In this document: positions 1 through 36,757 of the stretch, piece after piece
Numbering within the stretch: the stretch's first letter is position 1
Layout of the letters: each line of letters begins with the position of its first letter
Source: Acidobacteriota bacterium
GTDB taxonomy: Bacteria > Acidobacteriota > UBA6911 > RPQK01 > JAJDTT01
Assembly: GCA_028874215.1 (NCBI GenBank)
Contig: JAPPLF010000053.1
Span: 1 to 36,757, forward strand
Reading direction: 5' to 3'
DNA: 36,757 bases
Position numbers and translations under genes: made by a program
The notes under the pieces: generated by a model
What the model was told of the DNA's origin: nothing
Databases searched by the model: none
What the model saw: the letters and a program-made list of their open reading frames with translations, nothing else

Positions 1-7
1 GACCTAT

Positions 8-22
8 CTGATTTATAATCAG
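8..22 (+). promoter_or_regulatory. TATAAT box inside a short palindrome
   Basis: Positions 14-19 read TATAAT, a perfect -10 hexamer, within the palindrome CTGATT-tat-AATCAG. The matching -35 would lie before the window starts, so the promoter cannot be confirmed. It would drive the small ORF and the S8 protease gene that follow. Confidence 0.2.
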
Positions 23-96
23 TGAATTACGTCGATTCCATTCTGGAAGTTCAGGTTAACATATCTGCTAAGCGAAACGCCGGCGGAGTGAAAAAC

Positions 97-246
97 ATGA
101 CGCGAATATCGGCCGCGGCGGCAATGCCGTGGGTCTGGTCCCTGGGGGTTGCGCTCACTTGGGCCGAGGGCGACCCGTCCGGGACTCATCGGCAGAAGGC
201 CGCCGCACTCCGGAACTCGCTGGATAAGCAGGTGGACTATGCGTAA
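97..246 (+). CDS. Possible small exported peptide upstream of the protease
   Basis: This 49-residue ORF starts at an ATG with a GGAG sequence about 9 nt upstream and ends at a TAA overlapping the protease start by 8 bases. Residues 4-23 form an Ala-rich hydrophobic stretch (AAAAMPWVWSLGVALTWAEG), so a signal peptide is possible. The overlap would allow translational coupling with the protease. I recognise no family. It could equally be a spurious ORF in GC-rich leader DNA. Confidence 0.3.
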   Translation: MTRISAAAAMPWVWSLGVALTWAEGDPSGTHRQKAAALRNSLDKQVDYA

Positions 247-3200
247 GGCAGACAAGAGAACCATCGGAGTCCTGGCGGCGGTGGCTGTGGCCGCAATTCT
301 GGCGGGGCTGATCGCCTACTTCGAGAAGCCCTTCGAACGGCAAGAGGCGTCGCTGACGGGAGAAGCCATGGCGACCCGTGCCGCCATGGCCCGGATCGAA
401 GCGGAAAGCCGTGGAACCGTCCGGGAACCCGGGATTCAGGCCGCTCCCCGCATGGCCGAAGCGCCGGCCGCCGCCGAAGAGCCGGCGGAGGACACGGTTC
501 CTTCGCCGCCCGAAGGCTACTCCTTCGTCTACTACCACGGGGAGATGCCCCGGGCCCGGATCACAGCCGGCGCCGAAACCGGGGACGAGCTGTCAGGTCC
601 GGTTCCGGACTGGCTGAACGCGGCCGCTTCCATCGAAACCATCGTCGACCAGGCGTCCGCCGCCGGACGCGACTGGTCCTTCGGCTGGGTCCGGGCGGCC
701 CGGGACGCCCAACCGAACGACTTGGCGGCATCCCTGGGCGAGCTCGGCGCGACGGCCCTGGGCTCATCGGGCAACCTCGTCCGCGCCAAATTGCCTGGTG
801 AACCGGCGCTGCTGCACGAGATCGCGGCCTTGCCGGAAGTCGACGGCCTGGGAGCCGTCCCTCCGGAGCGGAAACTTCCGGAGGCGTTCGTCGGCGAATT
901 GGCGGAACTGTCCCCTTTTGATCAGGCGCCCGTCTTCATCACCCTGATGGCGGACGATCCCGACGGCCGGTGGCGGCGGGAACTCGAGGACCTGGGTGCG
1001 GTGGTGGGCCGTTTCGATCCGGACCTGCGGGCCTACGCGGCCAACGTGTCCTACGGCCAGGTGGAGGCCATCGCGGCCGCGGACTACGTGCTGGCCGTCG
1101 AGCCGGTCGGCCTCGTCCGGCCCGCCCACGACACGTCGGTTCCCGCCATGGGAGCGGACGCCCTGCGAACCTACGACGGCATCCCGGGGATTTTCTCCGG
1201 CATGGGCGGCGCTTCCGTCCCCATCGCCGTCATGGACACGGGCCTCAACATCAACCACCTGGACATCGCGTCGAACCGCGAGAGCATCTGCGGCGCCAAC
1301 TTCTCCTGGCTCTCCTTCTTTTCCCCTCCCGCCGAAGAGGCCGCGGATCTGTGGGTCGATGCAGGGCTGCACGGGACCCACGTCACCGGGACCATGATCG
1401 GCAACGGGACCGTCCAGCCCCGCTTCGCCGGCATGGCGCCCTCGGTGAGGCACATTCGTTTCGCCAGAGTGCTCGGCAGCCTTGGCTTCGGTACGGCGGA
1501 CTCGATCATTCGCGGGATGGACTTCCTGTCCGAAGCCACGGAGTGCGCCGGGCCGGGCCAGCCGCCCGAACCTCTCAAGCCCCTCATCGTCAACATGAGC
1601 CTGAGCGGTTCCTCCAGGCGTTTCGAGGGCAGAGGCTTCAGCGAACGCAAGCTGGACTCCGTCGTCTGGGGACATCGCCAACTGTACGTCGTCGCCCAGT
1701 CCAACGAGAGCATTGACGGCTTCTCCGATTTTGGAGCCGCCAAGAGCTCTCTCGCCGTGGGCGCCGCGCTGGACAGTGGCGACATCGCGTTCTTCAGCAG
1801 CCACGGGCCCACGGCGGACGGCCGCCTGGCGCCACAGGTGGCCGCTACCGGCGTCCGCGTGCACTCGGCCCTCGGCGGCGGCAGCCGCGGCGAGTATCGG
1901 GCCTCCAGCGGCACCAGCATGTCCTCCCCCACGGTGGCGGGGGTGGCCGCCCTCTTGATGGATGCGGCCCCGGAGCACCGGGAGCATCCCGCGTTGGCCC
2001 GGGCCCGGCTCATGGCCGGGGCCATCCGGCCGGACGCCTGGTTGGACGCTCCGGACGCCTTCCCCACCACCAATACCGGCGGACCGGGGCCGATGCAGGC
2101 CCAGTACGGCCTGGGCAAGGTTTCGGCCCGCACCACCGCTCTCAGCCGGGACGCGTCCGGCGGCTGGATCGGCGGCGGCGCGATTTCGGAATTGCAGGAG
2201 GGGGAGTACGCCCACCAGGACATCGAGGTGCCGGAGGGAACCAGCCGACTCGACCTGGTGATGACCTGGGACGAGCCGCCGGCGGACGCAATCGCCAGCA
2301 CCGTGTTGAACGACCTGGACCTGTGGCTGGACCGGGACGGCGATTGCGAAGAGGCCGCGTGCGGGGAGCAGTCTTCCGCGTCCCGCGTGGACAACGTGGA
2401 GTGGATCATCCTCAGGAATCCGCAGCCCGGGACGTATCGGGCGAAGGTGGTGGCGCGAAGAGTCTACACGGCGCCTCCCCGGGCGGCGCTGGCCTGGACG
2501 GTGATCCGGGGCAAGTCCACCCCGAAACTGGTGGTCGCAACCGACCGGACCCTCCTGGCGGGGAACGAGGAGCAGGAGTTGACCGTGACGGTGACCGCGG
2601 ACGAGTACGTGGCGGCCGGGACCCGGCTGCACCTGGATTGCCGGGATATCGGGGAGGCCTCGGGATGCGGACAGATCCGGATCCACTCCATGGCCGTGTC
2701 TCGTGAGGACGGCATCTGGGTCGACCTGTCGGACGAACTCGAATCCGCGGTCCAAAGACCGCAACCGGGCGAATTGGGGCTTCCACGTCCTCCCGTTTCG
2801 GCGATCCTGCCAGGTTCTCCGATCCCTCTGGGCTCGTCGATCCCGCTCGGTGAGGTCGCCGCCGGCGAGAGCCAGGAAGTCCGGTTCACGGTTTCGTCCG
2901 CCGGAAACGGGGAGCCGGCCCGCCTCTACTTCAGGGCGAGCGCCTGGAACGCCAGGGGAGCGTCCGCACCGGTGGACGTCGCACCCGGCGAAACGGCCGG
3001 TTCCCGGAAGGTCCGGCGCCCCGCCAACGACGACTTCGCCGCGGCCGCCGTCATTGAAAAAGGACGGGGTCTCCGAACCGTGGACCTGTTGCTGGCCACA
3101 CCGGAACCGGGAGAACCGCTGTTCGGCGCCCTTGAGGGCCGGCCCGCAGGTTCGGTCTGGTACCGGTGGACGGCGCCGGCAGACGGTGCGGTCCGCTTCA

Positions 3201-5791
3201 ACATCAACCCGCCGGGCGGGACCGGGGTTCAGCGCAACGATCGCGTTGACGTTTTCCGCGGCGACGCCATCTCGGGTCTGGAACGGGTCGCCTCGGATCA
3301 GTGGGGTGCGCTCTTCTTTGCCGACCAGGGAGAAACCTATCGGGTCCGCGTGAGCCACATGCGGCGGGGAACCGTCGTCGACCTCCGTTGGTCTCAGGGG
3401 AACCGCCCGGCCAACGACGACTTCGACCGGGCCGCCATGCTGGAGGGTGCCGCCGGCGCCGTTTCCGGCAGCAGCCAGGGAGCCACCCTGGAGCCGGGCG
3501 AGTGGTTCGGCGTCGACGCGGGCACCACCTGGTATCGCTGGACCGCACCCGGCGACGGCTGGTGGGGCTTCTCGAGCGGCCCGTCAAAGCGCGTGTTCGT
3601 ATTCGAGGGGGACGGCATTGCGGCCCTTCGGCTGGTCTCCCATTTGCCCCGTTCGCAGGCTTCGTTCCCCGCGGCCGCGGGCAACGAATACCGCATCGCG
3701 GTCGCCGCACCCGCCGCCGGGGCGCCCAGTGGTCCCTACGAGTTGAGATGGGAAGGACTGGTGCGGGCAGCCGTCCTCGACAACGATCAATGGATCGGCG
3801 CGATCCCCCTGGAGAGTGTCCCCTCGTCCCAATTCGTGATGGGCATCGACCCCTTGTCGACGGTGGACCCGGGCGAGCCCGTCGAGACCGGGGTGCGGAC
3901 CCGGTGGTGGGTCTGGGAAGCCCCGGAGGACGGCCGCTACACCTGGAGGCTCCAGGATTTCCTCACCTATTCGGCTTTGCGGGTGACCGTGTTCACCGGC
4001 TCATCCATGGAAAATTTGGAGCTGGTGACACAGACTCGTCCCCACGCGGCTCCTTCCGATTTCGTGTTTCAGGCCGTGGCGGGGCAGCGGTATTGGATCG
4101 CGGCCGGATTTCCGGCGCGAAGCCTGGAAGCCTACGCGCTGAGCGGCGCGTTCGCCCCGGTGATCTGGGGGCCCACTCCGGGCAACGACAACCTGGCCGG
4201 CTCGGCGCCGTTGGAGGGCGCGTCGGGATCCGTCGCCGAATCGAATCTCTTTGCCACCACCGACCGGTGGGAACGGAGTGCGCTCCTGGGCCACTCTTCC
4301 CTCTGGTGGACCTATGAAGCTCCCGCGGCGGGCTGGTATCGCTTCTGGCTGGACGATCCCTACAGTCCCAATGTGCTCGCGGTGTACCGGGACCGCGAGG
4401 ACGGCTCCGGCTCCATCGAGTTCGTCAGGAGCAGCCACCAGCCCGAGGGAGTCGAGTCCGACGCCGTGGAGGTCGTCTTCCGCGGCGAGGCGGGAAGCCG
4501 CTACACGATCCGGTTGGGAGCCCGCGGCGCCTCCATGGGCGGCGACTTCACCCTGAACTGGGAGGAGACCGATCCTCCGGTCTGGCTCAGGTACGCCGGA
4601 CGGCTGGCCGACGGCGACCGGGACGCCAACGGCGCCCCGGTGCGGCTCCGCGGGCCCGCCAGCCTGGCCCTCAACCACCGGGGCACGGCTCTGTACGCGG
4701 TGTCGAAGCTGGGGCTGCAAGTCTTCGAACGCGACTCCGGGACCGGCGGTCTGACTTCCGTCCAGCTATTGGAAGCCGACGGGTTGGAAGGCAGTTCACT
4801 GATCTGGGACCCGCATCGGGACCGGCTCTACGCCCATCGCTGCGGGAACTGGCGCAGTTTCGCGCCTCTCGATGAGACCCAAAGGGAATTCGAGGACGAG
4901 GGGACGATTCCGGTCACCGGGGATCCGCCGGACACCGGCGAGTGCGGCGCCGGCGTGTTCGGCGACGTCTTCATGGACGCCGGAGGCTCGTTCCTGAACG
5001 CGATTCTTCCCGGCTCCGGACAGTTGCAGGTCCTGGCGCTGGATACCCCGGGCGAACTGCCGCATGTCCAGACCGTGGAGGTCCGCGGACTCAGGCGTGC
5101 CTTGATCTCCAATGCCGGAAGCCACGTCTATGCGGGGACGGGCCACTCCTTGCAAGTCTTCGAACGCGACGCCGAAACGGGGATGCTCACGGACGTCACC
5201 AGGGACAGGATTCCGCTCCCGCGCCTGGAAGCGCTGGCCATCACCGGCGACGACCGGCGCCTGTTCGTCTTTCACGGCGGCGGCCAGAGCGCGACGGTCT
5301 TCGACCTGGAAGCGGACCCCACCGATCCGAGTCCGTTGGGAACGCTCGGGTCGACTTGGGACGGGCGTGGAATGGCCGGCGGCTTCGACCAGCTCCCAGG
5401 ATTTCTCCCCTTCCGGCCGGGCAGCCGGTGCGGGCTCGCCGGCGTCCGTCATGGGATCCCTGCGGTGGACGTGTTCTGTACGGACCTCGCTTACGATGTC
5501 GAGTGGCGGCCGGGACCCGATGACGCCGAAATCGGCGACGAGGAGCTCGATGAGGCCCCACCCGGTGAAGTCGTCCTGACCGACTACGTGTCGATCAGCC
5601 AACCGGACCGTTTCAACAATCCGGTCCCCGAATTCGGCGAGGTCCGGAGTCTCGCGGCCAGTCCCGACGGCAGGCACGCCTACGTCGACACGGCGGATGA
5701 AGGCATCGTGATCTTCGAGCGGGTTGGAGCCGGAGCCGGCGAGGCCGGGTCGGAAGACGGCGCCTACACCAGTAACGTCATTGGGGAGTAG
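239..5791 (+). CDS. Very large S8 (subtilisin-like) serine protease with PPC-like repeats and C-terminal propeller
   Basis: This 1850-residue protein begins at the ATG that places a basic stretch before one hydrophobic segment (residues about 9-27, TIGVLAAVAVAAILAGLIAYF), a signal peptide or anchor. An upstream in-frame ATG at 149 would only add non-conserved sequence. The subtilase core is complete: Asp333 in AVMDTGLN, His378 in LHGTHVTG, oxyanion Asn489 in AQSNES and Ser560 in SGTSMSSP. A jelly-roll-like region follows. Next come four repeats starting near residues 928, 1058, 1180 and 1316 with PANDDF or GND signatures and WYRWTAP-type motifs, resembling pre-peptidase C-terminal (PPC) domains. 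Residues from about 1450 to 1840 look like a lactonase-type beta-propeller (ALNHRGTALYAVS, SPDGRHAYV). A secreted or surface-attached protease is well supported; export by the nearby T2SS is inference. Confidence 0.9.
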   Translation: MRKADKRTIGVLAAVAVAAILAGLIAYFEKPFERQEASLTGEAMATRAAMARIEAESRGTVREPGIQAAPRMAEAPAAAEEPAEDTVPSPPEGYSFVYYHGEMPRARITAGAETGDELSGPVPDWLNAAASIETIVDQASAAGRDWSFGWVRAARDAQPNDLAASLGELGATALGSSGNLVRAKLPGEPALLHEIAALPEVDGLGAVPPERKLPEAFVGELAELSPFDQAPVFITLMADDPDGRWRRELEDLGAVVGRFDPDLRAYAANVSYGQVEAIAAADYVLAVEPVGLVRPAHDTSVPAMGADALRTYDGIPGIFSGMGGASVPIAVMDTGLNINHLDIASNRESICGANFSWLSFFSPPAEEAADLWVDAGLHGTHVTGTMIGNGTVQPRFAGMAPSVRHIRFARVLGSLGFGTADSIIRGMDFLSEATECAGPGQPPEPLKPLIVNMSLSGSSRRFEGRGFSERKLDSVVWGHRQLYVVAQSNESIDGFSDFGAAKSSLAVGAALDSGDIAFFSSHGPTADGRLAPQVAATGVRVHSALGGGSRGEYRASSGTSMSSPTVAGVAALLMDAAPEHREHPALARARLMAGAIRPDAWLDAPDAFPTTNTGGPGPMQAQYGLGKVSARTTALSRDASGGWIGGGAISELQEGEYAHQDIEVPEGTSRLDLVMTWDEPPADAIASTVLNDLDLWLDRDGDCEEAACGEQSSASRVDNVEWIILRNPQPGTYRAKVVARRVYTAPPRAALAWTVIRGKSTPKLVVATDRTLLAGNEEQELTVTVTADEYVAAGTRLHLDCRDIGEASGCGQIRIHSMAVSREDGIWVDLSDELESAVQRPQPGELGLPRPPVSAILPGSPIPLGSSIPLGEVAAGESQEVRFTVSSAGNGEPARLYFRASAWNARGASAPVDVAPGETAGSRKVRRPANDDFAAAAVIEKGRGLRTVDLLLATPEPGEPLFGALEGRPAGSVWYRWTAPADGAVRFNINPPGGTGVQRNDRVDVFRGDAISGLERVASDQWGALFFADQGETYRVRVSHMRRGTVVDLRWSQGNRPANDDFDRAAMLEGAAGAVSGSSQGATLEPGEWFGVDAGTTWYRWTAPGDGWWGFSSGPSKRVFVFEGDGIAALRLVSHLPRSQASFPAAAGNEYRIAVAAPAAGAPSGPYELRWEGLVRAAVLDNDQWIGAIPLESVPSSQFVMGIDPLSTVDPGEPVETGVRTRWWVWEAPEDGRYTWRLQDFLTYSALRVTVFTGSSMENLELVTQTRPHAAPSDFVFQAVAGQRYWIAAGFPARSLEAYALSGAFAPVIWGPTPGNDNLAGSAPLEGASGSVAESNLFATTDRWERSALLGHSSLWWTYEAPAAGWYRFWLDDPYSPNVLAVYRDREDGSGSIEFVRSSHQPEGVESDAVEVVFRGEAGSRYTIRLGARGASMGGDFTLNWEETDPPVWLRYAGRLADGDRDANGAPVRLRGPASLALNHRGTALYAVSKLGLQVFERDSGTGGLTSVQLLEADGLEGSSLIWDPHRDRLYAHRCGNWRSFAPLDETQREFEDEGTIPVTGDPPDTGECGAGVFGDVFMDAGGSFLNAILPGSGQLQVLALDTPGELPHVQTVEVRGLRRALISNAGSHVYAGTGHSLQVFERDAETGMLTDVTRDRIPLPRLEALAITGDDRRLFVFHGGGQSATVFDLEADPTDPSPLGTLGSTWDGRGMAGGFDQLPGFLPFRPGSRCGLAGVRHGIPAVDVFCTDLAYDVEWRPGPDDAEIGDEELDEAPPGEVVLTDYVSISQPDRFNNPVPEFGEVRSLAASPDGRHAYVDTADEGIVIFERVGAGAGEAGSEDGAYTSNVIGE

Positions 5792-5792
5792 G

Positions 5793-5862
5793 AGGGGAGT
5801 TCCAATCGCCCGGTTTCCTTCGTTCGCCGATGTCCAAAGAATCGGCGGTCAGGAAACCGCCG
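5793..5862 (-). repeat. REP pair: decayed B (+) and A (-) hairpins
   Basis: Positions 5843-5862 form an A-class hairpin read on the - strand (CGGCGGT, loop CAGGAA, ACCGCCG). Positions ~5793-5811 hold a worn B-class element that keeps only its right arm, AATCGCCC. The pair sits directly after the protease stop. Its geometry (51 nt between element starts on the - strand) matches the intact pairs elsewhere. Confidence 0.8.
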
Positions 5863-6000
5863 TTCCGCCATCTTGACTTTCCGGAAGGGCCCAAATTAGA
5901 ATCCGGCCCTGGAGTCTTGGCCGGCGCCTGTTGGCTGATGGGGCGCCCCGGAGCGAAAAACGGCGGCCGGACTCCTCCTCATCGATCAAAGCAGACGACA

Positions 6001-6879
6001 GTGTTCAAAGCCGGCGACACTTACACGCTGATCATTGCTCATTCCGGGAGGGAGGGCGCCAGGAAGTATTCCGTCTCCGTGGCCCTGACCACCGTGATCG
6101 GTCTGCTCGGCGGCGTCCTGTTTCTCTCCTTCATGTTCTCCACGCTCCACTACTGGTGGATGGCGGAACGGACCGTCCACGTGTTCGATCTCGAGTCGGA
6201 GGTCGCCCGCATGCGGCAGGAAAATGCGGGTCTGAGAGCCGTCTCCGGAAAGTTGACCGACAAGATCTCCTCGCTGGAGGTGACCGCCACCCGGCTCAAG
6301 TTTCTCTCCGAGACCGATGACGACGGCCTGGGCGGCGCCGGTGGTCCCACGAAAGTGGCCCGCCCACTCCTGACCCTGGATCATGGAGACCTCTTGAAGC
6401 GTTTCCGGACCCTGGACGGGCGGCGGATGACTCTGGAGAGCGAGTTGCGCCGGCTGCAGGACTACTACACGACTCGCAGCATCCTTCAGTCCGCCCTGCC
6501 CACGCTGATGCCGGTGCGGGGGTATCCGTCGGGCGCATACGGCTACCGGAACGACCCCTTCACCGGAAAGAGGGAATTCCATCCCGGAGTCGACATTTCG
6601 GCTCCCCGCGGCGCCAAGGTCGTGGCCACCAGCGACGGCGAGGTGACCCAAGCCGGTTGGCACCACGGGTACGGCCGGTTGGTCACGCTCCGCCACCGTT
6701 TCGGCATCGTGACTCGCTATGGCCATCTGGCCGAGACCAATGTCAAGGTCGGGCAGAAGGTCCAGCGGGGCGACATCGTCGGATACGTCGGTTCCACGGG
6801 CCGCACCACCGGCGTGCATCTCCACTACGAAATCCAGTTGGGCGGCCGCCCGCTGAATCCTGTCCGGTTTTTTCGGTAG
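6001..6879 (+). CDS. Membrane-anchored M23 family metallopeptidase (murein endopeptidase-like)
   Basis: The protein is predicted to cut peptide cross-links in peptidoglycan from the periplasmic face. I chose the GTG at 6001 (292 residues) because it gives VFKAGDTYTLIIAHS followed by one transmembrane segment (residues about 25-45), as in MepM-like proteins. The in-frame ATG at 5830 would translate the REP hairpin into the N-terminus, and ATG 5938 is another option. A coiled coil lies at residues about 55-100 (DLESEVARMRQENAGLRAV). The M23 domain has FHPGVDIS with the zinc-binding His and Asp, and the HLHYEI motif near the end. A REP pair separates it from the protease upstream, so co-transcription is uncertain. 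Some M23 proteins instead activate amidases. Confidence 0.85.
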   Translation: MFKAGDTYTLIIAHSGREGARKYSVSVALTTVIGLLGGVLFLSFMFSTLHYWWMAERTVHVFDLESEVARMRQENAGLRAVSGKLTDKISSLEVTATRLKFLSETDDDGLGGAGGPTKVARPLLTLDHGDLLKRFRTLDGRRMTLESELRRLQDYYTTRSILQSALPTLMPVRGYPSGAYGYRNDPFTGKREFHPGVDISAPRGAKVVATSDGEVTQAGWHHGYGRLVTLRHRFGIVTRYGHLAETNVKVGQKVQRGDIVGYVGSTGRTTGVHLHYEIQLGGRPLNPVRFFR

Positions 6880-6887
6880 TCGAAGGA

Positions 6888-6960
6888 GGGGCGGTTTTCA
6901 ATCGGCCTTTCTTGCGTCGCTACGGTGAAATGCGGAAGATCGGCGGTTGGGAAACCGCCG
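6888..6960 (-). repeat. REP pair: degenerate B (+) and perfect A (-)
   Basis: Positions 6941-6960 are a perfect A hairpin in - orientation (CGGCGGTT, loop GGGA, AACCGCCG). A worn B element (GGGCGGTTTTCAATCGGCC) starts at 6888. Read on the - strand, the two starts are 53 nt apart, the same distance as in intact composite elements elsewhere. Confidence 0.85.
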
Positions 6961-7310
6961 CCCCTCCCCCCCCCACAGAGGACGGGTGAGGCCGCCGGGT
7001 TCCCACCCTGATTCTGCGAAGCACATGTACTTCCGGCGACCTCACCCGATCCAGTCGAAGACGGAGTCTCGGGTCCTTTTCCCAAAGCAACTTCGGGGCC
7101 AAACCCGGTCCGGGAGGCGCGAGCCATCCATCAGATCCGGCCTTTGCTGGTAAACTGGCGGAAGGTTGCTGCGGCCGGAACGTGACTCCGGACCGGGAGT
7201 TGTTCCCTGGCCGGGGGCTCGTTCCAATAAATGTCTTTTTGCGGCGAAGACATCGACCGGCCCTTGGAAAATCAGACCGAAATCGACTTTTCTTTAGACT
7301 TTCAGACGGC
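6961..7310. other. 350-bp intergenic region with one long inverted repeat
   Basis: No credible gene is present. CGGGTGAGG at 6983-6991 is the exact inverse of CCTCACCCG at 7040-7048. A smaller GGGT/ACCC hairpin lies inside, so the stretch could form a branched stem. The remainder, up to the sigma-factor start, must hold that gene's promoter. I could not identify a convincing -35/-10 pair. Confidence 0.45.
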
Positions 7311-7889
7311 ATGGAGCATCCTCATCAAACAGGCAGGAGGATGAGTTTCAGCGACGAGAACTTGCTCCGATTGGCATTGGCCGGCGACGGCGGCTGTTTC
7401 GGCGAATTGGTGACCCGGTGGGAACGGAGGATCTACGGCTTCATCTTCCGCTACGTCGGCGATCGTGAGGAAGCCCGCGATCTGACCCAGGAGACCTTCG
7501 CCAAGGCGTACAAGAACCTGGGACGCCTGTCCGATCCCAGGAAATTTTCCTCCTGGCTCTACAAGATCGCCCTCAACGAGTGCCGGATGCGTTTCCGGCG
7601 GCGCCGTTGGGATACCGTGCCTCTGCCGGAGTCGGTCGAGGCGACTCTGGAAAAAGCCGACGAGCCGACGCCCGAGCAGGCTCTGGCCTCCAAGGAGAGG
7701 GTTCAACTGCTGCGGGAAACGCTGTTGAAGCTGCCCGAGGAACAGAAGACGGTCATCTTGATGAAGGAATACCAGGGCCTGAAGTTTCGCGAGATCGCTC
7801 AGATCCTGGGTCTGCCCCTTTCCACCGTGAAATCACGCATGTATTTGGGATTGAAGACGTTGAGAAGATTGATGGAGAAGAGACTATGA
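7311..7889 (+). CDS. ECF-type RNA polymerase sigma factor
   Basis: This 192-residue sigma-70 family regulator has region 2 (FGELVTRWERRIYGFIFRYV, DLTQETFAKAYKN, FSSWLYKIALNECRM) and region 4 (LLKLPEEQKTVILMKEYQGL, FREIAQILGLPLSTVKSRMY), typical of ECF factors. Two starts are possible: the ATG at 7311, or the ATG at 7341 that directly abuts an AGGAGG (zero spacing). I favour 7311, with moderate certainty. The stop overlaps the following anti-sigma gene (ATGA), so the two are translationally coupled. Its regulon may include the adjacent secretion locus, but no promoter motif proves it. Confidence 0.92.
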   Translation: MEHPHQTGRRMSFSDENLLRLALAGDGGCFGELVTRWERRIYGFIFRYVGDREEARDLTQETFAKAYKNLGRLSDPRKFSSWLYKIALNECRMRFRRRRWDTVPLPESVEATLEKADEPTPEQALASKERVQLLRETLLKLPEEQKTVILMKEYQGLKFREIAQILGLPLSTVKSRMYLGLKTLRRLMEKRL

Positions 7890-8446
7890 ACTGCACGACC
7901 ATGCACGAGCGGATGATGGACGTCCTCTACGGAGAGGAGCTGGACCCCGGTCGCTGCCTGGAGTTCTTCCGCCACTTGGAGAGTTGCCCCGATTGCAAGG
8001 CCGAATACCTGGAGCTGGTGGAGACCCGTTCGCTGCTGGCCCAGTGGGACCTGGGGCAGGCGGTTCCCGAGGTCCGCGCCGGCGCCGGCGGCAAGGTCAG
8101 CCTCTTTCTCCGCAGAATCGACCGCAGTCCGGCCTGGAGAGCCGTCTACAAGGCGGCGGCGTGCATCCTGATTCTCCTGGGGATGACGGTCATCGCCCGG
8201 GATCTGGGCTGGATGGAGCGGGCCGTCCTGGAGGTGAGCCGCCAGGAACTGGAGACCACCATCAACGACGTGGTGGTCGCCCGCCAGGAGGAGGAGCGGC
8301 GGATCATCGGCCAGTACGTGATCCAGGTGCGCGACGACCTGGAGCGGGACATCGGCCAGGTCCATCGGTATCTGCAGGTCCTGGACTTGCAGCAGAGGGA
8401 TGCACAGGAGGACTACCGGGCCGTGCGCGCCCTGATCACGCGCTGA
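7886..8446 (+). CDS. Membrane-anchored zinc-finger anti-sigma factor
   Basis: This 186-residue protein has the anti-sigma zinc-binding signature HxxxCxxC (His30, Cys34, Cys37 in RHLESCPDC). It then has a single transmembrane helix (residues about 91-107, ACILILLGMTVIA) and a charged C-terminal part rich in heptads (EEERRIIGQYVIQVRDDL), probably a periplasmic coiled coil. This zf-HC2 arrangement normally holds an ECF sigma factor inactive at the membrane until an envelope signal arrives. The ATG overlaps the sigma-factor stop. Confidence 0.88.
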   Translation: MNCTTMHERMMDVLYGEELDPGRCLEFFRHLESCPDCKAEYLELVETRSLLAQWDLGQAVPEVRAGAGGKVSLFLRRIDRSPAWRAVYKAAACILILLGMTVIARDLGWMERAVLEVSRQELETTINDVVVARQEEERRIIGQYVIQVRDDLERDIGQVHRYLQVLDLQQRDAQEDYRAVRALITR

Positions 8447-8455
8447 CCGGCCAGG

Positions 8456-8500
8456 TGTCCGAGGTGTCCGGAAACGGGACAGACTGTCCGCTATCGGACA
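8456..8500. promoter_or_regulatory. Tandem TGTCC/GGACA dyads, probable operator or enhancer
   Basis: Two inverted repeats stand exactly 20 bp apart: TGTCCGGAAACGGGACA at 8465-8481 and TGTCCGCTATCGGACA at 8485-8500. A further half site, TGTCC, lies at 8456-8460. They fall just after the anti-sigma stop and before the next gene. The helical phasing and symmetry point to a dimeric DNA-binding protein. I found no -24/-12 sigma-54 promoter after them. Confidence 0.6.
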
Positions 8501-8581
8501 CTTCCGGGGCAAAGAGGAATGAGGAAAGGGCAAAGAGTGAAGGAACCGCGGTATTTCACGCGCAAAGGGGGGTCGAAGGTG

Positions 8582-9130
8582 ATGTGGTACATTGGACTGG
8601 CCGTGCTTGCGGGCTGGTTGTCCGGCGTGAACGGACTCGCCCAGCAGCATCTCAACCTGGAGCGGTTGAAACAGGATACCGAGATCTTCGAACGCATCGT
8701 CCACGAAGTGCTCAAGCAGAACTTCTCCGATCCGTTCGCCATTACGAGTGAGCCCCGGGGAGCCTATCTGCAGGGCTACGGGATGCTCTTCTCCTTCCAG
8801 ATCAACGTCAATCGCAGGACCATTCGGACTCCGTTCGGCGAGGTTCGGGACCCGCGGCCGGTTTCGAGCCGCACCACCGAGGAGCACATGCGCGTGATCC
8901 GGACGACCCTCATCGACGCCTTGATCGAGTACGGCGACAGCATCAAGCAACTGGGGGGCCACGACCGCATCTCCATCGCCGCCTACGTCGACGACCGGAA
9001 CGAGCTGGATGCCCGGAAGAGCCGGAAGACCCTGGTCCTGACCGCCTCCAAGGACGACGTGGACCTGGTGGCCATGGAGAAGATCTCCGCCGAGAACTTC
9101 AAGGACCGGATCGACGTCATGGAGTACTGA
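8582..9130 (+). CDS. Exported protein of unknown function between the sigma cassette and the T2SS
   Basis: This protein has 182 residues if it starts at ATG 8582, which gives a signal peptide (MWYIGLAVLAGWLSGVNGLAQ). ATG 8519 would add 21 basic residues. The mature part is mixed alpha/beta, with a motif-like HMRVIRTTLIDALIEYGDSIKQLGG and RISIAAYV. I do not recognise a family. It ends 14 bases before gspE and probably belongs to the same operon, so an accessory role in secretion or signalling is possible but unproven. Confidence 0.7.
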   Translation: MWYIGLAVLAGWLSGVNGLAQQHLNLERLKQDTEIFERIVHEVLKQNFSDPFAITSEPRGAYLQGYGMLFSFQINVNRRTIRTPFGEVRDPRPVSSRTTEEHMRVIRTTLIDALIEYGDSIKQLGGHDRISIAAYVDDRNELDARKSRKTLVLTASKDDVDLVAMEKISAENFKDRIDVMEY

Positions 9131-9144
9131 TTTCGAGATTTCCC

Positions 9145-10857
9145 ATGGTCAAACTGGCTGAATTGAAGGAAAAGGCCCTCTTCGGAGAGGTGCTGGCGGA
9201 GCGGGGGATCATCTCGTCCGAGGAACTGGGCACGGCCCGCAATCTCCAGAGGCAGTCCCGGGAGAAGCTGGGGAAGCTGCTCATCGACATGGGCGCTCTC
9301 TCGGAGACCGATCTGGTCAAGCATCTGAGCGAGTACCTGGAGATCCCCTACGTCGTCGCCGAGAGCTTCCCCACGGTCCCGGTGGTGGAGAACACCTTCT
9401 CAGTGCAGTTCATGCGGGAGTGCAAGTTCGTTCCCGTCGGCGCCGACGACGGAGAGCTGACCATCGCCATGGTCGACCCGCTGGACCGCGCCACCCTGGA
9501 TGCCATCCGCCTCTACACCCGCTACGACCGGGTCACGGTGGTCCTGGCCCCGGAGAGCGAGATCCTGGATCTGATCGAGCGCTTCTACGGCAACCAGGCG
9601 TCGAGCCTGGGGCGCATCGTGGAGGGGATCGACGCCGACGTGGAAGGCCTGGGGGATGAAACCGACGACGTGGAGCATCTCAAGGACCTGGCTTCCGAAG
9701 CTCCCGTCATCCGCCTGGTCAACCTGATCCTGTCCCGGGCCATCGAGTCCCGCGCCTCCGACATCCATATCGAGCCCTTCGAACGGGAGCTCAAGGTGCG
9801 CTACCGCATCGACGGCGTCCTCTACGACGTCGAGTCGCCGCCCAAGCGGCTGAAGGCCGCCACCATCTCCCGCATCAAGATCATGGCGAAGCTCAACATC
9901 GCCGAGCGCCGGATCCCCCAGGACGGCCGGATCAAGATGAAGGTCCTGGGGAAGGACGTGGACCTGCGCGTCTCCACGCTGCCGACCATGTATGGGGAGA
10001 GCGTGGTCATGCGGATCCTGGACAAGAGCAACACCCAGATCTACGACCTGGAGAAGCTGGGATTCGCGTCCGAAACCTACGAGGCGTTCCAGAAACTGAT
10101 CCTGCGGCCCCACGGGATCATCCTGGTGACGGGCCCCACCGGCAGCGGCAAGACCACGACCCTTTACGGCGCCCTCAGCAAGATCAATCTCCCCGACAAG
10201 AAGATCATCACCATCGAGGACCCGGTGGAGTACCAGATCAACGGCATCAACCAGATCCACGTCAATCCGCGGATCGGTCTGACCTTCGCCGCCGGGCTCC
10301 GTTCCATCGTCCGCCAGGACCCGGACGTCATCATGGTGGGTGAGATCCGGGATCTGGAGACGGCGGAGATCGCCATCCGCGCCGCCCTGACCGGCCACCT
10401 GGTGTTCAGCACACTGCACACCAACGACGCTCCCAGCGCCATCGCCCGCCTGGTGGACATGGGGGCCCAGGACTATCTGCTGGCCTCCTCGGTCCTGGGC
10501 GTGCTGGCCCAGCGGCTGGTCCGGGTCGTCTGCCCCCATTGCCGTCAGGAGCAGTTGCTGGAGCCGGGATTCCTCAGGGAGATCGGCTTCCCTCTGCAGT
10601 CGGGGGTCGCCGCCTCCCAGGGAATGGGTTGCAAGGAGTGCGACCACACGGGATATCAGGGCCGGGTCGGGATCTTCGAACTGATGCTGATGCGGGAGCC
10701 GATCCGGAGGCTCACCATCACCAACGCCGACTCCACCCGGTTGCGGAAGGCGGCCCTGGAGGGCGGGATGGCGGCGTTGCGCCAGGACGGTTTCGAGAAG
10801 GTCAAGTCCGGACTGACCTCCGTCTCCGAGGTATTACGAGTGACCCAGGACGCGTAG
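9145..10857 (+). CDS. gspE: Type II secretion ATPase GspE
   Basis: GspE is the cytoplasmic ATPase that powers pseudopilus assembly. At 570 residues it is full length. An MshEN-type N-terminal domain covers residues about 1-150. The ATPase domain has Walker A GPTGSGKT at 330-337, Walker B with the Asp box (DPDVIMVGEIRDLETAE) and the His box (ALTGHLVFSTLHTND). A zinc-binding insert carries CPHC (Cys463, 466) and CKEC (Cys496, 499), usual for GspE/PilB. It could be called PilB in isolation. The downstream F-G-H-I-J-K-L-M-C-D order supports T2SS. Confidence 0.93.
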   Translation: MVKLAELKEKALFGEVLAERGIISSEELGTARNLQRQSREKLGKLLIDMGALSETDLVKHLSEYLEIPYVVAESFPTVPVVENTFSVQFMRECKFVPVGADDGELTIAMVDPLDRATLDAIRLYTRYDRVTVVLAPESEILDLIERFYGNQASSLGRIVEGIDADVEGLGDETDDVEHLKDLASEAPVIRLVNLILSRAIESRASDIHIEPFERELKVRYRIDGVLYDVESPPKRLKAATISRIKIMAKLNIAERRIPQDGRIKMKVLGKDVDLRVSTLPTMYGESVVMRILDKSNTQIYDLEKLGFASETYEAFQKLILRPHGIILVTGPTGSGKTTTLYGALSKINLPDKKIITIEDPVEYQINGINQIHVNPRIGLTFAAGLRSIVRQDPDVIMVGEIRDLETAEIAIRAALTGHLVFSTLHTNDAPSAIARLVDMGAQDYLLASSVLGVLAQRLVRVVCPHCRQEQLLEPGFLREIGFPLQSGVAASQGMGCKECDHTGYQGRVGIFELMLMREPIRRLTITNADSTRLRKAALEGGMAALRQDGFEKVKSGLTSVSEVLRVTQDA

Positions 10858-10920
10858 GGGCTGGGGGGCGGCGGTTTCCTAACCGCCGATTCTTTAGGAG
10901 TGACCCAGACCGGTAGGGGC
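10838..10920 (+). repeat. A-class REP hairpin flanked by a 24-bp direct repeat
   Basis: The perfect hairpin CGGCGGTT-TCCT-AACCGCCG lies at 10869-10888. Near-identical direct repeats flank it: 10838-10861 (GAGTGACCCAG ... GTAGGGGC) and 10898-10920 (same ends, one base shorter), 60 bp apart. The left copy encodes the last residues of GspE, so the duplication probably arose with insertion of the hairpin. Confidence 0.8.
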
Positions 10921-10941
10921 GCCCCTCGCTGGCGCCCTCTT

Positions 10942-10959
10942 CGATCCTCGGCAGGATCG
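10942..10959 (+). promoter_or_regulatory. Perfect 7-bp hairpin upstream of gspF
   Basis: CGATCCT-cggc-AGGATCG forms a tight stem-loop 26 bases before the gspF start codon. No T-run follows, so it is not an intrinsic terminator. It could protect or stall the transcript between gspE and gspF. Its sequence is unrelated to the REP classes. Confidence 0.5.
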
Positions 10960-10985
10960 GCAATTTGAACCGAAGGAACTGAATT

Positions 10986-12215
10986 TTGGCTTTCTTCCAG
11001 TACAAAGCGGTCACCGCCGACGGCCGTGTCATCGAAGGAACGTTGGAGGCGGCGGACGTGCGCGGCGTCACCTCGCGCCTCCGGGAGCAGGGCCAGTTCC
11101 CAGTGACCATCTCCTCCGCGGGCGCCTCCGAGTCGGGCGGCCTGCTGGGCCGCGAGATCAAGCTCCCCTGGCGCCGCAATCGAGTCCCGCAGGCCGACCT
11201 CATGGTCTTCACCCAGGAACTCTCCACCCTGGTGAAGGCGGGTCTGCCCCTGGACCGGAGCCTGGGCGTGCTGGGCGAGTTGACCGAAAACCGCCATCTG
11301 CGCGACGTGGTCAAGGAATTGCTGCGGGAGATCAAGGGGGGCAAGTCCCTTTCCGAGGGCATGGCCATGCACCCCCACATCTTCCCCAAGATCTACGTGA
11401 ACATGGTTCGCGCGGGTGAGATCGGCGGCGCCCTGGACAAGATCCTGGAGCGCCTGCAGGAGTACCTGGAGCGCTCCGAAGAGCTGCGGAACTACTTCGT
11501 CTCGTCCCTCATCTACCCACTGGTCCTGGCGCTGGTGGGCGGAGCCTCCATCATCGTCATGATCAGCTTCGTCATCCCCAAGTTCGCGGACATCTTCGAG
11601 AACGCCGGAGCTCCCATACCCCTGCCCATGAAGATCATGCTGGCCGCCGGCGACGTCATGACCGGATACTGGTGGCTGATCCTGCTGGGAGGGATCGCCA
11701 TCTTCCAGCTCTTCAAGCGCTACCTCCGCACCGAGAAGGGAAGGCTCAACTGGGATGCCCGGTTGCTGAAGCTCCCCCTCCTGGGGTCCATCTTCCGCAA
11801 GATGGAGGTCAGCCGTTTCAGCCGGACCCTGGGGACCCTGCTGCGCAGCACCGTGCCCCTGATCCAGGCCATGAACATCGTCAAGGAGGTGATCGGGAAC
11901 CAGGCCATTGCCTCCACCATGGAGTCGGTCAAGTCGGGCATCAAGAAGGGAGAGGGCCTGACCAAGCCCATCCGCGATGCGGACATCTTTCCTCCCTTCG
12001 CCCTGCACCTGCTGGCGGTGGGCGAGGAGACGGGCCGCCTGGACGCCATGCTGCTCCAGATCGCCGAGGCGTACGACCGCGACCTGCGCACGGCGCTCAA
12101 GCGGTTCGTGGCCCTGTTCGAGCCGGTGCTCATCCTGTTCATGGGCCTGGTCATCGGCACCATGGTGGTCTCCATGCTCTATTCCATATTCAGCATCAAC
12201 GACGTCCCGCTTTAG
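10986..12215 (+). CDS. gspF: Type II secretion inner-membrane platform protein GspF
   Basis: At 409 residues this is the normal length for GspF/PilC. It has two T2SSF domains, each with LxxGxPLxxAL-like helices (ELSTLVKAGLPLDRSLGVL; TLGTLLRSTVPLIQAMNIV), and three hydrophobic segments (LVLALVGGASIIVMISFVI, WWLILLGGIAIFQLF and the C-terminal FEPVLILFMGLVIGTMVVSM). The start is a TTG preceded by AAGGA with 8-nt spacing. No nearby ATG or GTG fits as well. It anchors the GspE ATPase and the pseudopilus in the inner membrane. Confidence 0.93.
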   Translation: MAFFQYKAVTADGRVIEGTLEAADVRGVTSRLREQGQFPVTISSAGASESGGLLGREIKLPWRRNRVPQADLMVFTQELSTLVKAGLPLDRSLGVLGELTENRHLRDVVKELLREIKGGKSLSEGMAMHPHIFPKIYVNMVRAGEIGGALDKILERLQEYLERSEELRNYFVSSLIYPLVLALVGGASIIVMISFVIPKFADIFENAGAPIPLPMKIMLAAGDVMTGYWWLILLGGIAIFQLFKRYLRTEKGRLNWDARLLKLPLLGSIFRKMEVSRFSRTLGTLLRSTVPLIQAMNIVKEVIGNQAIASTMESVKSGIKKGEGLTKPIRDADIFPPFALHLLAVGEETGRLDAMLLQIAEAYDRDLRTALKRFVALFEPVLILFMGLVIGTMVVSMLYSIFSINDVPL

Positions 12216-12236
12216 GAAAAATCAGAGGAGGTGCTC

Positions 12237-12692
12237 GTGAGACGGACAGTCGGCAATCCGGTCAAGGTCATGGAAACGGAAGACAGGAAACGGAATCGGG
12301 GGTTCTCGCTGATTGAGCTCATCGTGGTGCTGGTGATCCTGGGACTTCTGGCCACGGTGGTGGGTCCCAAGGTGATGGAGCGCCTGGGCCGGGGCAAGAG
12401 CGAAATCGCCAAGCTCCAGATCGACCAGTTCGAAGGCGCCCTGGGGCTCTTTCGTTTTGACGTGGGCCGCTACCCCACCTCGTCCGAAGGCCTCACCAGC
12501 CTGCTGGAGAATGCCGGCCTCCACAATTGGAGCGGCCCCTACCTGGACAAGCGGACCCTCCCCAACGACCCCTGGGGCCGTGAGTACCAGTACCGCTCGC
12601 CGGGTCAGTACGGAGACTACGACCTCTGGAGCTGGGGCGCGGACGGCGTGGAAGGAGGCGAATCCGACAGCGCCGACGTCACCTCATGGTAA
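12237..12692 (+). CDS. gspG: Major pseudopilin GspG
   Basis: GspG is the main subunit of the T2SS pseudopilus. It has the prepilin cleavage site RG^FSLIELIVVLVILGLLATVV and the GspG core with SSEGLTSLLENAG, WSGPYLDK, NDPWGREYQYRSPG and DLWSWGADG, a typical calcium-binding C-terminus. GTG 12237 has a strong AGGAGG 5 nt upstream and gives a 22-residue leader. The internal ATG at 12270 would give an 11-residue leader, closer to the family norm. The gene ends where a REP pair begins. Confidence 0.92.
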   Translation: MRRTVGNPVKVMETEDRKRNRGFSLIELIVVLVILGLLATVVGPKVMERLGRGKSEIAKLQIDQFEGALGLFRFDVGRYPTSSEGLTSLLENAGLHNWSGPYLDKRTLPNDPWGREYQYRSPGQYGDYDLWSWGADGVEGGESDSADVTSW

Positions 12693-12699
12693 GGGGGAG

Positions 12700-12743
12700 C
12701 GGCGGTTTCCAGCCGCCGAAGGAACGGCGGTTTCCAACCGCCG
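12700..12743 (+). repeat. Tandem pair of A-class REP hairpins between gspG and gspH
   Basis: Two same-strand A hairpins lie at 12700-12718 (CGGCGG, CCGCCG) and 12725-12743 (CGGCGGTT-TCC-AACCGCCG). A tail reading AAAGCGAAGCGC follows. The same dimer plus tail recurs between gspK and gspL, so one probably copies the other. Confidence 0.85.
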
Positions 12744-12769
12744 AAAGCGAAGCGCTCCCGCAACGCATC

Positions 12770-13261
12770 ATGACCCACGCCAATACCCCTGACCCCTCCG
12801 GCTTCACCCTGGTCGAGATCCTCGTCCTCCTGGTCATCATGGGCCTGGCGGCCATGCTGATCCTTCCGTCCTTCACCTCCGGCCTCCAGGGCCTGGAGCT
12901 GGAGGCCGCCTGCCGCGATCTGGCGACGCACATGAAGCGGGCCCGTTTCGAGGCCATCGGCCGCCACACCGTCCGCCGCATCATCGTGGCCCAGGACGAC
13001 ATGGGACTCGGCTACTACGTCCTGGCCAACGAGTTCGGAGAGCAGATCGGCAGCGTGGTTCTCCCGGACGGAATCGTGCCCCGCACCATCGACCAGGCAC
13101 CGCTGCCGTGGCGGGTCAACTTCTACTCCAACGGCCGCAGCTCGGGCGGCGCCATCGGCCTGGTCAACCGGCAGGAAAAGCGCCTCTACGTCACCGCCGA
13201 CCCCGTCACCGGCCTGGCCAAGGTGTCGCCGATCCTCGTATCGCAGGGGAGGCCGAGGTGA
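12770..13261 (+). CDS. gspH: Minor pseudopilin GspH
   Basis: This 163-residue protein has a prepilin signal with cleavage SG^FTLVEILVLLVIMGLAAMLI and an 11-residue leader from ATG 12770. The rest matches GspH/FimT: LEAACRDLATHMKRARFEAI, FYSNGRSSGGAIGL and a C-terminal strand region. It is thought to sit at the pseudopilus tip with GspI, J and K. An in-frame ATG at 12686, overlapping the gspG stop, would be coupled to gspG. Using it would translate the whole REP pair into a 28-residue extension. Confidence 0.85.
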   Translation: MTHANTPDPSGFTLVEILVLLVIMGLAAMLILPSFTSGLQGLELEAACRDLATHMKRARFEAIGRHTVRRIIVAQDDMGLGYYVLANEFGEQIGSVVLPDGIVPRTIDQAPLPWRVNFYSNGRSSGGAIGLVNRQEKRLYVTADPVTGLAKVSPILVSQGRPR

Positions 13262-13263
13262 GG

Positions 13264-13767
13264 ATGAAATCCGGCCGCATGAAAACCGCCGCTCCATGCC
13301 GCCGCTCCCATGCGGGATTCACCCTCCTGGAAGTCCTGGTCGCGGTCTCCATTCTCGGCTTGGGCGTCGCCGTCACCATGCAGACCTTCTCGGGTGGCCT
13401 GAAGAACGTCCGGCGGATCGATCTCGCCCATCAGGCCATGGGACACGCCGAGAACATCATGAACCGCCTGCTCAGCGACGAGGACCTGGTGGGCCCCATC
13501 CAACTGGACGGCAACCTGGACGACGAGTTCGACTACACGGCCACGGTGGACTTCTGGGACCCACCTCGAAGGGGCCTCTCCCTGGAGATCGCCCTCCCGC
13601 CCGTGAACCTCCTGCTGGTGGAAGTCCGGGTGCGCTACAAGAACGACAGCCGCGGCAAGTTCTACACCGCCCGCTGCCTCAAGCTGGTCCCCGATCCCAA
13701 CGCCGCCCCGGGGAACCGGGGAGGATCTCAAAGTGAAATGGAAAGGATCCTCCGTGGCGGAAGATAA
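13264..13767 (+). CDS. gspI: Minor pseudopilin GspI
   Basis: This 167-residue protein has the prepilin motif AG^FTLLEVLVAVSILGLGVAVTMQ. The order (after GspH, before GspJ) and the GspI-like segment (IDLAHQAMGHAENIMNRLL, VDFWDPPRRGLSLEI) support the call. The start is 2 nt after the gspH stop with GAGG upstream. ATG 13279 would shorten the leader. Codons for KTAAP in the leader (13281-13293, AAAACCGCCGCTCC) match the right arm of a REP A hairpin. The 3' end overlaps gspJ by 35 bases. Confidence 0.82.
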   Translation: MKSGRMKTAAPCRRSHAGFTLLEVLVAVSILGLGVAVTMQTFSGGLKNVRRIDLAHQAMGHAENIMNRLLSDEDLVGPIQLDGNLDDEFDYTATVDFWDPPRRGLSLEIALPPVNLLLVEVRVRYKNDSRGKFYTARCLKLVPDPNAAPGNRGGSQSEMERILRGGR

Positions 13768-14503
13768 AGGAGCGGCGGTTTTCCTACCGCCGCAAGCGGA
13801 GCGTCCCGGAGACGCCGGCTTCACCCTCATGGAACTCGTCGTCGCCTTCACCATTCTGGGACTGGTGGCCGGCATCGTTTTCTCCTCCTTCCGCCTGGCG
13901 CTCAACAGCTACCAGAAGAGCCAGACCCGCCTGGAGGAGGAGGCGGCCGAGAGAATCCTCGGCGACCAGGTCAAACGCCAGGTCGCGTCCCTCTACCCCC
14001 TGCGCCCGGTGGCCCCGCCGGACCGAACGGGGTTGGGCCCGGTGGAATCTCCCACCCGCTTCCAGACGCCTCTCTTCTTCGGCACCCCCGATTCGGTCAC
14101 CTTCATCACCGTGGCGCCGCTGGTCATGCATGAGACGCCGGGACTGACGGTGGTCCGCTACGGACTGGCCGAAGACGAGTACGGAGACCGCTACATGGGC
14201 TCCATGGAGGCCCAGTTCGTGGGCCTGGACAGCTTCAACGCCATGGTCCGGATCCCGGGCGGGAAGCCGCTTCCCCTGATCCGGGGCATCGACGCGCTGG
14301 AGTTCCAGTACTACGGGTACGACCCCCGCCAGCGGGCGTTCGCCTGGTTCTCCGAATGGCTGGGAGAGGAAATGCAGTCCGTGCCTCGGGCCATCCGCAT
14401 CGTTCATAACAGAGGGGAGGTCTTCGCCTCCGTCAACGCCAGCTTCATCGGGCGGCGGGGAAGGTCGAACCGGGTGTTCGGAACGGCGGGGGATCAACAA
14501 TGA
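13733..14503 (+). CDS. gspJ: Minor pseudopilin GspJ
   Basis: This 256-residue protein has the prepilin motif AG^FTLMELVVAFTILGLVAGIVFSS, cleaved after Gly29 when started from GTG 13733 (GGGGAGGA 7-8 nt upstream). GTG 13754 is an alternative. The mature part shows GspJ-like features (DQVKRQVASLYP, TFITVAPLV, LEFQYYGYDP, PRAIRIV). A complete REP A hairpin at 13773-13792 is translated as roughly residues 14-20 of the leader, the part removed by the prepilin peptidase. The stop overlaps the gspK start (ATGA). Confidence 0.85.
   Translation: MKWKGSSVAEDKGAAVFLPPQAERPGDAGFTLMELVVAFTILGLVAGIVFSSFRLALNSYQKSQTRLEEEAAERILGDQVKRQVASLYPLRPVAPPDRTGLGPVESPTRFQTPLFFGTPDSVTFITVAPLVMHETPGLTVVRYGLAEDEYGDRYMGSMEAQFVGLDSFNAMVRIPGGKPLPLIRGIDALEFQYYGYDPRQRAFAWFSEWLGEEMQSVPRAIRIVHNRGEVFASVNASFIGRRGRSNRVFGTAGDQQ
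13773..13792 (+). repeat. A-class REP hairpin inside the gspJ leader codons
   Basis: The hairpin CGGCGGT-TTTCCT-ACCGCCG lies within the reading frame of gspJ. It is followed by CAAGCGGAGCG, a version of the AAGCGAAGCG tail that follows the REP pairs at 12743 and 15554. Confidence 0.85.
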
Positions 14504-15504
14504 GCAATCGATGGAGCGCCGGCGACGCCGAACGGGGCGCGGTCCTCATCATCGTCCTCTGGGTGATGCTGGCCCTGGGACTGTTGGCGCTGAGCTTCGG
14601 AGCGGCGATCCGCACCGAAATCGACGCCACCCGCAACCTGGTGGAGCAGAAGCGGGCGCACTACCTGGCCCGGGCCGGAATCGACTATGCCGTCTATCGG
14701 ATCATCGAATCCCAGATGGCCTTTGCCCAGAGCCGGCAGCGCATGGAATTGGGTCCGGGATCGGTCCCCGAAGTCATGACCGGCGCCGTCACCCTCCAGT
14801 TGGGACCCGATCTCGCCGATGTGCAAGTGGTGGACGAGACCGGGAAGATCAACCTGAACACCGCTCCGTCCCACTTGATCTACAACCTCCTGATCACGGT
14901 GGGGATGGAGCCGGGCGACGCCGACATGCTCACCGATGCCATCGAGGACTGGAGGGACCCCGACGAGTTCTTCCGGCCCAACGGGGCCGAGAGCGACTAC
15001 TATCTTTCACTCCCGCAGCCCTACTACGCCAAGAACGGTCCCTTCGACGTCCCCGAAGAGCTGCTCCTGGTGCGGGGCGTGACGCCCGAGATCTACTACG
15101 GCCGCAAGGGGCTCACGCCCGAGGGCGACCGGGTCGAATACTTCGGACTGGGCAAGTACCTGACCGTCTTCAGCCAGGTGAACCGGATCAACGTCAATTC
15201 GGCGCCGGTCCCGGTCCTGGCCGCCATCCCCGGCCTGACCTACGAGACGGCGCTGGTCATCGACGAGATGCGCCGCCAGTTTCCCCTGGGCGACGTGAGC
15301 ACGGCGTTGACCCAAATCCCCGGACTGCCCACGGACACGGCCTCCTATCTTTCGACCCTTCGATCCAACGTCTACAGCCTGATCAGCACCGGACGCCTTT
15401 CGGGTTCGGAAGTGATCGGCCGCATCAACGCCGTGATCCAGGTCGGAGTCGGAATCAAGCAGTATGCTGTCCTCTACTGGAATGAAGCGAACACGGAACT
15501 CTAA
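14500..15504 (+). CDS. gspK: Minor pseudopilin GspK
   Basis: This 334-residue protein has the GspK-type N-terminus RGAVLIIVLWVMLALGLLAL, which lacks the usual Glu at +5 of the hydrophobic segment, as is common in GspK. Downstream are the T2SSK domain (LARAGIDYAVYRIIES, VDETGKINLNTAPSHL, DAIEDWRDPDEF) and a second helix-hairpin-helix-like part (INVNSAPVPVLAAIPGLTYE). GspK is believed to cap the pseudopilus tip. The start overlaps the gspJ stop. Confidence 0.9.
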   Translation: MSNRWSAGDAERGAVLIIVLWVMLALGLLALSFGAAIRTEIDATRNLVEQKRAHYLARAGIDYAVYRIIESQMAFAQSRQRMELGPGSVPEVMTGAVTLQLGPDLADVQVVDETGKINLNTAPSHLIYNLLITVGMEPGDADMLTDAIEDWRDPDEFFRPNGAESDYYLSLPQPYYAKNGPFDVPEELLLVRGVTPEIYYGRKGLTPEGDRVEYFGLGKYLTVFSQVNRINVNSAPVPVLAAIPGLTYETALVIDEMRRQFPLGDVSTALTQIPGLPTDTASYLSTLRSNVYSLISTGRLSGSEVIGRINAVIQVGVGIKQYAVLYWNEANTEL

Positions 15505-15509
15505 GGGAG

Positions 15510-15554
15510 CGGCGGTTTTCCTACCGCCGCAGGAACGGCGGTTTCCAACCGCCG
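15510..15554 (+). repeat. Tandem pair of A-class REP hairpins between gspK and gspL
   Basis: Hairpins lie at 15510-15529 (CGGCGGT-TTTCCT-ACCGCCG) and 15536-15554 (CGGCGGTT-TCC-AACCGCCG), followed by AAAGCGAAGCGC. Order, spacing and tail match the gspG-gspH pair. Confidence 0.87.
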
Positions 15555-15600
15555 AAAGCGAAGCGCCCCAACCCCCTCCCCCACGAGGTGAAATAGAACC

Positions 15601-17001
15601 ATGAGATTCAGCTTGGGCACCGCCCTCGGCATCGAAGTCCACGGCCCGGACCTGGTCCTGGCCGTCGTCCGAAAGGGTTTCCGCCATTTCGAGCTCCAGG
15701 ACCACGCCGTCATCGAGGATTTCCGGACTCTGCCACCGGGCCGGCTCCGGGAGCGGATCCGCCAGTCCGTCCGGTCCTACGGCACGCTCAAGGACCGGAT
15801 CGTCCTGGGGGTTCCCCGTGACGAGGCCGTCGTCCGCTGGCTGGAACTTCCGCTGGAGGTGGAAGAGAACCTGGATCAGATGGTCCAGTTTCAAGTGGAG
15901 CGCCTGGAACCCACCGAGGAGAACGGGTCCTACTACGAATACCAGGTGCTGGAGAAGGACGAGGCCACAGGCAAGCTGCTGATCCAGATCACCATGCTGC
16001 CGCGAGCCACGCTGGACCGGTATCTGGAGATCCTCCAGCCCGCCGACCTGTATCCCGTGGCCATCCGCCTGTCCAGCATCGCCTACCACCAGGTTCTGCT
16101 GGCTCACGCCGACGGACTGCCTTCGGAGCAGCCTTGCCTGGCCCTGGCTCTGAACCCCGGTTCCATCGAGATGGTGCTGATCTCCGGCTCCAGCAAGTAT
16201 TTCTCCCAGAAGGTGGGGCTGGGGGAAGAGGAGGCGCAGACGCTGTCGTCGATCCTGCGCCACGTGGACGCCTTTCTCTCCCAGGTCAGTCCGTTGGGCG
16301 GCGAGCTTCGCAAGATCTACCTGAGCGGCTCTCTGGCCCGCTCTCTCCTGGGCGAGTTCCGGGCCCGCTTCGAGGATTGCGAGCTGCTGCGCACGCATCT
16401 TCAATTGGCCCCCGGGAGCGTCAGGGCGGAGGCGGTGGAACCCTTTCTGCCGGCCGCCGGCCTGGCCATTTCAGGCCTGACCCGGTCGGGACCCGCCCGG
16501 TACAACCTGATTCCGGAGGAGAAGCGCCTGGTGCTGGAACGGTCCAGCATGTTGCCGACGGCGCTGCTGGCCGGGCTCCTGGCCGTGATGGCCGTGGCCC
16601 TGCTGGGCAGGGATTATTTCCAGCAGTCCGATCTGACCCACCAGATCCAGGTGGAACTCAACGCCCTCCAGCCCAGGATCCAGGAGGTCATGGAACTGCG
16701 GGAGAGGACCCGCCGGGCCGAACTCCGGCTGGCCGAGCTGCAGGAGTTGATGCAGGGCCGGGAGAAGGTCCTGGGCATCCTGCGCGAAATGACGGAGAAG
16801 ACCCCCGACGACGCGTTCCTGGACCAGATTTCGATTCGGGGAGAACAGGTCACCATGGTGGGCTACGCGTCGTCGGCGTCCGGGCTTCTGTCCAACCTCA
16901 CCACCACCGAGTCGCTGGACACCGTCGAGCCCCGGAACATCGCGCCCGCCAGGGGGATGGGGGATCGGGAGAAGTTCACCTTCGACGCCACGTCCAAGTG
17001 A
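15601..17001 (+). CDS. gspL: GspL-like protein: PilM-type actin fold fused to PilN-type periplasmic domain
   Basis: This 466-residue inner-membrane protein links GspE to the pseudopilus. The N-terminal half (residues about 1-300) has an actin/PilM-like fold (GTALGIEVHGPDLVLAVV, VRWLELPLEVEENLDQMVQFQVERL, KIYLSGSLARSLLG). One transmembrane helix (about 317-338, MLPTALLAGLLAVMAVALL) follows. The periplasmic part has a coiled coil (RTRRAELRLAELQELMQ) and a ferredoxin-like tail. The combination equals PilM joined to PilN, which is how GspL is built. Classical GspL sequences are very divergent, so the name rests on architecture and position. Confidence 0.8.
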   Translation: MRFSLGTALGIEVHGPDLVLAVVRKGFRHFELQDHAVIEDFRTLPPGRLRERIRQSVRSYGTLKDRIVLGVPRDEAVVRWLELPLEVEENLDQMVQFQVERLEPTEENGSYYEYQVLEKDEATGKLLIQITMLPRATLDRYLEILQPADLYPVAIRLSSIAYHQVLLAHADGLPSEQPCLALALNPGSIEMVLISGSSKYFSQKVGLGEEEAQTLSSILRHVDAFLSQVSPLGGELRKIYLSGSLARSLLGEFRARFEDCELLRTHLQLAPGSVRAEAVEPFLPAAGLAISGLTRSGPARYNLIPEEKRLVLERSSMLPTALLAGLLAVMAVALLGRDYFQQSDLTHQIQVELNALQPRIQEVMELRERTRRAELRLAELQELMQGREKVLGILREMTEKTPDDAFLDQISIRGEQVTMVGYASSASGLLSNLTTTESLDTVEPRNIAPARGMGDREKFTFDATSK

Positions 17002-17010
17002 AAGGGAACC

Positions 17011-17601
17011 ATGAGGAAGCTGACACTCAGAGAACGGCGCATTCTGCAGGGAGGGGGGCTGACGGCAGCGGTCGTGCTGGTCTACTTCTTTGCGGTGGAA
17101 CCCTTCAATGAAGCCCGGGCCTCCATCCCGGCCGAACTGGAGACCAAGGCCAAGTTGCTGCAGCGTTCAAGGCAGCTCCTCTCCCAGCGGGACTACTACC
17201 GGTCCCGGAGCGAAGACCTGGAGCGGCGGGTCCAGCAGTACGAGAATCGCTTCATCGACGCCGAGAATTCCAGCGACGCCACCACCAAGGTCGAGCTGGC
17301 GGTGCGGGATCTGGCGTCCCGGCTGGGAATCACCATCGCCCGGAGCAGCCGGGTCCAGGAGCGGGTCCTGGACGACCGATACGCCAGGATCACGCTGAGA
17401 GTGAATCTCCGGGCCGACCTGCGGCAGGTGTTGGAGTTCGTCCACGCCGTTTCGACCTACCCCAAGTTCCTCAAGGTCGAAAACCTGGAGCTCCGGGTCG
17501 CAAGGGTCAGGGGCAAGCGCCGCCTCAATCCCAGCATGCACGTCTCGGGGCTGATTCAACTTTCTCCCGCGCCGGGCATCTCTACCAGGAGCGGAACATG
17601 A
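17011..17601 (+). CDS. gspM: GspM/PilO-like inner-membrane protein
   Basis: This 196-residue protein has a short cytoplasmic N-terminus (MRKLTLRERRILQGGG), one membrane helix (about 16-31, LTAAVVLVYFFAVEPF), a coiled coil (KLLQRSRQLLSQRDYYRSRSEDLERRV) and a ferredoxin-like domain (VRDLASRLGITIARS, TLRVNLRADLRQVLEFVHA). This is the PilO/GspM plan. It should pair with GspL. It starts 9 nt after the gspL stop and overlaps the next gene at ATGA. Confidence 0.78.
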   Translation: MRKLTLRERRILQGGGLTAAVVLVYFFAVEPFNEARASIPAELETKAKLLQRSRQLLSQRDYYRSRSEDLERRVQQYENRFIDAENSSDATTKVELAVRDLASRLGITIARSSRVQERVLDDRYARITLRVNLRADLRQVLEFVHAVSTYPKFLKVENLELRVARVRGKRRLNPSMHVSGLIQLSPAPGISTRSGT

Positions 17602-18395
17602 GGCAAGGAATCGTTTTGCTCAATCTGTTGCTGGTGGCGGGCGTCGGCCTGCTGGGACAGCGCCTGATCTCGAATTGGCGCCATTTCCAGGAGTCCACCC
17701 GTCAGGAGGTCTATCAGCGGATCAACCGGAGTCCCGAGCGGCCGGAGGAAGCGTCGTTCCGGCAGGAACCGGCGCGGCCCATCAACCACTACTTGGAGAT
17801 CCACGAGCGGAACCTCTTCAACCCCGAACGCCGGCCGGAGGAGGAGGTGACCGGCGCGGAGGAGATCGCCATCCAGAAGCCCCCTCCACTGCCCATCAAG
17901 CCGACGCTGCACGGCGTCTCCACCATCCGCGGCGAGCAGAGGGCGTTTCTGACCGTTTTCGCGGGGAAGAAGAACCAGGGCGAGTCCCGGACGGTGATGC
18001 TGGGAGACATGGTGCAGGGGTACCGGGTGGGCGAGATCACGCCGACCACGGTCACGCTGGTATGGAACCATCACACCGAGCTGATTGACATCATGGACTC
18101 CAGGAAGGGCAAGCAGCCCAAGAAGTCGGCGGCCAACAAGGGCGGCGCCGGCGCGGTCAACATCGTGACCGTCGGCTCCACGCGGGCTGCGGTGGAGACG
18201 GTGGCCGCATCGGTCCCGCCCGCCGAAGAGGGGGCGCGCGCGGCCGTGAGTCCCGCCGCCGGCCAACAACGGGTCCGGTCCGGCGGAGCCGCCGCCCGGG
18301 GCCGAACCACCCTCACGGGCCGCCAGGGCGCCGCCCGCGGCCGGACCAGCACCGCCAGGCGTTCCGTCTATGGCAGCGCCGCGACCCGGAGATGA
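17598..18395 (+). CDS. gspC: GspC-like periplasmic linker with long basic tail
   Basis: This 265-residue protein has an N-terminal membrane helix (GIVLLNLLLVAGVGLLGQRL) and a homology-region-like domain (LEIHERNLFNPERRP, PTLHGVSTIRGEQRAFLTV, VMLGDMVQGYRVGEITPTTVTLVW). This is the GspC HR or PilP fold, which contacts the secretin N0 domain. No PDZ domain follows. Residues about 170-265 are instead a low-complexity Ala/Arg/Gly/Thr tail of high positive charge. The call depends on position before gspD. PilP-like is an equal description. Confidence 0.72.
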   Translation: MRQGIVLLNLLLVAGVGLLGQRLISNWRHFQESTRQEVYQRINRSPERPEEASFRQEPARPINHYLEIHERNLFNPERRPEEEVTGAEEIAIQKPPPLPIKPTLHGVSTIRGEQRAFLTVFAGKKNQGESRTVMLGDMVQGYRVGEITPTTVTLVWNHHTELIDIMDSRKGKQPKKSAANKGGAGAVNIVTVGSTRAAVETVAASVPPAEEGARAAVSPAAGQQRVRSGGAAARGRTTLTGRQGAARGRTSTARRSVYGSAATRR

Positions 18396-18407
18396 GGAGG
18401 GGGGGGG

Positions 18408-18466
18408 CGGCGGTTTCCTAACCGCCGATTCTTATATCCCATGCGAATCACGCGATTAAAAATCGC
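18408..18466 (+). repeat. REP pair: A (+) and worn B (-) between gspC and gspD
   Basis: A perfect A hairpin lies at 18408-18427. A B-class hairpin, GCGATT-aaa-AATCGC, lies at 18452-18466. The gap is shorter than in intact units because part of the spacer is missing. The pair occupies most of the 134-bp gap before gspD. Confidence 0.85.
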
Positions 18467-18529
18467 CCCTCCCGCCATGATTTCGAAATCTATTCGTGAC
18501 CCAATGACGACTCTAAAGAGGTTCAAATA

Positions 18530-21295
18530 ATGCGTGTGTTGATCGCAGTGGTTGTAATTCTTTTCAGCGGGAGCGAACTCTTCGTCGCTGCACAGCGCGT
18601 CGGCTTCGCTCAGCGTTCCGGGACCACCCGGCAGACGGGTCAGGAGCCGTTGATCGTCGATGACGGCGCTCCCCCGGCGTCCGGCTCGAGGTCCGGCGCG
18701 CAGGACGCGCTCCAAAAGCGCCGGGAGGCGCTTCAGAAGGTGTACGGAAGACAGGGACAGGGGGCTTCGGGCGGCTCCGGGGCGGCCACCGCGGCGGGGT
18801 CCTCTCGCGATGAGCCGCGGACCCCGACCTCGGCCGGGAACCGGGCAAGGCGCTCCGGCAACGGAAACGGAGGAGTCAAGCTGGCCTTCACCGACATGCC
18901 CATCGACCGGGTGGTGAACGCCGTCATGACCGAGCTGGGCTACTCCTACGTCATCGACCCGGCTGTCTCCGGAACGGTCAGCCTGTTCACCATGGACGAC
19001 ATCCCCAAGAAGACCCTCTTCCGGGTCCTGGAGCAGGTGCTCAAGCTGTCCGGTCAGGCCATCGTCAAGCAGGAGGGGATCTACGTCGTCCTGCCCATCG
19101 GCAAGAGTCCGCGCGTGCCGCACAAGATTCTGGCCCGGCCGCCTGTTTCCGGCACGAGCCCGGCCGTCCCCGCTCCGCTCCAGGAGAAGACCGGCGCCCG
19201 GGAGGAGGAACCCGAGACCGCGCCTCCCGGGCGGGAATCCCCCGAGTCCGCTCCCTCGGAAGGCGCCGTGAGGGTGGTGTCTCCGGGGGGAACCGCTCCC
19301 GCGCCGGGAGCGGCTCTCTCCGGAGAGACGGCAACCCCCGCCACGACCCTGCTCTCTCAAGAGGAAGGGTCTGCCGCGGCGGAACAGGCGACCGCCTCGC
19401 AGGCCGCTCCCGGCCCCACCGTACTGACACCGGGGGAGTCGGAGGAGGCCCTCCGGCTGGAGGACGAAGAGGGCATCATCACTTACGTCATCCCCCTCCA
19501 CTACCTGCCCTCCGAAGACATGATCGAGATCGTGCAGCCCTTCGTCTCCGAGGGGGCCACTGTGGTCAACCTGGTCTCGGTCAACATTCTCCTCATCACC
19601 GACTACCGCCGGAACATCCAACAGGCGCTGAACCTGATCCGGATGCTGGACACCGAGTATTTCTCCATCAACACCGTCGATCTGATCACCATACGGCACA
19701 ACCACGCCGTGGACGTGGCCACAGACCTGAGTGCGGTCTTCTCTCCGAGTGAGAAGGGTGGCGGCGTGCGCATCGTCGCCATCGAGCGGCTCAACAGCAT
19801 CCTGGTGGTCACGCACGCGCCTGCGGTCCTGCAGGAGGTCAAGACCTGGGTGGCCAAGCTGGACACTCCTTCCACCAACACCAATCTCAAGACCTACGTC
19901 TACGAGGTCGAGAACAACACCGCCGCCTACATCGCCGACGTCCTGGGCCAGCTCTACTACCAGGGCATGGGCCTGCCCATGAGCGGCACCGATTCCACGG
20001 ACCCGCAGGCGGACGATCAACTCCGGCGGACTCCGACCCAGGACCCCGGCTTCCTCCGCCAGCAGCGGGGCTTCGGGGGCTACGGCGGCGGCTATGGCGG
20101 GTACGGCGGCGGTGGCTACGGGGGTTACGGTGGCGGCTATGGCGGGTACGGCGGCGGTGGCTACGGGGGTTACGGTGGCGGCTATGGCGGGTACGGCGGT
20201 GGGGGCTACGGAGGTTATGGCGGCGGCTATGGCGGGTACGGTGGTGGCATGGGCGGCGGTTACGGGAGGGGTTTGGGACCCTCCCTGATGGGGCGTTCCC
20301 TCAGCCGCCCGTCCGGTATCCGCGTCGTGAGTGCGGGAGATATCCGCATCGTCGTCAACGATTTCAGCAACTCGCTGATCATCCAGTCCACGGAGGCGGA
20401 CTACCGGTTCCTGCTGGACACCATCCGTCAACTGGACAAGCTGCCGCGCCAGGTTTTCATGGAGGCCCGGATCTACTCGGTGGAGTTGCGGGACGATCTC
20501 AGCTTCGGCGTGGCCGCCTTCCTCCGGGGCCGGCAGGCCGACGCCACGGGACCGGCCACCACCGGCAGCATCACCGGAGCCTCCGAAGGGAGCGGCGGAG
20601 GCGGCGCCCTGTCCATGGTCACCAAGGCCTTCATCGGGGCGCAAAGGGAGTTGGAGGCCGCTATCACCGCGCTCCGTTCCCGGACCAACGTGGAGATCCT
20701 GGAGGCCCCCACGCTGCTGGCGGTGGACGGCATGCAGGCCCGGATCAACGTGGGCGCCGAGGTCCCGGTCACGACCGCTTCCTACGGCGACCCCATCACC
20801 TCGGGAGTCGCCAGCGCCTTCGCCAACAGCATCAACTATCGTCCCACCGGGACTTCGCTCCTGATCATGCCCCGCACCAGCGCCAGCGGCATCGTGACCA
20901 TGGACCTGGCCATCGAGGTCAGCCAGGCGGCGGGTTCCTCACTCACCCCCACCATCAGCCAGAACTACGTGGAGACCTCCCTGATCGTCCGGGACGGCGA
21001 GACGGTGGCCATCGCGGGCATCATCAGCGACATCAGCGACCGCAGCCGCAACCGGATCCCCGTGCTGGGGGACATCCCGGTGGTGGGAGCCCTGTTCGGG
21101 CGGACTGCCAAGAGCAAGCGCCGGTCCGAGCTGGTCGTCTTCATCACGCCCCACGTCATTCACGGCCTGCCCACGGCCGTGGAGGTCACGCTGGACTTCA
21201 AACGGGCGCTCCGAAACGCCTACCACACCATCAACCGAAAGGACCAGGAACGACGCGACTTGATCCAGAGGCGCAGAAACGAAGAAGGGCACTGA
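18530..21295 (+). CDS. gspD: Type II secretion outer-membrane secretin GspD
   Basis: This 921-residue secretin forms the outer-membrane gate. A signal peptide (MRVLIAVVVILFSGSELFVAA) is followed by a disordered stretch, an N0/STN-like domain (about 115-193, VKLAFTDMPIDRVVNAVMTELG), a Pro/Glu/Ala-rich linker (about 200-310), N1/N2-type domains (YVIPLHYLPSEDMIEIVQPFV; VDLITIRHNHAVDVATDL) and a domain carrying a Gly/Tyr repeat insert. The secretin core follows (VPVTTASYGDP, GTSLLIMPRTSASGIVTMDL, VETSLIVRDGETVAIAGII, RIPVLGDIPVVGALFG). Both the linker and the insert make it longer than typical GspD (about 650-750). A Shine-Dalgarno AAGAGG lies upstream. A T4P PilQ origin is possible, but the operon argues for GspD. 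Confidence 0.93.
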   Translation: MRVLIAVVVILFSGSELFVAAQRVGFAQRSGTTRQTGQEPLIVDDGAPPASGSRSGAQDALQKRREALQKVYGRQGQGASGGSGAATAAGSSRDEPRTPTSAGNRARRSGNGNGGVKLAFTDMPIDRVVNAVMTELGYSYVIDPAVSGTVSLFTMDDIPKKTLFRVLEQVLKLSGQAIVKQEGIYVVLPIGKSPRVPHKILARPPVSGTSPAVPAPLQEKTGAREEEPETAPPGRESPESAPSEGAVRVVSPGGTAPAPGAALSGETATPATTLLSQEEGSAAAEQATASQAAPGPTVLTPGESEEALRLEDEEGIITYVIPLHYLPSEDMIEIVQPFVSEGATVVNLVSVNILLITDYRRNIQQALNLIRMLDTEYFSINTVDLITIRHNHAVDVATDLSAVFSPSEKGGGVRIVAIERLNSILVVTHAPAVLQEVKTWVAKLDTPSTNTNLKTYVYEVENNTAAYIADVLGQLYYQGMGLPMSGTDSTDPQADDQLRRTPTQDPGFLRQQRGFGGYGGGYGGYGGGGYGGYGGGYGGYGGGGYGGYGGGYGGYGGGGYGGYGGGYGGYGGGMGGGYGRGLGPSLMGRSLSRPSGIRVVSAGDIRIVVNDFSNSLIIQSTEADYRFLLDTIRQLDKLPRQVFMEARIYSVELRDDLSFGVAAFLRGRQADATGPATTGSITGASEGSGGGGALSMVTKAFIGAQRELEAAITALRSRTNVEILEAPTLLAVDGMQARINVGAEVPVTTASYGDPITSGVASAFANSINYRPTGTSLLIMPRTSASGIVTMDLAIEVSQAAGSSLTPTISQNYVETSLIVRDGETVAIAGIISDISDRSRNRIPVLGDIPVVGALFGRTAKSKRRSELVVFITPHVIHGLPTAVEVTLDFKRALRNAYHTINRKDQERRDLIQRRRNEEGH
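20090..20250 (+). repeat. 45-bp in-frame tandem repeat encoding Gly/Tyr-rich insert in GspD
   Basis: Three near-identical 45-bp units start at 20090, 20135 and 20180, with a partial fourth from 20225. Each encodes GYGGYGGGGYGGYGG. Units 1 and 2 are almost identical at the DNA level, so recent slippage or unequal crossover is likely. The insert covers about residues 510-580. Confidence 0.93.
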
Positions 21296-21297
21296 AA

Positions 21298-22254
21298 ATG
21301 AGGCGCGCAGCGTCTGCCGCACTGTTGCTGGCCTGGCTCGGTCCGTCCGCCGCCTCAGCCGCATCTCCCCACCCGGTCCGCCTCGTCAAGACCGACGCGG
21401 CGCGGGTGGACATCTACGCCGGCGAGGCCCTGTTCGCCTCCTACCACTACGGCATCGGCCTGCACAAACCCATCCTCCATCCCCTGCGCAGTCCCGGAGG
21501 ACACCGGATCACCAGGGGATTCCCCATGGTGTTCGGCATCCCGGGCGAGCAGACCGACCACTGGCAACACGAAGGCGTCTTCCTCACCTACCGCAACGTC
21601 AACGGCGTTGACTTCTGGTCCAAGTTTCCCCCCACGCGAGACCGGCCCGGCAGCGGCCGGATCCGCCACACCGGCTTCACCCGCCTGGAGGACGGAGAAA
21701 AGGGCATCCTGGGGACCACTGCCGACTGGATCGCCCCCACCGGAAAAGTCCTGCTGAAACAGGATTCTCAAATGACCATCCGAGCCGGACCCGCCTGGCG
21801 AACCCTGGATCTTCAGATCACCCTGACCGCCCAGGAAGAGCCGGTCACCTTCGGCGACATCGAAGAAGGCCTGCTGGCCATCCGCGTCGCCTCCGGCCTG
21901 CGCGAAGACCGCACCGGCCGCTACCTCAACGCCGAAGGCCTGGAACTGGCGAAAAACGTCTGGGGCAAGAGGTCACCCTGGGTGGCCCTGCGCGGAACCG
22001 TCCGGGACGAGGACCTCACCCTGGCCATCCTGAACCACCCCCGCAGCGTCCGATACCCCACATACTGGCACGCCCGCGCCTACGGCCTCTTCGCCGCCAA
22101 CCCCTTCGGCCGCGCCGATTTCGAAAAGGGCGCTCCGCCCCTGAACTACTCCCTGTCCCCCGGCGAATCGGCCCTCCTCCTCTACCGCATCCTCATCCAC
22201 TCCGGCCACCTCACCCGCTCCCGGATCGAGGACGAGTTCCGCAAATACCGATAG
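21298..22254 (+). CDS. DUF6807 (PmoA-like) exported protein
   Basis: This 318-residue protein has a signal peptide (LLLAWLGPSAASAA) and the DUF6807 pattern: YHYGIGLHKPILHPLRSPGGHRITRG, a DHWQHEGVFL motif, DFW, HTGFTRLEDGEKG, then ILNHPRSVRYPTYWHARAYGLFAANPFG with an Asn-His pair. The family is often annotated as methane oxygenase PmoA, but that name is misleading; the biochemical role is not established. It begins 2 nt after the gspD stop and so is likely in the same transcript. Its 3' end overlaps the convergent RAYT frame by 44 bases. Confidence 0.75.
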   Translation: MRRAASAALLLAWLGPSAASAASPHPVRLVKTDAARVDIYAGEALFASYHYGIGLHKPILHPLRSPGGHRITRGFPMVFGIPGEQTDHWQHEGVFLTYRNVNGVDFWSKFPPTRDRPGSGRIRHTGFTRLEDGEKGILGTTADWIAPTGKVLLKQDSQMTIRAGPAWRTLDLQITLTAQEEPVTFGDIEEGLLAIRVASGLREDRTGRYLNAEGLELAKNVWGKRSPWVALRGTVRDEDLTLAILNHPRSVRYPTYWHARAYGLFAANPFGRADFEKGAPPLNYSLSPGESALLLYRILIHSGHLTRSRIEDEFRKYR

Positions 22255-22969
22255 CAGGGGCGGTTTTCCGACCGCCGCGTGTCGCACGCATAGGCCGTCG
22301 ATCGGCAAGCCGGCTCTCCTGCACCTTCTCGAAAAGGAGAAACTCCCCATCTCTCAACTCCGCTTTCTCCGGGTTCTCGCGGATGTATTCCAGACACTTC
22401 ATGAAATGCATCTCGTCCCTGATCAATCGGTCCCAATAATCCTTTTCCCAGAGCTTGCCCGACCTTCCGGTCGTCCGATTGATCTGACGAGCCGTAAACA
22501 GCTTCCAGGACCTTAAAATGTTTCCGAGCCGATGAGATCCAAGAGGTCTGAACAGCACATGAACGTGGTTGGGCATTACGACGAACGCGGCCAGTTCGTA
22601 TCGTTGGCCGTCAAAAAATCGCAGTGCGTCAGCGACGATCCTGGACAATGCGGGATCCCTGAGGATGCAGGACCCGCTGCCTTGATCCAAACAGTTGTCA
22701 ATCCGTCCGGAGAAACGTTTGCGGTAGCGTTTCGCCGTCTCAGAGTCCCAAGGTCGAGGATTTCGTTTCAACCAGAATTCGCGCTCCTCCCGCCACTGAG
22801 CCAGTTTGATTTGGGGAAGCGAATCTCCCAGCCGCCAAGTCACAAAAACGAATGTGTGATCCTGTTGCCAGTGGGGCAGGCGATTTTGGCGAACATCCCC
22901 GGGTCCATAGGGGTCGAAATAGAATCGGGAGCGCGTTCCTTGCCGAACATTTTCGGGATCACGTGACAC
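22211..22969 (-). CDS. REP-associated tyrosine transposase (RAYT, Y1_Tnp family)
   Basis: This 252-residue single-strand DNA nuclease/transposase is related to IS200/IS605 TnpA. It has the family opening NRLPHWQQDHTFVFVTWRL (residues 29-47), the HUH motif MPNHVHVLF (His135, His137), the LWEKDYWDRLIRDEMHF segment (173-189) and YIRENP (Tyr195, the likely nucleophile). I chose GTG 22969 because codons further upstream translate a REP element. The C-terminal end from about residue 225 reads through another REP (22259-22276) and into the convergent DUF6807 gene, so the natural end may once have been shorter. The gene sits between REP elements on both sides, the expected setting for the enzyme that mobilises them. 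Confidence 0.9.
   Translation of the reverse strand: MSRDPENVRQGTRSRFYFDPYGPGDVRQNRLPHWQQDHTFVFVTWRLGDSLPQIKLAQWREEREFWLKRNPRPWDSETAKRYRKRFSGRIDNCLDQGSGSCILRDPALSRIVADALRFFDGQRYELAAFVVMPNHVHVLFRPLGSHRLGNILRSWKLFTARQINRTTGRSGKLWEKDYWDRLIRDEMHFMKCLEYIRENPEKAELRDGEFLLFEKVQESRLADRRPMRATRGGRKTAPAIGICGTRPRSGSG
22259..22276 (+). repeat. A-class REP hairpin at the RAYT 3' end
   Basis: GGCGGT-TTTCCG-ACCGCC lies 5 bases past the DUF6807 stop and within the last codons of the RAYT frame. With the cluster at 23019-23222 it brackets the transposase gene. Confidence 0.8.
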
Positions 22970-23018
22970 ATAGTCCCAAACGCCACCAAAGCAAAAACAA
23001 CGAAATCGAAGGGGGGGG

Positions 23019-23222
23019 CGGCGGTTTCCTAACCGCCGAATCCCGAGCAACAGAAGAACAGGAGCAGTGCCGGGCGATTAGGAAATCGCCCTTCCAAACA
23101 CCGGGGCGGCAGTTTCCCAACCGCCGATTCCCGAGCAACAGGAAATCACGCGCAGCACCGGGCGATTAGGAAATCGCCCTTCCGAAGGAAAACACGCGCA
23201 GTACCAAGCGATTAGAAATCGC
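23019..23222 (+). repeat. REP cluster A-B-A-B-B next to the RAYT gene
   Basis: Hairpins lie at 23019-23038 (A+), 23072-23091 (B-), 23107-23126 (A+, one stem mismatch), 23160-23179 (B-) and 23208-23222 (B-, shortened loop). The A-to-B start distance is 53 nt in both pairs. The 33-nt spacers share ATTCCCGAGCAACAG-like heads and GCAG-like tails. The last hairpin provides the stop codon of the following - strand gene. Confidence 0.93.
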
Positions 23223-23664
23223 CGCTCCTGACGAGCTTCTGCGCGGAACGGTAGGTTTCGAGGGCTTCGTCCGTCTTGCCTTCGTCGCGGAAGACGCGGG
23301 CCTTGAACATGAGCAGCATGAACCGGTTTTCCTGCGCGTCGACGGCCTTCAGGCTGGCGTCCACCGCCTGGCGGGCCAGACCATGCTGGTCCGCGTTCAG
23401 CAGCTCCTCGCTCAGGTTCAGCACCGAGAGCGTCAGCACGCCTTCATTCTCGGCGCCGAAGCCCAGGTCCAGGATCTCCTGGATCTCCGCCACGACCGCA
23501 TCGTACTCGCCCGATTCGAGCTTGAGCTGGGCGATCTCGTAGTGGGTCGCGGCCGCCGCCAGCTTGGCGTTTTCCGCCGGGTTTGTCGCCACCGCGGTAA
23601 CGCCCCGGACCGGCGCCAATCCGAAAACCAGTAGAAATACGGAAAACCGGATCAGAGCGCTCAT
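23212..23664 (-). CDS. Small exported TPR-like protein of an ECF operon
   Basis: This 150-residue protein has a signal peptide (LIRFSVFLLVFGLAPVRGVTA) and helical repeats resembling TPRs (ATHYEIAQLKLESGEYDAVVAEIQEIL, FMLLMFKARVFRDEGKTDEALETYRSA). It is the last gene of the sigma/anti-sigma/TPR operon and overlaps the anti-sigma gene by 4 bases. Its final residues SGDF and the TAA stop lie in a B-class REP hairpin, so the original C-terminus may have been different. The function is unknown. A periplasmic partner in signal sensing is only a guess. Confidence 0.75.
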   Translation of the reverse strand: MSALIRFSVFLLVFGLAPVRGVTAVATNPAENAKLAAAATHYEIAQLKLESGEYDAVVAEIQEILDLGFGAENEGVLTLSVLNLSEELLNADQHGLARQAVDASLKAVDAQENRFMLLMFKARVFRDEGKTDEALETYRSAQKLVRSGDF

Positions 23665-24161
23665 CTCTCACCTCTGATCATATCAAAGGGATTCTCCCCC
23701 TTTTCCGCTCGTTGGGCGAGGGAAGAAGGGAAGGTCTCCCGTTTCAATGCCACCAGGAACGGGTTCTCCGCCTTGGCGTAGACTCGAGGCGCCGGCGGCG
23801 CCTCCTGGATCCGTCCCATGAACCCGCCGGAGAGAATCGCCAGCACCACCAGGCTGGCCGCCGCGTACCGGACCTCGGGAAACCGGACCAGCGCCGCCAG
23901 TCCCGATCCCAACTGCTCCCAGAGGGAGTCCCGGGGAACCGGCAACCTCGACTCGATCCGGCTCCAGATCTCCGGAGCCGGCTCCGCGTCCGGCGACCCG
24001 GCCCTGAGCCAGTCCGACAACTCGCGCTGCTCCTCGTAGATCCGGGCGCACTCGGCGCACTCGGCGAGGTGGGCCCGCACCGACGGCGCCGACCCCGCGT
24101 CCAGGCTGTCGTCGGCCAGCGCCGAAATCGAAAGCAGAAAACCTCGGCAGGAGCGATTCAT
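23661..24161 (-). CDS. Zinc-finger anti-sigma factor
   Basis: This 166-residue protein has the HxxxCxxC zinc signature at His31, Cys35, Cys38 (AHLAECAEC), a Pro/Glu linker, and one hydrophobic segment at about 98-116 (YAAASLVVLAILSGGFMG). The periplasmic tail ends in GENPFDMIRGER, and ENPF occurs twice. It is coupled by overlap to the sigma gene before it and the TPR gene after it. The expected role is to sequester the adjacent ECF factor at the membrane. Confidence 0.85.
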   Translation of the reverse strand: MNRSCRGFLLSISALADDSLDAGSAPSVRAHLAECAECARIYEEQRELSDWLRAGSPDAEPAPEIWSRIESRLPVPRDSLWEQLGSGLAALVRFPEVRYAAASLVVLAILSGGFMGRIQEAPPAPRVYAKAENPFLVALKRETFPSSLAQRAEKGENPFDMIRGER

Positions 24162-24748
24162 TGCTTCCTCCCCATGTAGGTCTTCACGTGGTCCTTCACC
24201 ACCAACCTGGCGCGGTAGATGTCGGTCTTCACCGAAAGCAGCGAGCGGCCCACGATTCTTGAAATCTCTTCGTACTTCATCTTCTGGAAAACAGCCAGCA
24301 CGAACACGTCACGATACTTGGGCGTGAGCGACCGCAAGGCGCAAAGAATGATCTCATTGAGCTCTTGAGAGAGAACCGCCCGCTCCGGATGCAGATCCAT
24401 GCCCTCGTCGGCCAGGAGCCAGTCCAGGGGACCTTCCTCTCCCTCCAGGGAGATTTCACTGACCTTCTTGGTGCGGCGGAGCTTCTGGTAGACCTCGTTC
24501 CGGGCGATTCGATACAGCCAGTAGCGAAACTGCTTCGGATCCCGGAGCTTTTTGAGTTCCCGGTGAACCTTGAGGAAGGTTTCCTGTGTGAGGTCTTCGG
24601 CATCTTCCTTGGAGCCGATCAGCCGTAAGATAAAATTGTAAATGCGCTTGACGAACAGCTCGTAGAGCGCATGAAAGTCGGCAGCCGAACCCTGCTGGGC
24701 CCTCTTGACGATTGCCGCCAACTCATCCGGGCTGATTTCGTCTGGCAT
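24158..24748 (-). CDS. ECF-type RNA polymerase sigma factor
   Basis: This 196-residue sigma factor has region 2 (LYELFVKRIYNFILRLIG, DLTQETFLKVHRELKKL, FRYWLYRIARNEVYQ) and region 4 (LRSLTPKYRDVFVLAVFQKM, YEEISRIVGRSLLSVKTDIYRAR). It heads a three-gene operon on the - strand. It is distinct in sequence from the ECF factor at 7.3 kb, so the two cassettes are not a recent duplication. In region 4.2, SLLSVKTDIYRAR replaces the more common STVKSRLxRAR. Confidence 0.92.
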   Translation of the reverse strand: MPDEISPDELAAIVKRAQQGSAADFHALYELFVKRIYNFILRLIGSKEDAEDLTQETFLKVHRELKKLRDPKQFRYWLYRIARNEVYQKLRRTKKVSEISLEGEEGPLDWLLADEGMDLHPERAVLSQELNEIILCALRSLTPKYRDVFVLAVFQKMKYEEISRIVGRSLLSVKTDIYRARLVVKDHVKTYMGRKQ

Positions 24749-25012
24749 ACGTACGGACTAAAACGGAATTCAGGCCGCCCCAACCCGTCTCTCCGACATT
24801 GCCAAAGCTACCAGCCCTCCTCTCTTCCAATCACTTTAGGAGATGACCCTGGCGGCAAAAAGTCGCAAGCGGGGGACGGGTGAGGGAAGTGGTATCATTG
24901 GCCATTATGCTTGCGGACGAGTCTTTCCGGATTCGTTCCCAACGGCCGGCTCGCGACTCGGCTCGAACGCCCGTCGCCGGCCCGGCGAATCGAATCGGAG
25001 TTTAATCCAACC
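24749..25012. promoter_or_regulatory. Divergent promoter region between sigma operon and membrane protein gene
   Basis: This 264-bp gap separates genes transcribed in opposite directions, so it should hold two promoters. On the + strand, TGGTATCAT at 24890-24898 resembles an extended -10 element. No convincing -35 precedes it. An ATG at 24907 and a TTG at 24911 give alternative reading starts. Nothing on the - strand stood out. Confidence 0.35.
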
Positions 25013-26596
25013 GTGAGTCGAACTGGCGGGAGGCGCGGGTATGGCAGAAGGCTGGGGAGCTTCGGCTTCTTCGCCTCCCTGGTGGCCGCGTCGTTGCTCT
25101 CGGCGCTGATCTGGCAGTTCATCCCCAGTACCGGGGACGATTCCCACTACCGGCCGGATCCCGGTTCCTCCCGGGGAACCGCCGGCTGGAGCCGGGCGGA
25201 CCGGACGGTGGCGGGTTCGTTTCCGTTTCCCCGCTCCTTCGGCTCGTCATCGCCAGGCCCCGGTGCGGGGACGTTTCAGACCTCCCGCTCCTCGTCGTCC
25301 GGCCGGCGCGCTTCGTCCCCGCGCCGCCGGACCAGCCCATCGAGAAGCACCTCGCGCGGCGCCTCTCCCCCAGTCTCCGCCTCCACCGGCGGGACCGCGG
25401 ATGCGGCGGGTCCCGGAGCGGCAGTCGAGCCGATCGCTCCCGAGGCCCGCTCCACGGACGACATGATGGCCCGGGCGGACGAGCTCCGGCAGTTCGAGCG
25501 CGACTACCAGGCGGCCTGGAGCCAATTCGGCGCCGGCCGCTCGCTGGGCAACCCCTATATGAACGCCCGCAATCCCTTCCGGCGGGCCTTTCTCGACCGG
25601 GCGGACCCCAATGACGTCACCGGCGACGACCCCAACGACGGAACCGGAGACACCGGCGATCCGTCCGCCGGCGCGCCTCCGCCGGAGACGCCGAATCCGC
25701 CGCCCGCGCCACCCGTCGGACCCGACCCCGTGCCCCCGGCTCCCCCTCCGCCCCCGTTTCGTCCCGGGGGCGGCGTCATCCGCCCGGACCCCCCATTCGA
25801 CTTTGTCGTGGTCGGCGACTACGGCTCCGGAGGGAGCGCCCAACGGGTCTACAAGGGCCGCCGGGACGCCCGGAACCGGTTCATTCTGGAAAACGACCGG
25901 ACCTTCACCATCGGGCCCAATCCTGAAGGGTTCCGGGTGTTCGACGAGGACGAACGCCTCCTGGTGACCGACTTGAATGAGGACGGCCATCTGGACATGG
26001 TCCGGGCCATGAACGGTCCCCTGGGCGCCCTGCTGAAGACGGAAATCGGCGACGGCACGGGCCAGTTCGAGCTCCAGGCTCAAGGTCACCTTCTCCGCCG
26101 GCAGGTCCTGAATTTCGCCCTCTTCGATTTCGGCGGCGATGGAGAGTCGGAAATCGTCCTGGTGACCGACGTCGGACCCGGACTCACCATCTACACGCGG
26201 GACGGGGAGCAGTGGGTCCACGACAAGGAGCTGGCCTTGTCCTTTTCGCCCGGAATCGTCATGACCTCCAACCTCAGGCGCCTGGACAAGCGACTCTACA
26301 TCCTGGACCGGGACATGGGCCGATCCATGTATTTCTCCACCTTCTTTCACGACGGTCGGCCACGGCGCCTGACGTTTCCCCGGCACTCCCTCCACACTCT
26401 GGAAATGGAGGGCCCGGACGAAGAGGCTGCCCCGGAAGTGTTGGTCTACGAGGACTTCGTCTGTTTTTCCGTTTTCGAAAAGACGGAGCAGGGCTATGCC
26501 CTCTACGCGTCCTTTCCGGCGCCGCAATATCCCGGCTTGATTATCGTGGGAGACTACTTTAGGCTTGACTCCCGCCAGATGGTGGTGTGGTGGTGA
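25013..26596 (+). CDS. Single-pass membrane protein with proline-rich stalk and VCBS/FG-GAP-like domain
   Basis: From the GTG at 25013 (GGAG 12 nt upstream) the protein has 527 residues, with a membrane helix at about 17-34 (SFGFFASLVAASLLSALIW). A frame-compatible TTG at 24911 would add 34 residues. Next come a long Ser/Arg/Pro-rich stretch and a Pro-rich linker (NPPPAPPVGPDPVPPAPPPP). The C-terminal half has repeats resembling VCBS/FG-GAP propeller blades (FVVVGDYGSGG, LLVTDLNEDGHLDMVRAMNG, FDFGGDGESEIVLVTD), ending in IIVGDYFRLDSRQMVVWW. It probably displays a beta-propeller outside the membrane. The ligand is unknown. Confidence 0.7.
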   Translation: MSRTGGRRGYGRRLGSFGFFASLVAASLLSALIWQFIPSTGDDSHYRPDPGSSRGTAGWSRADRTVAGSFPFPRSFGSSSPGPGAGTFQTSRSSSSGRRASSPRRRTSPSRSTSRGASPPVSASTGGTADAAGPGAAVEPIAPEARSTDDMMARADELRQFERDYQAAWSQFGAGRSLGNPYMNARNPFRRAFLDRADPNDVTGDDPNDGTGDTGDPSAGAPPPETPNPPPAPPVGPDPVPPAPPPPPFRPGGGVIRPDPPFDFVVVGDYGSGGSAQRVYKGRRDARNRFILENDRTFTIGPNPEGFRVFDEDERLLVTDLNEDGHLDMVRAMNGPLGALLKTEIGDGTGQFELQAQGHLLRRQVLNFALFDFGGDGESEIVLVTDVGPGLTIYTRDGEQWVHDKELALSFSPGIVMTSNLRRLDKRLYILDRDMGRSMYFSTFFHDGRPRRLTFPRHSLHTLEMEGPDEEAAPEVLVYEDFVCFSVFEKTEQGYALYASFPAPQYPGLIIVGDYFRLDSRQMVVWW

Positions 26597-26751
26597 CGCG
26601 GTTAGGAATGTTGCGACTTTCGAGAACCTGTGGCATCTCTAGGAAAATCAGTTTCGGCGGAACAAGTAGCGTGTTTTTGTAGTCGGACGGCAGTATTTCG
26701 GTGCGGTCCGGGTTATTGTTTCCAATCGTCATTTTGCAGAGGAGTAAGGGA

Positions 26752-27342
26752 ATGAACAAATCGAGAGCGATGCTTTTTTCGGCAGTCCTGCTGACCGTGG
26801 CCTTCGGCGCAACGGCTATGGCAGGCACCTCAGTTTCCTTCATGGCGGCCGGGCACACGTCAGAGCAGTCTGCCGTTTTCGCCAGCTACCTGGTCAGCAT
26901 TCCCAATGAAGATCCCATGTATGCATTCGACACGGCCATTTCCGTGAGCAACGTCCTGGCGGCGCCGGCCGGGATCGACGCCTCGGGCGGCTATGGCGAG
27001 GGCTACAACGAGATGGGCACCCTGGAGATCTACCTCTACAACCGGGACGGCACCATGATGATGCATGAGACCTCCATGGATTCGCCCGGCTCCGGTTTGA
27101 CCGACGGGATGCTCGGCAAGGGCCAGACCTACACTGTGCTCTTGAGCGAGATCGTGGGTGACATGGAGTTCGTGGGCTACGGCTGGGTCGTGGCCAACTT
27201 CGACGGCGTTGCCGGAACCCGCACCGTCATCGGCAGCTTCGTGAATCAGCACGGAACCATGTCGCCGCCCGTGTCCCGCCATGGCGCAGGGATCAAGCCC
27301 ATGATGATGAGCTCGGACATGGACTCGGGTTCGCACGAATAA
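26752..27342 (+). CDS. Exported protein of unknown function with Met/His-containing tail
   Basis: This 196-residue protein begins at the ATG preceded by GAGGAGTAAGGGA. A clear signal peptide (AMLFSAVLLTVAFGATAMA, cleavage before GTS) precedes a beta-rich body (FASYLVSIPNEDPMYAFDTAISVSNVLAA, LEIYLYNRDGTMMMHE, VGYGWVVANFDGVAGT). The C-terminus is rich in Met, Asp and His (KPMMMSSDMDSGSHE), which might bind metal. I recognise no family. It is followed by several hairpins and an intrinsic terminator, so it is probably a single-gene transcript. Confidence 0.75.
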   Translation: MNKSRAMLFSAVLLTVAFGATAMAGTSVSFMAAGHTSEQSAVFASYLVSIPNEDPMYAFDTAISVSNVLAAPAGIDASGGYGEGYNEMGTLEIYLYNRDGTMMMHETSMDSPGSGLTDGMLGKGQTYTVLLSEIVGDMEFVGYGWVVANFDGVAGTRTVIGSFVNQHGTMSPPVSRHGAGIKPMMMSSDMDSGSHE

Positions 27343-27346
27343 GTAG

Positions 27347-27467
27347 CGGAATATTCCGGACTTGAACACCGTCATCGTCGCAAGGTGACGGTGAGAATCC
27401 CTGCAGGATAATTTCCAGGCAGGGACTCCCGTTGCCGGACCGGGAAATCCGGGGACGGGAGCAACGG
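27347..27467 (+). other. Series of strong stem-loops downstream of the 26752-27342 gene
   Basis: Four perfect inverted repeats follow one another: the palindrome CGGAATATTCCG (27347-27358), CACCGTCA/TGACGGTG (27367-27393), TCCCTGC/GCAGGGA (27398-27425) and CCGTTGC/GCAACGG (27429-27467), the last with an inner CCGGA/TCCGG. The intrinsic terminator follows. This could be a structured 3' UTR or an independent small RNA. I found no match to a known riboswitch. Confidence 0.55.
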
Positions 27468-27477
27468 AAGTTGAAGT

Positions 27478-27527
27478 CGGGGGCTGCCCCTGGGTCATGG
27501 CGCAGCCCCCGGCTCTTTTATTTTTCC
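27478..27527 (+). terminator. Rho-independent terminator
   Basis: The 10-bp perfect stem CGGGGGCTGC (27478-27487) / GCAGCCCCCG (27502-27511) is followed by a T-rich tail reading CTCTTTTATTTTT. This is the only classical intrinsic terminator I could see in the window. Confidence 0.88.
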
Positions 27528-27610
27528 ATCGTTCAATACGGTTCTTTCCCACTTGGGACATTCTCCCGAGTGGGCATTTTGGGTTCCGTTCGTTTCGGGA
27601 GGCTCCGGAC

Positions 27611-28486
27611 ATGATTTGTCTGCTCCTTTACCTGGGCCTCTTCTCAACTCCCGCCGTCGACCCGGAATTGGAGAAGTCGGTCCAAGCCTTCTGGGACCTG
27701 CTTCAGAAGGGCGACAAGGTGGGAGCCCTCCAATACGTCGTTCCGGAGAGCCGGAATCCGTTCCTCAACCGCCCCACCAACAACTTTCGCTCCTGGGAGC
27801 TGGACCGGATCGAACTCCGGGCCCCGGACGAAGCGCTGGTGACGGTGAAATTGCAGCAGATGCTTTTGCCGTCTGCGAGCTACTATCCCGTGCCCACCCG
27901 CGAGATCTGGATACGCCAGCCGGACGGATGGCGGATTCGGATTCTTCCCCCGAATCCGGAGCAGTTCAGAAGGGCGTTCATCGGCGGCCCGGCGCCAAAA
28001 CCGAGCGGCCCGAACCCGGGAACGTTGGAGGTGGTCCCCCGGCAGGTCAAGATCCACTTCCTGGACCGGACGCAACAGGGTGCGGTCCGGATTCGCAACG
28101 GCCTGTCTGAAACGGTCCAGATCTCTCGAATCGACTACGACCGGACCCGTTTCGAGCTGCTGGAGAGCGCCGGCTCCGTCGCCGCGGGCCAGGACCTCCG
28201 CCTGTCGTTCCGCTACATCGGGAACGAGTCCGGGAAGGGCTTGAGGAATGAACTCCGCCTTCTGCTGAAACGGGGCGGCGATGAAGATGCCAAGGAGCAG
28301 CTCTTCACCGTCCGCGTCCTCTACAACTACGTGAGTCCCGGCGCCAGAGGCCTCCTGGGTCTCACCGGGAAAAAGCTGGACCAGCTCAAGCGCGGCGAGT
28401 CCGTGAAGCCCGTGGTCGACAGCCCCGTGTCACCCCCTCCCCTCCCCGGCCTCCCCTCCGCCGTCGAGCCGGAAGCCAAGCCGTAA
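27611..28486 (+). CDS. Exported protein with C-terminal Ig/DUF1573-like domain
   Basis: This 291-residue protein starts at the ATG with GGGAGG 8 nt upstream. An in-frame ATG at 27497 would read out of the terminator and is rejected. The N-terminus is a short hydrophobic signal (ICLLLYLGLFSTPAVD). Residues about 15-125 look like a small alpha/beta domain. Residues about 135-240 (TLEVVPRQVKIHFLDRTQQG, VQISRIDYDRTRFELLE, DLRLSFRYIG) have the pattern of a DUF1573/ASPM-like Ig fold. The tail is Pro-rich (SPPPLPGLPS). The function is unknown. Confidence 0.65.
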   Translation: MICLLLYLGLFSTPAVDPELEKSVQAFWDLLQKGDKVGALQYVVPESRNPFLNRPTNNFRSWELDRIELRAPDEALVTVKLQQMLLPSASYYPVPTREIWIRQPDGWRIRILPPNPEQFRRAFIGGPAPKPSGPNPGTLEVVPRQVKIHFLDRTQQGAVRIRNGLSETVQISRIDYDRTRFELLESAGSVAAGQDLRLSFRYIGNESGKGLRNELRLLLKRGGDEDAKEQLFTVRVLYNYVSPGARGLLGLTGKKLDQLKRGESVKPVVDSPVSPPPLPGLPSAVEPEAKP

Positions 28487-28499
28487 AAGGAGTGAGGAA

Positions 28500-28515
28500 G
28501 GCGAGTTCAATCGCC
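28500..28515 (+). repeat. Decayed B-class REP element
   Basis: GGCGA-gttcaa-TCGCC followed by CGTTC is a worn B hairpin in + orientation, in the gap before the toxin-antitoxin genes. Its A partner is no longer recognisable. Confidence 0.6.
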
Positions 28516-28579
28516 CGTTCTTCTCTTCTCTCTCACACCCGTTCCCTCCCGCGGCCAGCCCATAACGGAATTGCACTCA

Positions 28580-28627
28580 ACATCGTTCGGAAGTAATGTG
28601 ATGTAAATGCAATCAACTGACATCACA
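28580..28627. promoter_or_regulatory. Operator of the toxin-antitoxin operon: three half sites 20 bp apart
   Basis: ACATC (28580), GATGT (28600) and ACATC (28620) recur at exact 20-bp steps. The last two form a perfect 8-bp dyad, TGTGATGT (28597-28604) / ACATCACA (28620-28627), centred on the start of the antitoxin gene (ATG 28607). RHH antitoxins usually repress their own operon by binding such inverted sites. Confidence 0.68.
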
Positions 28628-28855
28628 GAAACCAAGACCCAGATTACCGCGCGCCTGCCGAATACGGTGGTCAGCGCGCTGGATGCAGCCGCCCGCCGTC
28701 TCAGGCGCAGCCGGGCGGAGGTCGTCCGCCGGGCGGTCGAGCGTTACCTCGAGGATTTCGACGATCTCTCCGCAGCCGTCGACCGGCTGCGGGACCCGAG
28801 CGATCCGGTGCTGGATTGGGATCAGGTCAGGCGTGATCTTCTCGATACGGATTAA
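28607..28855 (+). CDS. Ribbon-helix-helix antitoxin (CopG/RHH family)
   Basis: This 82-residue protein has a RHH DNA-binding pattern: a beta strand KTQITARLP followed by two helices (TVVSALDAAARRLRRS, RAEVVRRAVERYLEDFDD). The C-terminal tail (SDPVLDWDQVRRDLLDT) is the typical toxin-binding part. It has a Shine-Dalgarno GGAAG about 13 nt upstream of the ATG. The operator overlaps the start codon. It overlaps the toxin gene by 23 bases. Confidence 0.85.
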   Translation: MQSTDITETKTQITARLPNTVVSALDAAARRLRRSRAEVVRRAVERYLEDFDDLSAAVDRLRDPSDPVLDWDQVRRDLLDTD

Positions 28856-29099
28856 GGCCAGCGCGGCCAAAGAGTTGAATCGGGTCGTCAAGCCGGACCA
28901 AAGACGGATTGTTGCGGCCATCGACCGCTTGGCGGAGAATCCTTTCCTCGGCAATGCGCTGAAAGGAGATATGCGGGGCCTCCGCCGGCTTCGCGTCGGG
29001 GATCACCGTGTCATTTACGAAGTGCGCGAATCGATCCTCGTCGTGCTGGTTGTCCGCGTCGCCCACCGCCGGGATGTCTACCGGCGAAGACCGGATTGA
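28833..29099 (+). CDS. RelE/ParE-family toxin
   Basis: This 88-residue protein starts at a GTG inside the antitoxin gene (VIFSIRIKASAAKEL). RelE/ParE signatures are visible: SAAKELNRVVKPDQRRIVAAIDRLAENP, then LRRLRVGDHRVIYEV, then VLVVRVAHRRDVYRR. RelE homologues are ribosome-dependent mRNA nucleases. The close match to the RelE subgroup makes that activity more likely than ParE-type gyrase inhibition. Confidence 0.88.
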   Translation: MIFSIRIKASAAKELNRVVKPDQRRIVAAIDRLAENPFLGNALKGDMRGLRRLRVGDHRVIYEVRESILVVLVVRVAHRRDVYRRRPD

Positions 29100-29117
29100 A
29101 GACGGACCTTCGAGGAG

Positions 29118-29188
29118 GGGCGATTTCCAATCGCCCGTTCGTTGGTGGTAGATAGGCGCTCCGGAGTCCGGCGGTTGGGAAACCGCCG
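29118..29188 (-). repeat. REP pair: B (+) and A (-), an inverted composite unit
   Basis: The hairpin at 29118-29136 is GGGCGATT-TCC-AATCGCCC. The one at 29169-29188 is CGGCGGTT-GGGA-AACCGCCG. Read on the - strand this is A then B with 52 nt between starts. It lies between the convergent toxin gene and small membrane protein gene. Confidence 0.92.
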
Positions 29189-29194
29189 CTCGTG

Positions 29195-29440
29195 TCAGAC
29201 GGCGCCGCGGCCTGATCCCACGAAGTATTCCCGGAGCACGTCGAGAGTGCCTTCGGTGCGGGCCATGCGCTTCTCCAGCGAAACTTCGAGGCGAGACATG
29301 CGCTCGCCCAGCGAAACTTCGAGGTGGGACATGCGTTCGCGGATTTCGGCGCGTTCCCGTGCGGCTGCGCGGGACTGCGTGAGGATGAGGCCGCCGAGTG
29401 TGATGGTGGCGGCGATGATTGCCATGAGTTCAAGGGTCAT
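29195..29440 (-). CDS. Small membrane protein with coiled-coil repeats
   Basis: This 81-residue protein starts at the ATG with AAAGGA about 9 nt upstream. One membrane helix (LELMAIIAATITLGGLIL) is followed by a charged heptad region containing near-identical repeats of 11 residues (MSHLEVSLGER, MSRLEVSLEKR). These are encoded by two 33-bp DNA repeats at 29265-29297 and 29298-29330. Similar short TM-plus-coil proteins exist in many genomes near toxin genes, but no function is known. I infer nothing more from this one. Confidence 0.65.
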   Translation of the reverse strand: MTLELMAIIAATITLGGLILTQSRAAARERAEIRERMSHLEVSLGERMSRLEVSLEKRMARTEGTLDVLREYFVGSGRGAV

Positions 29441-29501
29441 TGGAATGTTCCTTTCACTCACTCTCCCCGATACCCGATTTTACTCCGCCCCGCCAGGTGG
29501 C

Positions 29502-30422
29502 TCAACAGGAGAACCGGTGCGAGGGGCGTCGTCCGCCCTCCCGCAGACCCCGGTAGAATCCCCCCGCCCAGACCGCCAGCCCCGCCGCCAACCCGGGAAG
29601 CCGCGCCAGGGCGCCCGTCCACACCATATTATTAATAAGGAACAATCGCCCCATGATCCGCGGCAACCGCCACAGCGGAAGCGCCAGGCTCAGCGCCGGG
29701 CAATGCCGCAGCCACGATCCCGGCACGCGCTCCAGGGTCCGAAATCGCCCACTCCAATACCCCAGGCGTCCGAGATGAACCCGGGCCCGGTCCCAAGCGA
29801 CGTCGTTCGGGTGCCAGACCCCCGTCGACCCGTCGAAACAGAGCCGTCCTCTCCCGCGCCGCCCGATCTTCCGGCAGAGCATCAAGTCCTCCGCCATCCC
29901 CATTTCCTCGTCGAAGCCCCCGCAAGCCGCCAGGTCCGCCTTCCTGACCAGTAGATTGCAACTGGACAGGGCGTCCCGATCTCCCGAAGCCAGCCCCGGC
30001 AGGAACGACGAGAACTCGATCCAATGCAGCACCTGCCCCGCCGCGCCGGTCCCCGGCGGGAGTCCCACCCACCCCGAAACCATGGCGATCTGTTCCGAGC
30101 ACAGCAGGCGGGCATGAAGCGTCTCCAGCCACCCGGCCTCCGGGACCGCATCGGCGTCGACAAAAGCCAGCACGGCGCCGCGCGCCTCCGCCGCCCCCCG
30201 GTTCCGCGCCGCCCCCGGAAACAGCCGCCCCTCCTGGGACAGCACCCGCAACCCGGGAAATCGCCCCTCGAGCCGCCTCGCCGCCTCGTCTCCCCCCGAC
30301 TCCACCACCAGGACCTCGAAATCCAGTGACGTCTCCTGAGCTTCCAAGGCCTCCAACAGGCGGGGCAGCAACTCGGCATGCCCGTAGCAAGGAATGACCA
30401 CACTGACCGCCGGACCTCTCAT
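29502..30422 (-). CDS. Family 2 glycosyltransferase
   Basis: This 306-residue protein starts with AVSVVIPCYGHAELLPRLLEALEAQ, the GT-A nucleotide-sugar binding opening. It then shows VVESGG, a GAARNRGAAEARGAVLAFVDADAVPE segment with the DxD metal site, and GGFDEEMGMAEDLMLCRKIGRRG, an ED-type catalytic region. Hydrophobic stretches near the C-terminus (WLRHCPALSLALPLW, LPGLAAGLAVWAGGFY) suggest membrane association. The upstream in-frame codons translate REP DNA, so the ATG at 30422 is preferred. The acceptor is unknown; a surface polysaccharide or glycolipid is the usual role. Confidence 0.88.
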   Translation of the reverse strand: MRGPAVSVVIPCYGHAELLPRLLEALEAQETSLDFEVLVVESGGDEAARRLEGRFPGLRVLSQEGRLFPGAARNRGAAEARGAVLAFVDADAVPEAGWLETLHARLLCSEQIAMVSGWVGLPPGTGAAGQVLHWIEFSSFLPGLASGDRDALSSCNLLVRKADLAACGGFDEEMGMAEDLMLCRKIGRRGRGRLCFDGSTGVWHPNDVAWDRARVHLGRLGYWSGRFRTLERVPGSWLRHCPALSLALPLWRLPRIMGRLFLINNMVWTGALARLPGLAAGLAVWAGGFYRGLREGGRRPSHRFSC

Positions 30423-30452
30423 CACACCGGAATCGTAACAGGAGCGACGGAG

Positions 30453-30658
30453 CGACGACTTTCCTGTCGCCGGAGGGGCGGCGGTTTCCCAACCGCCGAT
30501 TCCCGAGCAGCGGGAAACCAGGAGCAAAGCCGGGCGATTAGGAAACCGCCCTTCCAAACACTGGGGCGGGGGCGGCGGTTTCCTAACCGCCGATTCCCGA
30601 GCAGCAGGAGAACAGGCGCAGTACCGGGCGATTAGGAAATCGCCCTTCCAATCGCCCT
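30453..30658 (+). repeat. REP cluster A'-A-B-A-B between glycosyltransferase and LRR genes
   Basis: Elements are 30453-30472 (variant A with changed but still pairing arms, one mismatch), 30479-30498 (A+), 30532-30551 (B/A hybrid), 30573-30592 (A+), 30626-30645 (B-) and a half B at 30647-30658. A-to-B start distance is 53 nt in both pairs. The spacers share ATTCCCGAGCAGC heads with those at 23 kb. Confidence 0.93.
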
Positions 30659-30672
30659 TCCTTCCCTCTCCC

Positions 30673-33600
30673 CTATCGACTCCAATCCTCCGCCGCCGGA
30701 ATCCCGCGACTCGTCAGCACTTCCATTCCCGGCTCCGCCGCCAACGCGGACACGGCATCGTCCCCGCTCCCGTCCTCTGGCGCCGGACCCCGAAAAATCC
30801 CCCGGATCTCCCCCGTCCGCGGATCCCGCAGGATGCTCACCGGCCGGTCGGTCTCCTCATCCAACCGGACCGACCCTCCCGGCCCCGACAGCGTGATGCC
30901 GGCCAACTCGCCGGCCCATCCGGCCCGCACGGGCAGAACAAACGCGAACGACGACCTCCCGTCCCCGTCGGCCAGCTCCGGCATGGCGAAGCTCAACGAA
31001 AACAACTCCTCCCCGTCCCCGTCCCTCCCCGTAATCTCATACTCCCCGCCGGACCGCGGAAGCCGCGCCGGAGCATCCACCACGAACGCCGGCTCCAGGT
31101 ACGGAGTCCCGTCGGACCCGACGCCGCCCCAAAGCAGGAGGCTCTTCGCCGGCGCCGCCACCAGCGCGGACCCCTCGGCGCTGCCTGCGGCGTACAAGCG
31201 GTAACGGAGCGCGTTGGTGAAGTGATAAGCGCCGATCCACTGGGCCTCGGTGCGGCAGTAGGCCATCAGATCCGGCCAGACCGGCGGAAACACCCGCCCA
31301 GGCTCGATGAGATCGTATCCCCAGTCGCCGATGGAACCGTCCATCTGCGGAAACGCCGGATCCAGCGCGGCCGGCGCGCCGCAGGGCGCATGGGCCAGGC
31401 TCAAGTTGTGGCCCAGCTCATGCGCCATGATCACCGGATGGGGTATGGAGAAACTGATCAGGCCGGGTCGTTGGCCCAAACCGGCGAGACCACCGGTGAA
31501 CTCGCCTCCAATCGTGCCCATGTAGTACCCACCAGCCCCTTCCATGGCATGGATGATTGCGGTTTCGCCGAACAGCGACACGGGGTCGTTGGTCGAGGTC
31601 GACACGGGCGCATGGGCCTTGACGTCGAGTTCCTTTATGGGCAGCAGCGCCCGTGTCTCCTTGAGCAGGGGATGGGCCCCGGGGTCACCGGCCATGCCTT
31701 CGGCCAATTCCACGATCGACGAATCCGGATTCTCATCCCATAGGAATGGAATCACGGTCAGATCGAAGACGGGCATCGTCCGGACGTCGACCGCCAGGCG
31801 GCCGCTCTCCGGGATCCGCTTCGTCACGCCCGCATCGGGACCCGGCGTTCCCTCCGGGTCGACGTCGATCACCATCTCCAATCCCGGTTGCACCACCGAA
31901 CCGGGCACCAGAACGTTGGCGGAGGCGTTCAGATCCCCTTCGTAAAACTCTCCCGGAATCGGAACCGGCTTCCCCGGAATGTCCACCACGTGCGTCATCG
32001 TCCCGTTCCGATAAAAAGTGGCCCGGACCGGAGGGAGATCCGACCCGGTCCCGCGGTCCGGTTCCACGAACACCCGGAGCAGGGCTTCCTCTCCCGCCAC
32101 CAGCGGCACCGGGAATTCTCGCGACTGGACGGCCTGAGTCAGGATCACGTCCGGTGGATCGCCGGCGCCGCAGATCCCGATCCGCCGTTTCCAGACGCCG
32201 GACAGCCAATCCCGAAACCCGGCGTCCGAAGGTGCGCAGAGGTTCGCGCCGTTGGCCAGAAGTTCCTCCAGCCGGCCGAGATCCGTCAGCCGGGCGGGCA
32301 ACGCTCCGGTCATCCCGCCGTTATTCGAGAGCACGATGCTGCGCACATTCTCCAATCCACCGAATTCCGGCGGGACGGCGCCCGTCAGTTCATTGTCCTG
32401 CATCCGAAGGAACTCCAGCTTGGTCAGTTTCCCCAGTTCCGGCGGAAGGGCGCCCGACAGGGCGTTCCCTTCGAACCACAGCCCTTCCAGGTTGCCGAGG
32501 GCGCCCAGTTCCGGCGGGATGGAGCCGGTCAGATCATTCCAGGCGAGATCCAGCGTCTTCAGACTGGCGAGCGACCCCAACTCCGCCGGGATCGATCCCG
32601 TCAAGCCGTTGGCCCGGAGCCACAAGTTCTCCAGGTTGGCGAGTGCGCCGAGTTCCGGGGGAATCGGGCCGGACAGGGAGTTTCCCCTGATCCACAAATC
32701 CCTCAAGTTGGTGAGCGCGCCCAACTCCGGCGGGATGGAGCCGGTCAGGCCGGTCAAGTCCAGGTTCAGGTCCGTCAGGTTGGCGAGCGACCCCAACTCT
32801 GCCGGGATCCCTCCCGTAAACATGTTGCCGAAGAGCCGCAACGTCTCCAGGTTGGAGAGTGCGCCCAGTTCCGGCGGGATCGGCCCGGTCAGCCGGTTGT
32901 AGTCGAGGTTCAGGTGGATGAGCTCGGCGAGCGAGCCGAGTTCCGGCGGGATGGGACCCGTCAAGGCATTGTAGCCGAGATTCAGATCCGTCAAGCGGGT
33001 GAGCGAGCCCAGTTCCACCGGGATCGTTCCTGTCAAGTTGTTGTTCCCGAGATACAACGTAACCACGCGCCCGTCGTCGTTGACTCCGACGCGGCGCCAT
33101 TCCTTCAGGGGACGGTCCGTCATCCAGTTATCCCGCAGGGTCCAGTGCGGACCCCCGGTCGCATCGAACAGCACCGACAGGATTTCCCGGTCCGACGGAG
33201 GCGGACAATCCGTGCCCGTCCCCTCGTGAGACGGTATGCCGCTCATCCACGCCCGGAACGATTCCCCGGCCGGGACACAGAGATCGGTGTCCGCGTAGTG
33301 GAATTCCTGAAGCGAAGTGAGTGAAGACAGGGACAGGGGCAGGCGGCCGGAGAGGGCGTTGCCGCCGATCCTCAGCTCGGTCATCTGCCGCAAACTCCCC
33401 AAGTTGCCGGGAACCCGCCCCTCCAGTCCGTTGCCGGCCAGGTCGAGCGCCGTGACCCGGCCCAGGGAATCGACGCTGACTCCGTGCCATTCTCCCAACG
33501 TTCCTTCTCCGCGCCACCCGTCCGAGTTCGTCCAGTCCGGCCCGCCGGTGATTTCGAAGAACGCCTCCAGCACCGCCCTGTCCGACTCGTTGCAGTACGC

Positions 33601-36507
33601 CCTGCCGTGAAGCACCTCGATTTCGCTCGACCAGGCCGTGAAATCGGGGCTTCCGGGTATGCAGAGACCTCCGTTCTGTGCGATCCGGAACTCCTCCAGG
33701 TCCATCGCCAGGAGGCTTTCCGGCAGCGGTCCGGTCAGGCGGTTCCAGTCCAGAAACAGGAACCGCAGTCCGGCAGCCGACCCCAGTTCAGTTGGAACCG
33801 GTCCGGTCAGGCGGTTGAGGCGTAGAGACAAGTTCCACAGCTTGGCCAGCGCACCGAGTTCGGGCGGGATCGCATCCGTCAACTGATTGCGGGAAAGCCA
33901 CAAATGCTCCAATTCGGCGAGCGAGCCCAATTCCGGCGGGATCGAGCCCGTCAGTCTGTTGCGGTCGAGTCTGAGGGTATTCAAGTTGGCGAGATCGCCC
34001 AGTTGAGGCGGAATCGAACCCACCAGAAAATTGTTCTGGAGCGACAATTGCTCCAGTTTGGCGAGATCGCCCATGCCTGGCGGGACGGGACCGGTGAGGG
34101 CGTTGTCGCTCAGGTCGAGGGTCCTCAAGCTTGAAAGTGAATTCAGCTCCACCGGAATCGGGCCGGTGAGGAAGTTGCTCTGCAGGCTGAAAGACGTCGC
34201 CTCGGCCAGTGAACCGAGTTCGGGCGGGATCGGCCCCGTCAGGTTGTTTCCATTCAGGCCGAGGCTCGTCAGGTTGCCGAGGGACCCCAGTCCCGGTGGT
34301 ATCCGCCCGGAGAGTTGATTGTCGATGAGACTGAGAAGTTCCAGATTGGCGAGCGAACCCAGACCGGGCGGGATCGGCCCCGTCAGGGCATTTCCCCCGA
34401 GCTCCAGGGTTTCCAATCTGACGAGGGACCCCAGTTGAGGCGGGATCGGCCCGGTCAACTCATTGTTCCCGAGCGCGAGAGACGTCAGGTTGACGAGCGA
34501 ACCCAGTTCCGCCGGGACCGGTCCCGTCAGGGCATTGCCGCTGAGATCGAGGGTCGTCAGGTGAGTCAGGGCGCCCAGTTCCGGCGGGAACTCGCCCGCC
34601 AGCCCATTGTCCCTGAGGACCAACCGGGTGACGCGCCCCCCGGCATCGACATCCACCCCGTGCCATTCCCCGAGCGGGCGGCCGGTCCCCCAGTTCCCGC
34701 TGTCGGTCCACCCGGACCCGCCGGCGAACTCGTAGAGAGCCGTCAACGCGGCCTGCTCGGAAACCACCACCCCCACCGTGACCGACGCCGTCTGCGTCCG
34801 TCCGACGGCGTCGCGCACGGTGATCCGATACGTCGTCGTGGCCCGCGGCGACACCGGCCGCGATCCCGACGCCGGCACCGCACCGATGTCCGGCGTGATC
34901 TCCGCACCGACCGCGTTCGTCGAAGACCAGGTCAACGTGGCGCTCTCACCCCAATCGATGGAACCCGGCGAAACCGACAGCTTCACCGTCGGGGGAGGCG
35001 CCACGCCTCCGCTGGCCCCGTCTCCGTCCATGACCCGCACCGCCGGCACCGACGAGAGGGAATGGCTCGTCTTTCCGAACCGCAGTCCCAGTGGAGCGAA
35101 TGGCGAATCGTCCTCGCTTCGAAGGAAGAGCAGACCCCGAAAGTCCGCCAGGAACCCCGTATCCACTCCTTCCGCGCCGAGCCATTCCGGGAGCGTTCGC
35201 GCCAGTTGCCGAAAGTTTCCGTGGTTGATGAACACCCCCTCCAACGGGTCGTTCCCCTCTTCATCCCGAACCCGCAGCTCCACGGTCGAAGCGGCGTCCG
35301 GTTTGAAGATGGCCACTCCGGCGCCGATCGCCGGCGACTCCTCCACGAACAGGGCGAACTGGCTTCCCAGCTCCACCGGTTGCACGCTCACCTCAACACC
35401 CGTCCCGGCCTGCCGGTAGGTCAACAACCCGCTGACCGCCGCCGACTCGGACTCCACCTCGATCCAGCCCCGCCGGATCGCCCCGGCGCCGGCGCTCTTC
35501 AGCACCCGGCTGCCCAACGACGGAATCAGGAACGCCGGTTCCACATCGAACAGATCCCGGACCGGCCGGCCCTCCTCGTCGAAGACTTCCACGCTCACCG
35601 ACGCAGAGGCTTCCGTAGCGATGTTGCTGAGCGCCAACTGCACCGACCAGCCGCTTCCGTCCACGTAGTCCGGAAAGTAAAGGGTCGTCTCCGTCGGTTC
35701 CTGCACCTCGTCCCGGATCGCCGGCACCGACGAGAGTGATTGGTTCCGCTTTCCGAACCGCAGCCCCAGCGGAGAAAATCTCGACTCGTCCTCGCCACTC
35801 AGGAACAAAAGACCCCGGAAGTCCTTCAGAAATCCCCGGTCGATCCCCTCCGCGTCGAACCATTCGGGCAGCGTGCGCGCCGACTGGTGAAAGTTCCCGT
35901 GGGACACGATCCCACCGTCCAGCGGGTCGTTCCCCTCTTCGTCCCGGACCCGGAGCCGGATGCTCGACGACGCCTCCGGCTTGAAGACCGCCACTCCCGC
36001 TCCGACTTCGTCCGTCTCCTCCACGAACAGCGCGAAACGCCCGTCCAGCCCGGCCGGCTCCACGCTCACCTCGATCCCCGTCGTCCCCTCCTTGTAGGTC
36101 AACAGTCCGCTGACCGAGTCCGTACGGGCGCGGACCTGGATCCAGCCGCGCCGGATCGCCCCCGCGCCCGAGCTCCGCAACACCCGGCTGCCCAAGGCGG
36201 GAATCTCGAAAGTCAAACCCGACTCGAACAGATCCGGTACGGGCCGGCCCTCCTCGTCGTAGACCTCAACCACAACCTCGGCTCCCGCATCCGGATCGAC
36301 ATTGCTGAGCGCCAACTGCACCGACCATCCGCCACCGTCCACATAGTCGGGAAAGTAGAGAACCGTCTCCTCCGCTTCCTGATTCTGATTCCGGATCGTC
36401 TCCCGGACTTGGAGTTGGGCCTTCTCCGGCCCCTCGGCAGGCGACTGACTCGAAAACGAGGCCGCTAAAAACAAAAAGGCAAACAACGGAACCAAAATCT
36501 TCCTCAT
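30673..36507 (-). CDS. Giant exported LRR protein with C-terminal metzincin-like protease motif
   Basis: This 1944-residue protein starts at the ATG giving a signal peptide (ILVPLFAFLFLAASFSSQSPA). An upstream ATG at 36591 would translate a REP. Two 226-residue tandem domains begin near residues 46 and 271 (LYFPDYVDGGGWSVQLALSN and LYFPDYVDGSGWSVQLALSN), followed by an Ig-like domain (about 505-585). Three LRR blocks of 24-residue units of the LGSLxNLxxLxLxxNxLTGPIPPE type follow, each opened by a GGxxWT..NW cap. Block 1 has about 12 units, block 2 is short and block 3 has about 10. The C-terminal part contains MAHELGHNLSLAH (His1696, Glu1697, His1700, His1706), the HExxHxxxxxH zinc motif. 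It is a plausible T2SS substrate. The target is unknown. Confidence 0.88.
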   Translation of the reverse strand: MRKILVPLFAFLFLAASFSSQSPAEGPEKAQLQVRETIRNQNQEAEETVLYFPDYVDGGGWSVQLALSNVDPDAGAEVVVEVYDEEGRPVPDLFESGLTFEIPALGSRVLRSSGAGAIRRGWIQVRARTDSVSGLLTYKEGTTGIEVSVEPAGLDGRFALFVEETDEVGAGVAVFKPEASSSIRLRVRDEEGNDPLDGGIVSHGNFHQSARTLPEWFDAEGIDRGFLKDFRGLLFLSGEDESRFSPLGLRFGKRNQSLSSVPAIRDEVQEPTETTLYFPDYVDGSGWSVQLALSNIATEASASVSVEVFDEEGRPVRDLFDVEPAFLIPSLGSRVLKSAGAGAIRRGWIEVESESAAVSGLLTYRQAGTGVEVSVQPVELGSQFALFVEESPAIGAGVAIFKPDAASTVELRVRDEEGNDPLEGVFINHGNFRQLARTLPEWLGAEGVDTGFLADFRGLLFLRSEDDSPFAPLGLRFGKTSHSLSSVPAVRVMDGDGASGGVAPPPTVKLSVSPGSIDWGESATLTWSSTNAVGAEITPDIGAVPASGSRPVSPRATTTYRITVRDAVGRTQTASVTVGVVVSEQAALTALYEFAGGSGWTDSGNWGTGRPLGEWHGVDVDAGGRVTRLVLRDNGLAGEFPPELGALTHLTTLDLSGNALTGPVPAELGSLVNLTSLALGNNELTGPIPPQLGSLVRLETLELGGNALTGPIPPGLGSLANLELLSLIDNQLSGRIPPGLGSLGNLTSLGLNGNNLTGPIPPELGSLAEATSFSLQSNFLTGPIPVELNSLSSLRTLDLSDNALTGPVPPGMGDLAKLEQLSLQNNFLVGSIPPQLGDLANLNTLRLDRNRLTGSIPPELGSLAELEHLWLSRNQLTDAIPPELGALAKLWNLSLRLNRLTGPVPTELGSAAGLRFLFLDWNRLTGPLPESLLAMDLEEFRIAQNGGLCIPGSPDFTAWSSEIEVLHGRAYCNESDRAVLEAFFEITGGPDWTNSDGWRGEGTLGEWHGVSVDSLGRVTALDLAGNGLEGRVPGNLGSLRQMTELRIGGNALSGRLPLSLSSLTSLQEFHYADTDLCVPAGESFRAWMSGIPSHEGTGTDCPPPSDREILSVLFDATGGPHWTLRDNWMTDRPLKEWRRVGVNDDGRVVTLYLGNNNLTGTIPVELGSLTRLTDLNLGYNALTGPIPPELGSLAELIHLNLDYNRLTGPIPPELGALSNLETLRLFGNMFTGGIPAELGSLANLTDLNLDLTGLTGSIPPELGALTNLRDLWIRGNSLSGPIPPELGALANLENLWLRANGLTGSIPAELGSLASLKTLDLAWNDLTGSIPPELGALGNLEGLWFEGNALSGALPPELGKLTKLEFLRMQDNELTGAVPPEFGGLENVRSIVLSNNGGMTGALPARLTDLGRLEELLANGANLCAPSDAGFRDWLSGVWKRRIGICGAGDPPDVILTQAVQSREFPVPLVAGEEALLRVFVEPDRGTGSDLPPVRATFYRNGTMTHVVDIPGKPVPIPGEFYEGDLNASANVLVPGSVVQPGLEMVIDVDPEGTPGPDAGVTKRIPESGRLAVDVRTMPVFDLTVIPFLWDENPDSSIVELAEGMAGDPGAHPLLKETRALLPIKELDVKAHAPVSTSTNDPVSLFGETAIIHAMEGAGGYYMGTIGGEFTGGLAGLGQRPGLISFSIPHPVIMAHELGHNLSLAHAPCGAPAALDPAFPQMDGSIGDWGYDLIEPGRVFPPVWPDLMAYCRTEAQWIGAYHFTNALRYRLYAAGSAEGSALVAAPAKSLLLWGGVGSDGTPYLEPAFVVDAPARLPRSGGEYEITGRDGDGEELFSLSFAMPELADGDGRSSFAFVLPVRAGWAGELAGITLSGPGGSVRLDEETDRPVSILRDPRTGEIRGIFRGPAPEDGSGDDAVSALAAEPGMEVLTSRGIPAAEDWSR

Positions 36508-36543
36508 TTCAATACCCCCGACATCAAGAATCTCCCCTGGGAG

Positions 36544-36563
36544 CGGCGGCATTCCTGCCGCCG
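36544..36563 (+). repeat. Compensated variant of the A-class REP hairpin
   Basis: CGGCGGC-ATTCCT-GCCGCCG keeps a full 7-bp stem although the last pair is C-G rather than T-A. The tail AACAAGCGAAGTGACCC resembles the tails of other solo A elements. It lies just upstream of the LRR gene start. Confidence 0.8.
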
Positions 36564-36757
36564 AACAAGCGAAGTGACCCAATGCCGCCAATGTTTCCCG
36601 TCGCCGACCGCGAGAGTCCGCGAGGGAACATTCCTACCCCTCTTCTTCAACAACGCCCCCGTTCCAATTCCCAACATTTTCCTTCGTTACTTTTCATTCT
36701 ATTTAGGGAAGGTCTGATTAAGTCGAGTCAGCGTTCTGCACGATAATTCTTCCATCA
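36564..36757. other. Upstream region of the LRR gene
   Basis: No gene is visible. The last 80 bases are AT-richer than the rest and probably carry the promoter of the - strand LRR gene. On that strand TCGACT and TAGAAT are spaced 19 nt apart, a weak fit to a sigma-70 promoter. The imperfect repeat CCGCGAGAGTCCGCGAG lies at about 36608-36624. Confidence 0.3.

Follow-up and report, generated by a model that had tools for sequence, protein, structure and literature searches.

The stretch of DNA analysed here, referred to as the window, comprises 36,757 nucleotides from an Acidobacteriota bacterium (contig JAPPLF010000053.1 of assembly GCA_028874215.1; host assembly size 5.7 Mb). It contains a gene for a REP-associated tyrosine transposase (RAYT) and numerous short hairpins in the gaps between genes (table 1). 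The original prediction of a complete RAYT with HUH and YIRENP motifs was borne out by the reading frame, by both motifs, and by the protein's matches to Pfam Y1_Tnp and, by sequence and by fold, to Escherichia coli TnpAREP (4er8). Y1_Tnp, with 28.5 bits (cut-off 23), was the sole Pfam domain found in the protein, and NCBIfam REP_Tyr_transpos was the best of all models (E = 7e-21, 74.6 bits, cut-off 80). The top PDB match was 4er8 both by sequence (E = 0.002) and, using a predicted model with pLDDT 86.8, by fold (Foldseek, E = 5.2e-6, rank 1). The catalytic residues were invariant across 60 aligned relatives, and the features of RAYT membership were found, namely a Y1 core with HUH and a single Tyr, and the Y---NP motif of class 2.

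The open reading frame (22211-23050, minus strand) is longer than the RAYT and begins at a TTG at 23050. Because its first 27 codons read through a REP, the start was placed at the GTG at 22969; in the two syntenic orthologues the protein begins at an ATG that aligns with this GTG, so the TTG is not the likely start. The frame is open through this upstream REP and through a degenerate downstream REP, which is oriented as the upstream arm A and is not inverted; flanking REPs of other RAYTs have been reported as inverted (PMC2817692). At 22211-22277 the 3' end of the RAYT frame overlaps the end of the convergent gene at 21298-22254, and the orthologues stop earlier. The flanking REPs recur in many copies elsewhere in the genome, in agreement with the prediction that the RAYT is embedded among REP hairpins of its own. 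Assignment as a TIRYT was rejected, the flanks being tagged REPs and not long terminal inverted repeats, and Y1_Tnp being the only domain found in the protein, where a C-terminal HTH is usual for TIRYTs.

Table 1. REP, REPIN and RAYT features of the window (positions counted from the first nucleotide of the window).
Feature	Position	Strand	Details or basis
Single REP, class A	5843..5866	(-)	model R1
Single REP, class A	6941..6964	(-)	model R1
Single REP, class A, GGGG tag	10865..10888	(+)	model R1
Two direct REPs, GGAG and GGAA tags	12696..12743	(+)	model R1
Single REP, TTTCCT loop, GGAG tag	13769..13792	(+)	model R1
Two direct REPs, GGAG and GGAA tags	15506..15554	(+)	model R1
Single REP, class A, GGGG tag	18404..18427	(+)	model R1
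RAYT gene, 252 aa	22211..22969	(-)	GTG start by alignment; Pfam, NCBIfam, PDB 4er8
Degenerate REP read through by 3' end of RAYT ORF	22256..22277	(+)	core match, sequence
YIRENP, Tyr195 catalytic by homology	22370..22387	(-)	Tyr and Asn invariant; aligned with YIYINP of 4er8
Putative tag-reading segment Arg181-His188	22406..22429	(-)	aligned with E. coli His101-Asp108; covaries with tag type
HUH motif NHVH (His135, His137 of 252-aa protein)	22559..22570	(-)	both His invariant, 60 aligned sequences
REPIN 1	23015..23095		GGGG arm A 23015-23038 (+), 33-nt spacer, GGAA arm B 23072-23095 (-)
REPIN 2	23103..23183		arm A variant 23103-23126 (+), arm B 23160-23183 (-)
Degenerate B-like hairpin beside REPIN 2	23206..23225		sequence
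REPIN 3	29114..29192		GGAG arm B 29114-29136 (+), arm A 29169-29192 (-)
Single REP, variant stem	30449..30472	(+)	model R1
REPIN 4	30475..30555		arm A 30475-30498 (+), arm B variant 30532-30555 (-)
REPIN 5	30569..30649		arm A 30569-30592 (+), arm B 30626-30649 (-)
Single REP, CGGCGGCATTCCTGCCGCCG, GGAG tag	36540..36563	(+)	model R1

The RAYT is present in one copy, and no second copy was found in the host genome; an unrelated, weak Y1_Tnp protein is encoded elsewhere in it (L011, G000:C11:16328-16603, 24.3 bits). Compared with the syntenic orthologues, dN/dS was approximately 0.22-0.31, indicating purifying selection, with a dN of 0.19-0.22 that exceeded that of most neighbours (0.04-0.10 for the immediate ones). 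Other RAYTs likewise evolve faster than neighbouring genes (PMC2817692). GC3 was 0.60 in the RAYT versus 0.71-0.92 in its neighbours. The Y1_Tnp domain would also suit an ordinary insertion sequence of the IS200/IS605 type, the hairpins then being its ends and MITEs derived from it. This reading is scarcely credible, given the single copy, a score of 23.3 bits against the IS200 model (cut-off 55), the class 2 motif Y---NP in place of the Y---Q of IS200 (PMC6006769), and the conserved chromosomal position.

Hairpins were searched for with a covariance model, R1, built from 25 diverse hairpin examples; its stem covariation only illustrates the stem and was not used as evidence, because the sequences were chosen to be hairpins. 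With filters off, 21 tagged hairpins were detected in the window at E<=0.01, all outside called genes, which agrees with the predicted count of more than twenty in its gaps. Core matches far exceeded those in Markov-shuffled controls (0-5 each). The hairpins abound outside the window as well, so that one condition named as refuting the prediction, their absence from the rest of the genome, does not hold: across the genome, class A was found at 211 sites on both strands with up to three mismatches (97 exact; reversed-pattern control, 9) and class B at 41 sites (18 exact; control, 0). A sample of 822 kb, which includes contigs picked for class A richness so that its density is biased upward, yielded 149 core copies of several stem classes, among them CGGCGACWTTCCTGTCGCCG, GGGGGACTTTCCTGTCCCCC and CGGCGGCTTTCYTGCCGCCG besides A and B; genome-wide counts beyond this sample rest on pattern and model searches. 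Four exact class A copies lie in the window, where 0.6 would be expected at the average density of the genome. A dependence of REP density on the RAYT was nevertheless rejected, as contig C15 has a 20-kb stretch that lacks a RAYT and yet exceeds the dense window in REPs per length.

Repeats of other kinds were also noticed in the window: a long family of 72-bp tandem repeats inside a 1972-codon ORF (32347-34623), a Gly/Tyr-rich short repeat (20048-20293) in the ORF at 18530-21295, and four adjacent ORFs (12230-14503) with a common N-terminal repeat, D9, that resembles the N-termini of type IV pilins and pseudopilins.

For the analysis of the hairpin foot, the 149 core hairpins were selected by stem and loop only, not by flank. 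In the orientation that gives a T-rich loop, the 5' tetranucleotide directly at the foot was GGAG in 81, GGAA in 29 and GGGG in 25 cores, together 135 of the 149, and no comparable sequence mirrored this tag on the other side of the hairpin. All stem classes bore the one-sided tag. GGAG followed by a 7-bp GC-rich stem occurred 108 times per Mb, versus 1-11 per Mb for five other tetranucleotides. The combination of GTAG with a stem occurred at 1.2 per Mb, and the canonical REP tag, GTAG/GTGG, is not the one carried here. The hairpins are extragenic, of high copy number and have a one-sided 5' tetranucleotide at the foot; they have the architecture of REPs with GGRR replacing GTRG. Since the tetranucleotides are GGAG, GGAA and GGGG, the hairpins were filed as a tag variant and not as GTAG REPs.

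Tagged hairpins lay outside called genes in 129 of 135 cases, in a sample that is 83% coding, by a simple custom gene caller that did not call the RAYT itself. REPs occurred in co-directional, convergent and divergent gaps.

Where adjacent hairpins were separated by less than 150 nt, the tags faced outward in 27 pairs; 20 of these combined A with B, 21 had a spacer of 30-34 nt, and other arrangements were fewer. Because the tags-outside A+B pairs have a regular spacer, A and B are taken to be the arms of one REPIN/BIME. The predicted two-class organization thus stands as far as both motifs are real and occur genome-wide, but A and B are not two independent REP systems: they are asymmetric REPIN arms, accompanied by stem subfamilies. 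A REPIN query gave 59 matches in the genome. The closest were other copies in the window (89-94% identity), whereas the best full-length dispersed copies reached 85-89%, and no near-identical pair of REPINs at distant loci was found in the genome. Activity of the REPINs may for this reason be low or past, and a recent burst, with dispersed full-length copies at no more than 89%, was not supported. Tandem REPIN arrays with a period of approximately 82-86 bp were observed at G000:C6:48449-48870 and G000:C33:1-223.

The RAYT was found in all three congeners (E<=3e-101), and in G001 and G002 the genes on either side of it are those that flank it in the window. The three congeners have the same GGAG tag with other stems, for example GGCGAC-TTTCTT-GTCGCC in G002. 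At least 65-91 R1 matches were obtained in each of the four congeneric genomes; in 145 more distant genomes there were 22 in one RAYT-bearing relative at class level and 0-5 in each of the other 144. These counts agree with the expectation that relatives without the RAYT also lack the repeats, but the comparison is confounded: as all four congeneric genomes carry both, it does not isolate the need of the REPs for the RAYT. At gene gaps common to the window and G002, REPs were present in the window only in 6, in G002 only in 2, in both in 4 and in neither in 13; REP positions have turned over between congeneric genomes. The predicted dense REP mobilization thus has indirect support from the turnover at shared gaps, but dispersed copies similar enough to indicate recent spread were not found.

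Two other accounts of the hairpins bear on these data. In the first, they are terminators or mRNA-stabilizing hairpins, selected and copied by recombination, with the RAYT as an incidental neighbour. Such a role would fit their intergenic location and the fact that hairpins remain identical among REPIN copies while the spacers diverge; we judge it improbable, as no T-run follows the hairpins, the tag is one-sided, hairpins are also found in co-directional and divergent gaps, and neither inverted pairs of fixed spacing nor lineage-specific stems with a common tag would be expected. In the second, the REPs were left behind by a different RAYT that has since been lost, and the present one has another substrate or none. 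The foreign-looking composition of the RAYT, its high dS and the lack of any sign of a recent burst speak for this possibility, which is unlikely, if slightly less so than the first, because the RAYT adjoins REPINs, has positional orthologues in two sister genomes, evolves under purifying selection and has tree neighbours whose loci are GGAG-tagged.

The best explanation is a REPtron with its REPIN population, to which we assign a probability of roughly 0.85. The gene, its motifs and fold, the tag, the inverted-pair geometry, the intergenic location, the genus-wide co-occurrence, the turnover of REPs and the selection on the RAYT are directly established, and the RAYT would be the binder, cutter and spreader of these REPs; the hundreds of hairpins were probably spread by this single RAYT. 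In the proposed mechanism, one chromosomal, vertically inherited RAYT, an HUH/Y1 single-strand DNA transposase, would recognize single-stranded REPs in which a 5' GGAG (or its GGAA and GGGG variants) directly precedes a hairpin of 7-8 bp whose loop is T-rich. The mobile unit, the REPIN, would consist of two inverted REPs with tags outward, approximately 32 nt apart. The RAYT would presumably cut beside the hairpin with the tag as guide, and REPINs would be copied or moved into intergenic single-stranded DNA, for instance at replication forks. In the model for E. coli and IS608, the tag acts as guide and the single strand is cut beside the hairpin (PMC8266576). By analogy, the same is proposed here; GGAG retains bases 3-4 of the tag (AG), the proposed chooser of the CT cut site, and differs at base 2 alone.

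The system shares with E. coli TnpAREP (yafM; 4er8; PMC8266576, PMC2817692) the Y1/HUH fold and motifs, the single copy and the flanking REPs, and with E. coli REPs and BIMEs the inverted pairs, the two arm types (cf. Y and Z2) and the 5' tetranucleotide at the foot. It differs in its tag (GGAG/GGAA/GGGG in place of GTAG), in a perfect short stem without a bulge, in having Arg and His where E. coli has His101 and Asp108, and in belonging to another phylum. Like the REPINs of Pseudomonas fluorescens (PMC3116915), those of the host are inverted doublets that appear to be the replicating unit, form tandem clusters, are mostly extragenic and include a cluster beside the RAYT, but they have a GGAG tag, a spacer of approximately 30-34 nt and differing arms A and B. 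The GTAG REP superfamily with its HH dimers (PMC3733652) is similar in that a tag accompanies a stem of 6-9 bp, the stems form subfamilies related by compensatory changes, the dimers have their tags outside and several phyla are represented; its tag degeneracies are GYAG, GYRG, GTRG, GTMG and GTGG, and GGAG is absent from the text of that paper.

By its NHVH, W and Y---NP motifs, low copy number, flanking REPs and occurrence in patchy phyla, the RAYT resembles TnpAY1 class 2, subclasses 2.7 and 2.4 (PMC6006769), yet YIRENP fits neither YI[LR][NQ]NP nor YIxNNP exactly, and the REPs of those subclasses are tagged GT[AG]G. TnpAY1 class 3 of Acidobacteria and Planctomycetes (PMC6006769) likewise combines high-copy hairpins of non-GTAG foot with an adjoining Y1 gene, but has a Y----Q motif, a CnGA foot and a different class of protein. 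REPs, RAYTs and REPINs have been published across several phyla (PMC2817692, PMC3116915, PMC3733652, PMC6006769), including GTAG REPs in Verrucomicrobia and Planctomycetes and tyrosine transposases in Acidobacteria (PMC3733652, PMC6006769). The prediction of a REP system outside the enterobacteria and pseudomonads thus holds for this genome, but not as a novelty, other phyla having been reported (PMC3733652, PMC6006769). A literature search that covered few subscription papers found no paper with GGAG together with RAYT and REP. It is the GGAG tag that is a new variant within RAYT/REPIN systems, and not the occurrence of such a system outside the gammaproteobacteria.

The distribution of tags was analysed in a set of 102 RAYT loci (80 named loci plus relatives). 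The commonest repeated tetranucleotides at hairpin feet emerged unprompted as GGAG and then GTAG. Tag labels were assigned heuristically, those of the window and L014 from genome-wide evidence for GGAG, and 72 loci were classifiable, 38 as GGAG and 34 as GTRG. Repeated long perfect palindromes, such as GGAGTGTCGACCTGGGGTCGACACTCC, were noticed at the RAYT locus L102. On a tree computed with the tag-reading columns left out, whose bootstrap had not settled, the label required 9 changes, at least 4 of them on well supported branches, compared with 24 for shuffled labels. The most informative alignment column was that of His188 of the window RAYT, with His in 37 of 38 GGAG loci and 3 of 34 GTRG loci (Fisher p = 8e-16; Pagel test, p = 3e-7). 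The Arg181 column came second, with Arg in 34 of 38 GGAG loci and His in 28 of 34 GTRG loci (8e-11 and 4e-4, respectively), and the second Gln of LPHWQQ was a further informative position. An independent-pairs test on supported branches lacked power, as it could draw on just four pairs.

Arg181 aligns with E. coli His101, which is listed among the residues involved in GTAG recognition (PMC6006769, PMC8266576), and His188 with Asp108. Arg181 alone was rejected as the determinant of the tag, as Arg occupies this column in 5 of 34 GTRG loci too and has been described there together with GTAG in the literature; in the alignment, His188 appears as the cleaner column. The covariation suggests a part for residues 181 and 188 in the recognition of base 2 of the tag.

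In about 40 of the 102 loci, the RAYT lay in an open frame of at least 420 aa, some of which, e.g. that of L096, resemble chance frames. Most of these frames had a recognizable host protein on both sides, joined by REP-encoded peptides. Judged from the reading frames, about a third of related loci have the RAYT nested in frame within a host gene, possibly the bigger result. Several host-gene assignments were made by eye, while Pfam confirmed LeuRS, CarB, XseA, PriA, HsdR, an SNF2 helicase (the Y1 domain itself being under the Pfam threshold in this case), a class I tRNA synthetase, adenosine deaminase, Eco57I-type methylases, a DUF1156 protein and acetyl-CoA synthetase. The carriers were L050, L053, L055 and L078 for LeuRS; L070, L081, L086 and L089 for CarB; L042-L044 for HsdR; L098, L101 and L111 for PriA; L088 for XseA; L062 for the class I tRNA synthetase; L025 for acetyl-CoA synthetase; and L015-L017, L058, L061, L076, L083, L095, L103 and L107 for type IIG-like methylases. 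The nested RAYT domains keep the HUH and Tyr motifs, with peptides encoded by REPs on either side.

LeuRS and CarB each had one recurrent RAYT site, in four genomes each. The LeuRS insert lies between residues 364 and 377 (T. thermophilus numbering), and the remainder of the enzyme aligns. A LeuRS query matched nothing but the RAYT-bearing gene in each of the four genomes with the LeuRS insert. For CarB, the extra matches in its four carrier genomes were the second half of the same gene and a 99-aa fragment in G155. Because most carriers are metagenome-assembled genomes (MAGs), other copies of the host genes may be missing from the assemblies; carriers were also found among records not labelled as MAGs (L083, L093). 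Genes that contain REPs and keep their frame open have been published (PMC3733652, PMC6006769). No description of whole RAYTs inside essential genes was found in the literature searched. In a published survey, members longer than expected were set aside as fusions or errors of annotation (PMC6006769).

A broader reading, which we hold tentatively and at somewhat less than even odds, is that the tag code of the RAYT family switched repeatedly between GTRG and GGAG, accompanied by corresponding changes in a few residues of the tag-binding segment (E. coli His101 and Asp108 positions), and that in many lineages the REPtron became an in-frame passenger domain in single-copy, often essential proteins (LeuRS, CarB, PriA, HsdR), so that the host could not easily lose it. 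The stand-alone copy of the window, with its frame open through REPs at both ends, would be one state of such an element. Tag recognition, and the way in which tag and enzyme change together, has so far been a hard question to ask, since the class 2 REPs published with RAYTs hardly vary in their GTRG tag; a sister tag of the same architecture, with a short list of covarying residues, makes recognition directly testable. Nested RAYTs, if confirmed, would represent a new means of persistence for a domesticated transposase.
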